From Prevotella sp. MGM1 (GTDB taxonomy: Bacteria > Bacteroidota > Bacteroidia > Bacteroidales > Bacteroidaceae), in NCBI RefSeq assembly GCF_002933775.1, contig NZ_BEWV01000221.1, forward strand, positions 62,001-126,000: 64,000 nt of DNA. Direction: 5' to 3'. Of the stretch, positions 1 through 64,000 are shown piece by piece. Under the pieces are notes generated by a model, which had not been told where the DNA came from, searched no databases, and saw only the letters and a list, made by a program, of their open reading frames with translations. Position numbers and translations under genes: made by a program. Positions within the stretch are counted from its first letter, which is position 1, and every line of letters starts with the position of its first letter.

Positions 1-1411
1 ATTTGCGACCGCCTTTGTCACTTACAAACCATCCGCGGAACACGTCGTTTTCCTGCATTGACGGTTCGATTGCCTTTGCGTCATAGGCGAATTCCGTGAT
101 TTTGGCGTCTTTTTCTATCGTCTGTGTGCCGATTGTCTTACCGTCGATGTTAATATATGTAAGAGTGAAATCGGGCTTGAAGATGATATTTGCCTTGTAT
201 ATTGCCACATCTTCGCCGGCCTTTATACTGATTGTGGCGACACACGACTTTCCGTCTGCCGCAAGAGCGTATTCCGTGCTTTCGATATTTCCGTTGTCAG
301 CGACTATTTCTGTGATGGGGTTTGAGGCGGATATCATTGCCTCGGCTTTGGAAATCTCGATTGTTGCGGTGTTTGTTCCGTCTGCCTGCTCCATGAATAT
401 GTCCGCTGCCTGATATGTATTACCGTTCACTTTGAATGAGCCGAGAGTAGGGCTTTTGGACAAATCGACCATGCCGAAGATGTCCAGTTCAAACATATAA
501 GCGTTCTGGCTGGCGTTGAGGTTCTCCCATTTCAGTTGCACGTTTGTGCGGTTCACATTGGCATTCACTTCGCACCATGCGGCCGGTTCGGCCACGGATT
601 CTGAAACGACGACCCAATCGGCATCGCCGTCACCTTTGGCGAGAAGTTTCCACCCGCGCTTTCCGCCGGTGGCAGCATGCACATAACGTACTCTGCTTAC
701 CGACGCGAATGTCGACGTGCGTATGTACGGATCAGCCGCTTTTGCCGCCATGAGCCAACCGAGCGGCTGGCCGTTATTGAATTTGTCATTCTGCCCGTTG
801 GGATTGACATCTGTGTTGTAAACAGATATTCCGAAATCCTCTTTGCTGTACTTTGTCTTTAAGTTGACCGTGGTTTCCTTTTTTGATGCTTTTACTGATT
901 GCCAGTCGGAGAAATTGGTGGAGTAAAGCATCTTTTCCTGTATCAGTGACACGTGGACCACTTTCACACCGTAGATATAACTGCCGCCGGTGGATATTAT
1001 TTCCACATATCCTTGCGCGGCTTCCGCAGAGGTGGCTCTGTGAGATGTTATATCTTCCGTTGCTGCCACACCGCCGATGGTGTAGTTGATGTATCCAGGA
1101 TAACCTTTTACTGTTACCGTGTCTTTTGCTGTTTTCACCGGGACACGCAAGATTGTTCCGTTGTTGAATTGGGCATTGTTTCTGCCGACACAGTTCAATT
1201 TGCCGTTGGTTGCGTCAACGTGCATGGATATTCCGTCGATGTTGGAAGGAATGTCGGCAACTTTGCCTTCGTAGTTAGTAGCGTCACAAATGCCTTCGGG
1301 AATGTTTTTCTCAAAGTTCCACTCGGCGATTATATCACCTTGTGCGTTTGCTGCAATAGGGAATAAAAGTGCAAGGCACATGATTCCCACGAATTTAAAT
1401 AGTTTATTCAT
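1..1411 (-). CDS. Secreted protein of the pectin cluster, N-terminal part (cut by window edge)
   Basis: An open minus-strand frame starts at an ATG (cat at 1409-1411) and runs out of the window for 470 codons without a stop. The product begins with a signal peptide (MNKLFKFVGIMCLALL..., ending near AANAQ). The mature part is rich in beta-sandwich-like sequence (IIAEWNFEKN, YVEIISTGGSYIYGVKVV) and has a segment FRGWFVSDKGGRK at the window edge. Such N-terminal modules precede catalytic domains in large Bacteroidales pectate lyases and pectinesterases, and the upstream gene is a PL1 lyase, so a pectin-active enzyme is the best guess; the catalytic part is not visible here. A -7 promoter element (TACTTTTG on the minus strand, 1469-1476) lies about 60 bases upstream of the start. 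Confidence 0.75.
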   Translation of the reverse strand, partial: MNKLFKFVGIMCLALLFPIAANAQGDIIAEWNFEKNIPEGICDATNYEGKVADIPSNIDGISMHVDATNGKLNCVGRNNAQFNNGTILRVPVKTAKDTVTVKGYPGYINYTIGGVAATEDITSHRATSAEAAQGYVEIISTGGSYIYGVKVVHVSLIQEKMLYSTNFSDWQSVKASKKETTVNLKTKYSKEDFGISVYNTDVNPNGQNDKFNNGQPLGWLMAAKAADPYIRTSTFASVSRVRYVHAATGGKRGWKLLAKGDGDADWVVVSESVAEPAAWCEVNANVNRTNVQLKWENLNASQNAYMFELDIFGMVDLSKSPTLGSFKVNGNTYQAADIFMEQADGTNTATIEISKAEAMISASNPITEIVADNGNIESTEYALAADGKSCVATISIKAGEDVAIYKANIIFKPDFTLTYINIDGKTIGTQTIEKDAKITEFAYDAKAIEPSMQENDVFRGWFVSDKGGRK

Positions 1412-1951
1412 TTAATTATTATTAGGTTTTTAATAAGGTAAATACGTTGGTATTTTATTATTTGGAGGCAAAAGTAATTAAAAAATGTGTAAATTTATAA
1501 TTTTATCTTTGTTATTTTCTATTTCACTTGATAATGATATGTGTTTCTTTTATTTTACAGTTGTATTTTGACTGGGTGCAGATAGGGGTATGGGGAGATA
1601 ATATACATAATTTATTTTTGTGGTATATGTGTAATCCGTTCCTATGGATACCATAATCCGTTTCCGGTACACATGACCTGTTCCTATGGATGCTATAATC
1701 CGTTTTAAAGGCATGTATGAATAAGTTCCGGTGATATATAAAGTATTTAAGGCTTAGGCGACTGAATTATTGTTTGGTATTACATGTCTGTGATGTCGTT
1801 GTGCCGGCGGTATGCGATGGTAATGGATATCTTAATTCAATCCGGGAAATGACAATGCCGGAATGTATTTGACATCCCGGCATTGTCGCTGTCTACGGCA
1901 AAAGAATATTTACCGTTTTTATTCGTGTTTTCGTTTGTCGTCCGGTGAGTA
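1412..1951. other. Intergenic region with degenerate direct repeats and a hairpin
   Basis: No gene is visible. Two 26-base copies at 1638-1663 and 1680-1705 (both start GTTCCTATGGAT and end ATAATCCGTTT) differ at two positions and lie 42 bases apart; AATCCGTT occurs a third time at 1633-1640. An 11-bp stem (GACAATGCCGG, 1851-1861, pairing with 1877-1887) sits just downstream of the PL1 gene and may mark the 3' end of its message, although no T-run follows it. Confidence 0.5.
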
Positions 1952-3739
1952 TTATTTGTTAACAGTTTTACGGCTAATTCTCTTTCCGCTGCTTAACACG
2001 GATACTTTTATTACCAAGCCTTTCGCATCGGGAGATATTCTCATTCCCTGCATGTTGTAATACTCTGTATCCACAACTTTGTCCGCATTGATGTTTTGGA
2101 TTGCCGACACCCCTCCTTCTATTGCTTCCACAACCGTGCCGTCTTCCTTGACATATCTCGGGAAATACTCATTTACCGCTTCTTGGGCTTCGGAGTTTCC
2201 GCCAATCATTATGTCTTGGACAAGGCTGTTGCAGTATACTTCTATATTGGTGTAGTATCCTTTGCTGTCGATAGTGGTCTTGTTTCCGTCAGTAGGGTCG
2301 TTCGGGTTCAGCCCGTTGGCGATTTCCCATGCGTCGGGTATTCCGTCACCGTCGGTGTCGAAACCCTCAGGGCGCTCTGCCGTCGGAAAGTTGGCTTCCG
2401 TGTATCCTTTGACGTCAGACACGAGGTCAATGAGTCCCCATTTATTTGTCACCGAACCTTTATATTGCGACTTTCCGTTCTTGGCCTCACTCATGTATCG
2501 TGCGTCAACATCGTCTCTGTGCAGTGATGAACCGGCATATTCCAATACCTTGTTGAATGCGTTCTCGGCCGTGTGCGTTGTTACATTGCCAGTGGGTGCC
2601 GGCTCGTTCATCTTTACATTGACGCATTGTTTTCCGCTTATGGTAATGTGCGGAACTTTGTCGCCGTACATGTTGTTAGGATCTTCAGAGTATGTTACTC
2701 CGCCCACCGTATGTACCCCCTTGTCGTAGCTCACTCCGGCCCAGTCGCGGTTTTTCTTCTTAGAGCCTGACGATGTCTCCGTGGTATTGCCCGAGATGTA
2801 GTAGCGGCTTGTCATTCCGTAATATTCGGGATGCTTGCTGTCTGAGTTTCCCGACGTGGAAACCGTAACCAGAGTGATGCGCTCTTGATTGCCTACACCG
2901 CTGTTGCCGGCTTTGTAGTAGTTGTTGACGATGTTAATCTGTCCGCCGCCGGGTCCTCCGTAGCAGGCTCCGGGGCAGTTGAACATCACGCAATTGCGGA
3001 AGTCCACGTTCTCGGCTTGTGCCGGATTTTCCCATTTATACGTGTCGTAGTCGTAGTTGCTGGTATATCCCTCCCATCCGTAGCGTGCGCCGTTGAAGCG
3101 CGGGCCTCGGTTGCTCACGCTTGCGATGAGGTTATGGTGGAAACTGGCGAGCTTGCCGCCCCAGATGCCGCCGTATCCGTGTGCGCCCTTGCTGTGTCCG
3201 GGATTGTTCAGGCTCTCCGCGATGGTGCACCACTGCATGGTGAAGTTGTTGTTGTCATAGAAAGAAGCCACTTCGTCAATGCTCCAACTGAACGAGCAGT
3301 GGTCGAGGATGATGCCGGTCTTCTGTCTGTCCCAGATGGCATCAGCTCCGTCGTTAACGTCTCTTTCCTGTCCGCGCCGGCTTCTGATAAACCTTACTAT
3401 AATGTTGTTTGCGCATCTGAGCGTGCGGTAGCGTAGTGTGATACCGGGATATGGAGCCGTTTGTCCTTCTATTGTCGTGTTGGCGCCTATTGACAGGTCG
3501 GAATTTAGCGCTATGACACCGGCCACATCGAATACCACAATCTTTTTGCCGCTGCCTTTCACGGCTTCCCTGAACGAGCCGGTACCGCTGTCGTTGAGGT
3601 TGGTCACGTGTATGACCTTTCCGCCTCGACCTCCTGTTACATACCGTCCGTGGCCTTCCGCTCCGGGGAATGCCGGTGTTTGTGCCGTTGCCGCACCTGT
3701 CAGTGCTGTTACGGCTGCTGTGAGTAATAGTTTTTTCAT
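1952..3739 (-). CDS. Secreted pectate lyase, polysaccharide lyase family 1
   Basis: This is a 595-residue right-handed beta-helix lyase that would cleave de-esterified pectin (polygalacturonate) by beta-elimination. The signal peptide is residues 1-20 (MKKLLLTAAV...ATAQ). The PL1 core runs from about residue 24 (FPGAEGHGR) to 410, with the calcium-region motif LDHCSFSWSIDE (145-156) and SNRGPRFNG (209-217) carrying the arginines expected at the active site. A DTDGDGIPDAWE calcium-binding loop (about 461-472) follows, and the C-terminus (YNMQGMRI...) resembles Bacteroidota secretion or sorting tails. The frame is open 11 codons further upstream, but the Met at 3739 gives a proper signal peptide. 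A terminator hairpin separates it from the GH28 fusion gene upstream. Confidence 0.9.
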   Translation of the reverse strand: MKKLLLTAAVTALTGAATAQTPAFPGAEGHGRYVTGGRGGKVIHVTNLNDSGTGSFREAVKGSGKKIVVFDVAGVIALNSDLSIGANTTIEGQTAPYPGITLRYRTLRCANNIIVRFIRSRRGQERDVNDGADAIWDRQKTGIILDHCSFSWSIDEVASFYDNNNFTMQWCTIAESLNNPGHSKGAHGYGGIWGGKLASFHHNLIASVSNRGPRFNGARYGWEGYTSNYDYDTYKWENPAQAENVDFRNCVMFNCPGACYGGPGGGQINIVNNYYKAGNSGVGNQERITLVTVSTSGNSDSKHPEYYGMTSRYYISGNTTETSSGSKKKNRDWAGVSYDKGVHTVGGVTYSEDPNNMYGDKVPHITISGKQCVNVKMNEPAPTGNVTTHTAENAFNKVLEYAGSSLHRDDVDARYMSEAKNGKSQYKGSVTNKWGLIDLVSDVKGYTEANFPTAERPEGFDTDGDGIPDAWEIANGLNPNDPTDGNKTTIDSKGYYTNIEVYCNSLVQDIMIGGNSEAQEAVNEYFPRYVKEDGTVVEAIEGGVSAIQNINADKVVDTEYYNMQGMRISPDAKGLVIKVSVLSSGKRISRKTVNK

Positions 3740-3772
3740 TATGCTTTTGTAATATTGGTTATGTTCGAACAT

Positions 3773-3848
3773 GAAAAAAACAGAGACACGAAGAATACCG
3801 GTTGTCCATTTCTTAATAATGGAAAATGTTCTTCGTGTCCATGTCTGT
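3773..3848 (-). terminator. Rho-independent terminator after the GH28-GH105 fusion gene
   Basis: GACACGAAGAA (3785-3795) pairs perfectly with TTCTTCGTGTC (3829-3839), and an outer ACAGA/TCTGT pair (3780-3784 with 3844-3848) extends it. Read on the minus strand the hairpin is followed at once by seven T residues. It lies about 40 bases before the PL1 start, so it may act as an attenuator that lowers PL1 expression relative to the upstream gene. Confidence 0.75.
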
Positions 3849-3888
3849 TTATGCTTGTCGCTTTCCGGTCATTGCGGGTATATTAATG

Positions 3889-6800
3889 TTATTGCATTCT
3901 CTGCAGACCTTCCCAGCGCACGTTCCATCGTCCGTCTTTCGGGAAACCGGGGTTGAGCACATCGCCGCAACCGTCCCAACCGGCGCACATCATGGCTACA
4001 GCGTCCAGCAGACTGCCGTTGCCCGGCAGATAGAGGCGCAGACGCTTTGGCTCTTGGAAGTTGTGCCCGCTTACGAGATAAGTGTTCTTCCCTTTGTCGA
4101 TGAGCAGTGCCTTTACGGCAGTGTCACCTTCTCCGAGACGTGCGGCACACATCGCGATCATGCCGTAGTCCCATCCCCAGGTTGTGTCCCAGTTCCAGTT
4201 GGCCATGACCCAGTCAAGAGTGCGCTTCATCGTCTCTTTATTATACTGGTCCGTGGCAGGCAGCATTCCGCATGCGCCAAGTACGGCGGGGTGGTCAGAG
4301 CGTGATTTTAATGCGAAGTCTTCCTCCGATATCTGTTTCTTTCCGCTCTGGGCCGCACTTGTAAACGGGTCAAATCCCGTTGATTGGGCTTTCGGGTCGA
4401 ATGCCTGTGAAGGCTCGCCTGACATATATATGCCGTCTTTCTCGGCCAAAGGAGCCATGCGGCTGATTATTTCGTCCCATTCGCTGTCGCGTTCCAGCCC
4501 TTGACGCTCGCGCCATTTCTGTGCCACGCTCAGTCCGTAGTGCCAGTAAACCTGTTCAAACGGATGGTTGAAAGAGAAGTCTTTCGACATCGATTCCTGC
4601 ATGGCTGTCTGTCCGAAGAGTTTTATTTTGCCGCTTTTCGGTGCGCAGGCCTTTGCGAAATCGGCCATGAATAGTGCTGTTTGCTCCACGCCCTCTGCGT
4701 ATTTCTTTATAGTTTCGTCGGTGGGGTTAGCTCTGTACATCTCTTCCGCCATATATATATAATGTGGTTGCTGCCATGTCAGGAACGAACCTACATTCGA
4801 AGGCGCCTCACCCGCTTGCGGGTCTGTCATCTTCATCCAGCGTGCGCCCTTGAATCCTTGGCGCGCGGCAATTTTCTTAGCGATAGGCAGGGCTGTTTTG
4901 TTGTACCATTTCAGCATCGTTTCCATAACTTCCGGTCTGTTCCACAGAGCGAAATCCACAGCGTGCCACCATGTCATTTCAAGGTGAGGACGGCCGAACC
5001 ACGAGTTGTATGTCAGTCCGGTTTCCTGCGGTGGAGTGGTGTTTGCGCAGTTGATGGCGGTCAGATACTGTGAGAGTACCACCCGGCGCTCCAGTTCCGC
5101 TGCTCTCGGGTCGGTGCAATCAGAGAAATCGACGATGGCTCCTGCATTCCAAAATCTCGGCCAGTGTTTCATCACGGCTTTCAGGGCTTGGTCATAGGAG
5201 TATGATACATCAGCTTTCTTTGCGTCGTTTTTCTCACGATACTCGGCACTGAACGACAGCACGTCGTCTGCCGATGTGAGTGTGAAATGGTGCGGCGATG
5301 TCTCTTTCAGTACGGCGTTGCCTTCCCATTCCAACAGTACATAATACTTCGTGTCGTCGAGTGTCCGCTCGATTGTTGCGGAACGGTCTGTCGATGCTAT
5401 TATCACAGACTTGTGGCGCTCCGGTTTTGTCCAGTCGTTGGCGTCGTCCGCATGCTTGCCTGAGGGGTAAGAGAATTTGAACGCCACTGCCGCACGGCCT
5501 TTTGACAGCAGTCCGGTCTTTATTCTTGAAAACAGACAGTCCTTGTTCGCCATGCAGGCGGTTGTGACTTCGACAGGTGTTCCGTTCACCGTGAACTTCG
5601 ATTCTATCGTACCGTCCCACAAAGCTTGTTCCTGACGTATGTTTTTCAGTCCGCTCAGCGGTATCGCTTTGCCGTTCTCGTCGGTCAGTTCAAGACCTAT
5701 TGTTCCGAGGTTCAGGCGGTGCGGGTTTACTCTGAAATATTCAGTGGCTTTTTTGTTGCGTCCTTCCTGCTTGTATTCCACCGCATACACCTCTTTGCGT
5801 CCGTGTCCGAAGTCATACGCTTTCTCCGTTTCGGCCGGAGTCAGTGCGTCGGTGTTTTTGAATGAATGCCATCCCCAGTCAGACATGGCGTTGAGAGGCA
5901 CGCCTGCCTCATAGTCAAAAGGGTAGCTTTGCAGTCCGGTGACATCCACCGTAGTGGCAAAGTGTCCGTTGCCCACGGTAAGCGAGGCCAGTGCGTCTGC
6001 CTTTGTCACCACCGGGTTGTTGCGTGTCACCACGGCCTGGCGGTTGATGCCCGTTGTGGTGTTGCTTGTATTGTATCCTAGCGCTTCCATTTCGAGCGAT
6101 GCCCAGATGAACGGGCCTACGCCCTTGGCGTCGTTGTCGCGCACCTTCTCGCTCAGGTAGTAGTCATACGATCCGTCACGGCGTTTGTTCTCTTTCAGCT
6201 TCATGCCATACTTGTCTGTCGCCGCCTTTACCTTCTCGCTCATACCCGGGCCGAGTCCGGCCACCGAGCAGCAGTTGGTCAGTGAGATTGTGCTGTCAGG
6301 ATTTATCTTTATGAAATTATTGATAATGCCTTTGTATGCCTTTATGCCGGCATCGCGGTATTTCGCTCCCACATATCCCTTGCGGTATGCTTTGAGCAGT
6401 GAGTATGTGAACATGGCCGAGCATGTTGATTCCAGATAGTTGCCTTTGCGTTTGGGGCTGTCCATCACCTGGTACCACACACCGCTCTTTTTGTCTTGCC
6501 ATTTTATTACGGCGTCAAGATCTTTTTTCAGCAGTTCGATCACCTCGTCTCTGCGCTTGTAGTTCTCCGGTAGTGCGTCAAGCAGCTCGATGAGTGCCAT
6601 TGTGTACCATCCCTGGGCGCGACCCCAGCAGTGTTGAGACAAACCGGTGGTCTTGTCTGCCCAGAACATTTCGCGTGTCTCGTCCCATGCGTGGCGGTTC
6701 AGTCCTGTTTTGGTGTCGAGTGTGCGTTCGTATGTCTTCTTGATCTGGTCTACCGCGTCATCGTATATGGCCTGTGCTTTCTTGTCCTTGAGCAGCATTT

Positions 6801-8646
6801 TGGCCGTCATGGTGTAGTAGGGCAATCCCATGAAAATACCGTCGAGCCACACCTGATATGAGTATATCGCCTTGTGCCAGAACACTCCGTCCTCCGTGCG
6901 CGGCTGGTTCTTGAGCTGTTTCATGAGCGTTTGCAGAGCTGTGAGGTTCTTTTTCTCGGGATACAGTTCATACATGCGTGCCACGAAGTGCCCTGTGCGT
7001 ATCTGGTCGAGATTGTAGTCTTCCAGTCTGTATCCTCTGATGTCGCCTTTCGCGTTTATCATCGTGTCGGTATACATCTGGCAATATTTCTTTATGTCCT
7101 CTCCTCCGTATTTGAGGTATGTGTCGAGCATCGATTCCAGTTCGATACCCATCACATAGCTCCATTTCGGACGGTTCGAGAAATCGAGCAGGTAAGACTT
7201 CGGATAGCGTTTCATCTCCGACGCGGTCATCCACTGGCTGTAATTGGCAAACGGCTTGTTGATGAGGCTCAGGCCGCCGTTGATGTATAGGTTGTCGAAG
7301 TTTATGTTGCGTGTCTGTCCCTTTATGCTGTTGCCTTCGGCCACACCGTTGAACTTACAGTTTTTCACGTTGATGTCATAAACGTTCGTGCAAGTGTCGA
7401 GTGCGATTATCTGCACGCCGTATTTGCTTTTCTCGCAGGTCACGTTGTCGAGGTTGATGTTGCGCACTGTGGGCAGGAAGCCTCTGCAGCATATCTCGTT
7501 GTGCTCGTAGTCGAGGTTGATTTTCAGTACAGACTCGCCGCACTGGCCTACTTTAATGTTGCGTGCATATATGTTCTCGATGATTCCTCCGCGGCATGTG
7601 TTTGTCTTTATGCGTATCACGCGGTCGAGATTGGGGCTGTCCATGACGTTGTTCTCAGCGAACAGGTTGCGGCAACCGCCCGATATCTCACTTCCGATCA
7701 CCACGCCTCCGTGTCCGTTCTGCATCTCGCAGTTGCGGATGATGATGTTCTCGCTCGGCTTGTTCCACAGGCGTCCGTCGTTGTTGCGTCCGCTCTTTAC
7801 GGCGATGCAGTCATCGCCCGTGTTGAAGAAGCAGTTTTCTATCAGCACGCCGTCGCATGACTCCGGGTCGCAACCGTCGCCGTTGGGGCCGTCGTTGTTG
7901 ATGTGCACGCCTCTCACTGTTATGTTCTTTGACAGCAGCGGGTGGATGACCCAGAACGGTGAGCGCAGCAGGGTGACATTCTCAATGAGTATGTTCTCGC
8001 ACTGGTTGGTGTTTATCAGCTGCGGGCGCAGGCCGTCTTGCGGGCCGAAGCGGCGCTCGTCTTTGTCTACTCCGTCCTCTGCCATTTTCAGCAGTCGTGC
8101 GCGGCTGCCGTTGCGTTGGCTGATCACGCCTTCTTTCCATCCGTATCGTGGCGCTCCGCACCATTTCCACCATGTTTCATTGGTTCCTCCGCCGTCTATC
8201 GTTCCCTCGCCGGTGATGGCGATGTTCTTCTGCTTGTAAGCATAGATGCACGGCGAGAGGTTCCAGCAGTCGAGTCCTTCCCATCGTGTTCTTACCACAG
8301 GATAAAGCTCGGGTTGGAAGACGAAGAGCAGTGTCGCGTTTTTCTCCACCACGAGATTTACGCCGCTGAGCAGCGTGATGGCTCCTGTATTGAATGTTCC
8401 GGCAGGTACTATGACGCGGCCGCCGCCGGCTTTCGAGCAGGCGGCTATGGCCTTGTTGATCGCCTTCTGGTTTACGGCCGCCGTAGCCTTGGTTCCGGCT
8501 CCATACTTGGTGATGTTGAAATCACGGTTTGCAAACTCCGGTTGCTTGATGCTCTGCTCTATCTGTTTGTACAGTGTTGTCCAGTCGTCGGCGTGGGCCA
8601 TGGCCGGAAACAAAAGACACAGAAACATTAGTCTTAATAATTTCAT
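3889..8646 (-). CDS. Three-domain pectin enzyme: GH28, GH105 and six-hairpin glycosidase-like fusion
   Basis: This 1585-residue exported protein joins three enzyme-like domains. The signal peptide is residues 1-19 (MKLLRLMFLC...MAHA). Residues about 45-480 are a GH28 polygalacturonase-type beta-helix with the family motifs NNDGPNGDGCD (251-261), TGDDCIAVKSG (276-286), GHGG (311-314) and RIK (345-347). Residues about 490-860 are GH105, the unsaturated galacturonyl/rhamnogalacturonyl hydrolase family (YteR-like), with aspartates in VWLDGIFMG (D602) and RHAWDE (D655) and the GRAQGW motif. Residues about 870-1585 resemble an (alpha/alpha)6 six-hairpin glycosidase with an N-terminal beta domain (RPHLEMTWWHAVDFALW, WDTTWGWDYGM); I cannot assign a CAZy family. 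The domains could cut the chain, remove the unsaturated end sugar and process a further residue. No frameshift is visible. Confidence 0.85.
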   Translation of the reverse strand: MKLLRLMFLCLLFPAMAHADDWTTLYKQIEQSIKQPEFANRDFNITKYGAGTKATAAVNQKAINKAIAACSKAGGGRVIVPAGTFNTGAITLLSGVNLVVEKNATLLFVFQPELYPVVRTRWEGLDCWNLSPCIYAYKQKNIAITGEGTIDGGGTNETWWKWCGAPRYGWKEGVISQRNGSRARLLKMAEDGVDKDERRFGPQDGLRPQLINTNQCENILIENVTLLRSPFWVIHPLLSKNITVRGVHINNDGPNGDGCDPESCDGVLIENCFFNTGDDCIAVKSGRNNDGRLWNKPSENIIIRNCEMQNGHGGVVIGSEISGGCRNLFAENNVMDSPNLDRVIRIKTNTCRGGIIENIYARNIKVGQCGESVLKINLDYEHNEICCRGFLPTVRNINLDNVTCEKSKYGVQIIALDTCTNVYDINVKNCKFNGVAEGNSIKGQTRNINFDNLYINGGLSLINKPFANYSQWMTASEMKRYPKSYLLDFSNRPKWSYVMGIELESMLDTYLKYGGEDIKKYCQMYTDTMINAKGDIRGYRLEDYNLDQIRTGHFVARMYELYPEKKNLTALQTLMKQLKNQPRTEDGVFWHKAIYSYQVWLDGIFMGLPYYTMTAKMLLKDKKAQAIYDDAVDQIKKTYERTLDTKTGLNRHAWDETREMFWADKTTGLSQHCWGRAQGWYTMALIELLDALPENYKRRDEVIELLKKDLDAVIKWQDKKSGVWYQVMDSPKRKGNYLESTCSAMFTYSLLKAYRKGYVGAKYRDAGIKAYKGIINNFIKINPDSTISLTNCCSVAGLGPGMSEKVKAATDKYGMKLKENKRRDGSYDYYLSEKVRDNDAKGVGPFIWASLEMEALGYNTSNTTTGINRQAVVTRNNPVVTKADALASLTVGNGHFATTVDVTGLQSYPFDYEAGVPLNAMSDWGWHSFKNTDALTPAETEKAYDFGHGRKEVYAVEYKQEGRNKKATEYFRVNPHRLNLGTIGLELTDENGKAIPLSGLKNIRQEQALWDGTIESKFTVNGTPVEVTTACMANKDCLFSRIKTGLLSKGRAAVAFKFSYPSGKHADDANDWTKPERHKSVIIASTDRSATIERTLDDTKYYVLLEWEGNAVLKETSPHHFTLTSADDVLSFSAEYREKNDAKKADVSYSYDQALKAVMKHWPRFWNAGAIVDFSDCTDPRAAELERRVVLSQYLTAINCANTTPPQETGLTYNSWFGRPHLEMTWWHAVDFALWNRPEVMETMLKWYNKTALPIAKKIAARQGFKGARWMKMTDPQAGEAPSNVGSFLTWQQPHYIYMAEEMYRANPTDETIKKYAEGVEQTALFMADFAKACAPKSGKIKLFGQTAMQESMSKDFSFNHPFEQVYWHYGLSVAQKWRERQGLERDSEWDEIISRMAPLAEKDGIYMSGEPSQAFDPKAQSTGFDPFTSAAQSGKKQISEEDFALKSRSDHPAVLGACGMLPATDQYNKETMKRTLDWVMANWNWDTTWGWDYGMIAMCAARLGEGDTAVKALLIDKGKNTYLVSGHNFQEPKRLRLYLPGNGSLLDAVAMMCAGWDGCGDVLNPGFPKDGRWNVRWEGLQRMQ

Positions 8647-8773
8647 GTCGTTGAAAATTGTTTATAGTTATTAGTTTTTAATTAGTCCGTAATGTATTTC
8701 GGAAACAAGCGGACATCTCCGGCGACTTGCATGGTTGCCGGCCGATTGTCATTAAAATGTCGCATATCTTCTG

Positions 8774-8805
8774 CAAAGATACTAATTATCAATGTAAAAG
8801 ACAAA
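8774..8805 (-). promoter_or_regulatory. Bacteroidota-type promoter for the GH28-GH105 fusion gene
   Basis: On the minus strand TTTG (8802-8805) is followed after exactly 20 bases by TATCTTTG (8774-8781), an exact match to the -33/-7 consensus of the primary Bacteroidota sigma factor. It leaves a leader of about 120 bases before the start codon at 8646. Confidence 0.8.
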
Positions 8806-8819
8806 AAAAACGATATATT

Positions 8820-9938
8820 TTACAGCTTTTTGTCAAGGCTTACCGCCACTTTGCGCTCAGGGTCGTGACGTGCCGCCCATTTGGCGTATCGGGCATACAG
8901 GGCTGCGGGGCGGTTGTTGTACCAACTGTAACCGTTGCGCCGCTCATGCCCTATCTCTTCAAGTCTACGTTTCGGAACCCCGTCTCTGTCGCATACGTAT
9001 GGCCGGCCCTCTTCCAGGTCATAGAACCGTGCCCATATAGGATGTGCGTTCGGGTCGCTGACCAGGCGCGTGTCGTGTCCCGGTTTTCCTTTCTTGCCTG
9101 TCCGCACAAGGCGCACTCCGGTCAGTTTGTGCTCGTCAAACCATTTCATCGCTCCGTGTACTGCGCGTTTGATGCGTTCGTCGGGGTTAGGCTGGCGCAT
9201 CAGTATGTCCACGAGCACGGCGCTTTCGCTCGAGCAGAACGACGGTAGTTCGTAAGCGCGTGCTTTCGCCGGTCGCAGCGTCTTGCGGTCGTGTTGCTGG
9301 CACCACACCGTAGGCTCTCCGTCTATCACGATCTGAGTGGCGAGAATGCAGTCTATTCCTTTCCGGTATGACACTGCGAGCTTTTCGCGCAGGGCGCTGT
9401 CCGTGATGTCGCCGGAGAATGGATATCTGCCCGCCATGATTTCGTCGAACAGGTTGAGCGTGTTTGCCATGGCGTTATCGTTGTACGTGATGTGAACCCG
9501 ATAGCCGCTTTTCTCAGGCCAGAACTGTGGCCATCCGCCGTTGTCGTATTGCCCGCTGAGCAGATATTCCACGGCTTTGCGGAATGAGTCTCGGTATTTT
9601 GTGTCGTCGGTGGCGCTGTACAGGTGTGCCAGATAACGCATCTGGGTGTTTGTCGCGCCATTGTCTGTCGTCGAGTCGTCTCGCCGTGCCTTGTCTTTCC
9701 TTACCTGTGCAAGCTCGCTGTCGGTATGGTGACGTGTCATGTCCATGTTTTTCGGCCACCCGCCTGTCACCCTCTGGTATTCGAGCAGCATGTCGCCGGC
9801 ACGGCGGGCCTCTTCGGTAGTGAAGAAGTCCCGGCTTGTCTCGTTCATTATCTCTTTGTAGCTCTTTTGTTGTGCCATTGCCGGGGCGATGGCAATCAGC
9901 CCGCATGCCATTGCCGGCAGTAATTTGTTTTGTTTCAT
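8820..9938 (-). CDS. Pectate lyase, polysaccharide lyase family 10
   Basis: The 372-residue product has a signal peptide (MKQNKLLPAMACGLIAIAPA, then MAQQ) and the PL10 hallmarks along its length: TGGWPKNMDM near residue 60, YDNGGWPQFWP, ITYNDNAMA, ARAYELPSF, and a C-terminal YSWYNNRP. PL10 enzymes cleave polygalacturonate by beta-elimination using an (alpha/alpha)3 barrel and calcium. The frame is open 11 codons further upstream, but the Met at 9938 begins the signal peptide. A -7 element (TATCTTTG on the minus strand, 9969-9976) lies close upstream, so it probably has its own promoter while also lying in line with the upstream lipoprotein gene. It would feed unsaturated oligogalacturonides to the GH105 domain encoded next. 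Confidence 0.9.
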   Translation of the reverse strand: MKQNKLLPAMACGLIAIAPAMAQQKSYKEIMNETSRDFFTTEEARRAGDMLLEYQRVTGGWPKNMDMTRHHTDSELAQVRKDKARRDDSTTDNGATNTQMRYLAHLYSATDDTKYRDSFRKAVEYLLSGQYDNGGWPQFWPEKSGYRVHITYNDNAMANTLNLFDEIMAGRYPFSGDITDSALREKLAVSYRKGIDCILATQIVIDGEPTVWCQQHDRKTLRPAKARAYELPSFCSSESAVLVDILMRQPNPDERIKRAVHGAMKWFDEHKLTGVRLVRTGKKGKPGHDTRLVSDPNAHPIWARFYDLEEGRPYVCDRDGVPKRRLEEIGHERRNGYSWYNNRPAALYARYAKWAARHDPERKVAVSLDKKL

Positions 9939-10052
9939 ATAAGTGGCAGTTTGTAGTTGTTTTGTGTGCAAAGATACGCAAAACAGTCGACAAAACAGAA
10001 TGTTATGTCGTAAATGCGTGTCTGCTGCGATGGTGCGTGGGTGTGCCGGTGG

Positions 10053-10559
10053 CTATTCCGTAAGGTCATGCCATATCAGCGGTTTGATGCCTGGCTGTCC
10101 GAGGTATATGGCTTTCATGCCGGTTATTGTGATCTGCCGCTCGAAAAGTTGCGGGTTGTCCACGAGGTTAAGCCTGTCTTGGTGCTGTGTGAAGTCGTTG
10201 ATGCACACAGGCAGAAGCTCGTCCATGTAAAATCCTTCGCATTCTGTTAGTTTTAAATCCGACAGTATTATGGCACTTTTACCGTCGAACGGCGGCCGGA
10301 ATTTGGCGTTTCTCATGTTTCTGCGTGTGGAGCCTACGATGTATCCTCTGACCGTGATTACTGTTCCTATATCGGTCTCTATGGCTTCGGACACTGTGAG
10401 GCATCTTTGTTCTGTGCTGTCAATGTCGAAAGTCTCTTTCCAGTCGTAGTCGTCTGTTTTTTCCGTTTGGGGCTGTCGGCCGTCATCTGGTATGCTTATT
10501 TTCTCGCATGCGGCGATAAGTGCCGTTAATGCCAGAAGCAATGGTTTGATTGTTTTCAT
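10053..10559 (-). CDS. Small lipoprotein, probable DUF6359-type OB-fold domain
   Basis: The 168-residue product starts MKTIKPLLLALTALIAAC, a lipoprotein signal with the modified cysteine at residue 18. After a charged linker (about 20-50) comes a beta-rich region (TVSEAIETDIGTVITVRGYIVGS, here split by the fold, and ITITGMKAIYLGQPGIK) that looks like the OB-like domain found in DUF6359 proteins of Bacteroidales. The function is unknown; its place at the head of the pectin cluster suggests a cell-surface accessory role. The frame is open for 62 more codons upstream, but those overlap the promoter at 10673-10704 and precede the lipoprotein signal, so the Met at 10559 is preferred. Confidence 0.75.
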   Translation of the reverse strand: MKTIKPLLLALTALIAACEKISIPDDGRQPQTEKTDDYDWKETFDIDSTEQRCLTVSEAIETDIGTVITVRGYIVGSTRRNMRNAKFRPPFDGKSAIILSDLKLTECEGFYMDELLPVCINDFTQHQDRLNLVDNPQLFERQITITGMKAIYLGQPGIKPLIWHDLTE

Positions 10560-10672
10560 GGTTTTGTTTTCTGCTTTTTGGTTATTGGTGAGTTTTCTTG
10601 GTAGCCAGGCGTGTAGCGTGTCGTGTGCGGTTGTCTGGCAGATTTTGATTATCGGTTGCCGGGTATACTCCG

Positions 10673-10704
10673 CAAATATACTCAAACGGAGCAATACAGA
10701 CAAA
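10673..10704 (-). promoter_or_regulatory. Promoter of the lipoprotein gene at the head of the pectin cluster
   Basis: TTTG (10701-10704, minus strand) is followed after 20 bases by TATATTTG (10673-10680). This is a full match to the Bacteroidota consensus and lies about 115 bases upstream of the lipoprotein start. Confidence 0.8.
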
Positions 10705-10772
10705 TCAAATCGTGTGTTTTTTATGCGTTGGCGCATATTTTCCATGTAGTAGGATAAATTTAACCTAAATTA

Positions 10773-10804
10773 TTTGCTTTTTATAATGTAATTGTCTATA
10801 TTTG
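10773..10804 (+). promoter_or_regulatory. Promoter of a small RNA candidate
   Basis: TTTG (10773-10776), 20 bases, then TATATTTG (10797-10804): a full Bacteroidota consensus promoter on the plus strand, divergent from the lipoprotein promoter and with no open reading frame downstream before the terminator at 10855-10888. Confidence 0.8.
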
Positions 10805-10808
10805 CGGA

Positions 10809-10888
10809 AGATAAGATTTCATCAGCCATTGCCGATGGCCTTATCGTTTATCCTGAGGTTGGATGCGTCCTGCGCCAACCTCTTTTTT
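10809..10888 (+). ncRNA. Candidate small regulatory RNA of about 80 nt
   Basis: A consensus promoter ends at 10804 and a textbook terminator ends at 10888, leaving a transcript of about 80 nt with no start codon and ORF of note. GATAAG (10810-10815) pairs with CTTATC (10840-10845), enclosing GCCAT/ATGGC (10825-10829 with 10835-10839). The terminator is GAGGTTGG (10855-10862) with CCAACCTC (10875-10882) and six T. I do not recognise a named family. The 12-base terminator loop and the single-stranded TTTCATCA (10816-10823) are the likely pairing regions if it acts on messages. Confidence 0.7.
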
Positions 10889-11210
10889 GAGCCGTTGCCG
10901 TGTGTTCACGTCTCAATTTCAGGGTATTGTATACCGATGTGTATCGTGATAATGCTTGTTTTCTCGTGCTTTTTTGTATAAATTTGCATGGGTGAAGTCA
11001 ATAAAAACAATAGGAATAACGATGAGTGACAGGAAAAATACATACAAAACACTATGCGGAAGATCGCCGTAAATGCATGTTTATGCACTTTGGATGGCTT
11101 GAATATTTGATAAATGCAAGTCGGTTGTCCAAGGAGTGTGTATTTACTGCGTAGCAGATGCTGTCGGCGGGCAGCGTCGTTCTTGTTGAATGGCTTTAGT
11201 ATGGCTTTGC

Positions 11211-11253
11211 GGCGAGCCGCCCACTGTATCCGGTGGGCGGCTCGCCTTTTGTT
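11211..11253 (+). terminator. Strong GC-rich terminator with no gene in front of it
   Basis: GGCGAGCCGCCCAC (11211-11224) pairs with GTGGGCGGCTCGCC (11233-11246), followed by TTTTGTTT. A promoter-like pair (TTG, 20 bases, TAAATTTG, ending at about 10986) lies 225 bases upstream. Only very short ORFs lie between them, so this may close a second untranslated transcript; what it terminates is not known. Confidence 0.6.
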
Positions 11254-11294
11254 TATATGGTTGTTTTTTGTGCTTCAACGGGATACTTTTTGCC

Positions 11295-11361
11295 TTGCAT
11301 TTAGGCGCTCGTTACAATGCGTTTAGCGTCTAAACGCATTGTAACGAGCGCCTAAATGCAA
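11295..11361. repeat. Perfect 32-bp inverted repeat with 3-base loop (mosaic palindrome family)
   Basis: The arm 11295-11326 is the exact reverse complement of 11330-11361, around a CGT loop. It contains the sub-motifs GCATTTAGGCGCTCGTT and GCGTTTAGCGTC. Close relatives of these sub-motifs recur in the intergenic palindromes at 38857-38929 and 52819-52859. There is no T-run, so a simple terminator role is unlikely. Confidence 0.9.
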
Positions 11362-11660
11362 GATGACGGCATACCGGTTGCGGCAATGCCTATGGAAGGA
11401 TATTCGAGAAAGAGAAGTTTATCAAAAAACAAAGGCTGTAAGTGGCTTTGTTGTATGCTTTTGCATAAATATTCATATTTATTTTGTTGATTGTCGTTGG
11501 GAATAAAGTTTACAAATAACATTATTTTATATGTTTAACCGTTTTTAACATGGGGGGGGTGGCAAGCATTTTTATTTTATGTATCTTTGTGCCGTTCGAT
11601 GGTAAATACTTAATATTTAAGATAATATAAATATTTAAGACAAAATAAATAATTAAGGTT

Positions 11661-12071
11661 ATGAAGCAGAAATTGTTAGTGCTGTTTGCTATTTTGCTTG
11701 TAGGCATAGGCGCAAATGCCCAAAAAGCCGTACTCCCTGACACTGTAAGTGGCAAGATTCATTGTGTTCCAGACGAAAAACCTTCTTATCCCGGTGGTTC
11801 GGGGTTGCTGTTTAAATATCTCTCCACCCAGATCCGCTATCCGTCGGATGCGGTGAAAAATAAGATTGAGGGGCGGGTGATTGTCACTTTTTTTGTGGAA
11901 AAAGACGGTTCGGTCGATGATGTGGCAGTGTTAAAGAGTGTATGCCCTTCGCTTGATAAAGAAGCCGTGCGTGTGGTGAAAAATATGGCGAAGTGGAATC
12001 CCGGAAAGCATAAAGGAGTGCCGGTGAGAGTTAAATACACGTTGCCGATAAGCTTCAGGCTTCCGCGATGA
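11661..12071 (+). CDS. Exported protein consisting mostly of a TonB C-terminal domain
   Basis: The 136-residue product has a cleavable-looking signal peptide (MKQKLLVLFAILLVGIGANA, then Q) and then essentially one domain, a TonB C-terminal fold (about residues 45-134), with the family pattern YPSDAVKNKIEGRVIVTFFVEKD split across two strands, GSVDDVAVLKS, and WNPGKHKGVPVRVKYTLPI. Unlike true TonB it has no retained N-terminal membrane anchor, no proline-rich spacer and no adjacent ExbB/ExbD, so a periplasmic binding or accessory role is more likely than energy transduction. A -7 element TATCTTTG (11582-11589) precedes it, but the usual -33 place is occupied by a run of eight G (11552-11559). 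The cobalamin riboswitch transcript on the other strand points toward its 3' end. Confidence 0.8.
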   Translation: MKQKLLVLFAILLVGIGANAQKAVLPDTVSGKIHCVPDEKPSYPGGSGLLFKYLSTQIRYPSDAVKNKIEGRVIVTFFVEKDGSVDDVAVLKSVCPSLDKEAVRVVKNMAKWNPGKHKGVPVRVKYTLPISFRLPR

Positions 12072-12089
12072 CAGTACGGGCATGGAAAA

Positions 12090-12130
12090 AACAAAAGGGT
12101 GTGGCCCGGCCTCCCGGTCCGACCACACCC
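12090..12130 (-). terminator. Terminator closing the cobalamin-riboswitch transcript
   Basis: GGGTGTGG (12097-12104) pairs with CCACACCC (12123-12130). Read on the minus strand the stem is followed by TTTTGTTTTTT, a good T-tract; read on the plus strand no T-run follows. It therefore ends a leftward transcript, the one that begins with the riboswitch, before it reaches the TonB-domain gene. It may also help stop the plus-strand message. Confidence 0.65.
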
Positions 12131-12324
12131 GCAAAACAACTTATATAATAATAATTCATAGTGTGCGGACAATAATTAGAGGTGCGTATGATGTTGTCTT
12201 TATCACATGCGCCATGAAACAAGAGCCGCCGAAATACCGGACAGAATGCCTGTGTCCGGGTTTATACAATCATAGACAATGAATGCCGCATGTGTCCTTA
12301 CTCCGAGGAACAACGGCTTTTGTT

Positions 12325-12500
12325 TCTTATCTGGTCGAGGCAGGTCTTCAGACTTTGTTCCAATCTCATGTTCCTTCCCATTTCCTTTCTTGAAAACAGT
12401 GGACTATTGCATGAAATCCATAATGAAACTTACTGCTGCGGGACAGTTGGAGACTCTCACTCCATTCCCTTTTAATCGCTGTTATGCGAGCCTTAACGTT
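12325..12500 (-). promoter_or_regulatory. Cobalamin (B12) riboswitch with no recognisable downstream gene
   Basis: On the minus strand, in order: TTAAAAGGGAAT (around 12463-12474), a short stem GGA..TCC enclosing GTGAGAGTC, then CTGTCCCGCAGCAGTAA (about 12431-12448), ACTG and GGGAAGG in the peripheral arm, and the B12 box AGTCTGAAGACCTGCC (12339-12354). This is the conserved core of the cobalamin riboswitch, in the right order and spacing. A -7 element TACATTTG (12503-12510) lies just upstream. Downstream there is no B12 transport or synthesis gene, only a 9-codon ORF (12262-12291, with GGAGTAAGG before its ATG), a 19-codon ORF (12156-12215), a hairpin (12237-12259) and the terminator at 12090-12130. 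Confidence 0.92.
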
Positions 12501-12590
12501 TGCAAATGTAGCTATTCTCTTTCAAAGTAAAGACAACCTTACGATTAAAATGATGGTGATTAACATTATTTAAATAAGTTTTTTAGGGAG

Positions 12591-12672
12591 CTAAGAAAAA
12601 TCTTTCCGGGAGTCAGGCGAATAGTATGGCACATACGGTGATGGGTCTCTTGGTTCATTTGACTCCCGGAAA
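12591..12672 (-). terminator. Terminator-like long hairpin after the ROK kinase gene
   Basis: TTTCCGGGAGTCA (12603-12615) pairs perfectly with TGACTCCCGGAAA (12660-12672) around a 44-base loop. On the minus strand the stem is followed by GATTTTTC. It lies 40 bases beyond the stop of the kinase gene, so it probably ends that message and insulates it from the riboswitch unit. Confidence 0.6.
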
Positions 12673-12712
12673 AAATATTTGATCGCGGTCGCTGAAATGT
12701 CTCGATCCGACT

Positions 12713-13696
12713 TTAAGTGGCACTTATATCCCAACCTATCGCGCTTGCTCCGAGCACAGCGGCTGAGGCACCGTCGAGTCCGCTTATGAGGAACTGCGCC
12801 TTGCCTCGGAATACCGGCATCACACTTTCCTCGTATGCCTCACGTATAGGGTTCATGATAAGAGAGCCGGCCTTCACGAGACCGCCGAAAAAGATGAATG
12901 CCTCCGGACTTGAAAAAGCGGTGAAGTCGGCACAAGCCTCACCGAGCATCTTGCCCGTGAATCGGAAGATGTCGTTTGCCAGCTCGTCGCCCTTGCTTGC
13001 CGCTATGCTCACGTCGAGCGACGTGATTTTGTCCGGGTCCATGTCTCTCAGCAATGATTGTTTTCCGGTTGTGGCCAGCAGCTCCCTTGCGGAGCGTGCC
13101 ACTCCCGTTGCCGAGCAGTAAGTCTCGAGACATCCGGTGCGTCCGCATCCGCAGGGGCGTCCGTCATCGCGCCGCATGATGATATGTCCCAGTTCTCCGG
13201 CAAAGCCGTCGTGTCCGTATACGAGCTGCCCGTTGACTACGATGCCCGATCCGACTCCCGTGCCGAGCGTGATCATGATAAAGTTTTTCATGCCTCGCGC
13301 CACACCGTAAGTCATTTCGCCTATGGCGGCGGCATTGGCATCGTTTGTCATGGCAACAGGCACTCCCAGCTTGTCGCCGAACATCTTGGCGAGCGGTATT
13401 ATACCCTTGCCCCAGTTTATGTTTGCCGCATGTTCGATGGTGCCTTTATAGAAATTGGCGTTCGGCGCGCCTATGCCCATAGCCTTGATTTTCTCGATGC
13501 CGCCAACCTGCTCTATGATTACTTGCAGTGCTTCTATGGCGGCGTCAACATATTCTTCCGCCGTGGCAAATCCTTGTGTCTTGATTGCTGTCGTGGCTTT
13601 TATTTCTCCACGGCTGTCCACTATCCCGAATACGGAATTTGTGCCGCCGAGATCCAAACCGATCACGTAAGGTTTGGGTATTGATAGTTCATTCAT
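12713..13696 (-). CDS. ROK-family glucokinase
   Basis: This 327-residue cytoplasmic sugar kinase would phosphorylate glucose (or a related hexose) with ATP. The phosphate-binding motif is GLDLGGTN (about 13-20). The second ATPase motif (MTLGTGVGSG, here ITLGTGVGSGI) is near residue 145. The ROK signature with zinc ligands follows: GELGHI, then CGCGRTGCLE (about 190-200). Length and motifs match the family. Upstream, TAACTTTG (13747-13754, minus strand) with a TTTG 18 bases further upstream is a plausible promoter. It is divergent from the LysE gene. Substrate specificity cannot be fixed from sequence; N-acetylhexosamine or mannose kinase activity is possible. Confidence 0.9.
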   Translation of the reverse strand: MNELSIPKPYVIGLDLGGTNSVFGIVDSRGEIKATTAIKTQGFATAEEYVDAAIEALQVIIEQVGGIEKIKAMGIGAPNANFYKGTIEHAANINWGKGIIPLAKMFGDKLGVPVAMTNDANAAAIGEMTYGVARGMKNFIMITLGTGVGSGIVVNGQLVYGHDGFAGELGHIIMRRDDGRPCGCGRTGCLETYCSATGVARSARELLATTGKQSLLRDMDPDKITSLDVSIAASKGDELANDIFRFTGKMLGEACADFTAFSSPEAFIFFGGLVKAGSLIMNPIREAYEESVMPVFRGKAQFLISGLDGASAAVLGASAIGWDISAT

Positions 13697-13833
13697 GATG
13701 ATATAATTATGTTATTAAATAAAATACATGGTTGTCGTTCTTTACACAAAGTTAGAAAAAAAAGAACACGGGCAAAAGAATTAGCGGTAAAAACTTGTGT
13801 AATTCGTATAATTTTAGCAATTTTGCAGACATT

Positions 13834-14499
13834 ATGCCATTTCCGATACATATTAACATATTGGATTTCATATTCAAGGGAATGCTCATCGGTGTCATAG
13901 CCTCGGCCCCGATGGGGCCTGTGGGTGTGCTATGCGTGCAACGCACGCTGAACAAAGGCCGCTGGTATGGTTTCGTGACCGGTATAGGTGCCGTGGTGAG
14001 CGATATCCTGTATGCCGTTGTCACGGTATATGGAATGAGCCTCGTGATGGATTTTATCAGCGACCAGCAGAATAAGTTTTACTTGCAGATAGTGGGAAGC
14101 ATGCTGTTGCTGGCGTTCGGGGTGTATACATACCGCACCGACCCCACGAAGAACATGCACCGTTCGGGACACAACAAAGGTACGTTGGTGCACAACGGGA
14201 TAACGGCTTTTCTCGTAGCGTTCTCCAATCCGCTGATAATATTCCTTTTTCTCGCGTGCTACGCCCAGTTTGCTTTCGTGCTGCCAGATCATCCGTTTGA
14301 GATGGCTGTGGGGCTGATGAGTATCGTGGCGGGAGCTTTGTTGTGGTGGTTCGGCCTTACATGGTTTGTTGACAAAATCCGTGGTAAGTTCGATGATAAC
14401 GGTATCAGGCTGATAAATCAGGTGATAGGTTTTATCGTCATGGTATGCTCGGTCGTGATGCTGTTCGGGACGGTGACCAATTTATATCGTTTTTTCTGA
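13834..14499 (+). CDS. LysE-family amino acid exporter
   Basis: The 221-residue inner-membrane protein has about six hydrophobic segments and the LysE/RhtB N-terminal motif (GVIASAPMGPVGVLCVQRTL, about residues 20-40), plus an internal AFSNPLIIFLFLACY helix. The family exports amino acids such as lysine, threonine or homoserine. The frame opens 13 codons earlier, but the Met at 13834 begins the first helix directly. The next gene (DUF4924) starts 7 bases after the stop, so the two are probably co-transcribed. This order (LysE, DUF4924, rfbD, prfC, tsaC, ClC, fmt, rpe) looks like a conserved Bacteroidales gene run. Confidence 0.85.
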   Translation: MPFPIHINILDFIFKGMLIGVIASAPMGPVGVLCVQRTLNKGRWYGFVTGIGAVVSDILYAVVTVYGMSLVMDFISDQQNKFYLQIVGSMLLLAFGVYTYRTDPTKNMHRSGHNKGTLVHNGITAFLVAFSNPLIIFLFLACYAQFAFVLPDHPFEMAVGLMSIVAGALLWWFGLTWFVDKIRGKFDDNGIRLINQVIGFIVMVCSVVMLFGTVTNLYRFF

Positions 14500-14506
14500 T
14501 TTTGCT

Positions 14507-15067
14507 ATGTATATATCACAGGAATTAAGAAAGAAAAACATTGCCGAATATCTGCTGTACATGTGGCAGATAGAAGACACGATAAGGGCGTTCGGATGCT
14601 CGTTGTCGAGAATTCGCAGGGAATATATAGACAGGTTTGACTGTACTGAAGAGCAAAAAGAGGAAATGGCCGATTGGTACGGAAATCTGATAAGGATGAT
14701 GAATCAGGAGGGATGCCGGGAAACAGGGCATCTGCAAATAAACAAGGTGGTGATGATCCAGCTTGAAGAACTTCACTCCATGTTGCTGCAAAGCGGCAAG
14801 TTCCCTTTTTATAACGCCGAGTATTACAAGGTCCTGCCGTTTATAGTCGAACTGCGCAACCGCGGAGCTGCAAAGGACGAGAATGAGATTGAGACATGTT
14901 TCAACTCACTCTATGGCGTGATGATGCTCCGTCTTCGAAAAAAAGAGATAACGCCGAACACGGCGCATGCCGTGAAAGAGATAACCACGCTTGTGGGAAT
15001 GCTCGTCGACTATTATCATAAAGACAGGGAGACACCGCTCTTTGTGGAGGAAGACGAGGGCTTGTAG
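14507..15067 (+). CDS. DUF4924 family protein
   Basis: The 186-residue cytoplasmic protein starts MYISQELRKKNIAEYLLYMW, the characteristic beginning of the Bacteroidota-specific DUF4924 family, and is predicted to be almost entirely helical. There is no signal peptide or membrane segment. The function is unknown. It sits between the LysE exporter and rfbD, with short gaps on both sides (7 and 54 bases), so it is part of the same plus-strand run of genes. Confidence 0.85.
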   Translation: MYISQELRKKNIAEYLLYMWQIEDTIRAFGCSLSRIRREYIDRFDCTEEQKEEMADWYGNLIRMMNQEGCRETGHLQINKVVMIQLEELHSMLLQSGKFPFYNAEYYKVLPFIVELRNRGAAKDENEIETCFNSLYGVMMLRLRKKEITPNTAHAVKEITTLVGMLVDYYHKDRETPLFVEEDEGL

Positions 15068-15121
15068 CGCTACGTTACCGTTTTTTTATTTATTGAAATC
15101 ATAGAATTTAAGAATTATATC

Positions 15122-15985
15122 ATGAATATATTGATTACCGGTTGTAACGGGCAACTGGGCAATGAAATACAGTTGCTGGAAAAAGAAAACGCTCAGCATG
15201 TTTATTTCAATACGGATGTGGCCGAACTGGACATAACCAACCGTGAGGCCGTAAACGATTTTATCCGTCGTAATGAGATTGACGGAGTGGTGAACTGTGC
15301 GGCGTATACCGCGGTAGACAAGGCTGAGGATAATGTAGAGCTTTGCGGATTGTTGAACGCCACGGCTCCGGCATATCTGGCCGAGGCGATAGCTGCCCGC
15401 GGCGGATGGATGATACAGGTGTCTACCGACTACGTGTTCGACGGAACGGGACACACGCCTTATCGTGAGACTGACCCAACGTCGCCTGACAGTGTTTACG
15501 GCAATACCAAGCTTGAAGGCGAGATGAATGTGCTCAAAGCATGTCCGGATTCGATGATAATACGCACGGCATGGCTGTACAGCCGCTTCGGAAACAACTT
15601 CGTGAAGACTATGATGAGACTTGGACGGGAGCGTGACACTCTCGGTGTTGTGTCCGACCAGATAGGCACTCCGACCAATGCCGCCGACCTTGCCGCCGTA
15701 ATCATGACGGCGATAAACAAGGGAGTGGTGCCTGGAGTATATCATTTCTCGAACGAGGGGGTAATCAGTTGGTATGATTTTACCAAGGCAATACACCGTA
15801 TAGCCGGAATAGGCACATGTCATGTAATACCATTGCATACCGATGAGTATCCGGCAAAGGCGAACCGTCCGGCATACAGCGTGCTCGATAAGACAAAGAT
15901 TAAGGAGACGTTCGGAGTGGAAATCCCATATTGGGAGGAGTCGCTCGAAAGATGTATAAAGGATTTAAGCGAACAGGAAAGATGA
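15122..15985 (+). CDS. rfbD: dTDP-4-dehydrorhamnose reductase
   Basis: The 287-residue NAD(P)H-dependent short-chain reductase makes dTDP-L-rhamnose, the last step of the RfbABCD pathway used for surface polysaccharides. The nucleotide-binding motif is GCNGQLG (7-13), the segment STDYVFDG (101-108) is typical of RmlD, and the catalytic pair is YGNTK (Y126, K130). rfbA lies 20 kb away in this window (34512-35378) on the other strand, so the pathway genes are dispersed. The stop codon overlaps the prfC start by 4 bases (ATGA), suggesting translational coupling. Confidence 0.93.
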
Positions 15986-17550
15986 ACAGCGAAATACAAA
16001 GAAGACGCACCTTTGCGATTATCTCTCACCCGGATGCCGGCAAGACGACGCTGACCGAGAAGTTCCTGCTTTTCGGAGGACAGATACAGGTGGCGGGAGC
16101 GGTGAAGAGCAACAAGATACGCAAGACGGCAACGTCTGACTGGATGGACATTGAGAAGCAGCGCGGAATATCTGTTTCGACCTCGGTCATGGAGTTTGAC
16201 TATGAGGGATACAAGGTTAATATTCTCGACACGCCCGGTCACCAGGACTTTGCCGAAGATACATACCGCACCCTCACGGCTGTTGACTCAGCCATAATAG
16301 TGGTTGACGGGGCAAAAGGCGTGGAGGCACAGACGCGAAAACTTATGTCGGTGTGCCGCATGCGCAACACACCCGTAATCATATTCATTAACAAGATGGA
16401 CCGCGAGGGACGCGATCCGTTTGATCTTCTTGATGAGCTTGAGCAGGAGCTCGGAATAAAAGTACGTCCGCTCAGTTGGCCGATAAACCAGGGAGTTAAG
16501 TTCAAGGGTGTATATAATATATATGAGAATAAGCTCGATTTGTTCACACCGGATAAGCAGCGTGTGACGGAGAAAGTGGAGGTAGATGTGGACAGTGCCG
16601 AACTCGATGGTATGGTAGGGGAGAGTGATGCGGAAAAACTGCGTGAGGACCTCGAACTTGTGGACGGAGTGTATCCCGAATTCAATGTGGACGACTATCG
16701 TTCGGCTGCCGTTGCTCCGGTATTCTTCGGATCGGCGTTGAACAATTTCGGTGTGCAGGAATTGCTTAACTGCTTTGTCGAGATAGCCCCGAGTCCAAGA
16801 CCTACAAAGGCTGAGGAGCGAATTGTGGAGCCGGAAGAGTCCAAATTCACAGGATTTATATTTAAAATAACGGCAAATATAGATCCCAATCACCGTTCGT
16901 GCATTGCCTTTTGCAAGATATGCAGCGGTAAGTTTGTACGCAACCAGCCTTATCTTCATGTGAGAATGGGTAAGACGGTGCGCTTCTCTTCGCCAACACA
17001 GTTCATGGCTCAGCGTAAGAGCACTATTGAAGAGGCGTATCCGGGAGATATTGTCGGACTTCCCGATAACGGTATATTCAAAATCGGTGATACACTGACG
17101 GATGGCGAAATGCTACATTTCCGCGGCTTGCCGAGTTTCTCGCCCGAGATGTTCAAATATATTGAGAATGCCGATCCAATGAAGTCGAAGCAGCTTCAAA
17201 AGGGAATAGACCAGTTGATGGATGAAGGTGTGGCGCAGTTGTTTGTCAACCAGTTTAACGGTCGGAAGATAATAGGAACGGTGGGACAGCTCCAATTCGA
17301 GGTAATTCAATATCGCCTTGAGAACGAATATAACGCCAAGTGCCGTTGGGAGCCGGTTCATCTGTATAAAGCATGCTGGATAGAGAGTGATGACGCAGCC
17401 GAGCTTGAAAACTTCAAGAAGCGCAAGTATCAGTATATGGCCAAGGATAAAGACGGCCGGGATGTTTTCCTTGCCGACAGCGGATATGTTCTCAGTATGG
17501 CTCAGGAAGACTTTAAAGGCATTAGGTTCCATTTTACCAGCGAATTTTAA
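15982..17550 (+). CDS. prfC: Peptide chain release factor 3
   Basis: The 522-residue translational GTPase recycles RF1/RF2 after termination. The motifs are [10 protein letters not shown] (G1, about 15-24), DTPGHQDF (G3) and NKMDRE (G4), followed by domain II and a C-terminal domain. The length matches RF3 (about 525-530). The frame is open 17 codons further upstream inside rfbD, but the Met at 15982 gives the family-typical start [13 protein letters not shown] and the ATGA overlap with rfbD. Confidence 0.95.
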
Positions 17551-17646
17551 TGTGGCAACCGTCTGCCGCCGTATAATCGGATGATTATGGAATGAGCGCG
17601 GGAGCGATTATTATAAGTTGACGGAAACAATAAGTAATGATTGTAA

Positions 17647-18216
17647 ATGAAAATAGAAGACGATATAAAACAGGCCGTGGAGGTGATGCGTAAGGGTGGC
17701 GTGATACTCTATCCGACCGATACCGTGTGGGGAATAGGATGTGACGCGACCAATGCCGAAGCGGTGGCACGAGTGTACGAGATAAAGAAGCGTAGCGATT
17801 CCAAGGCCATGATATGTCTTGTGGACAGCGACGCAAGACTGCAACGGTATGTACGTAATGTGCCCAACGTGGCTTGGGACCTGCTCGATTGTGTAGACAA
17901 ACCGACGACTGTAATTCTCGATGGTGCGGTAAACCTTGCTCCGAACCTGATTGCTGAGGATGGAAGTGTGGCGTTGCGGATAACCGGCGAGGCTTTCTCG
18001 AAAGAGTTGTGCTATCGCTTTCAGAAACCTGTCGTATCCACTTCGGCCAATATATCGGGAGAGCCGGCGGCACAGAACTACCGTGACATATCGCAAGAGA
18101 TAATAGACTCGGTGGACTACGTGTGCTGGACGAGACGCCAGGAGCACAAGCCGCACAAGCCGTCGGCCATCATTAAGCTCGGACAGGGCGGAGAGATACA
18201 GATCATACGCAAATAG
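17647..18216 (+). CDS. tsaC: L-threonylcarbamoyladenylate synthase (TsaC/YrdC/Sua5 family)
   Basis: The 189-residue YrdC-domain protein makes threonylcarbamoyl-AMP from threonine, bicarbonate and ATP for the t6A modification at position 37 of ANN-decoding tRNAs. The motifs are GGVILYPTDTVWGIGCDA (about 18-35), KKRSDSKAM (the K-R-x-x-x-K patch) and VVSTSANISGEPA near residue 135. It is the short, single-domain form without the Sua5 C-terminal domain. It lies 96 bases after prfC and 197 bases before the ClC gene, in the same direction. Confidence 0.92.
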   Translation: MKIEDDIKQAVEVMRKGGVILYPTDTVWGIGCDATNAEAVARVYEIKKRSDSKAMICLVDSDARLQRYVRNVPNVAWDLLDCVDKPTTVILDGAVNLAPNLIAEDGSVALRITGEAFSKELCYRFQKPVVSTSANISGEPAAQNYRDISQEIIDSVDYVCWTRRQEHKPHKPSAIIKLGQGGEIQIIRK

Positions 18217-18413
18217 GGCGGGATGTATTTTACAAGGTGAACCGCATCTCATCTCAACGCGACAGGTGACTGCTGTAGGGAGACGGGCACGCTTTTTTTG
18301 ACGTGAAACCTGTCTCTGATAATAAGGACTACGCCCGCTTGAGGGTGATAATACTATTTGTCCGGAAATAACCGCCGGATTATCCGGATCGATTATCGGA
18401 TAATTGATACACG

Positions 18414-20222
18414 ATGAACATCTATAACACTGAAGCACAAGCTCCGACACCGTTCGGACGATTGCTGGCATGGCGGGAAGAACATGTCAGTCATCGTACG
18501 TTTGTGCTTTTTCTCGCTTTTCTCGTAGGCTTTTTCTCGGCCGTGGCGGCATATATTCTTCATGAGATAATAAACCATATAGTGGCTTTGCTGACAGGGT
18601 CTTTCAACCGTCAGACGGCTAACTGGCTTTATCTTGTATATCCGGTGGTGGGAATTTTCATCACATCTCTCTTCGTGAGATATGTGGTCAAAGACAATAT
18701 CAGCCACGGAATAACACGTATTCTTTATGCGATAAGCAGCAAGCGGAGCCGTCTTCGAGGACATAACTGCTGGTCGTCGGTGATAGCTTCGGCCATAACC
18801 ATCGGCTTCGGAGGCTCGGTGGGAGCCGAGGCTCCTATCGTTCTTACCGGTTCGGCAATCGGTTCCAATCTGGGGCAACTGTTCAAGATGGACAATAAGA
18901 CACTCTTGCTGCTCGTCGGTTGCGGTGCGGCCGGAGCCATTGCCGGAATATTCAAGGCACCGATAGCCGGTCTTGTCTTTACACTCGAAGTACTGATGAT
19001 AGACCTTACAATGGCCTCACTGCTTCCTGTGCTCATCTCTTGTGTCACAGCCACGTGCTTTACGTATATATTTCGCGGCTCTACGGCCCTTTTTTCGTTT
19101 CATATAGACAGTGACTGGGTCATCGGTCGTGTGCCGGCCTGTATCCTGCTTGGTGTGACATGCGGCCTGATAAGCCTTTACTTTATACGTACCATGAATA
19201 TGTGCGAGAATGTTTTCGCCCGTTTCAAGAGCCGTCCTTACGTGCGCTTGCTTATCGGCGGAGCTACGTTGAGCCTGTTGATATTCCTTTTTCCGTCGCT
19301 CTATGGTGAGGGGTATCGTGATATCAATCTTCTGCTCAACGGACAGACGGCTGAAGATTGGGACGGTGTCTTGCGGAACTCGCTGTTTTCCGGGCAGAGT
19401 AATCTCCTGATACTTTATATAACCCTCGTAATGCTTACAAAGGTAGTTGCCACCTCTGCCACCAACGGCGGAGGCGGATGCGGCGGAACTTTCGCGCCCA
19501 GCCTTTTCATTGGGTGTTTCGGCGGTTTTTTGTTTGCCCGCCTGTGGAACATATATAATATCGGAATTTATACGCCTGAGAAGAATTTCGCACTTTTGGG
19601 CATGGCCGGAGTTATGTCAGGGGTGATGCACGCTCCGCTCACCGGCATATTCCTTATAGCCGAGATTACGGGCGGGTACAGTCTTTTCCTGCCGCTGATG
19701 ATCGTGAGCGTGTGCTCATATCTCACGATAAGCATATTCGAACCGCACAGCATCTATGGCATGCGACTGGCTCGGCAGGGCAAGCTCATCACTCACCATA
19801 CGGACAATGCGGTGCTCACTTTGATGACTCTCGACAGCATAGTGGATAATGATTACACAGCTGTGTCGCCCGATATGGAATTGGGAGAGATTGTGCATAA
19901 GATCAGTCTGAGCCGCCGCGACATACTGCCGGTACTTGACCCGGCTGGCAATCTGCTTGGCGAGATAAACATAGGAAAGTTGAGGCACGTGGTGTTCCGC
20001 ACCGAACTTTATCATCATTTCCGCGCACATCAGTTGATGTTGCCACCTACTGTCACACTGAGCGACGGAATGCCGATGACCGAGGTGATGAAGGTGTTCG
20101 ACCGCACACAGGCAGACGGTCTGCCCGTGCTCGACAGCGACGACCGGCTGAAAGGTTACGTGTCACGCCAGCGACTTTATGCCGCATATAGGAAGATGGT
20201 GGCAGACATGAGTCAGGAATGA
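18414..20222 (+). CDS. ClC-type chloride channel or transporter with C-terminal CBS pair
   Basis: The 602-residue inner-membrane protein carries the ClC fold (about residues 25-440): GSVGAEAPIVLTGS (134-147), with the gating glutamate E139 kept although the usual GREGP reads GAEAP, and GGGGCGGTFAPSLFIG for the selectivity region. Residues about 470-600 are two CBS domains that bind adenine nucleotides in relatives and regulate opening. It moves chloride or fluoride-like anions, possibly in exchange for protons. The upstream 197 bases hold no gene; no clear promoter was found there. fmt follows after 42 bases. Confidence 0.9.
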   Translation: MNIYNTEAQAPTPFGRLLAWREEHVSHRTFVLFLAFLVGFFSAVAAYILHEIINHIVALLTGSFNRQTANWLYLVYPVVGIFITSLFVRYVVKDNISHGITRILYAISSKRSRLRGHNCWSSVIASAITIGFGGSVGAEAPIVLTGSAIGSNLGQLFKMDNKTLLLLVGCGAAGAIAGIFKAPIAGLVFTLEVLMIDLTMASLLPVLISCVTATCFTYIFRGSTALFSFHIDSDWVIGRVPACILLGVTCGLISLYFIRTMNMCENVFARFKSRPYVRLLIGGATLSLLIFLFPSLYGEGYRDINLLLNGQTAEDWDGVLRNSLFSGQSNLLILYITLVMLTKVVATSATNGGGGCGGTFAPSLFIGCFGGFLFARLWNIYNIGIYTPEKNFALLGMAGVMSGVMHAPLTGIFLIAEITGGYSLFLPLMIVSVCSYLTISIFEPHSIYGMRLARQGKLITHHTDNAVLTLMTLDSIVDNDYTAVSPDMELGEIVHKISLSRRDILPVLDPAGNLLGEINIGKLRHVVFRTELYHHFRAHQLMLPPTVTLSDGMPMTEVMKVFDRTQADGLPVLDSDDRLKGYVSRQRLYAAYRKMVADMSQE

Positions 20223-20264
20223 CCGTTTTTATAAGCAGTATTCACCGAATAAACAGAAATTATT

Positions 20265-21242
20265 TTGAGAAAGCAGGATTTAAGGATTATATTCATGGGC
20301 ACGCCTGAATTTGCCGTAGAGACGCTAAAGGCGCTTGTCGAGAACGGTTATAACGTGGTGGCAGTGGTGACCCAGCCCGACAAGCCGGTAGGCCGTCACG
20401 GAAGTGTGATGCAGCCGTCTGCCGTGAAGAGATATGCGCTGGAGCATGGCCTTCCGGTGTTGCAACCGGTAAAGATGAAAGATCCGGAGTTTGTCGAGGC
20501 GTTGCGTTCTTATGACGCGAATTTGCAGGTTGTGGTGGCTTTCCGCATGCTTCCCGAGGTGGTTTGGGACATGCCGGAGTATGGCACGTTCAATGTTCAT
20601 GCGGCACTCCTTCCGCAGTATAGAGGAGCTGCTCCGATCAACTGGGCCGTCATCAATGGGGAGAAGCGGACTGGTGTCACGACTTTCTTCCTCGATAAGG
20701 ACATAGATACCGGCAGGATAATAATGCAGATGCCTTTCGAAATCGCCGACGACTATAATGTGGAGGACGTATATGACGGGCTTATGAGGCTCGGCGCTGA
20801 GATATGTATCAAGACGCTTGAGAGGATTGTGGAGACAGACGGTCATCCTGAGTCTGTACCGCAGGAAGAGCTTCTTGTCACGGCGAGAGAACTTCGTCAT
20901 GCTCCCAAGATTTTCAAGGATACATGCAGGATAGACTGGGGAAAGACGGGAAAAGAAGTTTATGACTTCGTCCGTGGTCTAAGCCCTGTGCCAGGAGCGT
21001 GGTGTAATATCGTGTCGCCCGACGGATGCGAGAAGATGATTAAGATTTACGCCACGGAAAAAACAAGTTTCGGGGCATCGGCCGCACCTGGCTCAATAGT
21101 AGTGGAAAACAGGCAGATGTATGTATGTACCGGAGATAGCCTCTTGCGGATGTGTGAACTTCAACTTTCCGGCCGTCGCCGTATGACAGCCACGGAGTTT
21201 ATCAATGGCATGAATGATGCCGGCCGTCACCGTATGGAGTAG
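20265..21242 (+). CDS. fmt: Methionyl-tRNA formyltransferase, TTG start
   Basis: The 325-residue enzyme formylates initiator Met-tRNA using 10-formyl-THF. The N-terminal Rossmann part has LRIIFMGTPEFAV (6-18), then VHAALLPQYRGAAPINWA with the catalytic asparagine/histidine region, and a C-terminal OB-like tRNA-binding domain (about 210-315). The start is odd: no ATG lies between the in-frame stop at 20250-20252 and the conserved core, so translation must begin at TTG 20265 (or an even rarer ATT). The first ATG (20295) would remove the first beta strand. It is 42 bases downstream of the ClC gene. Confidence 0.92.
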   Translation: MRKQDLRIIFMGTPEFAVETLKALVENGYNVVAVVTQPDKPVGRHGSVMQPSAVKRYALEHGLPVLQPVKMKDPEFVEALRSYDANLQVVVAFRMLPEVVWDMPEYGTFNVHAALLPQYRGAAPINWAVINGEKRTGVTTFFLDKDIDTGRIIMQMPFEIADDYNVEDVYDGLMRLGAEICIKTLERIVETDGHPESVPQEELLVTARELRHAPKIFKDTCRIDWGKTGKEVYDFVRGLSPVPGAWCNIVSPDGCEKMIKIYATEKTSFGASAAPGSIVVENRQMYVCTGDSLLRMCELQLSGRRRMTATEFINGMNDAGRHRME

Positions 21243-21342
21243 AAACTTGTGTGGCATGAGGCAAAAAATGCTTTGGCGAGTATAATAAAACAAGGCAACT
21301 GTCGTTTGATAGATAGAAAGTGTAACAAACCAAAGAGTGCCT

Positions 21343-21471
21343 ATGAAATATTTTACGCAAGAAGCATTACATCCGAGTGAAAGAACGCTTGAACTGATAA
21401 AACAGATAGCGTATACTTACAGAGTGATAAAACTGACCGACGGCACGCAGGCTGCCTGCTGTCTGAATTAA
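21343..21471 (+). CDS. Conserved-looking 42-residue protein between fmt and rpe
   Basis: A short ORF encodes 42 residues (MKYFTQEALHPSERTLELIK, then an amphipathic QIAYTYRVIK and a C-terminal AACCLN). It is soluble, with no signal peptide and no membrane segment. Its stop is 10 bases before the rpe ATG, so translation is probably coupled. The codon use looks like the neighbouring genes, and I believe similar tiny proteins starting MKY(F/Y)xQEAL occur in other Bacteroidales genomes, though I cannot confirm it here. The function is unknown. Confidence 0.65.
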   Translation: MKYFTQEALHPSERTLELIKQIAYTYRVIKLTDGTQAACCLN

Positions 21472-21481
21472 CCGCAAAGTA

Positions 21482-22129
21482 ATGGCAATAGTATCTCCGT
21501 CGCTTCTCGCCGCCGATTTCCTTAATCTCGCCGGTGATATAGACATGATAAACCGCAGTGATGCCGATTGGCTTCACATTGATGTCATGGATGGTGTTTT
21601 CGTACCCAATATATCGTTCGGTTTTCCGGTCATTGAGGCCGTGGCCAAGGTGTGCAGAAAACCGCTTGACGTGCATTTCATGATTGTTCATCCTGAGCGA
21701 TATATCGGTGAGACAGCCAGACTAGGTGCCATGATGATGAATGTGCATCTCGAGGCTTGTACACATCTGCACCGTACGGTACATGAGATACATGAGGCCG
21801 GCATGAAAGCAGGTGTGACCCTCAATCCGTCAACCCCTGTGAGTATGCTTGAAGACATTGTCGGCGATGTGGATATGGTATTGCTGATGAGTGTAAACCC
21901 GGGATTTGGCGGACAGGTTTTCATCGGGAACACAATAGAAAAGGTCAGGCGTCTGCGGGATATGATTAAACAGAGCGGTTCGAAAGCGTTGATAGAGGTT
22001 GACGGAGGTGTGGATGCCGTCACGGCGCCGTTACTTGTGGAAGCCGGCACTGATGTGCTTGTGAGCGGCAGTTATGTGTTTAAGAGCAATACTCCGGAGC
22101 AGACAATACACGATCTTCGCAGTCTTTGA
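21482..22129 (+). CDS. rpe: Ribulose-phosphate 3-epimerase
   Basis: The 215-residue TIM-barrel enzyme interconverts ribulose-5-phosphate and xylulose-5-phosphate in the pentose phosphate pathway. The start is SPSLLAADFLNL (5-16), then the metal and catalytic motif LHIDVMDGVFVPNISFG (about 35-51), DVHFMIVHPE, MSVNPGFGGQ with the phosphate-loop glycine region, and EVDGGVD near residue 175. Length and motifs match the family. After rpe the expected Bacteroidales neighbour (comEC) is absent; a gene-poor stretch and the iron locus follow. Confidence 0.95.
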   Translation: MAIVSPSLLAADFLNLAGDIDMINRSDADWLHIDVMDGVFVPNISFGFPVIEAVAKVCRKPLDVHFMIVHPERYIGETARLGAMMMNVHLEACTHLHRTVHEIHEAGMKAGVTLNPSTPVSMLEDIVGDVDMVLLMSVNPGFGGQVFIGNTIEKVRRLRDMIKQSGSKALIEVDGGVDAVTAPLLVEAGTDVLVSGSYVFKSNTPEQTIHDLRSL

Positions 22130-22664
22130 TTTCAGCGAATGATTTTACATGGCACCCAAAAATCGTTTGCCTGATACAGACCATGAGATGTCGGATATAT
22201 AAATGCGGGTTTTGAGTTGTTATTGTATTTGTCTGGATTATGAGTTTTATGAGGTTTGGCTGGTTCTTGTTTCAGATTTTAATCGGTTAGACTTAACCGA
22301 TTGGGTAATGAACTTTTAGCGAATTATTTTAGGAATGGAGGTTGCTATTTCTTAAACATGCGAAATTCAGCCTTTTGCATTGCTATGTTGTCAAATAACT
22401 ATTTGATAGACAATATAATATCTTTTTCCGAAAATACGAGCGATCGTAATAATTTTATAAAATCGGATTGCAGAAAAAGAATATCATTCATCCCGTTGAT
22501 TTTCCTAAATGTTTTTCGGAGAAAAATATTCTTTTGGGGGTCGTCAATTACAGTGTTTGTGTACTCATTGCTATATTTAGGGTATGTTGGGATATTTAAT
22601 CGAGAAGGGGATGCGTAACCATTTCCCGTTCCCACTTCTCGATTATCTTGTACCGACGTAAAAG
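22130..22664. other. AT-rich intergenic region between rpe and the iron locus
   Basis: No supported gene. A 105-codon plus-strand frame (22301-22618) has an erratic, AT-driven composition, runs through the terminator hairpin and has no family features, so it is left out. A 9-bp hairpin (AATCGGTTA, 22281-22289, with 22294-22302, loop GACT) lies in its 5' part. The region marks a change in gene order and base composition, and is a possible edge of an acquired segment. Confidence 0.5.
22590..22644 (-). terminator. Hairpin after the XusC-like gene
   Basis: AATCGAGAAG (22598-22607) pairs with CTTCTCGATT (22635-22644) around a 27-base loop, 20 bases beyond the stop at 22665. On the minus strand it is followed by AAATATCC rather than a T-run, so termination efficiency is uncertain. 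Confidence 0.4.
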
Positions 22665-23828
22665 CTATTTCGTTCTCTTCCGGTCTGAATACCGCTTCCA
22701 CCACAGATAATAACCAGTCAGTGGCAATGTGGCGCCGATGAGCGCGGCAAGGAAATAGAGCAGTTTCGTCCAAATACCACCCCAGGAACCGGTATGGAAC
22801 GCGTAGAACCAAGCTTGGAGACGTTGATGTCGGGGCGTGTCCTCATAGCGCATAATGTCACCGAGACGAGCACTGTGCGGGTCGAACGCAATGCGGTCGG
22901 TACGTCGTATATTGGATTGCCGTACGACCTGCGCTTCGGTTTGTGTCAGTAAGATTGTTTTGTAAACAGGATAATGTGCGGTGAGTTGCGTGAGCGCCTT
23001 GTCCCACACGGAATAATCGAACTTAAACTCTTCTTTCTCGTTTCGCAACTTTCCGAGTTTCGGATCAGCGGTTCCCTTGCCTGTTGTTTTGCGGCCATTG
23101 CGATCAATAAAATAGGTCTTTTTCAAGGTGTTTTCTGATGCGGCAATGCTTTGCTGTGCACCGCCAAAAAGTGCGTAAGCAGCTGTGCGGTACCAGCCGA
23201 ATGACCAGGTAAGACCTGTCAGCGCCATTACCAGCAATAATAGGGTAGTGTAGAATCCCAATGCGATGTGGCAGTCGTAGTAGAAACGGCGGCGTCCGTT
23301 GAAAAATGTTATTTTCAACCTGTTGCGTAACGATTTGCGGTTACGGGGAAACCAAAGAATAAAACCGCTAACCAAAATCACTACCAGACATAGCGTTGAG
23401 ACTCCGACAATGATTTTTCCGACAGATTTCTCTCCTTTAGCTGCAGGTGGGTCAAGCAGCCAGCGGTGGAGCTTGCGCATGGTGGAACTTCCGAGCCAGC
23501 CGTTCACGTGACCCGTATAGGGATCAACGCTCAACCGTCTGCGGCCCGTTTCGTGAAAGGTGACCATACAGGTTTCGTCGTGCTGGCCGGAGAGTTGCAG
23601 TGAGGACAGATGGAGCGAATCAGGCATCTGCTCGTCGACGCGTGCCACGAGTTGCGATGGTGCAAGTGGCTGTACATTGGCGTGAGCCACATGGTAGAGT
23701 TTTGGGTGAAGCGCACGGGTTGCTTCATCTTCGAAGACGAGCGCAGCACCGGACAGACAGATGACGGTGACGATAAGTCCGAACGGGATGGAGAGCCACA
23801 GGTGTATTTTGGAAATGAACTGTTTCAT
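22665..23828 (-). CDS. xusC: PepSY-associated inner-membrane protein, XusC-like
   Basis: The 387-residue inner-membrane protein starts MKQFISKIHLWLSIPFGLIV and has about four membrane helices with PepSY modules in the long periplasmic loops (ALVFEDEATRALHPKLYHV; a second around LTQLTAHYPVYKTILL). It matches the PepSY_TM/PiuB-like family, thought to reduce or release iron from siderophores in the periplasm. In Bacteroides thetaiotaomicron the third gene of xusABC (BT2063-2065) is of this type, and the order here (TonB receptor, DUF4374 lipoprotein, PepSY protein) is the same. The frame opens 8 codons earlier; the Met at 23828 fits the family start. The symbol is given by family and synteny. 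Confidence 0.82.
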   Translation of the reverse strand: MKQFISKIHLWLSIPFGLIVTVICLSGAALVFEDEATRALHPKLYHVAHANVQPLAPSQLVARVDEQMPDSLHLSSLQLSGQHDETCMVTFHETGRRRLSVDPYTGHVNGWLGSSTMRKLHRWLLDPPAAKGEKSVGKIIVGVSTLCLVVILVSGFILWFPRNRKSLRNRLKITFFNGRRRFYYDCHIALGFYTTLLLLVMALTGLTWSFGWYRTAAYALFGGAQQSIAASENTLKKTYFIDRNGRKTTGKGTADPKLGKLRNEKEEFKFDYSVWDKALTQLTAHYPVYKTILLTQTEAQVVRQSNIRRTDRIAFDPHSARLGDIMRYEDTPRHQRLQAWFYAFHTGSWGGIWTKLLYFLAALIGATLPLTGYYLWWKRYSDRKRTK

Positions 23829-23900
23829 AAATAGAGTATTTGGGACGGACAAAGTAACAGCTTGGCAGATAGCGGGCTGTTATTTTGTCCGTTGTATTTT

Positions 23901-25292
23901 TTACTTTTGGATGGTCAGTTTTCCTGCGGTGGCAACGGATTCCGCATCTATCACCAGACCTTTGTGGGCACGTCCTGTCACTGTATCTATTTTATAGAAC
24001 GCCGGTTTGTCGCCACCGGTCACGGTCACTGCTATGTACATGGCACCGTTCTCACCGTATGGTTCTCCTCCGAAGCCCGCCAGATCGGACGGCAAGCCCG
24101 TAACGGGAACCACCGTTTTCTTTTCGGCGTCGAAGACGGCCAGTTCATTGACGATGGCATCCTTGCCTTTCTTCATTCCATCCACGCCTTCGGAATAGAG
24201 CTGGAGCAGGAAGTGGCAATCCGAAATGTGCCAACAACGGAAGATAGGATGCTTCGTGCCGATTTCTTCGAAATTCACATAGTAGTCTGGGTCGAAGTCC
24301 GTCTCTCCCTTACGTATACGCACTACGCCCGATGGTTTGGTTCCTGTTACCTTTTTCAAATCAGCCGACGAAGTAAATGTGCGACCATAGCCTGGCGAGA
24401 AGACGTAGAGATCCCCATTGTCGGCAGCCCAAATCGTTTGGTAGTACTGTGAACGCATGCGACCGCATGCGAAACCGATTCGGTCGGTCGAGGCGATTAC
24501 AGGTTTCTCTGCGAATGATGTTCCGCTGTAGATGGCGATGTAGGCACGATCTGGATATTGCGTAGAGGGAATCACGCCAGCCGTATAGGAGCCACTGGCA
24601 GAACCGCCGTCGGCTTTGGCGATCAGTTCATGGTCAGTTACCTTATCCGGCCACTTTGCTATGCCGTAGAGGCTCATGCCCATCGGTACGACCGAGGTGT
24701 AGAGTTTGCCGTTGGCCTCTTCCAGACCTGCGAATGTCACCTTCTCGCCATTGCCGAGAAAGTTCTCCGCATCAATCGACCCTTCGGTTTGTCCACCCGT
24801 ATTTTCATCAAGGTAGTTGAATAGAAGCGCTTGTGCTATATTGCCTTGGGCATCCGTTGTTTTAGAGTTGCCGGTCGATACGGTCACGACCTTGTCGCCC
24901 CACGTGCCGTAGGAGGTGATGCGGTTGAATTCGTAACTGTATTTCTCGGTGGGTTTACCTGTTGCGTTGAGGTAGTAGGATGCGCCGGTACCGGCTCCAC
25001 CTTTGTTATAAACCAGTGAGAATACATATTTATGGTTCTTGAATACCCAGTAGGAGCCACCGAGCACCTCAGTGCCCATGCCACGCACGGTAACAGTGCC
25101 TTCATCAAGTGACGGAGCGGTAATAAGATAGCTCGTGCCGTCGTCCATAGCCGCGATTACGTATGAGGTTCCGGCATCGGTACCCGGTGTTGTCTCGGGT
25201 GTGTCATTGCTGTCGCTGCACGAGGTCAGCAGGCCGGTTGTGCCGATGCATAATAGGGCGAGAAGCCCCAATGTGTGAAGATTCTTTTTCAT
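23901..25292 (-). CDS. xusB: DUF4374 surface lipoprotein, XusB-like siderophore-binding protein
   Basis: The 463-residue lipoprotein has the signal [20 protein letters not shown] and the lipobox LLTSC with the modified cysteine at residue 25. The rest is a DUF4374 domain, a beta-propeller in the known homologue, with repeated strand pairs such as [16 protein letters not shown] and [14 protein letters not shown]. In B. thetaiotaomicron XusB binds ferric enterobactin-type xenosiderophores at the cell surface and hands them to the receptor XusA. The gene lies 29 bases downstream of the receptor gene and 72 bases upstream of the PepSY gene, in one minus-strand operon. Ligand specificity cannot be read from sequence. 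Confidence 0.85.
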
Positions 25293-25321
25293 AATTGTTT
25301 TTTTTATTTGTAATTTATAAA

Positions 25322-27784
25322 TCAGTCGCCGAAATGAACACGTGCCTTGACGTAGAACGAACGTCCTGCTTTCTGAAGGCTAAAATTATCGTAGAGTCGT
25401 GCGTCGGTCAGGTTACGGCACTCCAATGAAATATTATAACGTCCGTTTTGGGTGCTGTACGACAGCTGGAGATTGTGCGAAAGTTGCTCAGGCACGTAGG
25501 CTTTGGAGTCTTTGTCGCCAATGTTCTCCCAGTTAAGTGGAAAGGAGTGCTGCCAGAAACCTTCATAACCTACTGTGAGTGTATGTCCTCTGGCGAAGAG
25601 GTTACGCCAATAAAAATTGGTGTCGAAGTTGGCAAAGCGGTATGGAATGTTCGGCAGCCGCACCTTGTAGTGCATGTTTTCCTGCTGAGACGATCCTGTC
25701 CAGTTCCGCTCATAGTCGCGTGTGTCTATGCTATTCCACGTACCACCGAGGTCGAACCTGCGGGCAAACGAGTAGCGCAATGACACGTTGTAGCCTTTGG
25801 TGCGGACATGTCCGTGGTTCTCGTAGATGCCATATTGCGTTGAGCCGTGCTTTCCCAGGCCGCGCTTGATGTAGTCTTTTGTGTTGCGGTAGATGAGGCT
25901 GACATCTGCATATAGGCTGTGGTAGCCGAAACGGCCGTGGTAGCTGAAATTCAGGTTGATATTGTCGCTCTTTTCAGACTTCAGGTCTGTGCGGCCTGCT
26001 TCGAGATCCTCGTCACCGAAGAGTTCGTCGGTGGTGGGCAAACGGAAAGCCCGCTCGTACGAGAGTTTCGCTTGCAACTCTTTTAGTACGTAATAAGTTC
26101 CTGCTGCCCCATAACCCCATGTAGACAAACTTTTGCCAAGCGAGACGTAATCACCCACACCGTCGGTACTGCGTGACACGGGACCACGGTTGTATTGTTG
26201 GTAATACTTGACAAATGCTAAGGCATTCCACCGCTTGGACGGAATTAACCGATAAGAAAGTCCGCTGATGTTCTTGCGCGTAATTTTAGGAATGGAAAAA
26301 TCTGTCACTACCGATGACTTTCCCAAGTGAGAGCGGCTCGTGCGTCGAAAATCGCTATATACATGATTGAACGTCAATGTATGGATATCGCCGATGCGGT
26401 AGTTGAGCGTCAGCGTGGCATTCCAGTTCGTATTTTTCGATTCGCTGTTCTGATAGGATTGCTCACCGCGACTGCCTTTTTCGTAATAGTGGCCGTACCA
26501 GTTATAATAGCGGGCTGTCGTATCGATATTGTGTGTAATATTGTGGTTATAATTTGCTGAGACGAGCAGGTTGAGCCCCGGAGTGAAGATATTGTGCTTG
26601 ACATACTCGAGTGAGGGGGAGAGCGAATGCCCTTTACGGTGTTTCTCTCCGAAAACAATCTCCTGATAGACACCCGTCTGGATCTCCTTGTAGAAATTTG
26701 ACCAAGAGAAGCCAAACACGAGCCGGTCAGCCCATTTTTTCCCGATAAGACCGAGTTTACCAGACACCACCTCATTGTGAAACGCATTATTGAAACGACG
26801 GACATGTTTAACGTCATTTTTATCTACGGGAAATTTGTGGATCGTACCATCGGGTTGTACCTCGAACTCACGCACCCAGTTGTCGATGTAATAATTGTTG
26901 TCCGAATAATTCTGGAATGCTTCGATTGTATACAAGAAGCCATCTTTGGTCGTTTGTCCGAGGCGAATGCTCGAGCGATGGGTATTAAACGATCCGTAGG
27001 AGTAGGAGGCATCTGCATGCCAACTGCTACGTCGTTTATTTGTGACTATATTTACTACACCGCCAATGGCGTCGGTACCGAAGCCCACAGGCACGACTCC
27101 TTTGTATACCTCTATACGCTCGGCAAAGCCCACAGGGATATTGTTCAGGTCAAACGCCTGTCCGGCTCCTTCATGTGGCACACCATCGATGAAAACTTTG
27201 ACGTGTTTGCCGCTGAAGCCATCAAGCATAAGCTGCATGTCGGAACCCACACCACCCGATTCGCGGAGTTTTATGCCGGGTAGTCGCGAAAGTGCGTCAC
27301 TTAGACTTTTGGTCGTATTCTGCAAGGTCTTGGTATTTATTGCCACTGCATTGAACGGTGATTGTTGAACCCGACTTACACCGCTGGAATGAACGACAAC
27401 CTCTTCCAACCCGGTCGTTGCCGGTCGTAGAATGACCATAAGATTTTCCGAATCCTGACTTACTGTTATATTTTTCTTGACGGGTTCGTAGCCGAGAAGT
27501 GAAACGACCAACTCGTGCGTTCCTACAGGAACCTTGAAGCGAAACCTCCCCTTGTCGTCTGTGGAGCATCCGTAATTTGTATCTTTCAGATATACGGTAG
27601 CGAAAGAAGCTGCCGTACTGTCTTTTTCCATTACTCTCCCCGAGAGCCATGCGAAGACGGGCGAATCATGATGGCCATGGTGCGGACTATGCGACTGAGC
27701 GGAAATCGGCAGAAAGCAGACAGTCAGTATGGCAACAAAAGCCTCTATTTTTCTAAATCTGTGTATATTTTTTATTATTGACAT
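25322..27784 (-). CDS. xusA: TonB-dependent outer-membrane receptor, XusA-like
   Basis: The 820-residue receptor has a signal peptide (ending near LPISAQ), an unusual short histidine stretch ([12 protein letters not shown]), a CarboxypepD_reg-like domain (about 45-130, [20 protein letters not shown]), a plug domain (about 135-260, with [20 protein letters not shown] and [20 protein letters not shown]) and a 22-strand barrel ending in an aromatic residue region ([11 protein letters not shown]). It would take up ferric siderophores with TonB energy. The frame opens 7 codons earlier; the Met at 27784 lies closer after the promoter at 27803-27833. It is the first gene of the xus-like operon. Confidence 0.88.
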
Positions 27785-27802
27785 ATAATTAGTTTTCGAG
27801 TG

Positions 27803-27833
27803 CAAAGATAAGCTTGCTGAAAAAAATATGCAA
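27803..27833 (-). promoter_or_regulatory. Promoter of the xus-like operon
   Basis: TTG (27831-27833, minus strand) is followed after 20 bases by TATCTTTG (27803-27810), a consensus Bacteroidota promoter with a leader of only about 15-20 bases before the Met at 27784. I see no convincing Fur-type palindrome. Confidence 0.75.
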
Positions 27834-28008
27834 TCGCAAAAAATAGGTATTTTGATGGCTGATACTTCTTGCGGACGGTTACATGACGCTGGAATGTACC
27901 CTTAGACTGATGTATCATACTTTCTTGGCTGACTTGGCATTGTGCTGTTAAAAGAGTTTCATAATGGTTTCCGGCTCTATACAGATACAGAGATAGTGGG
28001 CTTTTATG

Positions 28009-28146
28009 CAGCCGCGAAACATCCATCTTGCTATTGAGCTGTTTAATCTCGCCGTCTACCGTAAGACAGCACTTCAAATGCGGGTTGCATCCCTGTTTTT
28101 CGCTGTTTTTTTCATATAGAGCAATTACTTTGAATGTACTTCGCAT
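28009..28146 (-). pseudogene. Remnant of a Bacteroidota tyrosine recombinase (integrase), N-terminus only
   Basis: The first 46 codons (MRSTFKVIALYEKN, then CCLTVDGEIKQLNSKMDV) look like the arm-DNA-binding domain found at the N-terminus of tyrosine integrases of Bacteroidota conjugative and transposable elements. The match then stops: the frame continues to 27775 with sequence unlike an integrase, and runs into the xusA promoter and start. There is no core-binding or catalytic (R-H-R-Y) domain. This is best read as a truncated integrase left by a past mobile element beside the iron locus. Confidence 0.6.
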
Positions 28147-28331
28147 AACTCACTTTTTAGGGGTTACAAGAGTATGTTATAGTGAGTTCCCGACAGAAAT
28201 GCAGACTGCGCAAATCACAAAAAAAAGAAAATGAAACCAGCCCAGACTTCCGGCCTGCCTCAATAAATTGTTTTGTATTTGCCAGTCCGTTGCGGTACAA
28301 TATGTGATCGTTATTTTAAATGATTAATACA

Positions 28332-28372
28332 AAACGCCTTGCAACCGAATACCCGTTGCAAGGCGTTTAATG
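28332..28372. terminator. Bidirectional terminator hairpin after the ECF sigma gene
   Basis: AAACGCCTTGCAAC (28332-28345) pairs perfectly with GTTGCAAGGCGTTT (28355-28368), loop CGAATACCC. It lies 107 bases beyond the sigma factor stop (28475). The loop and right arm read ATACCCGTTGCA, which is also found in the mosaic palindrome at 38859-38870. Confidence 0.7.
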
Positions 28373-28474
28373 CTTTAATGACATGAATTTGTCTTATGAT
28401 TGCAAACGGAAAATACTTTTCCGCTTTTTAAAAGAACTATCCTATGTAGGAATGGTTCTATTTTTTTATGCTTT

Positions 28475-29074
28475 TCAAGCTTCCATTTTAAGCAGAATAT
28501 CGTGTTCGTGAGCCATGCGCCTGAGGTTTAGAATTGCATATCGCATGCGGCCGAGAGCGGTGTTGATGCTGACTCCCGTCACTTCGGCAATCTCTTTGAA
28601 CGACAAATCCTGATAAAATCTCATGTATACCACCTCACGTTGTGCGGTGGGCAGTTTGTCCATCATTCGTTTTACGTCTGTCATAATCTGGCTGTTGACT
28701 ATTTCTGACTCTATTCCGGTATCTATCACAGAGTTCTCGTTGAGGTTGGACAGGTCGTTGTCTTCAGTTGGTTCCACGATATGTTCGTTTTTCTGCATCC
28801 TGTACCAGTCCATAATGACGTTATGGGCAATTCTTGTTACCCAATAAGAGAACTTTCCCGAGTCTGTGTATTTACCCTCTTGTAGCTTGGTGATGACTTT
28901 TACGAATGTGTCTTGAAACAAATCATTAGCCAGTTCCTGGTCCCTGACCACGAACATTATATATGTGAACAACTTTGATTGATTGCGTGCCAATAACTCG
29001 TCAAATGCCTTGTTGTCTCCTCCAACATATCGTAAGGCCAACTCTTCGTCGGTCATACTGTCAAATTTCGTCAT
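28475..29074 (-). CDS. ECF-type RNA polymerase sigma factor
   Basis: The 199-residue protein has sigma region 2 (about 10-85: FDELLARNQSKLFTYIMF, LANDLFQDTFVKVI) and region 4 (about 135-190: LPTAQREVVYMRFYQDLSF, KEIAEVTGVSINTALGRMRYAI, a helix-turn-helix), with a short acidic linker between them. There is no anti-sigma (FecR-like) gene beside it, so it is not of the polysaccharide-locus ECF/anti-sigma pair type. Its gene has its own promoter of housekeeping type (29164-29195). The regulon is unknown; it is separated from the xus-like genes by a terminator and an integrase remnant. Confidence 0.9.
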   Translation of the reverse strand: MTKFDSMTDEELALRYVGGDNKAFDELLARNQSKLFTYIMFVVRDQELANDLFQDTFVKVITKLQEGKYTDSGKFSYWVTRIAHNVIMDWYRMQKNEHIVEPTEDNDLSNLNENSVIDTGIESEIVNSQIMTDVKRMMDKLPTAQREVVYMRFYQDLSFKEIAEVTGVSINTALGRMRYAILNLRRMAHEHDILLKMEA

Positions 29075-29163
29075 ACTTAATCTTTGTTTTTATTATTAAG
29101 TAAAGTTTTTGTCGATAGGCAAATGGTTTGTCGGTTCGTTATTAACATCTGTTGTTTATGATG

Positions 29164-29195
29164 CAAAAGTATATAAAATAATCTGTATGACCAAA
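29164..29195 (-). promoter_or_regulatory. Promoter of the ECF sigma factor gene
   Basis: On the minus strand TTTG (29192-29195), 20 bases, TACTTTTG (29164-29171): a full consensus match about 90 bases upstream of the start codon at 29074. Confidence 0.8.
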
Positions 29196-29210
29196 TAATC
29201 GGGTACTAAA

Positions 29211-29242
29211 TTGTTTTTTCAAAGATATTTTCGTTATCTTTG
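29211..29242 (+). promoter_or_regulatory. Promoter of the GHMP-kinase fusion gene
   Basis: TTG (29211-29213), 21 bases, TATCTTTG (29235-29242) on the plus strand, about 90 bases before the start at 29334 and divergent from the sigma factor promoter. Confidence 0.78.
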
Positions 29243-29333
29243 CATGGTAAGACACATCCGGCTTTCGGATGATGCGTCGCAGTGCATTGAGCAGTGCGGA
29301 AAGACTGTGAAAAAAGAAATAACATAATCTGAA

Positions 29334-31268
29334 ATGATAAAGCTTTTTGTGCCGGGAAGGCTTTGCCTCTTTGGCGAGCATACCGATTGGGCGGGGCATT
29401 ACCGTACCATGAATGCAGATATATTGCCCGGAGCTGCTGTCGTGACGGGAATAGAGCAGGGGATATATGCCGAGATTGAGCGGTCGCCGGTCTTTGAGGT
29501 GACGAGTTGCGCCCCGGAGATAGAGGGGCTTTGGAGCAATTTCTCATGCCGTATGAACGACGCTGAACTGAAAAAGGTAGCCAAGTCGGGCTCGTTCTTC
29601 TGCTATTGTGCGGGTGTGGCGTCATATATGCTCGAATGGTATAAGGTGGGTGGCGTGCGTATAAACATTACTTCGATGACGCTTCCGATGAAGAGCGGAT
29701 TGTCGAGCAGCGCTGCTATCTGTGTGCTTGTGGCAAGGGCATTCAACAAACTGTATCACCTCAATCTTAATACGCTCGGCGAGATGAACATCGCCTATCT
29801 CGGCGAGCTTCGCACCGCGTCTCGTTGCGGCCGTCTCGACCAGGCGTGCGCTTTCGGTGTGAAGCCGAGCCTGATGCTTTTCGACGGCGACGAGGTGGAG
29901 GTAAGGGCTATGACAGTCAAACGGCCGTTGCACTGGGTGATAGCAGACTTGTGCTCGTGTAAGGATACAGTGCAGATACTGGCAGATCTCAACAAGTCGT
30001 ATCCTTTTGCCATGGACGATGACAGCCGGCGGCTGCATGATTTTTTCGGAAGCAAAAACAGGGATATTGTCGAACGTGCGGTGGGGTATATTGCGTCGGG
30101 CGATGCCGAGCGGCTCGGCAAACTGATGACCGAGACGGAGGATCTTTTCGACAGGTTTGTCACTCCGATGTCTCCTGCGCTCAATTCCCCGATACTGCAC
30201 CGCTATCTGAATGATGAGAATATAAAGCCGCTCGTATATGGAGGAAAAGGCGTTGGGTCGCACGGTGACGGCTCGGTGCAGTTTCTCGCTCGCGACTCTG
30301 AGTGCCAGCATCGGCTTGAAGAGTACCTTAATGATTGCGGATTGCGTGCTTATTCGTTCACGTTGCAGCCGGTGCATACAGTCAGGAAAGCTATTATTCC
30401 CGTCGCAGGGTTCGGCACCCGGCTCTATCCGGCCACATGTGCCATGAAAAAAGACTTCTTCCCTGTGCCGTGTCCGGATGGCATGGTGCGTCCTGTCATA
30501 CTTATATTGCTCGAAGAGTTGATGGCCAGCGGCATAGAGGAGGTTTGTATAATACTCGGCTCGGAGGAAGAACGGCGCCAGTATATAGATTTTTTTGAGA
30601 CACCGTTGCCTGAAGAGTATTTGAGAAAGTTGTCTCCTCAAAACCGTGGCTATGCCAATCATATCCTTGATATAGGCAAGCACCTGCATTATGTTTACCA
30701 GAATGAGAAGCGTGGTTTCGGGCATGCTGTCTTTCAGGCAACGGAATTCGCGGGCAATGAGCCGGTACTGCTGTTGCTTGGTGATACGTTGTATAGGAGC
30801 GATGGTAACAAGACATGCGCTCTGCAACTGATAGAAGAGTATGAGAAGTATGCCAAGCCTGTGGTTGCCATTCATCGGATCTGTTTGACTGATGTGGACA
30901 AATACGGGATATTGAGCGGTCGGTGGGATGATGTTCAGAGGCGTATTCTCAATGTGTCGATGATGACCGAGAAACCGGATGCCGCGTTTGCGGAAGATTG
31001 TATGTACGTGGAAGGTGCCGATGGAGGGAAAGAATACTGGTCGGTTTTCGGGCAATACATTCTCACTCCAGATGTGTTTGACCGTCTGGCGGCGGATATT
31101 ATGGCGGCCGATGCTGACGGAGACGGCCGGGAGATTGAGCTGACGGCAGCTCTCGATGCAGTGAGGCGGCAGAAGGGCATATTGGGAGTGAGAGTTGACG
31201 GCCGTATGTTTGATATTGGTAATCCTTCCGCTTTCAGAAATACCGTCTTGGAGTTTGCTCGTAGTTAA
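29334..31268 (+). CDS. Fused GHMP sugar kinase and sugar-1-phosphate nucleotidyltransferase
   Basis: This 644-residue cytoplasmic protein joins two enzymes. Residues 1-348 are a GHMP kinase of galactokinase type: GRLCLFGEHTDW (8-19) with the E-H-D sugar-binding residues, LPMKSGLSSSAA (117-128, the phosphate loop) and GGKGVGSHGDGSVQFL (303-318, motif 3). Residues about 350-644 are a GalU-like nucleotidyltransferase: IIPVAGFGTRLYPATCAMKK (354-373), VILILLEELMASGIEEV, and GDTLYRSDG for the metal site. Together they could convert a free sugar to its 1-phosphate and then to a nucleotide sugar, as B. fragilis Fkp does for fucose with the domains in the other order. The substrate may be galactose, galacturonate or arabinose; the motifs do not decide it. 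A stand-alone promoter and terminator make it a single-gene unit. Confidence 0.85.
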   Translation: MIKLFVPGRLCLFGEHTDWAGHYRTMNADILPGAAVVTGIEQGIYAEIERSPVFEVTSCAPEIEGLWSNFSCRMNDAELKKVAKSGSFFCYCAGVASYMLEWYKVGGVRINITSMTLPMKSGLSSSAAICVLVARAFNKLYHLNLNTLGEMNIAYLGELRTASRCGRLDQACAFGVKPSLMLFDGDEVEVRAMTVKRPLHWVIADLCSCKDTVQILADLNKSYPFAMDDDSRRLHDFFGSKNRDIVERAVGYIASGDAERLGKLMTETEDLFDRFVTPMSPALNSPILHRYLNDENIKPLVYGGKGVGSHGDGSVQFLARDSECQHRLEEYLNDCGLRAYSFTLQPVHTVRKAIIPVAGFGTRLYPATCAMKKDFFPVPCPDGMVRPVILILLEELMASGIEEVCIILGSEEERRQYIDFFETPLPEEYLRKLSPQNRGYANHILDIGKHLHYVYQNEKRGFGHAVFQATEFAGNEPVLLLLGDTLYRSDGNKTCALQLIEEYEKYAKPVVAIHRICLTDVDKYGILSGRWDDVQRRILNVSMMTEKPDAAFAEDCMYVEGADGGKEYWSVFGQYILTPDVFDRLAADIMAADADGDGREIELTAALDAVRRQKGILGVRVDGRMFDIGNPSAFRNTVLEFARS

Positions 31269-31452
31269 TGAGTTATTAACCGGTATATTGTGTGTCACAT
31301 TATATATGGTGAGTGTGTTGCTGCATGTGGAGACATGTAATGGGCTTTGTGCCTGGCAATGATATTGTGTTTTAGGTGTTATTCGATGGCTATTAATTGT
31401 TATGAGCGGTGCGTCAAGTGTGAAGGCATGCCAATCCTTGTGTATATTCAAT

Positions 31453-31490
31453 GAAAAACCGGCTGCGTGAAGTCATGCAGCCGGTTTTTC
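31453..31490. terminator. Bidirectional terminator between convergent genes
   Basis: GAAAAACCGGCTGC (31453-31466) pairs with GCAGCCGGTTTTTC (31477-31490), loop of 10 bases. It has A- and T-tracts on both sides and lies between the plus-strand GHMP fusion and the minus-strand HAD gene. Confidence 0.85.
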
Positions 31491-31509
31491 ATTACGTATC
31501 ATGTGGTGT

Positions 31510-31953
31510 TCAGAATTGCCACCATTTCTTTTTCATCTGTTTGTTTTGCGGACCATACGGGTTGCCGGTGTTGTTCCCTTCAGCTTCCATCATGAGGTCA
31601 TTCCATGTTCTGCGGTGGCTGATCATTCGGTATATCGTGCCCCAATCTGGCAATCCGCCCACATTGCGGTCGTCTATGAACATATCCACTTTCAGCTTGC
31701 GGCTGAAGTGCTGGTTGTTGCTGGATGTCTCTTCCGGATAGTCCCGGTTCACGGCGTAAAACTCAACGCCCCTGCTTCTGCACCATTCTACCGCCTCTTC
31801 GAGCAAATCTCCCTCACGCACGCTCCATAGGATGAGCTTGTGATGATCTTTGATAAGCATTTTGAGGGTATCGATTGCAAAAGGAATCTCCTCACCGATT
31901 TTCGGGTATTTATGCTCGACTATTGTTCCGTCGAAATCTACTGCTATTGTCAT
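31510..31953 (-). CDS. Small HAD-superfamily phosphatase
   Basis: The 147-residue protein starts MTIAVDFDGTIVE with the HAD motif I DxDGT (D6, D8), followed by the motif II region LILWSVREGD and motif III/IV VDMFIDDRNVGG near residue 112. It resembles a structurally known but uncharacterised B. thetaiotaomicron HAD protein (BT0820). Its start overlaps the stop of the Wzc-like kinase gene by 4 bases (ATGA), so the two are translationally coupled and probably work together; it may act on a phosphorylated sugar or protein of the polysaccharide pathway, but that is inference. The C-terminus (KKKWWQF) is basic and aromatic. Confidence 0.85.
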   Translation of the reverse strand: MTIAVDFDGTIVEHKYPKIGEEIPFAIDTLKMLIKDHHKLILWSVREGDLLEEAVEWCRSRGVEFYAVNRDYPEETSSNNQHFSRKLKVDMFIDDRNVGGLPDWGTIYRMISHRRTWNDLMMEAEGNNTGNPYGPQNKQMKKKWWQF

Positions 31954-34499
31954 TTCTTTACTGAATTATCGTTTGCGTTTCCGTAGTGGCTGTTCGCATA
32001 ATTGCCATAACTTCCGTATGAGCCATAGTTACCATAGCTTCCGTATGAGCTGTAACCGCCGTAGCGTCCGTATTTGCCATACTTGCCATAGCCGTAGTAG
32101 TAGCCGTATTTCTTCTTTGACAGGTCTACACCGTTAAGTACTATGCACATGTTAGGCAGTTTTTTCTCGGCCGCAAGACCGTTGAAAAGGCCGAATGCCG
32201 CTTTCGGGGTATAGTCTGCACGGCACACAATGACGGTGACGTCTGTGAGCTTGCCGATTTGCAGAGTGTCGGTAACGAGTCCGACAGGTGCCGTGTCGAG
32301 TATGATATAGTCGTACTCGGCTTTCAGCATCTCGATGATCTGGCTGAGATTTTCTCGTGCAAGAAGCTCGGTCGGGTTTGGAGGTACAGGGCCGGCAAAC
32401 ATGAGGTCGAGGTTCTTGTTTACTCCCGACGGGCGTATTTGGCTCTTTATGCTTTCCATTGTGACTTCGTCTTTTGACAACAGCGTGGTAACACCCATGT
32501 TGCGGTCAGACATTCTGAACAGTTTGCCAAGCGCGGGCTTGCGGATGTCGAGACCGATAAGGATGACTTTCTTGCCAAGCAATGCGAAAGAAACCGAAAG
32601 GTTGGCTGCATTGAATGTCTTACCTTCACCCGATGTGGACGATGTGAACATGATGACACGCTGGTCTCCTTTCAGCATGAACTGGATATTGGTACGCATG
32701 GCTCGGAATATCTCGTCTATCTGATCGTTCTGGTTCTCGTGCACCACAATACCGCCTGGGCTGTCTTCACTTCCGTTTGCCACAGCCACGTCCGCTATTA
32801 TAGGCAGGTTGGTGAGTCTTGCTACATCTGCATGGCCCTCGATCTTATACCGGAGCAATTGCAGTAAGTATATGATGAGCAGCGGCATACCGAAGCCCGC
32901 CACTAATGCCACAAGCATGATTATGCTGCCTTTAGGGCTTACTTTGCCCTCAAATATAGGCTCATCGATGAGTTTACCCTTGTCGGCAGTGGCAGCCAAC
33001 GATATTGAGTTCTCTTCACGCTTCTGCAAAAGCATCAGATAAAGACCTGATTTTACTTCCTGCTGGCGACCGATTTGAGTAAGCACACGTTCCTGTTCGG
33101 GGGTGCTTGATATCTTGCTTTGATACTGTGAGTATTGGTTCTCAATGTTCATGCGCTTTATATCGGCACTGTGACGAGCCTGTGACAGGGCTGTCCTGAT
33201 ACTGCTTTGAAGCTGGTCGAGTGTCTCTGTAAGCGTGAGCACCTGCGGAGCTATCTCTGATGCGGAGCGTAACAGTCTGTTACGGTCTATCACACTCTGG
33301 TTGTACTTGTTGATAAGAGTTGTGGAAGCGTTGTCTTCCAACCCTACATTGGAAGGGATTATCTGGTATTTGTTGTCCTGATTGTCTATGTATTCGCGCA
33401 GATAATCGAGCAGTTGTATCTGTGCCTTGGCTTCTGAGAGCTTTATTGAGTACTGGCTCGACTGTGCGAGGTTCTCTGTTGCGTCAAGTTTTATCTGCGT
33501 AAGGTTGTTACGCTTCTTGTAGCTCTCCAACGAACTTTCCGTCACGTCAAGCTCGGCATTGATCTTTTCAAGACGCTCGTTGATGAACTCCTCCGTCTTC
33601 ACCGCAATCTCGTTCTTGTCGGCATTGGCCTGTCTGTTGTAGCATATAGCCAACTGGTTGAGGAAATCCTCCGCTCTTTCCACGTTTTTGTCTTTCAATG
33701 TCATTAGAGCGATGGACGTGGTTTTTGATGTAGGCTCTACCGACATGGCCTTAACGTATGAGGCTGCGACGTATGATAACGGATAAATGGTGACGTAGAG
33801 GTCTTTGTTTATGAATTTCTGATAGTCCTCCTGAGTTTCAAACACTGGTTTTATCGGGTTCTTTCTGAACGTGAGCACGCCCGCATACGTCTTTAATGTG
33901 GCAGGGAAAGAACTGAATGAGGTCTTGAACGGTCTTTCAGTACCTTCCTTTGTGTATGCCATACCGGTGACTTTATACGTGTCTCCTTTTTTTATTATCT
34001 TCAATTTGACGGGTTGAAGCGTCTCGTCCATTTGTTCAAGACTGGCGGGATCGATGTCTACGATGATAGGCTGGTTCTTGTATATGAGACGGTTTTTGAC
34101 CCTTCCTTCAAGTTTATACTCTACATACAGTTTCAAATCCTTGATGGCTTCACGTGAAAGGATATGACTTTTCAGTATCTCGACCTCATTGTCTATACCC
34201 GCACTGTTGGATATGAAACCCAGTTCCTGCATGTTGGCAAGCATCTGGTTGCTGCTACCGCCTTTCTGTTTGTTTTCGTCCTTGATTAGAATTTTTGCCG
34301 ATAGCTGATAAACGGGACTCTTGTATCTGAGGTATATCAGAGCACCGCACAGACATATAAATATAGACAAGGCGAACCACTGCCAGTTTAATATGAAAAT
34401 GGTGAAAATGGTTCTGAAATCAAACGAACTCTCTTGCTCGTTCTGCGCAAGGGCATCTATTGTTTCTGTCGTTTCCAATTTATTCTTTTCTTCCATCAT
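31950..34499 (-). CDS. Wzc-type polysaccharide co-polymerase with bacterial tyrosine kinase domain
   Basis: The 849-residue inner-membrane protein controls export or chain length of a surface polysaccharide. It has a short cytoplasmic N-terminus, membrane helix about 30-52 (FTIFILNWQWFALSIFICL), a Wzz domain, a long periplasmic coiled-coil (about 290-480), a second membrane helix near 530 and a BY-kinase domain with Walker A FTSSTSGEGKT (about 615-625), Walker A' LIGLDIRKPALGKLF (about 645) and Walker B YIILDTAP (about 733). The C-terminal tail (about 800-842) is a striking run with 16 tyrosines in about 42 residues, the autophosphorylation cluster. rfbA lies 12 bases upstream and the HAD gene overlaps by 4 bases downstream. 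MM at the start leaves a one-codon choice. Confidence 0.92.
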   Translation of the reverse strand: MMEEKNKLETTETIDALAQNEQESSFDFRTIFTIFILNWQWFALSIFICLCGALIYLRYKSPVYQLSAKILIKDENKQKGGSSNQMLANMQELGFISNSAGIDNEVEILKSHILSREAIKDLKLYVEYKLEGRVKNRLIYKNQPIIVDIDPASLEQMDETLQPVKLKIIKKGDTYKVTGMAYTKEGTERPFKTSFSSFPATLKTYAGVLTFRKNPIKPVFETQEDYQKFINKDLYVTIYPLSYVAASYVKAMSVEPTSKTTSIALMTLKDKNVERAEDFLNQLAICYNRQANADKNEIAVKTEEFINERLEKINAELDVTESSLESYKKRNNLTQIKLDATENLAQSSQYSIKLSEAKAQIQLLDYLREYIDNQDNKYQIIPSNVGLEDNASTTLINKYNQSVIDRNRLLRSASEIAPQVLTLTETLDQLQSSIRTALSQARHSADIKRMNIENQYSQYQSKISSTPEQERVLTQIGRQQEVKSGLYLMLLQKREENSISLAATADKGKLIDEPIFEGKVSPKGSIIMLVALVAGFGMPLLIIYLLQLLRYKIEGHADVARLTNLPIIADVAVANGSEDSPGGIVVHENQNDQIDEIFRAMRTNIQFMLKGDQRVIMFTSSTSGEGKTFNAANLSVSFALLGKKVILIGLDIRKPALGKLFRMSDRNMGVTTLLSKDEVTMESIKSQIRPSGVNKNLDLMFAGPVPPNPTELLARENLSQIIEMLKAEYDYIILDTAPVGLVTDTLQIGKLTDVTVIVCRADYTPKAAFGLFNGLAAEKKLPNMCIVLNGVDLSKKKYGYYYGYGKYGKYGRYGGYSSYGSYGNYGSYGSYGNYANSHYGNANDNSVKK

Positions 34500-34511
34500 A
34501 GTGTTTGGTTC

Positions 34512-35378
34512 TTAAATATTCATGAGATATTGTCCGTAGTCGTTTTTTATCATGGGCTGAGCCAGTTCATGGAGCTTTTCCCTCGTAATCCATCCTTTTC
34601 TGAAAGCGATCTCTTCGAGGCACGCCACCTTGAGGCCTTGCCGTTTCTCGATTACCTCAATGAACGTGCTGGCTTCGCTGAGACTGTCGTGTGTTCCGGT
34701 GTCGAGCCATGCAAATCCCCGTTGGAGAGTCTGCACTTTCAGCTTCTTTTGTGCCAGATACTCCTGGTTCACCGTGGTTATTTCAAGCTCTCCCCGTTTG
34801 CTCGGCTTTATGTGCCTCGCAATTTCTACAACGCTGTTCGGATAGAAATATAACCCTACCACGGCATAGTTTGATTTCGGATTTTCCGGTTTCTCCTCGA
34901 TGCTCAAGCAGTTGCCTTTTTCGTCAAATTCCGCCACCCCGTATCGTTCCGGGTCGTTTACATAATAGCCGAATACAGTGGCGAGATTATCTTTTTCGGC
35001 GTTTCTCACGCTTTGTTCGAGCAGTCCCGAAAAGCCGCTTCCGTAGAATATGTTATCGCCCAATACGAGGCATACCGAGTCATCGCCTATAAACTTGTCG
35101 CCGATGATGAATGCCTGTGCAAGTCCGTCAGGCGACGGTTGCTCGGCATATTCGAATTTTACGCCATAGTAACTTCCATCACCCAGCAACCGTATGAACC
35201 CGGGCAGGTCTGCCGGTGTGCTGATAATCAATATGTCTTTTATTCCGGCAAGCATCAGTACTGATATAGGATAGTATATCATCGGCTTGTCGAAAATAGG
35301 TATCAGTTGTTTACTGACCCCCTTGGTTATAGGGTAGAGCCGTGTGCCGCTACCACCTGCCAAAACAATTCCTTTCAC
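34512..35378 (-). CDS. rfbA: Glucose-1-phosphate thymidylyltransferase
   Basis: The 288-residue enzyme makes dTDP-glucose from dTTP and glucose-1-phosphate, the first step to dTDP-rhamnose. The start M(V)[18 protein letters not shown] carries the nucleotide-binding signature; [17 protein letters not shown] and [12 protein letters not shown] follow. I place the start at the GTG at 35378: homologues start right at KGIVLAGG, the length is then normal (about 290), and a perfect -7 element TACCTTTG (35412-35419, minus strand) lies between this codon and the more distant ATG at 35441. No good -33 accompanies it. The Wzc-like gene follows after 12 bases, so the operon is rfbA, wzc-like, HAD. Confidence 0.92.
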
Positions 35379-35579
35379 GTTATAGCTGAGTAATAGTTTG
35401 AAATTTTCGGCAAAGGTAAGTCTTTTTTCCTGCATTACCATATATTTTACATGGAATTTAATTATAATATGAGGAAAAATAATTAACTTTGCATGCTGAA
35501 AGACGTATGATCAGCGGCTTATTGCGTATCGTTTGGACTTCGATTTCGTATATTCCCGCTTTTATTGAAAATAAATTTT

Positions 35580-36212
35580 ATGAATATAATATCTAAATTA
35601 TTCGGACGGAAGGAAGAAGAGACACATAAGACAGGCGGTATGGAAGATTTCATGACCCTGATACGTGTTTATTTTCAGGCTGCCATGGCGGCCGATCTTG
35701 GCATTACCAATCTTGCGATGCTTCCCGACTTGAGGGTTTTCAAGACAACGCTTCATGTGCCTACGGTAAATAACAAGCTCGGTGTGGGTGAGAAGTCGCG
35801 TTGCCGCAAGATGCTGAAAGACATCTACTCGATGGACGACAGTTTCTTTAAGGAGATAGACCAGAGCCTTCGCCGTAACTGCCGTAAGATGCAGGATATA
35901 CAGGCTTACATGTTTCAGTTTCAGGGTTTTACACAGGATTTGATGATGCTCATGGGCAATTTGATGAAGTTCAAGTTGCGCATACCAGGTTTCTTCAACA
36001 AGGCTCTTTATATGATGACGGAGAAGACCGTGAATGACATTTTCACAAAGAACGACTATAAAGATCCCGGTGTGCTCAAGGCAGTGGTGTCGATACGCGA
36101 GTATGACCGCAGGTTGGGATTCAGTCAGAAGTGGGTCACCGATTTTGTTTACAAGGTGGTGACACTTGCCAAGAAAGAGCCGAAGCCGAAAGACGAGGAC
36201 ATAAAGAAATGA
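35580..36212 (+). CDS. Conserved hypothetical protein of unknown function
   Basis: The 210-residue soluble protein begins MNIISKLFGRKEEETH and is mainly helical, with basic patches (KSRCRKMLKDIY, SLRRNCRKMQD) and a lysine-rich end (KKEPKPKDEDIKK). There is no signal peptide, no metal motif and no recognised domain. An alternative start 5 codons upstream (35565) exists; the Met at 35580 is preferred because the -7 element TAACTTTG (about 35483) leaves a normal leader either way and MNIISKLFG is a good start. It precedes the coiled-coil/zapA/rny genes in the same direction but with a 110-base gap. Confidence 0.7.
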   Translation: MNIISKLFGRKEEETHKTGGMEDFMTLIRVYFQAAMAADLGITNLAMLPDLRVFKTTLHVPTVNNKLGVGEKSRCRKMLKDIYSMDDSFFKEIDQSLRRNCRKMQDIQAYMFQFQGFTQDLMMLMGNLMKFKLRIPGFFNKALYMMTEKTVNDIFTKNDYKDPGVLKAVVSIREYDRRLGFSQKWVTDFVYKVVTLAKKEPKPKDEDIKK

Positions 36213-36322
36213 ATTTCGGGTTATCGGCAATAATGTAAAGAATTAAAAAACATTAAACGATATACAAGCGGCACTTAAAATTGGAAGAAAAATAATATCT
36301 TTGTAAGATAAAGAGAAAAGCA

Positions 36323-36619
36323 ATGGCTCCGAACGAACAGACGTTGACAACCTTTCAGACCCGTGTCAGGCAGATGATACTTCGCTTTCAGGAATTGAAA
36401 AAGGAAAACGAAGAGCTTTATGCAATGGTCGATCAGAACGAGAAAGACATAAGACGTCTTCGCGCAGACTTGGAAAACAGGAGCAGCGACTATGACTCTT
36501 TGAAGATGGCGAAGATGATGGAGATCACGGATGGAGACTTGGAGACGGCCAAGAACAGGCTGGCCAAGCTCATCAGAGATGTAAACAAGTGCATCGCGGT
36601 CCTTACGGAACAAAAGTAG
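36323..36619 (+). CDS. Short coiled-coil protein, probable cell-division partner of ZapA
   Basis: The 98-residue protein is almost wholly coiled coil (ILRFQELKKENEELYAMVDQ, then NEKDIRRLRADLENRSSDYD), with no signal peptide or membrane segment. It resembles ZapB-like proteins in size and shape and its gene is immediately upstream of zapA (8 bases), which supports a role at the Z-ring. This is context-based; sequence similarity to E. coli ZapB is weak. Confidence 0.7.
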   Translation: MAPNEQTLTTFQTRVRQMILRFQELKKENEELYAMVDQNEKDIRRLRADLENRSSDYDSLKMAKMMEITDGDLETAKNRLAKLIRDVNKCIAVLTEQK

Positions 36620-36627
36620 TGAGGAAG

Positions 36628-36939
36628 ATGGCAGAACAGAACAGAGATAAGTTGCATATACGCCTACATGTATATGATGAAGAGATAGAGGTGGTCATAG
36701 ACCGTGCGGAAGAGGAATATTACCGTGCGGCCGCCAAGCATATCACGGACCGGTACAATGTCTACTCACAGATATTTAAGGGACGCAAGAGTGACCATAC
36801 CATAGCGTTGATGACGCTTATAGACATCGCGCTTCAGCACCAGAAAGAACGTGCGAAGAACGATGTCGCTCCATATAACGATATTCTCAATACACTGACT
36901 GCCGAGATAGAGGATGCGCTCGGAGAGAAAAAGAAATGA
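36628..36939 (+). CDS. zapA: Cell division protein ZapA
   Basis: The 103-residue protein starts MAEQNRDKLHIRLHVYDEEI and has the ZapA layout: an N-terminal beta domain (about 8-45) and a C-terminal helical coiled-coil part (DHTIALMTLIDIALQHQKER). ZapA bundles FtsZ filaments at mid-cell. The frame is open 13 codons further upstream inside the previous gene; the Met at 36628 fits the family and follows the upstream stop by 8 bases. rny starts 29 bases downstream, an arrangement common in Bacteroidales. Confidence 0.88.
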   Translation: MAEQNRDKLHIRLHVYDEEIEVVIDRAEEEYYRAAAKHITDRYNVYSQIFKGRKSDHTIALMTLIDIALQHQKERAKNDVAPYNDILNTLTAEIEDALGEKKK

Positions 36940-36968
36940 GAATATTAACAACAACATATTATTAATTT

Positions 36969-38504
36969 ATGGTTCTAACAATAATTATCGCCGCGGCCAC
37001 TCTCATCATAGGGGGGCTTTGCGGATATCTTGTTTTCCGATATATAATAAAAGGGAAATATAACGAGATGATAGCCTTGGCCGAGAAAGACGCCGAGGTG
37101 ATGAAAGAGAAAAAGCTACTCGAAGTGAAGGAGAAGTTCCTCAACAAGAAGAGCGAGCTTGAAAAAGAAGTGCAGGTGCGCAATCAGCATATCCAGCAAA
37201 GTGAGAACAAGTTGAAGCAGCGTGAAATATCGCTCAACCAGCGCCAGGAAGAGCTTGGCCGCCGGAAGAACGATCTCGACAACCAGCAGGTACGTATCGA
37301 CAACGAGAAGAAACTGTTGCAGATAAAGAACGAGGAGCTTGAAAAGATGCAGCTTCAAGAGCGTGCCAAGCTCGAAGAGTTGTCAGGGCTTAGCGCGGAA
37401 GAGGCGAAATACCGTCTGGTAGAGGCCATGAAAGACGAGGCCAAGACCGATGCGCAGAGCTATATCAACGAGATTATGGACGAGGCGAAACTCAACGCCA
37501 ACGCACAGGCACGCAAGATCGTCATACAGACAATACAGCGTGTGGCCACCGAGACGGCGATAGAGAACAGCGTGAGCGTGTTCCACATCGACAATGACGA
37601 GGTGAAGGGTCGTATCATCGGTCGTGAAGGCCGTAACATCCGTGCGCTTGAAGCGGCTACAGGTGTGGAAATCGTGGTCGACGACACCCCCGAGGCGATT
37701 GTTATCAGCGCTTTCGACCCTATTCGTCGTGAGATTTGCCGCCTTGCGTTGCATCAGCTTGTTGCCGACGGCCGCATACACCCCGCCCGCATAGAGGAGG
37801 TTGTGCAGAAAGTGAGAAAGCAGATAGAGAACGAGGTGATAGAGACCGGTAAGCGTACTGCGATCGATCTTGGTATACACGGGCTTCACCCCGAGCTTAC
37901 ACGTATCGTCGGTAAGATGAAGTACCGCAGTTCTTACGGTCAGAACCTTCTGCAACATGCCCGTGAGACGGCCAACCTCTGTGCCGTAATGGCTTCTGAG
38001 CTCGGTCTCAATCCGAAGAAGGCCAAGCGTGCCGGATTGCTTCACGATATAGGTAAGGTGCCTGATGAGGAGAGCGAACTGCCGCACGCACTCTATGGTG
38101 CCAAGCTGGCTGAGAAATACAGGGAGAAACCCGATATCTGCAATGCGATTGCCGCACACCACGACGAGTGCGAGATGAACACTCTGCTTGCTCCCATTGT
38201 TCAGGTGTGCGACGCAATCAGCGGTGCCCGTCCTGGCGCGCGCCGTGAGATAGTGGAGGCATATATCAAGCGCCTTAACGACCTCGAAGCCATTGCGATG
38301 AGCTATCCCGGTGTCACCAAGACCTATGCCATACAGGCAGGACGCGAGCTTCGTGTCATCGTTGGCGCCGACAAGATGGACGATGTGCAGACAGAGGCTC
38401 TTTCGAGCGAGATTGCCAACAAGATACAGAACGAGATGACATATCCCGGACAGGTGAAAATAACCGTCATCCGGGAGACTCGCAGCGTGGCATACGCGAA
38501 ATAA
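36969..38504 (+). CDS. rny: Ribonuclease Y
   Basis: The 511-residue membrane-anchored endoribonuclease initiates mRNA decay. It has an N-terminal membrane helix (about 2-25, [20 protein letters not shown]), a long charged coiled coil (about 30-190), a KH domain with [15 protein letters not shown] (about 213-227) and an HD domain with the metal motif [10 protein letters not shown] near residue 360. Length and layout match RNase Y. It is the last gene of the coiled-coil/zapA/rny run and is followed by a strong terminator. Confidence 0.95.
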
Positions 38505-38528
38505 GGACGCATAGTCCGGAATTATGAG

Positions 38529-38568
38529 TATGGGGCAAGACATAACGAAGTCTTGCCCCATATTTGTT
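38529..38568 (+). terminator. Rho-independent terminator after rny
   Basis: TATGGGGCAAGAC (38529-38541) pairs with GTCTTGCCCCATA (38550-38562), loop ATAACGAA, followed by TTTGTTTTTT. Confidence 0.88.
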
Positions 38569-38856
38569 TTTTATACCGTTTTTGCCGGATGTATGGATTG
38601 GTATCCTATGATGCTGATTTACTGTAAGACGGTGGCGGCATGCAATGCCATGAAGATGTCGTCTCCGGTGAGGATGTAAATAAAACGTCATCTGAAGGGC
38701 GTCGGTTCTTTAACGCTTTCCTATGGCCTGTTTCGTGCATATATATGCAATGCCGGGTGGTGGATTTGGGCTTTCCTTTGAAAATTGATAAATTATTTGT
38801 TGTGTCAAGGTGCTCTGTTCGGTATATATCGTCCGGAAACAGTTTTTTTTTCATTC

Positions 38857-38980
38857 GGATACCCGTTGCATTGCATTCGGTATCCCGTTGGATCGCGTTT
38901 AGCGTCTAAATGCAATGCAACGGGTATCCCGTTATAATGCGACGAGGTGCCCGATGCAGAGCATCGGGCACCTCGTCGCA
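38857..38980. repeat. Two adjacent perfect palindromes of the mosaic repeat family
   Basis: First palindrome: 38857-38876 is the exact reverse complement of 38910-38929 (GGATACCCGTTGCATTGCAT). Between the arms lies TATCCCGTTGGATCGCGTTT (38881-38900), then AGCGTCTAAA. Second palindrome: 38938-38957 pairs exactly with 38961-38980 around an AGA loop (GACGAGGTGCCCGATGC). GTATCCCGTTGGATCGC is repeated word for word at 52804-52820, and GCGTTTAGCGTCTAAA occurs in the same form in the 11295-11361 palindrome up to the last base. Confidence 0.88.
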
Positions 38981-41539
<2,559 letters not shown>

Positions 41540-41624
41540 CCGATAGGCAGGTATTCCGCTTGGTGATGATGGGCGTCGCCATTGCTTTTTGCTTGCGGAT
41601 CGGTTGTGATGAAAGAACGTTTTA

Positions 41625-42308
41625 ATGCTATTTGACGAGATGAGGATAATTGTTTCAAGCGAGATAGAGACCGTGTGTCCGGGTTTTGTGGGTGCGGCGG
41701 TGGAGGCACGGGTGGTCAATACGGAGCATAACGCCGCTCTGTGGAGCGAGATAGACACTCTTGCCGAGCGGTTTAGGGCTGAACATACCACGGAGACGAT
41801 AAAGCAAATATCGGGCATCGATGCCACGAGACGTGTGTACAAGGCGTGCGGAAAGGATCCGAGCCGCTACCGTCCGGCGGCCGAGGCGCTCATGAGGCGC
41901 ATCATACAGGGTAAGCCTTTGTACAGGATAGATACGCTCGTAGACCTTGTCAACCTTGCGAGCATTGCTTACGGATACAGTATCGGCGGTTTCGACGCCG
42001 GCCGGTTTGAGGGTGACACTCTCACGCTCGGCATCGGCCGTGAAGGCGAGCCTTATGAGGGGATAGGCCGTGGGATGCTCAATATAGCCGGTCTGCCTGT
42101 ATACAGGGATGCCGCCGGTGGTGTGGGTACGCCTACAAGCGACAACGAGCGTACCAAGATGACGATGGAAACACGCCATGTGCTCGTGCTGATAAACGGT
42201 TATGACGGTGATGAAGGGCAGGTAATGGCTAACGCCCGGTATGTCGGCGGTCTGCTGGCCGGATACGCCTCGGGCAGAGATATAGGTATCACGGCGTACA
42301 GGCCGTGA
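41625..42308 (+). CDS. B3/B4 domain protein (phenylalanyl-tRNA synthetase editing-like)
   Basis: The 227-residue cytoplasmic protein is a free-standing B3/B4 domain, the editing module of the phenylalanyl-tRNA synthetase beta chain (GKDPSRYRPAAEALMRRI, PLYRIDTLVDLVNLASIAY, GGVGTPTSDNERTKMT). Free-standing members are thought to clear mischarged tRNA or to bind amino acids, without a proven role here. The start is uncertain between 41625 and the Met at 41640 (MRIIVSSEIE). It follows ligA after 85 bases. A hairpin overlaps its last codons. Confidence 0.82.
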   Translation: MLFDEMRIIVSSEIETVCPGFVGAAVEARVVNTEHNAALWSEIDTLAERFRAEHTTETIKQISGIDATRRVYKACGKDPSRYRPAAEALMRRIIQGKPLYRIDTLVDLVNLASIAYGYSIGGFDAGRFEGDTLTLGIGREGEPYEGIGRGMLNIAGLPVYRDAAGGVGTPTSDNERTKMTMETRHVLVLINGYDGDEGQVMANARYVGGLLAGYASGRDIGITAYRP

Positions 42309-42315
42309 TACCTTT
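42285..42315 (+). terminator. Terminator hairpin overlapping the 3' end of the B3/B4 gene
   Basis: GGTATCACGGC (42285-42295) pairs with GCCGTGATACC (42302-42312), loop GTACAG, followed by TTTG. The stop codon lies inside the right arm, so the coding end doubles as the stem. Confidence 0.55.
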
Positions 42316-42507
42316 GCGCCGCTTTCCATACATAGTATGTCTTAAATCCGCCATTGTTTTCCTTTTGTTCTGATGTATTTGTGAAAGTAGTTATTGAAAT
42401 AATAGCGGTGTATAATGCCCTCCGGCAGTGTTTTTGCGTATTAATGATTACCTAAAAAATGCCATGACGTGAATAATTCGGATGGCTTAAATACTTACAA
42501 ATGATTA

Positions 42508-42538
42508 TTGTCGGAATGCTTTAATTTGTTTATTTTTG
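42508..42538 (+). promoter_or_regulatory. Promoter of the hemerythrin-LuxR regulator gene
   Basis: TTG (42508-42510), 20 bases, TATTTTTG (42531-42538): a consensus promoter. It shows that the upstream alternative start at 42508 is part of the -33 box and that translation begins at 42568. Confidence 0.78.
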
Positions 42539-42567
42539 CATGGAATAAAGGTAAATGGCTAAAAACA

Positions 42568-43527
42568 ATGAAACATCAGAAGATATATGAGGCGGGCGAC
42601 AAGATGATATCGCTCATCAAAGACAACTACGACCTGTTGCAGTCGCTCGGCAGTTTCGGCATCAATCTCGGTTTCGGAGACAAGACGGTGAAGGAGATTT
42701 GCGAGGACAATGGCGTCGACACATACACGTTTCTCGCTGTGGTGAACCTCGTGATCAACGGCTATTCCGATTTCGACAACGATGAACAGCTGTCCGTGCC
42801 CACGTTGCTGCACTATCTCGAAGCGAGCCATGTGTACTATCTCGACTTCCAACTGCCGTTCATCCGGCGCGAGCTGGCCGAGTCGATAGACGAGAGCGAC
42901 AGTCTCGGCATATTGATAATGAAACTTTACGACGAGTATTCCAGAGAGATACGCAGGCACATGATGTATGAGGAGCAGACACTGTTCCCATACGTGAATG
43001 CGCTTCTGGAAGGGCGTGCCGCGGGCGACTACACGATAGAGACGTTCTCAAAGACACACGAGGAAGCATCTGAGAAACTTAAAGAGCTGAAAATACTGAT
43101 TATCAAATATATGCCGTCGGATGTGCGTAGGAATAACCAGCTTATGGCAACCCTGCACGACATATATAACAATGAGGAGTGGCTGAGCCTGCACGCCCAG
43201 GTGGAAGACAAGGTGTTTGTGCCTGCTATCAGGCGGCTTGAACGGTTGTCGCGTCGCAGCGACGTGACGAAAAACATATCGTCGATGGTATTCAAGGGAG
43301 GGCAGGAGAACGGTGACATGCTCTCGGAGCGTGAGCGTGACGTAATCGTGGCTCTCGTACAGGGGATGGCGAACAAGGAGATTGCCGATCATCTGTGCAT
43401 CAGTGTGAACACGGTTATTACACACCGCCGGAACATAGCCCGTAAGTTGCAGATACACAGTCCGGCAGGCCTGACGATATATGCGATAGTGAACGGGCTG
43501 GTGGATATTTCGGCAGTTAAGCTGTGA
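42568..43527 (+). CDS. Hemerythrin-like sensor fused to a LuxR-type DNA-binding domain
   Basis: The 319-residue protein has three parts. Residues 1-65 look like the N-terminal ScdA_N/DUF542 domain of RIC/YtfE iron-sulfur repair proteins, but the usual Cys-Cys is replaced (INLGFGD). Residues about 75-225 form a hemerythrin-like four-helix bundle with diiron ligands in the YtfE pattern: H82 or H88, H131-xxx-E135, H164, H209-xxx-E213. Residues about 250-312 are a LuxR helix-turn-helix (LSERERDVIVALVQGMANKE, then VNTVITHRRNIARKL). This predicts a cytoplasmic transcription factor that senses oxygen, nitric oxide or iron through a diiron centre. It lies upstream of, and in line with, nrdD, so control of the anaerobic reductase is an attractive idea. 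Confidence 0.85.
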   Translation: MKHQKIYEAGDKMISLIKDNYDLLQSLGSFGINLGFGDKTVKEICEDNGVDTYTFLAVVNLVINGYSDFDNDEQLSVPTLLHYLEASHVYYLDFQLPFIRRELAESIDESDSLGILIMKLYDEYSREIRRHMMYEEQTLFPYVNALLEGRAAGDYTIETFSKTHEEASEKLKELKILIIKYMPSDVRRNNQLMATLHDIYNNEEWLSLHAQVEDKVFVPAIRRLERLSRRSDVTKNISSMVFKGGQENGDMLSERERDVIVALVQGMANKEIADHLCISVNTVITHRRNIARKLQIHSPAGLTIYAIVNGLVDISAVKL

Positions 43528-43667
43528 AGAAAAGTTTGTGATTATACATATAAATTATGGCAAATCCGGTACGTGGTATCGGATTTTATTGTATCTTTGC
43601 ATCCGGCTTTGGTAATCCAAAGTGTTCAACCGGAAAGAGAGAAATCTAACAATAAATTTTCAAAAAC

Positions 43668-43705
43668 GGAAAACTTTTTGAAAATTAAATTCAAAAAAGT
43701 TTTCC
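43668..43705 (+). promoter_or_regulatory. Near-perfect hairpin in the nrdD leader
   Basis: GGAAAACTTTTTGAA (43668-43682) pairs with TTCAAAAAAGTTTTCC (43690-43705), one extra A, loop of 7 bases; the ATG of nrdD is 17 bases further on. A -7 element TATCTTTG (43592-43599) lies upstream, so the hairpin would be in the transcribed leader. It could affect translation or be an operator; it does not match the NrdR box. Confidence 0.5.
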
Positions 43706-43722
43706 AAAAAGAGTAACTTGCG

Positions 43723-45819
43723 ATGGAAATAAAGAGCTTTACCATTACGAAAAGAGACGGTTCGACAGATCGTTTCTCACTCGATAAAATAATGAATGCC
43801 ATCATCAAGGCGTTCGAGTCTGTAAAAGAGCCTGCCGACCTGGGGCATATATCAAGTATATTGAGCCATCTCGATATTCATGAGGGTATCACGGTAGAGG
43901 AGATACAGAACCAAGTGGAGGAGTCGTTGATGAAAGAAGGCTACTATAGGGTTGCCAAATCGTTCATGCTTTATCGGCAGCGGCACACTGAGGACCGGGA
44001 GACGATGGACAAACTGAAATTTCTCGCCGACTATTGTGAGGCTGCCAATGCCGCCACCGGCTCTAAATATGACGCAAATGCTAACGTGGAGCATAAGAAC
44101 ATAGCGACACTCATAGGAGAGTTGCCCAAATCGAGTTTTATCCGGCTTAACCGTCGTCTGATGACAGACCGTATAAAGAAAATGTATGGTAAGGACCTGT
44201 CAGACAAATACATCGACCTGCTCACGCATCATTTTATATATAAGAATGATGAGACGAGCCTGGCAAACTATTGCGCATCTATAACGATGTACCCGTGGCT
44301 TATCGGTGGGACAATGTCTATCGGTGGCAATTCGACGGCTCCGACAAATCTTAAATCGTTCTGCGGCGGTTTTGTCAACATGGTGTTCATGGTGTCAAGC
44401 ATGCTCAGCGGGGCATGTGCCACACCGGAATTTCTTATGTATCTCAATTATTTTATCGGTTTGGAATATGGCCGTGATTACTATAAGAAAGCGGGTGATG
44501 TGGTAGACCTGTCGGCAAAGCGGCGTACGATCGACAAAGTGATAACCGACTGTTTCGAGCAGATTGTGTACTCGATAAACCAGCCTACAGGAGCCCGTAA
44601 TTATCAGGCGGTATTCTGGAATATAGCATACTACGACAAACCGTATTTCGAAAGCCTTTTCGGAGAGTTTTATTTTCCCGACGGCAGTCAGCCCGATTGG
44701 AACGGACTTTGCTGGCTTCAAAAGCGTTTCATGAAATGGTTTAACAGGGAACGCACAAAGGCAGTGCTCACTTTCCCGGTGGAAACAATGGCCCTGCTGA
44801 GCAAAGACGGTGAAATGATAGACGCCGACATGGCCGATTTCACTTCCGAGATGTATTCAGAAGGTCACTCGTTCTTTACTTATATGAGTGACAATGCCGA
44901 TTCTCTTTCGAGTTGTTGTAGGTTGCGCAACGAGATACAGGACAACGGATTTAGCTATACTCTCGGTGCGGGCGGTGTGTCGACAGGTTCCAAGAGTGTG
45001 CTGACGATAAACCTGAACCGCTGCATACAGTATGCCGTGAACAACAACATGGACTATAAGGAGTATCTCACAGATGTGATAGATCTTTGCCACAAAGTGC
45101 AACTCGCTTATAATGAAAACCTGAAAGAGTTGTGGCAGCATGGCATGCTTCCTCTGTTCGATGCGGGATATATCAATATTGGCCGGCAGTATCTGACAAT
45201 AGGAGTGAATGGACTCGTTGAGGCAGCCGAGTTTATGGGGCTTGCTATCACCGATAATCCCGATTATCTGAATTTTGTGCAGACAGTGCTCGGACTGGTA
45301 GAGCGGAAGAACAAGGAGTATCGCACGAAGGATGTACTGTTCAACTGCGAGATGATTCCTGCGGAGAATGTTGGTGTGAAGCATTCCAAGTGGGATAGGG
45401 AAGACGGCTATTTCGTGCCGCGCGACTGCTACAACAGTTATTTCTATATAGTGGAAGACGACTCATTGAATATCATCGACAAGTTCAAGTTGCATGGAGC
45501 TCCTTACATTCAGCACCTCACAGGTGGTTCGGCACTGCACATGAATCTTGAAGAACACCTCTCGAAAGCACAGTATCGTCAGTTGCTCAACGTGGCGGCG
45601 AGAGAGGGATGCAATTATTTCACTTTCAATATACCGAATACAATATGCAATGATTGCGGTACGATAGATAAGCGCTATTTGCACGAGTGTCCTAAGTGCC
45701 ACTCGAATAATATAGACTACATGACGCGTATCATCGGTTATCTGAAGCGTGTGAGCAATTTCTCGGAGGCCCGTCAGAGGGAGGCAAGCCGCAGACACTA
45801 TGCGCATGCCGATTTATAA
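43723..45819 (+). CDS. nrdD: Anaerobic ribonucleoside-triphosphate reductase, catalytic subunit
   Basis: The 698-residue glycyl-radical enzyme makes deoxyribonucleotides without oxygen. Residues 1-90 are the ATP-cone allosteric domain (ITKRDGSTDRFSLDKIMNAI). The catalytic barrel follows, and the C-terminus has the zinc site CNDC...CPKC (about 644-663) and the radical glycine in RIIGYL (G672). The length matches the class III family. nrdG follows after 107 bases in the same direction, and the hemerythrin-LuxR gene precedes it. Confidence 0.95.
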   Translation: MEIKSFTITKRDGSTDRFSLDKIMNAIIKAFESVKEPADLGHISSILSHLDIHEGITVEEIQNQVEESLMKEGYYRVAKSFMLYRQRHTEDRETMDKLKFLADYCEAANAATGSKYDANANVEHKNIATLIGELPKSSFIRLNRRLMTDRIKKMYGKDLSDKYIDLLTHHFIYKNDETSLANYCASITMYPWLIGGTMSIGGNSTAPTNLKSFCGGFVNMVFMVSSMLSGACATPEFLMYLNYFIGLEYGRDYYKKAGDVVDLSAKRRTIDKVITDCFEQIVYSINQPTGARNYQAVFWNIAYYDKPYFESLFGEFYFPDGSQPDWNGLCWLQKRFMKWFNRERTKAVLTFPVETMALLSKDGEMIDADMADFTSEMYSEGHSFFTYMSDNADSLSSCCRLRNEIQDNGFSYTLGAGGVSTGSKSVLTINLNRCIQYAVNNNMDYKEYLTDVIDLCHKVQLAYNENLKELWQHGMLPLFDAGYINIGRQYLTIGVNGLVEAAEFMGLAITDNPDYLNFVQTVLGLVERKNKEYRTKDVLFNCEMIPAENVGVKHSKWDREDGYFVPRDCYNSYFYIVEDDSLNIIDKFKLHGAPYIQHLTGGSALHMNLEEHLSKAQYRQLLNVAAREGCNYFTFNIPNTICNDCGTIDKRYLHECPKCHSNNIDYMTRIIGYLKRVSNFSEARQREASRRHYAHADL

Positions 45820-45926
45820 TGACGGTCTGCTGTGTGTGGTTGGCGGGCGGAGTGATTGATTTTATGCCGTCTGCGGTCTGGGTTAATAAAGGATAATCAA
45901 TATTCAATTGTCAATCAGATGAGCGT

Positions 45927-46391
45927 ATGCTTAACTTTGTGAATACGGGAGTGGTATTTCAGGAGATCCCCGACGAGGTCACACTCTCTATAAATCTGTC
46001 TAACTGTCCGTGCCGGTGTCCGGGTTGTCACAGCCAATACCTGTGGCAGAATATCGGTGAGCCGCTGACGCCAATGGTTTTGGAGGGGTTTATAAAGGAA
46101 TATGGAAGCGATATAACCTGTGTCTGTTTTATGGGTGGAGACGCAGAACCGACGTATGTGAACACACTTGCCCGCTATCTGCACCGTGAGCATCCGGGGT
46201 TGAAGGTGGCGTGGTATAGCGGTCGCAGTCGTGTACCGTCCGCAGTGCGCAAGACTGACTTTGATTATATAAAGCTCGGACCATATATCAAGCATCTCGG
46301 GTGCCTGAAAGAGCGCACCACGAACCAGAGGCTTTACAAACGTGCGTCAGGCGATGACTTCACGGATATAACCTCACGGTTCTGGAAATAG
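45927..46391 (+). CDS. nrdG: Anaerobic ribonucleotide reductase activating protein (radical SAM)
   Basis: The 154-residue activase installs the glycyl radical on NrdD using S-adenosylmethionine and a 4Fe-4S cluster. The cluster motif CPCRCPGCH (C27, C31, C34 in the CxxxCxxC pattern) is near the N-terminus, and CFMGGDAEP is the SAM-binding GGE-like motif. The length is typical. It is paired with nrdD directly upstream. Confidence 0.93.
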   Translation: MLNFVNTGVVFQEIPDEVTLSINLSNCPCRCPGCHSQYLWQNIGEPLTPMVLEGFIKEYGSDITCVCFMGGDAEPTYVNTLARYLHREHPGLKVAWYSGRSRVPSAVRKTDFDYIKLGPYIKHLGCLKERTTNQRLYKRASGDDFTDITSRFWK

Positions 46392-47249
46392 GGCGGTTCA
46401 TATTCATAAAAGTATGGCATAGAGAGCATTACCGCTTTGCGTTTGTTGTTGACATGTCATTGATTTATGGTCTGTTTAGGAGTATGTTTGCAATGAATGA
46501 CATATATATATGCCGCGGGATGAATATTCATTTGTCGTTAACATGTTTTTTTGTCTGTTATGGAACGGGTGTCTTAATTAATCCTTCCGGATTATAACTA
46601 TCATGGCGCTGTTTGTCCGTTATGGATAACGTAATATCTGAAATGGTCATTGATAAGTCATGTTTATGAAGGAGCCGGATATTGGATTGGTTGTTAGCCA
46701 TGTGATAAATGGGCATTATGTTTGCTCGATGTGTTTGCGGTAGAAGCACATACGAGATTATGATTGGATTTTTTCTTATCGTAATCTCTTATTTTTTGCG
46801 TGGAAAATAAGCCTCAAGATCCGACTTTTCAGGAGTTGTCAGACATTTGTTGCTATTCTGTTGCTAAAATCTCCCGAGCATCACCACAAGAAAGTAAGTA
46901 TCAATAAGTTATAAAGATTGACAGAGTTTCTGCGTCGGCAAGTGTTTTTTATAAGTGGATAAATTCCGCTTCCGACGGTGTGATATAGGTTGTTTTTATA
47001 ATTTTATAGACTTCCGCTTTAGACCGTAATCGGTTCTTTTATGGTTCAGGACGTTTTTCTTTTCGGTTGCAATATCGGTTCTTTTGATATCCTGGCGTTC
47101 CCGTTGTTTGCCGTAAGGTTAGTTTTCTTATAGATCAACCGGTGCTGTTTTTGGTTGCATTTGTATTTCTTTTGTTAGGCAACCGGCTTTTATGCTTGAT
47201 ATTTTCGTATTCGTTTTTGGCTGTTTTTGAGGCTTTTCGGCGTGAAATA
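46392..47249. other. Gene-free stretch of about 860 bases after nrdG
   Basis: No supported gene. One plus-strand promoter match is visible (TTG 46460-46462, 20 bases, TATGTTTG 46483-46490), followed by only a doubtful 34-codon ORF. ATCGGTTCTTTT occurs twice (about 47028 and 47087). I see no terminator hairpin with a T-run. Confidence 0.4.
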
Positions 47250-47846
47250 TCATATTTTGCTTATGTCGACATAACCGTGAGTGACTGCAAAAACAGTCAG
47301 GGCAGAGACACTTTTGATATTCAGCTTTTCCATTATATTCTTACGATGGGTCATGACGGTGGTGATACTGATGTTCAGCCGGTCGGCTATCTCTTTGTTG
47401 ATAAACCCTTGCGTGATAAGAGCCATGACTTCTATTTCACGGTCGGATAGTATTTTTGTTTGTGCGGGTTGGGGTAGTGGAGGAAGGTTGCGGCCGTTGG
47501 CATGTGCTCGCTGTTCGAGTGCCAGTATGGATTTTATCAGTTGTTGTTCCGGAACGTTTACGCAAATGCTGTGAAATCCGCTCGGCTGCGACTCGGGATC
47601 CGTGCCGATTGTTAGCACTATTGTCTTGTTTCGTCGCTCGGCAAAGAAACTGCGGTTGCGCAACAGAATATCCATTGACACGAAATAGTGGAAATACTTG
47701 TCCGCGTTATTGGCTTGAAGTTCTGTGAACGAGCCGTAATTGTCGATAGCCGCAATGGGTATCACATCCTGTAATATATTTTTTAACCCTAATACCGCAA
47801 GGGTATTAGGGTCAATTATAGCTATTTTCGGTCTGTTACCGTTCAT
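47250..47846 (-). CDS. LuxR-type regulator with degenerate receiver-like N-terminus
   Basis: The 198-residue protein has an N-terminal half shaped like a response-regulator receiver (KIAIIDPNTLAVLGLKNILQ), but the usual acidic pocket and phospho-acceptor are not obvious (FVSMDILLRNRSFF holds the only aspartate near the expected place). The C-terminal half is a LuxR helix-turn-helix (LSDREIEVMALITQGFINKE, then ISITTVMTHRKNIMEKLNI). The DNA-binding half is closely similar to that of the hemerythrin regulator 4 kb away, including the ending VDIS, so the two may share targets. It points toward nrdG from the far side of an 860-base gap. Confidence 0.85.
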   Translation of the reverse strand: MNGNRPKIAIIDPNTLAVLGLKNILQDVIPIAAIDNYGSFTELQANNADKYFHYFVSMDILLRNRSFFAERRNKTIVLTIGTDPESQPSGFHSICVNVPEQQLIKSILALEQRAHANGRNLPPLPQPAQTKILSDREIEVMALITQGFINKEIADRLNISITTVMTHRKNIMEKLNIKSVSALTVFAVTHGYVDISKI

Positions 47847-48048
47847 GGAATGTATATGTGCTGCTTGTTAAACAATTCTCATCCTGCATTAGACGAATCA
47901 TTATCGATCGTTAAAATGAGCTTCCATTCAACACTAACATTCTGTCATCCAATGTCAGAGAAATGGCCGTTTGTATATAAATGAATGTGACATTATCATA
48001 AGTCATGAACATTCCGGCGTTATTTTTTTTGACGTAAAACCGGGTGGA

Positions 48049-49206
48049 TTATGATAAGAAACCGAGCAGGGTACCTGCCGCCACAGCCGAACCGATTACA
48101 CCGGCTACATTCGGACCCATGGCGTGCATGAGCAGGAAGTTGTGCCGGTCATATTCAAGTCCGAGGTTGTTGCTTATTCGTGCGCTCATAGGTACGGCCG
48201 AGACACCGGCGTTTCCGATAAGCGGGTTGAGTTTTTTATCTTGCGGCAGGAACAAGTTCATGAACTTGACGAACAGCACTCCGCTTGCCGTCGCAACCAT
48301 GAATGCGCATGCTCCGATGAGGAAGATGAACAATGTGTTCACGGTAAGGAACTCGCTGGCCTGTGTCGAGCATCCCACTGTCAGACCGAGCAGCATCACC
48401 ACGATGTCGTTCAGAGCCGAACCGGCAGTTTTTGCGAGGCGTGTCGTCTTGCCGGATTCTTTCAGCAGATTGCCGAAGAAGAGCATGCCGAGCAACGGCA
48501 GACCCGAAGGTACGATGAATGTGGTGAGCAGGAGTCCGATGATAGGGAAGAGGATACGCTCTGTCTGGCTCACCTGTCGAGCCGGTTTCATGCGTATCAC
48601 GCGCTCTTTCTTTGTCGTGAGCAGGCGCATGAGCGGCGGTTGGATCAGTGGAACGAGTGCCATGTATGAATATGCGCACACCGCAATGGCTCCCATTAGG
48701 TTCGGGCTAAGTTTTGACGACAGGAAGATGGCCGTAGGTCCGTCCGCACCTCCGATGATTGCGATGCCCGCGGCTTGGTTTGGTTCGAAGCCGAGCGCGA
48801 GCGCAACCATGTATGCTCCGAATATACCGAACTGTGCGGCCGCACCTATAAGCACCAGTTTCGGGTTGGCAATGAGTGCCGAGAAGTCTGTCATGGCACC
48901 TATCCCGAGGAATACCAGAGGCGGATACCAGCCCATGCGGACACCTTGGTAGAAGATGTTGAGCACCGAATTGTCTTCATACAGGCCTATTTCGAGACCG
49001 GCGTCGGTGCGGAAAGGTATGTTTCCGAGTATTATTCCCAATCCGATGGGTATGAGAAGCAGCGGCTCAAAGTCTTTCTTGATGGCAAGATAGATGAGTG
49101 CCGCACCCACAGCGATCATGATCAGATTACCCGCAGTGGCGTTTACGAAGCCTGTGTAGGTAAGGAACTCGTTGAAGTTCTCAATCAAAAAATCAGTAAA
49201 TCCCAT
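48049..49206 (-). CDS. Na+-translocating decarboxylase, beta subunit
   Basis: The 385-residue inner-membrane protein is of the OadB/MmdB/GcdB family, which couples decarboxylation of carboxybiotin to export of Na+. It has about nine to eleven membrane segments and the conserved GGADGPTAIFLSSKL and PLIQPPLMRLLTTKKER regions. In this context methylmalonyl-CoA is the likely substrate (MmdB), since mutA and mutB are nearby; oxaloacetate or glutaconyl-CoA cannot be ruled out. The gene starts 7 bases after the biotin-carrier gene and ends the operon. Confidence 0.9.
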   Translation of the reverse strand: MGFTDFLIENFNEFLTYTGFVNATAGNLIMIAVGAALIYLAIKKDFEPLLLIPIGLGIILGNIPFRTDAGLEIGLYEDNSVLNIFYQGVRMGWYPPLVFLGIGAMTDFSALIANPKLVLIGAAAQFGIFGAYMVALALGFEPNQAAGIAIIGGADGPTAIFLSSKLSPNLMGAIAVCAYSYMALVPLIQPPLMRLLTTKKERVIRMKPARQVSQTERILFPIIGLLLTTFIVPSGLPLLGMLFFGNLLKESGKTTRLAKTAGSALNDIVVMLLGLTVGCSTQASEFLTVNTLFIFLIGACAFMVATASGVLFVKFMNLFLPQDKKLNPLIGNAGVSAVPMSARISNNLGLEYDRHNFLLMHAMGPNVAGVIGSAVAAGTLLGFLS

Positions 49207-49213
49207 ATCGTCA

Positions 49214-49678
49214 TCATGCTATTGTGAGCAGCACGGCACCTTCCATGACCGAGTCGCCCTGATTAACGGATATTGAAGTCACGGTACCTGAGTTCTCGCT
49301 TTCGATGTTGTTCTGCATCTTCATCGCTTCGAGGATTACCACAGTGTCTCCCGCATTGACCTTGTCTCCCACTTTTACGCATACGGACACAATCGTTCCT
49401 GGCAGTGGTGCCGTCGTGGGGGTTCCTTCACCGGCTTGTGCCGCGGGTTGTGTGGGTCTTACGGAAGCCGTTGTCGTTGTCTTGGACTGGGCTGGAGCCG
49501 GTTTGGGCGCTTCCACCTTTGCGTGTGAAATGGCGTGGGCCGGATTTATGGGGTGTTTCAGTTCCACCTCAAATGATACCCCGTTAACTTTGACGGTGGC
49601 AACGTTTCCCACCAATTCTTCTATCTCAACGTCGTAGTCTACGCCTTGTACCTTATATTGATATTTATTCTGGTTCAT
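49214..49678 (-). CDS. Biotin carboxyl carrier subunit of the Na+-pumping decarboxylase
   Basis: The 154-residue protein has an N-terminal beta domain (1-45), an alanine/proline-rich flexible linker (about 57-92) and a biotinyl domain with the biotinylation site EAMKMQN (K120). It carries CO2 as carboxybiotin from the carboxyltransferase to the membrane beta subunit. It lies 26 bases downstream of the OadG-like gene and 7 bases upstream of the beta subunit gene, clearly in one operon. Confidence 0.93.
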   Translation of the reverse strand: MNQNKYQYKVQGVDYDVEIEELVGNVATVKVNGVSFEVELKHPINPAHAISHAKVEAPKPAPAQSKTTTTASVRPTQPAAQAGEGTPTTAPLPGTIVSVCVKVGDKVNAGDTVVILEAMKMQNNIESENSGTVTSISVNQGDSVMEGAVLLTIA

Positions 49679-49704
49679 GATGATAATGCTGTTATGTTTG
49701 TTTT

Positions 49705-50679
49705 TTATTCGTGAAATTGTGTCATTTGTATGTACTCGACATTCCAGTCTGTGTGTTTGGGCTTGATGGTGATCACACCGCTTTCCATATCATGTATGTT
49801 GTTCTGATACTCATGCAGAGCCATTGATATCACGGCGATGTATATCTCCTTGTCTATACCCTTTGTCTTGAGGCCGTCTTGAAGGATTACGCTTGTCTTG
49901 TGTCCTATCTCGGTCGTCTTCTCCACCGTTTTCACCCCGACTTTCAGCGGTTGCATATTGGCCACTTTCTTGGCCGTGTTCCTGTGGCGCATGAAGAGTC
50001 CGAAAAGAGTGAATACAATAAATAGCAATGCCAGACAAGAAAAAACAATGCTCATGGCGAGCACCGAAATGCCGAATCCGTGCGGATCCTCCCTTTTCAG
50101 TTTGGCTATTTTCGACTCACTGACCTTGATATAGTTGGATATGCCCGGAGTGACCGCGTCTTCAGGTTTGACCTGCCACATCCTCACGCCTTTATCCTGT
50201 CGTGCGTACGACTTGTTCTCGGCAAGAGCCGGCACGGTCACCGAGTCGAGCAGTTCGGTGGCGTTTCCGTTGTAGAGGGCTATCCATACTGGCTTTCCCG
50301 GTTCTATTTGCAGCGGCAAGTAGAATGAGCCTTGCGCCGGGTTGCTGTTGCAGAAGAACAGCAGGTGCTGTTGCCCGCCGATGTTTGTGCGCGGTTCCCC
50401 GTTGGGGATTATGCACATGCGCTTTACCCTTTCAGGCACGCTCATGTTCTTGTCGAGCACGGAGCGGTCTGTGGTGAGATACATGCCGCGTATGTTATAC
50501 GTAGTGTGCGACACGTTGGCAATCTCTATCCATGGACTGCAATGTCCGTATTCGTCCTGCAAACCGGCTGTGTTGTCGGTCACGACCTCGTTCAGTCTGA
50601 TGCTCTTCTCTATTTGTCCGAGCATCACAGACGGACCGGCAGTCAGCAACAAACCTAACAGTAATCCGAATTTATTCAT
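49705..50679 (-). CDS. OadG-type subunit with N-terminal lamin-tail domain
   Basis: The 324-residue protein has a signal peptide (1-21), a lamin-tail-like beta domain (about 25-165: IRLNEVVTDN, SPWIEIANVSHTTYNIRGMY), a membrane helix (about 205-232, ISVLAMSIVFSCLALLFIVF) and a short cytoplasmic OadG-like C-terminus. OadG/MmdD subunits assemble the decarboxylase complex. The exported lamin-tail domain is a Bacteroidales addition whose role is unknown. It is the first of the three decarboxylase genes; the carboxyltransferase (alpha) gene that often accompanies them is missing here. Confidence 0.85.
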   Translation of the reverse strand: MNKFGLLLGLLLTAGPSVMLGQIEKSIRLNEVVTDNTAGLQDEYGHCSPWIEIANVSHTTYNIRGMYLTTDRSVLDKNMSVPERVKRMCIIPNGEPRTNIGGQQHLLFFCNSNPAQGSFYLPLQIEPGKPVWIALYNGNATELLDSVTVPALAENKSYARQDKGVRMWQVKPEDAVTPGISNYIKVSESKIAKLKREDPHGFGISVLAMSIVFSCLALLFIVFTLFGLFMRHRNTAKKVANMQPLKVGVKTVEKTTEIGHKTSVILQDGLKTKGIDKEIYIAVISMALHEYQNNIHDMESGVITIKPKHTDWNVEYIQMTQFHE

Positions 50680-50782
50680 GTTTGTTTTAAATTGTTATTA
50701 TATAAGTTATTGGTAAGATTTTCTTTCCAGGTGTGTATTCATGCCGTCTTTGATTTTGCCGCCATGTATATGCACGGCGAAG

Positions 50783-52471
50783 TCATGCCCCGCAGCACAG
50801 CAGGATGATGAGTTGGGCGACAAGTATGCGTAGGAACATGCTCAGCGGATATACCGTGGAGTATCCCACTGCCGGAGCGTCTTTCGAGCATGACTGGTTG
50901 GCGTATGCCAGTGCCGGCGGGTCTGTGTATGTTCCGGCTATCATACCCATGATTGTGAAATAGTTGAATTTATACCGCTTTCTCGCAATCGTGCCGATAA
51001 TGAGGATGGGGATGACCGTGATAAGTACGCCCGTGCCGACGTATTTCAGTCCGTCGCCGGCTACTACCGTGTCCCAAAATCCGGCACCCGCCTTTATTCC
51101 GACGCTTGCGAGAAACAGAACGAGGCCGATTTCGCGCAGCATCATGTTTGCGCTTGTCGTGGTGTATGTCACGAGGTGCATCTTATATCCGTATCGGCCG
51201 ATGAGTATGGCGATGATTAGCGGGCCTCCGGCGATACCGAGTTTCATGGGTACCGGCATTCCCGGGATTGCCAGCGGCAGGCTGCCGAAGACTATACCGG
51301 TCATTATCCCGAGGAAAATCGTGGCTATGTTCGGCGCTTCAAGTCGTTTGATGGAGTTGCCGAGCACTTCGGCCGAGTGGTCGACGGCATCTTCCGGGCC
51401 TACCACCATTACACGGTCTCCCACTTGAAGGGCAAGGTCGGGACTGGCAAAGAGCTCCATCCCCTGACGGGTGACACGTGTGACGTTCACGCCGTGGGCT
51501 GATGAGAAGTGCATTTGTCCGAGAGTCTTGCCGTTGATGGATGGTCTTGTGACGAGTATTCGTTTCGATACGAGCGGCCGGTCTTGTTTCTCCCATTCCA
51601 CATTGGTTTCCGGGCCAATGAAAGCCACTATGGCTTCGGCATCGGCCTTGGCGCATACTATGAAGACTTGGTCGCCAAGATGAAATACCGTGTCGCGGTT
51701 GGGAATGCTTACGTGCCCGTTGTGCAATATGCGTGAGCATACGAAATCACGGTTGAGGAAGTCGTGTATCTGTTTCAGGGTCCGGCCGGCGAGGTATGAG
51801 TTTGTCACCGTGAGGTGCATCATGTGCGGTTTTACGTGCGCATTCTCGGCATTGTCGTTTCTCAGCCGTCTCTCCTCGTTTTCAAGTTTTATTCTGCAAA
51901 TATATCTTATGGCTATCGTGGCGCCTATTATTCCGAGCACGCCCAACGGGTATGCGCAAGCATATCCGGCGGCTATTTGCGGTGCTGTGCCGTCTTCGAA
52001 TACGCTGCCGAGCGCCTCGTTGGCCGCTCCGAGACCGGGTGTGTTGGTGACCGCTCCGTATAGTGTGCCCACCATCATTGGCAGGTTCATCGGGTTGCTC
52101 GTGTCAAAAAAGAAAAAGTAGCATGCGAACATTACCGCCACGTTGAGCAATACGGTGCTCATGGCGAGCATGTTGAGTGTGATTCCGCCTTTTCGGAAAC
52201 TTTCGAAAAAGCCGGGACCTACTTGCAGGCCGATCATGAACACAAACAATATCAGACCGAAATCCTGAACAAACGTAAGGATATTTGCGGGGGCTGTAAG
52301 GCCGAAATGACCAGCAATAATGCCGGCGAAAAGCACAAAGGTGACTCCGAGGGCGATGCCTCCGAACTTAATTTTACCCAAAAGAACGCCGACTGCGATT
52401 ACAAGAGCGTAGAGCATCGCTATGTGCGCTACCGAATCAGTGGCGGTGAATAATTTTATAAGCCAGTCCAT
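50783..52471 (-). CDS. AspT/YidE-family transporter, possible dicarboxylate exporter
   Basis: The 562-residue inner-membrane protein has five to six membrane helices (about 10-190), two cytoplasmic TrkA_C (RCK_C) domains (about 210-290 and 300-375) and another set of helices (about 385-560), the layout of the AspT/YidE/YbjL antiporters with duplicated AspT domains. The [20 protein letters not shown] and [18 protein letters not shown] segments are the paired family repeats. Relatives exchange aspartate/alanine or succinate-like acids. Its place 104 bases upstream of the decarboxylase genes and divergent from mutAB suggests a role in succinate or other dicarboxylate traffic. A -7 element TAATTTTG (52503-52510, minus strand) precedes it. 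Confidence 0.85.
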
Positions 52472-52756
52472 TGATTAATATTTATAATCTTTATTATGCC
52501 TGCAAAATTAGCTAAAATATTGCTCAAAAGATAATTTTTGTGCAGTATTTTTTCGAAATACATGTTAACGTTACGGATAAAATGTTATAAAAGGTCAAAT
52601 TGATAATTTCGTGTTGTTTAGCCGTTGTAAAGAAAAAGTTCCGGTTTTTTTGTATGCTTTTTATGTCGAAATAGAACGGCGACACGATATATGTCACGCT
52701 ATGATACGGCATATGAATGGTCGTCGGCAGTCGTTTTTGAGCCTTTCGGTCTGCGA

Positions 52757-52865
52757 CGGGACGCTCGTTGGAAGCCATTGAGCATGCTTTCGGCTTGCGT
52801 TTAGTATCCCGTTGGATCGCAACGAGCGTCTAAATGCGATGCGATTAGACGCTCGTTGCAAAAAG
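52757..52865. repeat. Palindrome of the mosaic repeat family
   Basis: GCAACGAGCGTCTAA (52819-52833) pairs perfectly with TTAGACGCTCGTTGC (52845-52859), loop of 11 bases. A further copy of GACGCTCGTTG lies at 52760-52770. The stretch GTATCCCGTTGGATCGC (52804-52820) is identical to 38880-38896, and GCGTCTAAATGC recurs at 38902-38913. Confidence 0.85.
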
Positions 52866-53072
52866 CGTCATCCTTGGAATATTATGTTTTGTCGCTTTTA
52901 TTCTTGTGTTTGTATTTAATGTATTGATACTCAATGTATTGAGAAAAACAATTCGAAATTCGGGTATTTGGCGGAGGGAAAAAGTATTTTTCAAAATAAG
53001 CCGGATATAAGCGGCTGTTTGTAAATTTTTATCATTATATCCACCTTGTAAATAATAAAAAAACTGTTGTAT

Positions 53073-53106
53073 TTTGTCACGTTGTCGGATTTTTAATATA
53101 TCTTTG
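53073..53106 (+). promoter_or_regulatory. Promoter of mutA-mutB
   Basis: TTTG (53073-53076), 22 bases, TATCTTTG (53099-53106). The spacing is slightly long but the -7 box is exact. The start codon is 66 bases downstream. No riboswitch is present in the leader although the enzyme needs adenosylcobalamin. Confidence 0.7.
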
Positions 53107-53172
53107 CATGTCGTATCACGTTTTAAATAAATATTGTGTAACTTATATAATAAACATATATTAATACGAACT

Positions 53173-55026
53173 ATGTCAAACAATAGAGAGAAACTCTTTA
53201 CCGAGTTTGCGGCTCCCACCACCCAAGAGTGGTTGGATAAAATCCAGGTGGATTTGAAAGGTGCCGACTTCAATAAGAAACTGGTATGGAGAACAAACGA
53301 AGGTTTTAACGTACAACCGTTCTATCGCAGGGAAGATGTATTGAAGTTGAAGACTCCCGATGCTCTGCCTGGTGAGTTCCCGTTTGTACGCGGCAACAAG
53401 AAAAACGACAATTCATGGTATGTGCGCCAGAACATCATCGCCGACAATGCGGCAGAAGCCAATGCCAAGGCTCTCGACATCCTTGATAAAGGTGTCGACT
53501 CGCTCGGTTTCAGGTTTCACGGCGACAAGGTAAACGCGGAGTTTGTAGAGACCCTTCTCGACGGAATCCGTTGCGACATCGTGGAAGTCAGCTTCCGCAC
53601 TTGTCAGCGTCATGTACTCGAACTGGCCGACATTCTCACTGCATATTTCGAGAAAAAAGGCTACGACAAGGAGAAGATCGTCGGTGGCATAGGCTTCGAC
53701 CCGATCGAGAAGATGGTGGTCGGAGGCAAAGACACCACACCTCTGCTTGCCACGGCTCCCAGACTCGTGGAGAAGTTGAAAGATTATCCCCACATGCGTT
53801 GTATCATGGTGCACTCGGAGGCTCTGAACAACTCTGGTGCATACATCGTGCAGGAGTTGGGATATGCACTGGCCTGGGGTAATGAATACATGCATCAGCT
53901 CGTAGAGGCGGGAGTAGACGTGGATTTGGCGGCAAGGAGCATCAAATTCTACATGGGTATATCGGAAAACTATTTCATGGAGATTGCCAAGTTCCGTGCG
54001 GCACGTCTGCTGTGGGCCGAAATCGTGAAGCAGTATGAGCCTAAGTGCGACTGCTCTTGCAAGATGATTGTCAATGCCGCCACAACATCCTATAACAAGA
54101 CAATGTTCGACAGCTATGTCAACCTGTTGCGTACACAGACGGAGGCGATGAGCGCCGCTTTGGGAGGTGTTCACTCCATCGTGGTTACTCCGTTCAACGC
54201 CGTATACGAGAAACCGACCGAGTTCTCAGAGCGTATAGCCCGTAACCAGCAGTTGCTTTTGAAAGAAGAGAGCCACTTCGACAAGGTCGTAGACCCGTCG
54301 GCGGGTTCTTACTACATAGAGGAGCTGACGCACTCACTGGCCGATGTGGCATGGAGACAGTTCCTCAAAATAGAGGAAGAGGGAGGATTCCTCGCCGCTG
54401 TGAAAGCCGGTACGGTACAGGACGACATCAATGCCACAAATGACAAGCGCCATGCCGACGCGGCAAAGCGCAAGGAGTTCATTCTCGGCACAAACCAGTT
54501 CCCCAACTTCACCGAGACGGCCGAAGGCAAGGAGCCGCTGGCATGCTCTTGCTGCTGCGGCCATAAGGAGGAGGCTCCGTTCAAGTCGATAAACTCGACA
54601 CGTATGGCAGCCGATTTCGAGCAGCTTCGTCTCGCCACCGAGAAGAGCGGAAAGACTCCTGTCGCATTCATGCTCACCATCGGAAATCTGGCTTGGCGCC
54701 AGGCTCGCGCGCAGTTCTCATCCAATTTCCTGGCTTGTGCGGGCTATAAGATAATAGACAATCTCGGTTTCGATACGGTCGAGGAGGGTGTAGACGCTGC
54801 GTTGAAGGCAGGTGCCGACATAGTCGTTCTCTGTTCGAGCGATGATGAATACGCGACATATTCCGTTCCCGCATTCAACTATCTCGCCAATCGTGCCATG
54901 TTCATTGTGGCCGGTGCTCCCGCCTGCATGGACGAACTGAAAGCTGCCGGCATAGAGAATTTTGTTCATGTTAAGTGCAATGTGCTCGAAACGCTGAAAG
55001 AATATAACGGTAAACTGGGAATTTAA
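53173..55026 (+). CDS. mutA: Methylmalonyl-CoA mutase, small subunit
   Basis: The 617-residue subunit pairs with MutB to interconvert succinyl-CoA and methylmalonyl-CoA. It has the mutase TIM-barrel (about 45-420, WRTNEGFNVQPFYRREDV) and a C-terminal flavodoxin-like domain (about 485-617) that lacks the cobalamin-binding DxHxxG, as expected for the small chain. Two cysteine clusters, CDCSC near residue 295 and CSCCCGH near 458, sit in the barrel edge and linker. The frame opens 13 codons earlier; the Met at 53173 (MSNNREKLFTEF) fits homologues. Confidence 0.93.
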   Translation: MSNNREKLFTEFAAPTTQEWLDKIQVDLKGADFNKKLVWRTNEGFNVQPFYRREDVLKLKTPDALPGEFPFVRGNKKNDNSWYVRQNIIADNAAEANAKALDILDKGVDSLGFRFHGDKVNAEFVETLLDGIRCDIVEVSFRTCQRHVLELADILTAYFEKKGYDKEKIVGGIGFDPIEKMVVGGKDTTPLLATAPRLVEKLKDYPHMRCIMVHSEALNNSGAYIVQELGYALAWGNEYMHQLVEAGVDVDLAARSIKFYMGISENYFMEIAKFRAARLLWAEIVKQYEPKCDCSCKMIVNAATTSYNKTMFDSYVNLLRTQTEAMSAALGGVHSIVVTPFNAVYEKPTEFSERIARNQQLLLKEESHFDKVVDPSAGSYYIEELTHSLADVAWRQFLKIEEEGGFLAAVKAGTVQDDINATNDKRHADAAKRKEFILGTNQFPNFTETAEGKEPLACSCCCGHKEEAPFKSINSTRMAADFEQLRLATEKSGKTPVAFMLTIGNLAWRQARAQFSSNFLACAGYKIIDNLGFDTVEEGVDAALKAGADIVVLCSSDDEYATYSVPAFNYLANRAMFIVAGAPACMDELKAAGIENFVHVKCNVLETLKEYNGKLGI

Positions 55027-55188
55027 TTTTAATTAAACGCAGAAAAAACGGAGATGGACAGCCACTCATGACGCAAGGATTTATTATCCGAAGCTACGTA
55101 CCTGTCACCGGATTGGCGGATGTTGCCATGTCGGCAGACCCATATTTGAGTTGCGATTGTCGTATTTGCGTTTAAAAAATAAAAGATC

Positions 55189-57336
55189 ATGAGAAAGAAT
55201 TTTAAAGATATAGATATTTACGCCGGAATAAAGGCGACCGACGGCGCCGATTGGCAGAAAGCCAACGGTATCGCCTCCAACTGGAAAACACCGGAGCATA
55301 TCGAGGTTAAGCCTGTTTATACAAAAGAGGATTTGGAAGGCATGGAGCACCTTGACTACACGGCCGGAATACCGCCTTTCTTGCGCGGTCCGTATTCAAT
55401 GATGTATCCTTTCCGTCCGTGGACGATCCGTCAGTATGCCGGATTCTCGACAGCAGAGGAGAGCAACGCTTTCTATCGCCGTAACCTTGCGTCGGGACAG
55501 AAAGGGCTTTCCGTGGCGTTCGACCTGCCGACACACCGTGGTTACGACCCGGATAACGAACGTGTGGTGGGCGATGTGGGTAAGGCCGGCGTGTCTATCT
55601 GCAACGAGGAGAACATGAAAGTGCTTTTCGACGGTATTCCGCTCAACAAGATGTCAGTGTCGATGACCATGAACGGAGCGGTGCTTCCTATCCTTGCGTT
55701 CTATATCGTGGCAGGATTGGAGCAGGGGGCAAAGCTCGAAGAGATGGCCGGAACAATACAGAACGACATACTCAAAGAGTTCATGGTGCGCAACACATAT
55801 ATATATCCGCCTGCGTTCTCAATGAAAATCATCGCCGATATATTCGAGTACACGTCACAGAACATGCCGAAGTTCAACTCAATATCAATCTCCGGATACC
55901 ACATGCAGGAGGCGGGAGCCACCGCGGATATCGAGTTGGCATATACTCTTGCGGACGGTATGGACTATATCCGTGCAGGAGTGAACGCAGGTATCGATAT
56001 CGACGCGTTTGCGCCGCGTCTCTCTTTCTTCTGGGCCATCGGTGTAAATCACTTCATGGAGATTGCCAAGATGCGTGCCGGACGTCTGCTGTGGGCAAAG
56101 ATTGTCAAAAGTTTCGGAGCCAAGAACCCGAAATCGCTCGCATTGCGCACACACTCCCAGACTTCGGGTTGGTCGCTTACGGAGCAGGACCCGTTCAACA
56201 ACGTAGGCCGTACGTGTATAGAGGCCATGGCCGCCGTGCTCGGACATACGCAGTCTCTGCATACGAACGCGCTCGATGAGGCCATCGCCCTGCCTACAGA
56301 CTTCTCGGCACGTATAGCCCGCAACACTCAGATTTATATCCAGAATGAGACCAAGGTGTGCAAGCAGATAGACCCGTGGGCCGGTTCTTACTATGTGGAG
56401 AGCCTCACGAACGAGCTTGTCCACAAGGCATGGGAGCATATTCAGGAGATAGAGAAACTCGGAGGTATGGCCAAAGCCATCGAGACAGGAGTGCCGAAGA
56501 TGCGTATCGAGGAGGCGGCAGCCCGCACCCAGGCCCGTATCGATAGCGGAGTGCAGACCATTGTTGGTACAAACAAGTACCGTCTTGAGCATGAGGATCC
56601 CATCGACATTCTTGAAGTCGACAACACGGCGGTGCGCAAGCAGCAGGAAGAGAGCCTTGCAAAGGTACGTTCTTCACGCGACGAGGAGGCATGCCGCAAG
56701 GCGCTTGCCGACCTTACCGAGTGTGTCCGTACTGGAAACGGCAACCTGTTGGCGCATGCCATCGAGTGTGCCAAGTTGCGTTGTACTCTCGGGGAGATAA
56801 GTGATGCCTGCGAGGAGATCGTGGGTCGTTATAAAGCAGTAATCAGAACAATATCAGGAGTGTATTCATCGGAAAGTAAAAACGACAGTGACTTTGAGCT
56901 GGCATGCCGGCTCACGGAGGAGTTTGCCAAGCAAGAGGGTCGCCGTCCTCGTATCTTCGTGGCTAAGATGGGTCAGGACGGACACGACCGCGGTGCGAAA
57001 GTGGTGGCTACAGGCTATGCCGACTGCGGCTTTGACGTAGACATGGGTCCGCTGTTCCAGACCCCGGCGGAGGCAGCCCGTGAGGCTGTAGAGAACGACG
57101 TGCACGTTGTAGGCGTGTCGTCACTTGCCGCCGGCCATAAGACGCTTGTGCCGCAGCTCATTGAAGAGTTGAAGAAAGCCGGCCGAGAGGATATCATGGT
57201 GATTGCGGGCGGTGTAATACCTGCTCAGGATTATGATTTCCTGTACAAGGCGGGAGTAGCGGCAATCTTCGGCCCGGGCACTTCGGTTGCCAAGGCCGCG
57301 GTAGAGATGATGAAGATATTGCTCGACAAAGAATAA
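55189..57336 (+). CDS. mutB: Methylmalonyl-CoA mutase, large (cobalamin-binding) subunit
   Basis: The 715-residue subunit holds the active site and adenosylcobalamin. The N-terminal barrel contains [20 protein letters not shown] and the C-terminal domain (about 585-715) has the cobalamin motif [10 protein letters not shown] (near 594-603, with the axial histidine). It is typical in length. It lies 162 bases after mutA. In the propionate pathway its product is decarboxylated by the Na+ pump encoded on the other side of the intergenic region. A terminator follows at 57359-57409. Confidence 0.96.
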
Positions 57337-57358
57337 TCATTTAGTGTTATACAACCGT

Positions 57359-57409
57359 AAGGCGGGAATGAAACGATACGAAACATGTTCGTTTCTTTTC
57401 CGCCTTTTC
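57359..57409 (+). terminator. Terminator after mutB
   Basis: AAGGCGG (57359-57365) pairs with CCGCCTT (57400-57406), with an inner AAACGA/TCGTTT pairing, and T residues follow (CCTTTTCTG). Confidence 0.7.
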
Positions 57410-57468
57410 TGTTTCTGTGATGTGTGTGGCAGGATCCGTTTTGCCACTTGTTGATATATAAGAGTATA

Positions 57469-60400
57469 ATGAAGAATAAAACTGTTGTTGTAAGCCAGAT
57501 TCTCTTTTGTATGGCATTTATTATGCCGTTGCATGCCGATGCCTTTTCCGTTGACTCACTGTGGAGCAGGTTTGTGCGGCCGGGCGATGAGGCACGCACG
57601 AAAGTTTGGTGGTTCCATGGCGAGACGGCAACCACCCGTGAGGGAATAACGGCCGACCTCGAAGCGTTCAGTGACAAAGGCGTCGGCGGTGTGGTATACT
57701 ACGATCAGGTGCATGGCAAGGGCGATTTGGCATCGGCCGTGTTCTCGCCCGAATGGTGGGACGACCTTAAATTCGCGGCTTCGGAAGCCCGTCGTCTCGG
57801 GCTTGGTTTCGAATTGAACATCAGCAACGGATATGTGGCGGGCGGTCCGTGGATTACCCCTGAGAACGCCATGCGTCGGATTACGTATGACGACACGCTG
57901 ATTACATCTGACGGGAAGCGTGATATCGTGTTGCCGGCAGTAGCGATGCCGCATTATGAGGGTATAGCCGTGCTTGCTTTTCCCGATGATGAGATTGCCG
58001 ACACCCGCCTGTTGAAGCCTGAAATACGTGTAAATAAATCCGGGGTAGATGCCATTTCGCTATTTGACAAGACAGGAGGGTTGCAGAAGATAACGGAGAA
58101 CGGGACTGTGATAACTCTCGATTTCGGCCGTGTCTTCACAGCCCGTACATTCTCTTACCGCACCAAAGGACGCGGGAAGGCAGCCACATGTGCCATTCCC
58201 ACACCGTGTATTCCCGGTTCGTCTTTCACCGGAGCGGGATATGTGGAGTTGCCGCCGATAGGCGATTTGGAAGTTTCCGACGACGGAATACATTATGAAA
58301 AGGTTTGTGCAATACCACCCCTTTACCGTTCGATGGGGTATAAGCTCGACCAAATAACAGTGGCGTTTCCCGCTGCGAGAGGCCGTTTTTTCAGGATAAG
58401 CCTGCATGATTGGAATGTTCCGGGTACCGCACCGTCATCGCTTATGTTCGGAAACGCCTGTCTTTCACCGTCTCCAACGGTAGATAATTGGGAGGTAAAA
58501 GCCGCTTTCAGACCCGAGTTTGCCGATTACCGGCAAGTGTCAAAAATCTCGGGCGATAAAGGGATCTCTTTCAAAAAGATAAGAGACATATCATCGTATG
58601 CATCTGCCGACGGCACGTTGCGTTGGCAAGTGCCGTCCGGTCGCTGGCGGATAATGCGTTTCGGTCATGTACCTACGGGAGCGAAGACAAAGCATGGCCG
58701 GAAGGGAATGTCGGGATTGGAGTGCGACCGCATGTCTGCCGCTGCCGCCCGCTTGCAATGGGAGAGTTTTTTCAAGCGCGTATGCGATACGTTGGGTCTT
58801 GCCGGAGTGAAGCCCGACGGTCTTGTCATGGACAGCCATGAGGCGGGAGCGCAGAACTGGACGGCCGGATTTGCCGCCGAGTTCCGTCGTCGCAGGGGGT
58901 ATGACATCATCCCTTGGCTTCCTGTCGTCAGCGGACGCCTTGTCGGTTCGCGTTCCAAGAGTGATAAGGTGCTGTATGATTTCCGCCGCACGATTGCAGA
59001 TCTGATTTCGGATAATTTCTATTCTGTGATAGACAGCCTCTGCGCCTCTGCGGGAGTGACATTTACCGCACAGGCCATCGGAGCCGCGCTGACCATTGCC
59101 GGAGATAACATACAGTCGAAAGGGCGTGTCGTCAAGCCGCAGGGAGAGTTCTGGGCATACCAGACGACAGGCGGATACGACATCAAGGAAGCCTCGTCGG
59201 CCGCGCATCTGTATGGCCGTCGTATCGCATCGGCCGAGGCATTCACCGACGCCACCTATCGCCATAGTTTCGCACAGCTCAAATCTTTGGCAGATTTTGC
59301 TTATTCCATGGGTAACAACGAGTTTGTCGTTTGCGCATCGGCATATCAGCCCTGGCTCGACCGTTTTCCAGGCTCTACAGCCAATGGCCGTCAGTACAGC
59401 CTCAACCGCAACAATACACTGTGGCCGATGAGCCGCCCGTTCTGGGACTATCAGGCACGGTGTGCCGATATGTTGAGGCAGGGCGATGCCGCAGTCACTT
59501 TCTGTCTGTATGTCGGCGACGATGCTCCCGTAAAACTGTTGTCTCATAAGTTGCCTGCCATGCCCGAGGGATATGACTGGGACGTGTTCACCACCGACGC
59601 CCTCTTGACAGCCATGCGCGCCGATGATAAAAAGGTGCTCACGCAGAGTGGCACGGCATACCGGATGATTATAATAGAGAATGAGACTTTTGTCTCGCCT
59701 GCGGCACTTTCCAAGATAGCCGATATGGCTGTGCAAGGAGTGCCAGTATGCGCGAACAGGGAGAGCCTCGTGCGTGTTGCAAAGATGTTCGGTGCATGTG
59801 ATGATGATTATGAGCACGTGCTGAACCGCCTTTTCTCACTGCCTAACGTGTACCCCCTTTCTACGATGGCGGCATCGCAGGAAGCCGACATAAGGAATGC
59901 TCTTGCCGCAGAAAAAATCTCTCCTCAGATTTCTTTACGTAGTGCCAACACGCCGACGGAGAAAGTCTATTTCTCTCAGCGAAACACGCCGGAGGCCGAT
60001 ATTTACTTCGTATATAATCGTGGCACGGGCGTGTTCCGTGACAGTGTGTCGCTCGGCACGGCGCATCGTAACATCGAACTGTGGCATCCTGTCGACCTTA
60101 CTCGCACGTGGCTTGTTGCCGATAGAAAATCGCAGGCATCAAACCGTGTCCTGTTGGAGTTGCAACCGGAAGAGACAGTCTTTATCGTCGCTTCGTCAGG
60201 CGATGCACAACAGACGGTTAACACCGTGGCGGCTCATAATGAGCAGCCGATGACAAAGGTTCTGACAAAGCCTTGGACAGTGACGTTCGACCCCAAACTC
60301 GGCGGGCCGGAAAAGCCAGTCGTGTTCCACGAACTTACCGACTGGACAGAGAGTGCCGACAACAGTATACGTTATTACTCTGGCGAGGCTGTATATTCGA

Positions 60401-60780
60401 CAGAAGTTGACATGGACAGTACTTTTCTTGTGGAGCCTCAGGCTACCGGACCTGCATCCCGTGCGGTCGTTTTTTCACGTACAGTGCTATGCCTGCCATC
60501 GGTGAATGCCGTGGCTCGTGTGGTTGTGAATGGAACGGATGCCGGTACGGTGTGGTGCTCTCCGTGGCAGACGGATATAACCGGATTGTTGCGCCCGGGA
60601 ACGAATGATATAAAAATAGTGTGCGCCAATTCGATAGTCAATCGTGTCATAGGTGATGCGTCGCTGCCCGAGAGCGAGCGGGTGACGTTCTCTTTTCCTG
60701 AGTTTCTGAAACGGACAGACCGGCTTCAACCGAGCGGTATTGTTGGGAAAGTGGTGATTAGGAAATATGGCGGCAGGTAA
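57469..60780 (+). CDS. GH106-like alpha-L-rhamnosidase
   Basis: The 1103-residue exported enzyme has a signal peptide (about 1-25) and the N-terminal GH106 signature region (KVWWFHGETATTREGITADL, about 42-61, then LNISNGYVAGGPWI near 115). The central barrel includes VMDSHEAGAQNWT (about 452-464) and AEAFTDATYRHSFAQ (about 588-602), and the C-terminal part (about 945-1100) is a galactose-binding-like beta sandwich (GTVWCSPWQTDITGLLRPGT). GH106 enzymes remove alpha-L-rhamnose from rhamnogalacturonan. I assign the family by these motifs only; a related unclassified group is possible. It lies 47 kb from the pectin cluster but suits the same substrate. Confidence 0.78.
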   Translation: MKNKTVVVSQILFCMAFIMPLHADAFSVDSLWSRFVRPGDEARTKVWWFHGETATTREGITADLEAFSDKGVGGVVYYDQVHGKGDLASAVFSPEWWDDLKFAASEARRLGLGFELNISNGYVAGGPWITPENAMRRITYDDTLITSDGKRDIVLPAVAMPHYEGIAVLAFPDDEIADTRLLKPEIRVNKSGVDAISLFDKTGGLQKITENGTVITLDFGRVFTARTFSYRTKGRGKAATCAIPTPCIPGSSFTGAGYVELPPIGDLEVSDDGIHYEKVCAIPPLYRSMGYKLDQITVAFPAARGRFFRISLHDWNVPGTAPSSLMFGNACLSPSPTVDNWEVKAAFRPEFADYRQVSKISGDKGISFKKIRDISSYASADGTLRWQVPSGRWRIMRFGHVPTGAKTKHGRKGMSGLECDRMSAAAARLQWESFFKRVCDTLGLAGVKPDGLVMDSHEAGAQNWTAGFAAEFRRRRGYDIIPWLPVVSGRLVGSRSKSDKVLYDFRRTIADLISDNFYSVIDSLCASAGVTFTAQAIGAALTIAGDNIQSKGRVVKPQGEFWAYQTTGGYDIKEASSAAHLYGRRIASAEAFTDATYRHSFAQLKSLADFAYSMGNNEFVVCASAYQPWLDRFPGSTANGRQYSLNRNNTLWPMSRPFWDYQARCADMLRQGDAAVTFCLYVGDDAPVKLLSHKLPAMPEGYDWDVFTTDALLTAMRADDKKVLTQSGTAYRMIIIENETFVSPAALSKIADMAVQGVPVCANRESLVRVAKMFGACDDDYEHVLNRLFSLPNVYPLSTMAASQEADIRNALAAEKISPQISLRSANTPTEKVYFSQRNTPEADIYFVYNRGTGVFRDSVSLGTAHRNIELWHPVDLTRTWLVADRKSQASNRVLLELQPEETVFIVASSGDAQQTVNTVAAHNEQPMTKVLTKPWTVTFDPKLGGPEKPVVFHELTDWTESADNSIRYYSGEAVYSTEVDMDSTFLVEPQATGPASRAVVFSRTVLCLPSVNAVARVVVNGTDAGTVWCSPWQTDITGLLRPGTNDIKIVCANSIVNRVIGDASLPESERVTFSFPEFLKRTDRLQPSGIVGKVVIRKYGGR

Positions 60781-60809
60781 ATATGCTTGTCTGAGTTTCA
60801 TGCGTAATG

Positions 60810-60859
60810 ACGGTTTGCACGGAGATAGTTTTTTATTTCAAGTGCAAACCGTTTTTATT
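60810..60859 (+). terminator. Terminator after the GH106-like gene
   Basis: ACGGTTTGCAC (60810-60820) pairs with GTGCAAACCGT (60842-60852), followed by TTTTATTT. Confidence 0.85.
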
Positions 60860-60992
60860 TATGCCATGGTTGAAACTGTCCGGAATGCCTGACGATAGAA
60901 CCTACTGTTCTTTTTGAACTATATGGATTCAATATTCAAAATCACAGAAAAAACAGATGAGATTTGTGTGGTTATGCAGAGCGAAAATACGC

Positions 60993-62045
60993 TTATTTGT
61001 TGCTTTGAGATAGGATTGTGTTCATGGCATTATTATAATTTGCTTCAATAATCCCTGTTTTCAAAATTCCTTTATCAAATAACCGTAAAAGGAAATCATT
61101 ATAAGATTCATTGTGGTTCCTGTCTGATAGATAGACATAAATGATAGGTGCTAATACAAGGCTGCCATCAACGTATTGTGAAAATTCATCGTATACACTT
61201 TGATTGTCGCGTAGTCCTAATTTATTGGAAATATATACTTCCGCCGCAACAATAAAAGCTTCGTTTCTGCCCTCACCATGTCTTTGGGCAATATCTTCTT
61301 TATCTCTATAAAAAGCATCGTTGTCAAGCTCGCGTAATTTTGCCATTAGTTCGGGTGAAAGGTAAAGGTTATGCAAATTTTCATGAATATAGATATTCAT
61401 AAAACTTAATCTCAACTGCTTTTCTATTTCATGGTCAAGAATCAAAGGAGTGCAGCAAAATGATTCATCTGAAAGGTTGAAAGCATTTTTTATATCTAAA
61501 ATGAATATTTTGGATTGGATGTCAGGTAGGGAATCTGGAAGAAAAAAATCATTCAGGCTATTGTTTGCGGCATTTAGCAAGTCCAGGTTCAAATCATAAT
61601 TGTCAATATGTGATTTCAGTCTTGGATAGATAGTGTTATCCCAATACTCCGAATATCCGTTGTCGACTAATTGTTGTAAGACATAGGATAGTTGGGGCTG
61701 AACGGATAAAATACTGTTAGCCCATTCAATATTGTGGGCAAGACTGTCTAAGTGCTGAATAACGGACAGACATTGTGAAACATCATTTTTATCTCCATTA
61801 AGTTCAGTATATAGATTGCAGAGTTTCGATGCGTTGCAATTTGAATTAACGTATGCGACATTGGAGGCAAAAACAGAATCGGAACATAGTTTTTCAAAAC
61901 GAGTGTCTTCCTTGATTTGATCGATATATTGAGGAGCGCATAATAAGTCCAAACATTTGGATGTATTAAATATCTCCCCGAATGAGTTAAGTCGGGATAG
62001 CAATATGAGTGTAATTAAAAAGAAATACTTTTTATTTGGTTGCAT
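60993..62045 (-). CDS. Exported putative zinc metallopeptidase of unknown family
   Basis: The 350-residue protein has a signal peptide (about 1-22, KKYFFLITLILLSRLNSFG) and is otherwise mainly helical. Residues 221-225 read HENLH, an HExxH zinc-binding motif, and RNEAFIVAAEVYIS (260-273) offers a third glutamate ligand (E262 or E269), the pattern of gluzincin-like peptidases. The gene is clearly more AT-rich than its neighbours and uses different codons, so it was probably acquired by transfer. It is a lone gene with TAACTTTG (about 62127-62136, minus strand) as a possible -7 element. I do not recognise a named family; the peptidase call rests on the motif. Confidence 0.55.
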   Translation of the reverse strand: MQPNKKYFFLITLILLSRLNSFGEIFNTSKCLDLLCAPQYIDQIKEDTRFEKLCSDSVFASNVAYVNSNCNASKLCNLYTELNGDKNDVSQCLSVIQHLDSLAHNIEWANSILSVQPQLSYVLQQLVDNGYSEYWDNTIYPRLKSHIDNYDLNLDLLNAANNSLNDFFLPDSLPDIQSKIFILDIKNAFNLSDESFCCTPLILDHEIEKQLRLSFMNIYIHENLHNLYLSPELMAKLRELDNDAFYRDKEDIAQRHGEGRNEAFIVAAEVYISNKLGLRDNQSVYDEFSQYVDGSLVLAPIIYVYLSDRNHNESYNDFLLRLFDKGILKTGIIEANYNNAMNTILSQSNK

Positions 62046-62302
62046 GCTGTATACGATATCTGAGTTAAAAAAATACTTTCAAGTGGAAATTCCATAAAAG
62101 ATAGCAAATGGTTTTATCTTTTCCAGTAGCAAAGTTAAGCAAAATATTTCAATCCGTGGCTTCATTGCATGGCATTGTGGGCCTGTTGGCATGATATTGG
62201 ATATGAAAAGAGGCAGACGTGATAATATTTTGCGCGGCAGAACGTTATTTCCTTAAACGGTGGCAGTGCAGCTGTCATATTTTATCAGCAACTATAAATG
62301 AT

Positions 62303-63088
62303 ATGGAAAGAAACATACCGTCATTGGATATCCTTATTGATGTGGTCAGAGAGGCAGCCGGATTGATGCGGACAGATACTTTTGAGGTCTCGTGCAAGGA
62401 AGGATACTCAAACATTGTGACATCGTCCGATGTCGCAGTACAAAATTTTCTGTGTGCCAGACTGGCCGCGTTGCTTCCCGGCAGCGGCTTCCTATGCGAG
62501 GAGGAAGACATGTGGGACACGTCGCATGAGTATACATGGATTATCGACCCGATAGACGGTACGGCCAATTATAGCCGCGGAATAGCCCAGTGTGCCGTTT
62601 GTGTGGCACTCAAACATGATGCCGACATAGAGCTTGGAGTTGTCTGTCTTCCTATGACAGGCGAGCTTTTCTCGGCAGAGCGGGGTAGAGGGGCTTATCT
62701 CAACGGACGTCGCATCTCTGTTTCCGGAAGGCCGTTTGCCGACTCTGTGATGTGTACAGCCCTGCCCGTATACCATAAAGAATATGCCGGTTTGTGTTCG
62801 GATATCATCCGTGAGACATTTTCCAAATGCAATGATATACGCCGTTTCGGTGCCTGTGCGCCGGAGTTGTGCTATTTAGCCATGGGCCGTTGCGAGCTAT
62901 ATTTCGAGTATCTGCTTAGTCCGTGGGATTTTGCCGCAGCCTCGCTGATAGTCACCGAGGCCGGTGGCGTTATCACAAATCTGTATGGTGAACCGCTTAC
63001 TTTTACGTGCCCAAGCGGTGTTGTGGCAGGTAACAGTCTTTCCAACCACGCCACTCTGACCGATATAGTGAAGCGTAATATTGGTTAA
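62303..63088 (+). CDS. Inositol-monophosphatase-family phosphatase
   Basis: The 261-residue enzyme is a Mg-dependent phosphatase of the IMPase/CysQ superfamily: GFLCEEEDMW (about 64-73, the metal glutamates), WIIDPIDGTANYSRG (about 82-96) and the C-terminal WDFAAASLIVTEAGG (about 213-227). Members act on inositol phosphates, 3'-phosphoadenosine 5'-phosphate or sugar phosphates; the sequence does not decide between them. The frame opens 28 codons earlier, but the Met at 62303 (MERNIPSLDIL) begins the conserved domain. A terminator is found at 63370-63395. Confidence 0.87.
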   Translation: MERNIPSLDILIDVVREAAGLMRTDTFEVSCKEGYSNIVTSSDVAVQNFLCARLAALLPGSGFLCEEEDMWDTSHEYTWIIDPIDGTANYSRGIAQCAVCVALKHDADIELGVVCLPMTGELFSAERGRGAYLNGRRISVSGRPFADSVMCTALPVYHKEYAGLCSDIIRETFSKCNDIRRFGACAPELCYLAMGRCELYFEYLLSPWDFAAASLIVTEAGGVITNLYGEPLTFTCPSGVVAGNSLSNHATLTDIVKRNIG

Positions 63089-63278
63089 CGTATTGTATCA
63101 TACTTTTCTTCATCGCTGTAAACCGAGCGTCAGATATGTGTCGCAGTCCAATGGCGAAGGTGTGGCATGCCCTTGTTCCCCCTGATGAAATAAAACGTCC
63201 TGTTTCTATCTGGAAGTATGGTCGTAAATGGTATGTATAATGAAGCTCGACGGCAATCCGATAGCATTTTTATTAGTA

Positions 63279-63345
63279 TTCCGTTGGCTTGCATTTTGCG
63301 CCTGATTGCATTTCAACCGGTATCCGGCTGTATTTCATAGGATGT
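63279..63345. repeat. Degenerate relative of the mosaic palindrome family
   Basis: TATTCCGTTGGCTTGCATTT, then TTGCATTTCAACCGGTATCC, echo the units TATCCCGTTGG, TTGCATT and AACGGGTATCC of the elements at 38857 and 52804, but no perfect palindrome remains. It probably represents a decayed copy. Confidence 0.4.
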
Positions 63346-63369
63346 TTCATCGCTTACATATAGAAAATA

Positions 63370-63395
63370 AAAAAGGCTTCATTCGAAGCCTTTTT
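63370..63395 (+). terminator. Terminator upstream of ridA
   Basis: AAAAAGGCTTC (63370-63380) pairs with GAAGCCTTTTT (63385-63395), loop ATTC. It ends the phosphatase message; TATATTTG (63409-63416), just beyond, is the likely -7 element of ridA. Confidence 0.85.
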
Positions 63396-63458
63396 ATGAT
63401 ATTCTTATTATATTTGCATTCGGAACAGTAATAAACGAACAATCAAAACGAAAGAACA

Positions 63459-63833
63459 ATGAAAGTATTGCACACAGAAAAAGCGCCTGCGGCGATAGGC
63501 CCTTACAGTCAGGCGATAGAGGCCAACGGCATGGTATTCGCTTCTGGGCAGATACCTCTCGACCCGGCCACCGGAGAAGTTGTTGAAGGCGGAATTAAAG
63601 AGCAGACCCGACAGGCGCTCACAAACGCTGCCGGTGTGATGGAAGCCGCCGGACTGACACTTGCAAATGTAGTGAAGACAACAGTATTCATGGCCGACAT
63701 GAATGATTTTGCCGCTATGAACGAGGTTTATTCCACGTTTTTCAGCGAGCCGTTCCCTGCCCGTTCTGCCGTGGCGGTGAAAGCCTTGCCAAAAGGTGTA
63801 CTCGTGGAGGTGGAGTGTATCGCCGTTAAATAA
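63459..63833 (+). CDS. ridA: RidA-family reactive imine/enamine deaminase
   Basis: The 124-residue trimeric protein hydrolyses reactive 2-aminoacrylate-type intermediates made by PLP enzymes. The family features are IGPYSQAIEANGMVFASGQI (about 14-33), GGIKEQTRQALTNAAGVME and the C-terminal PARSAVAVKALPKGVLVEVE with the catalytic arginine (PAR). The length is typical. It has its own promoter element and a hairpin-rich A/T region downstream before the convergent TrmH-type gene. Confidence 0.94.
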   Translation: MKVLHTEKAPAAIGPYSQAIEANGMVFASGQIPLDPATGEVVEGGIKEQTRQALTNAAGVMEAAGLTLANVVKTTVFMADMNDFAAMNEVYSTFFSEPFPARSAVAVKALPKGVLVEVECIAVK

Positions 63834-63917
63834 TAGGAGCTAAGGAGGATTTTTGGAGGAGCTTAAAATCCTCTGACAGCCTCCTGAACTTTTTTTAACC
63901 TCTAAACTCCCCGGGAA

Positions 63918-64000
63918 TTACCCTTTTGCTCTAAGCTCCCAGAAAGCCACTGCCGCCGCGGCGGCTACGTTCAGTGAGTCGACACCGTGCGACATCGGTA
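63918..64000 (-). CDS. TrmH/SpoU-family RNA 2'-O-methyltransferase, C-terminal end (cut by window edge)
   Basis: The minus-strand frame from the window edge to the stop at 63918-63920 encodes 26 to 27 residues ending PMSHGVDSLNVAAAAAVAFW then ELRAKG. This is motif 3 of the SpoU family, GVDSLNVAxAxAV, at the expected C-terminal place. It methylates ribose in tRNA or rRNA. Only the last codons are in the window, so which member it is cannot be told. Confidence 0.85.
   Translation of the reverse strand, partial: PMSHGVDSLNVAAAAAVAFWELRAKG

Follow-up and report, generated by a model that had tools for sequence, protein, structure and literature searches.

A gene-less cobalamin riboswitch in Prevotella likely controls a trans-acting, B12-sparing small RNA

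A cobalamin riboswitch without a gene behind it in the genome of Prevotella sp. MGM1 most likely controls a trans-acting, B12-sparing small RNA (sRNA) that represses the mutA and oadG-mmdC-mmdB messages; we put the probability of this reading, which is inferred from sequence without data on the transcript, its 3' end or its response to B12, at roughly 0.85. The locus lies in a stretch of 64,000 nucleotides that was analyzed as a whole (the window). In the proposed mechanism, it is a self-contained unit in which a promoter and the cobalamin riboswitch are followed by a variable stretch of about 160 nt and by a conserved sRNA module. The riboswitch, the promoter box, the module and its terminator are shown in the sequence; the way in which the riboswitch would control an RNA without a gene is inferred. 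When B12 is scarce, the riboswitch would be ON and the RNA would be made, which is inferred only. A segment of the module would then pair with the 5' leaders of mutA and oadG-mmdC-mmdB just upstream of the start codons; here, complementarity and covariation are shown, and biochemical data are lacking. Pairing is inferred to repress, by blocking translation and/or destabilizing the mRNAs. When B12 is plentiful, the riboswitch would shut off the RNA, and the enzymes leading from succinate to propionate would be expressed.

The initial annotation, made without database searches, had claimed a cobalamin riboswitch on the minus strand, and this held. The RF00174 match at 12510-12322 (-) reached 82.9 bits (gathering threshold, 31.5) over model positions 1 to 189, the full length, and was the only match at the gathering threshold in the window and the only RF00174 match in the genome (2.95 Mb, a draft of 225 contigs, 92% complete). 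Membership of RF00174 is therefore met by score and the riboswitch is genuine; binding of a corrinoid is inferred from sequence. The element TACATTTG at its 5' end is a putative promoter -7 box, and hairpins resembling the small one at 12295-12309 also trail the riboswitch in several relatives, as judged by eye. Also upheld was the claim that a terminator, no B12 gene and only ORFs of 9 and 19 codons lie behind the riboswitch: no B12 gene was found 3' of it and no plausible gene on the same strand for about 1.5 kb. The only minus-strand ORF of at least 80 amino acids within about 1.5 kb (111 codons, TTG start, 12172-11837) crosses the terminator, runs antisense over the neighboring gene and is probably spurious. 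The 9-codon ORF (12291-12262) was, by eye, not conserved in G054 or G052, two relatives in which the unit is likewise linked to a ROK gene. The terminator (12130-12086) is a GC-rich hairpin followed by a T tract to about 12086; a simple terminator scan missed the stem at 12130-12097, which was included by its fold and a covariance model. The unit is flanked upstream by a ROK-family gene on the same strand and downstream by a convergent gene for a TonB_C protein (11661-12071, +). Between the latter and the next gene is a perfect inverted repeat (11294-11362) with 33-nt arms and a 3-nt loop. The coordinates are compiled in Table 1.

Table 1. Features of the riboswitch unit and of its predicted targets (window coordinates)
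Feature	Position	Strand	Basis
Cobalamin riboswitch aptamer	12322..12510	-	RF00174, 82.9 bits, E 6.5e-19
Putative promoter -7 box TACATTTG	12510-12503	-	By sequence; overlaps aptamer 5' end
Small P13-like hairpin TCCT-cggagta-AGGA, directly 3' of aptamer	12295..12309	-	Sequence
9-codon ORF	12262..12291	-	Sequence
19-codon ORF	12215-12156	-	Sequence
Conserved module: AU-rich pairing segment and GNRA-loop terminator	12088..12161	-	R1 covariance match
Pairing segment GAAUUAUUAUUAUAUAAGUUG	12137..12157	-	Includes perfect complement of AACTTATATAATAA (mutA and oadG leaders)
Terminator hairpin with GGGA loop, and T tract	12086..12130 (stem 12130-12097)	-	Sequence, fold, covariance model
Predicted sRNA site, mutA leader, 20-33 nt before ATG	53140..53153	+	Perfect 14-nt complement; own-segment duplex -13.7 kcal/mol
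mutA, methylmalonyl-CoA mutase small subunit, predicted target	53173..55026	+	PF01642, E 4.1e-152
mutB, methylmalonyl-CoA mutase large subunit with B12-binding domain	55189..57336	+	PF01642 and PF02310
Predicted sRNA site, oadG leader, 16-29 nt before ATG	50695..50708	-	Perfect 14-nt complement; duplex of -18.1 kcal/mol with own segment, which ranks 1st of 18
oadG-like subunit (OAD_gamma), first gene of mmd operon, predicted target	49705..50679	-	PF04277, E 3.8e-12
mmdC-like biotin carrier	49214..49678	-	ORF with EAMKMQN biotin-attachment sequence (by eye)
mmdB-like decarboxylase beta subunit	48049..49206	-	ORF and operon order; name inferred from sequence and gene order in PMC11575231

With the TonB_C gene just past the terminator, read-through could make a B12-controlled antisense RNA to this gene, an alternative that the initial annotation had raised. 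A terminator-like hairpin and a T tract precede the gene, and the gene-less units of relatives have other neighbors; therefore, this reading is unnecessary and can be all but excluded.

RF00174 was present in 55 of 60 genomes of the genus, the window genome (G000) included, and the surroundings of 109 RF00174 places outside the window, 1 of them below the family cutoff, were compared. Behind many of the gene-less riboswitches we found ACGTGTATTATTATATAAGT together with a GNRA-loop terminator. From 60 hand-chosen copies out of 125 distinct ones we built a covariance model (R1); the window copy was not used, nor were copies inside cbiK-like genes and others that lack a clear GNRA hairpin. The GNRA-loop hairpin was present in 60 of the 60 aligned copies, and conservation covers this one hairpin and its flank; the pairs that RNAalifold gave inside the 20-mer, used in R1, cannot be read as structure because these columns are nearly invariant. 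R1 matched the window copy with 34.8 bits (E of 2.4e-4 per genome and 1.9e-5 in 237 kb). The match lies 161 nt behind the aptamer and was the only one in G000 at an E value of ≤0.01. The E values are only rough, and the search of the genus was run with stricter filters, which lose weak matches. At an E value of ≤5.4e-4, a line drawn after the match list was known, 29 matches were found in 25 of the 60 genomes, G000 included, with one copy in 21 genomes and two in 4. All 29 lie downstream of a cobalamin riboswitch: 27 have an RF00174 match on the same strand at most 4.3 kb upstream, and for the remaining 2, located close to contig ends in G013, a B12 box lies 133 to 135 nt upstream. Relaxing the limit to 0.01 gave 47 matches in 32 genomes; only one of the 18 weaker than 5.4e-4 (G032:C61, 0.0012, cbiK-like) lay behind a listed riboswitch, and the others likely resemble chance. 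In a family-wide search, R1 had matches at an E value of ≤0.001 in 6 of 151 genomes, 4 of which belong to genus g1 (window genome included); the 2 in other genera were weak.

The exact 20-mer ACGTGTATTATTATATAAGT was found in at least 120 stretches of GTDB genomes and in no viral contig. By title, 80 of these loci comprised 73 from Prevotella/Prevotellaceae/Xylanibacter, 5 from Bacteroidales, 1 from Bacteroidaceae and 1 from Clostridium. A B12 box was located within 300 nt upstream at 89 of the 120 loci, 40 of them without and 49 with a same-strand ORF of at least 100 amino acids within 250 nt of the motif. Another 14 had the box 0.3 to 5 kb upstream, and 17 had none in the available stretch, with less than 3 kb of upstream sequence in 8 cases. 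Three of the 17 (L201, L219 and L295) have no hairpin and are apparently unrelated to the module; by eye, the match in L219 is apparently a complementary site before an oadG-like gene. The terminator-ended, gene-less unit thus recurs in many Prevotella genomes, twice behind the same ROK gene (G054 and G052). The initial annotation had suggested that here, in Bacteroidota, a B12 riboswitch may control a regulatory RNA; this comparative evidence supports the idea, without transcript data.

Its other alternative, a deletion remnant in which a btuB-type gene was lost and the riboswitch leader and terminator were left behind, is not supported. Many loci do have a long ORF right behind the module, which looks btuB-like from its length and by eye, so such a deletion could yield an orphan. 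Against this, the gene-less unit recurs (40 of the 120 exact-motif loci), the window module is the only one in its genome, and the pairing segment is conserved and covaries with mutA (see below); we consider a remnant very unlikely.

A module that is nearly single copy points to an RNA acting in trans, and complements of the module were therefore sought. The 14-nt sequence AACTTATATAATAA occurs at three places in the window: in the module (complement strand), in the mutA leader and in the oadG leader, the predicted targets being about 38 and 41 kb away from the riboswitch unit. Its 12-nt core occurs at five places in the genome as sequenced, including these three; one of the other two is inside a gene and one is 220 nt before another ORF, and neither has the 14-mer. 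The initial annotation had named no target, and both likely targets sit in the same window. Behind oadG in the window come a biotin-carrier-like and an mmdB-like ORF; this gene order has been described next to mutAB in Xylanibacter ruminicola (PMC11575231), and EAMKMQN in the carrier is, by eye, a biotin-attachment motif. The predicted sites have median positions of about -27 to -6 (mutA) and -27 to -8 (oadG) relative to the ATG, which fits a block of translation initiation. In two further loci, a 12-nt complement lies 27 nt before the start of a lutA-like ORF (L373, G028) and 32 nt before that of a lactate-permease-like ORF (L379, G044), both named by eye; an extension of the regulon to lactate use is possible.

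Pairing was analyzed across the genus by comparing genomes with the module (module+; 27 genomes, i.e., the 25 with matches at ≤5.4e-4 plus G032 and G019) and without it. G019 was first counted as module negative in the mutA test and was moved once a degenerate copy had been found, and the variant segment of G035 was added after the first mutA test. We excluded the mutA of G051 (wrong ORF), G013 (no mutA start in the sequence) and G034 (no mutA), and added the mutA leaders of G055, G056 and G057 by pattern. One segment was used for two-copy genomes, and start codons were set by a simple rule. Of the segments used, 27 of 27 were confirmed in the genomic DNA. G034 (L118) has the riboswitch-module unit, and no mutA or oadG match was found in it. 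With the consensus segment, the mutA leader ranked within the best 1% of a background of 166 AT-rich leaders in 22 of 24 module+ genomes versus 2 of 9 module-negative ones (Fisher P = 2.6e-4, uncorrected for relatedness). The two misses among the former, G049 and G052, gave -20.8 and -15.3 kcal/mol with their own segments; the module-negative genomes with sites were G020 (92% complete) and G057 (65%), and G004 was borderline (-12.2). In ten further motif-locus genomes, chosen before their mutA was seen, 10 of 10 leaders paired at -14.6 to -18.9; these were picked from the 80 listed loci, some by name, and overlap with the first 60 genomes is possible. For oadG, 13 of 19 module+ genomes versus 0 of 11 module-negative ones were in the best 1% (Fisher P = 3.2e-4). 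The misses were G019, G025, G036, G051, G052 and the window genome itself, whose oadG leader reached -12.4 with the consensus and -18.1 with its own segment; the other five pair poorly. Nine more oadG regions were covered by a pattern scan only; a site was present in 3 of the 7 from module+ genomes and in neither of the 2 from module-negative ones. Two sets of control leaders, pduO and mmdA-like, showed no pairing in any of 30 genomes each; the second is called mmdA-like because all TIGR01117 matches were below the curated cutoff of that family. pduO was accordingly rejected as a target. Pairing between module and targets is above background and mostly absent where the module is absent, and conserved complementarity to the start regions of distant mRNAs, one of our criteria for an sRNA that pairs in trans, is met.

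Since both the segment and the leaders are AU rich, the complementarity could be mere AU-rich leader sequence without any sRNA action. Indeed, AU-rich leaders can match AU-rich motifs, and -13.5 was reached by 0.6% of the 166 AT-rich leaders and by 1.2% of all 726. Against this, shuffled segments were worse than the own segment at P ≤ 0.01 in 23 of 23 mutA and 12 of 18 oadG cases, and own segments beat those of other genomes on average: none of 20,000 permutations reached the observed value for mutA (P = 5e-5, 23 genomes, relatedness uncorrected), and P was 0.035 for oadG (18 genomes). Compensating changes were seen as well. In G052, an A-to-G change in the sRNA goes with U to C in mutA (own segment, -15.3; consensus, -9.6), and the deletion variant of G049 pairs at -20.8 compared with -11.8 for the consensus; with this 3-nt deletion, CGAAGUGU of G036 and G049 can pair with ACAUUUCG adjoining the ATG. 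Core and target are both changed in G019 (own, -16.0; its segment averages -9.1 on other targets), but this case is weak because the G051 segment does as well on G019 mutA (-16.3). On the mutA permutation test and the G052 and G049 cases, the criterion of covariation between sRNA and target is met. The fit is not uniform: the window's own segment ranked 19th of 23 on its own mutA, below most others, and 1st of 18 on its own oadG, and that of G035 also ranked 19th of 23 on its own mutA. Predicted accessibility of the segment was moderate (0.55 in the window, 0.17 in G040) and supports pairing only weakly. Together with the negative control genes and agreeing expression data from a relative (see below), these results make the AU-rich explanation very unlikely; the controls lessen the worry about chance matches but do not remove it, and the species are not independent.

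The surroundings of the module vary: it is found without a gene, with btuB-like or cobalamin-biosynthesis-like genes, at operon ends, and in a cbiK-like signal peptide (names by eye). In L239 it is followed by CbiH-like, CobQ-like and CbiB-like ORFs, also named by eye. In L105, L106, L116, L218 and L274 it lies within the part of a cbiK-like gene that encodes the signal peptide; there a hairpin is kept, but a T tract is missing. A divergent ECF-sigma-like gene (197 to 198 amino acids, by eye) adjoins the gene-less riboswitch in L082, L085, L095, L103, L104, L231 and L256, most of which have an rpe-like gene (name by eye) beyond it; an upstream ECF-sigma-like gene is a neighbor in some loci only. 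Autonomy of the sRNA unit is inferred from the promoter box and terminator in the sequence, without transcript data, and some relatives have the module inside an operon.

Other roles for the motif were considered. A short peptide was rejected. Although the motif translates as VYYYIS at some loci, its frame differs at others and its nucleotide sequence is almost constant; selection therefore appears to act on nucleotides. Self-pairing of the motif between copies gave only -5.6 kcal/mol, and a shared factor or sponge was downgraded in view of the low copy number. The module could also be a decoy of the Rli55/EutX kind, with some unidentified protein or RNA as its partner, or a terminator through which B12 acts on neighboring genes. 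In favor of this are its presence before btuB-like and cobalamin-biosynthesis-like genes and inside cbiK-like genes, and the GNRA-loop hairpin in all aligned copies. Against it, there is usually one copy per genome, while several mRNAs would be expected to carry a shared binding site; the downstream genes vary or are absent; and the complement sits in the mutA and oadG leaders and covaries. A decoy or attenuator is thus very unlikely. A bolder version of the sRNA reading, toward which we lean by a small margin, is that of a portable sRNA cassette that has riboswitch control as its constant feature and moves between host transcripts as a B12-sparing regulon. Its carriers would be a stand-alone RNA, a leader before a btuB-like gene, positions between or behind operon genes and the inside of the cbiK-like signal-peptide sequence; it would be (nearly) single copy, downstream of a B12 riboswitch and coevolving with the mutA and oadG leaders.

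Published expression data bear on the predicted regulation. Propionate production by rumen Xylanibacter (formerly Prevotella) depends on B12. In a 2024 study of X. ruminicola KHP1 (PMC11575231), cobalamin raised mutA/mutB RNA and protein (log2, 1.3 to 1.7) and marginally raised mmdB/mmdC/oadG RNA (log2 below 0.8), and genes of the mmdA locus were unchanged or slightly down. KHP1 has four riboswitches, none of them near mutA/mutB or mmdB/mmdC/oadG, and many of the most changed genes are near riboswitches. The authors state that the mechanism of the mutAB/mmd rise is not known, favor posttranslational control and left a Listeria-like antisense RNA mechanism uninvestigated (PMC11575231). A metagenome-assembled genome of X. 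ruminicola (L212) has a unit of riboswitch and module without a gene, and its mutA and oadG both have a site (-17.7 and -15.8, respectively). The KHP1 response matches the sRNA prediction in direction and gene set, with the reservation that the site evidence comes from L212 and not from the KHP1 genome; the effect is modest, and pduO, which has no site and is raised by B12 in KHP1 (PMC11575231), does not fit. If true, the sRNA reading offers a specific, testable answer to the KHP1 question: an sRNA from a gene-less riboswitch would pair with just these leaders, those of mutA and oadG. It would also warn against taking riboswitches without a neighboring gene for remnants. In Veillonella, a cobalamin riboswitch is located upstream of a mutase gene (PMC7160235), a cis arrangement unlike that in the window.

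Listeria and Enterococcus are known to have B12 riboswitches that precede regulatory RNAs (AspocR, Rli55, EutX); no report of an RNA like the one proposed here was found in the literature searched, which left out most subscription papers. As in AspocR of Listeria (Mellin 2013; PMC8079631), a B12 riboswitch would precede a regulatory RNA made at low B12, and a B12-dependent pathway would be fully expressed only with its cofactor. AspocR, 1,400 nt long, is antisense to a single regulator gene, pocR, whereas here a short module would act in trans on distant enzyme mRNAs in a member of the Bacteroidota; the predicted RNA does not overlap a target gene on the opposite strand, as the AspocR type would require, since the terminator precedes the convergent gene. 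Rli55 and EutX are likewise short, gene-less regulatory RNAs under a B12 riboswitch. They act on EutV by trapping this ANTAR protein; the module has a conserved base-pairing segment instead, a contrast drawn without a search for ANTAR motifs or proteins. SreA, which derives from a SAM riboswitch and acts on prfA, also pairs with a 5' UTR in trans (PMC8079631), but there the terminated riboswitch RNA itself is the sRNA. The unit does not fit this type: the complement of the targets is in the module, which lies 3' of the aptamer and can be part of different transcripts. RyhB-type iron-sparing sRNAs, which are switched by Fur, repress enzymes that need the scarce cofactor. The predicted RNA would likewise be induced by cofactor shortage and repress enzymes that need the cofactor, with a riboswitch in place of the Fur protein as the switch; if true, a riboswitch in Bacteroidota would control an sRNA that acts in trans, and this RNA would be a B12 counterpart of the iron-sparing sRNAs. 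It would differ from the known cases in the separate conserved pairing module, its varied host transcripts, the distant enzyme mRNAs as predicted targets and the occurrence in Bacteroidota.
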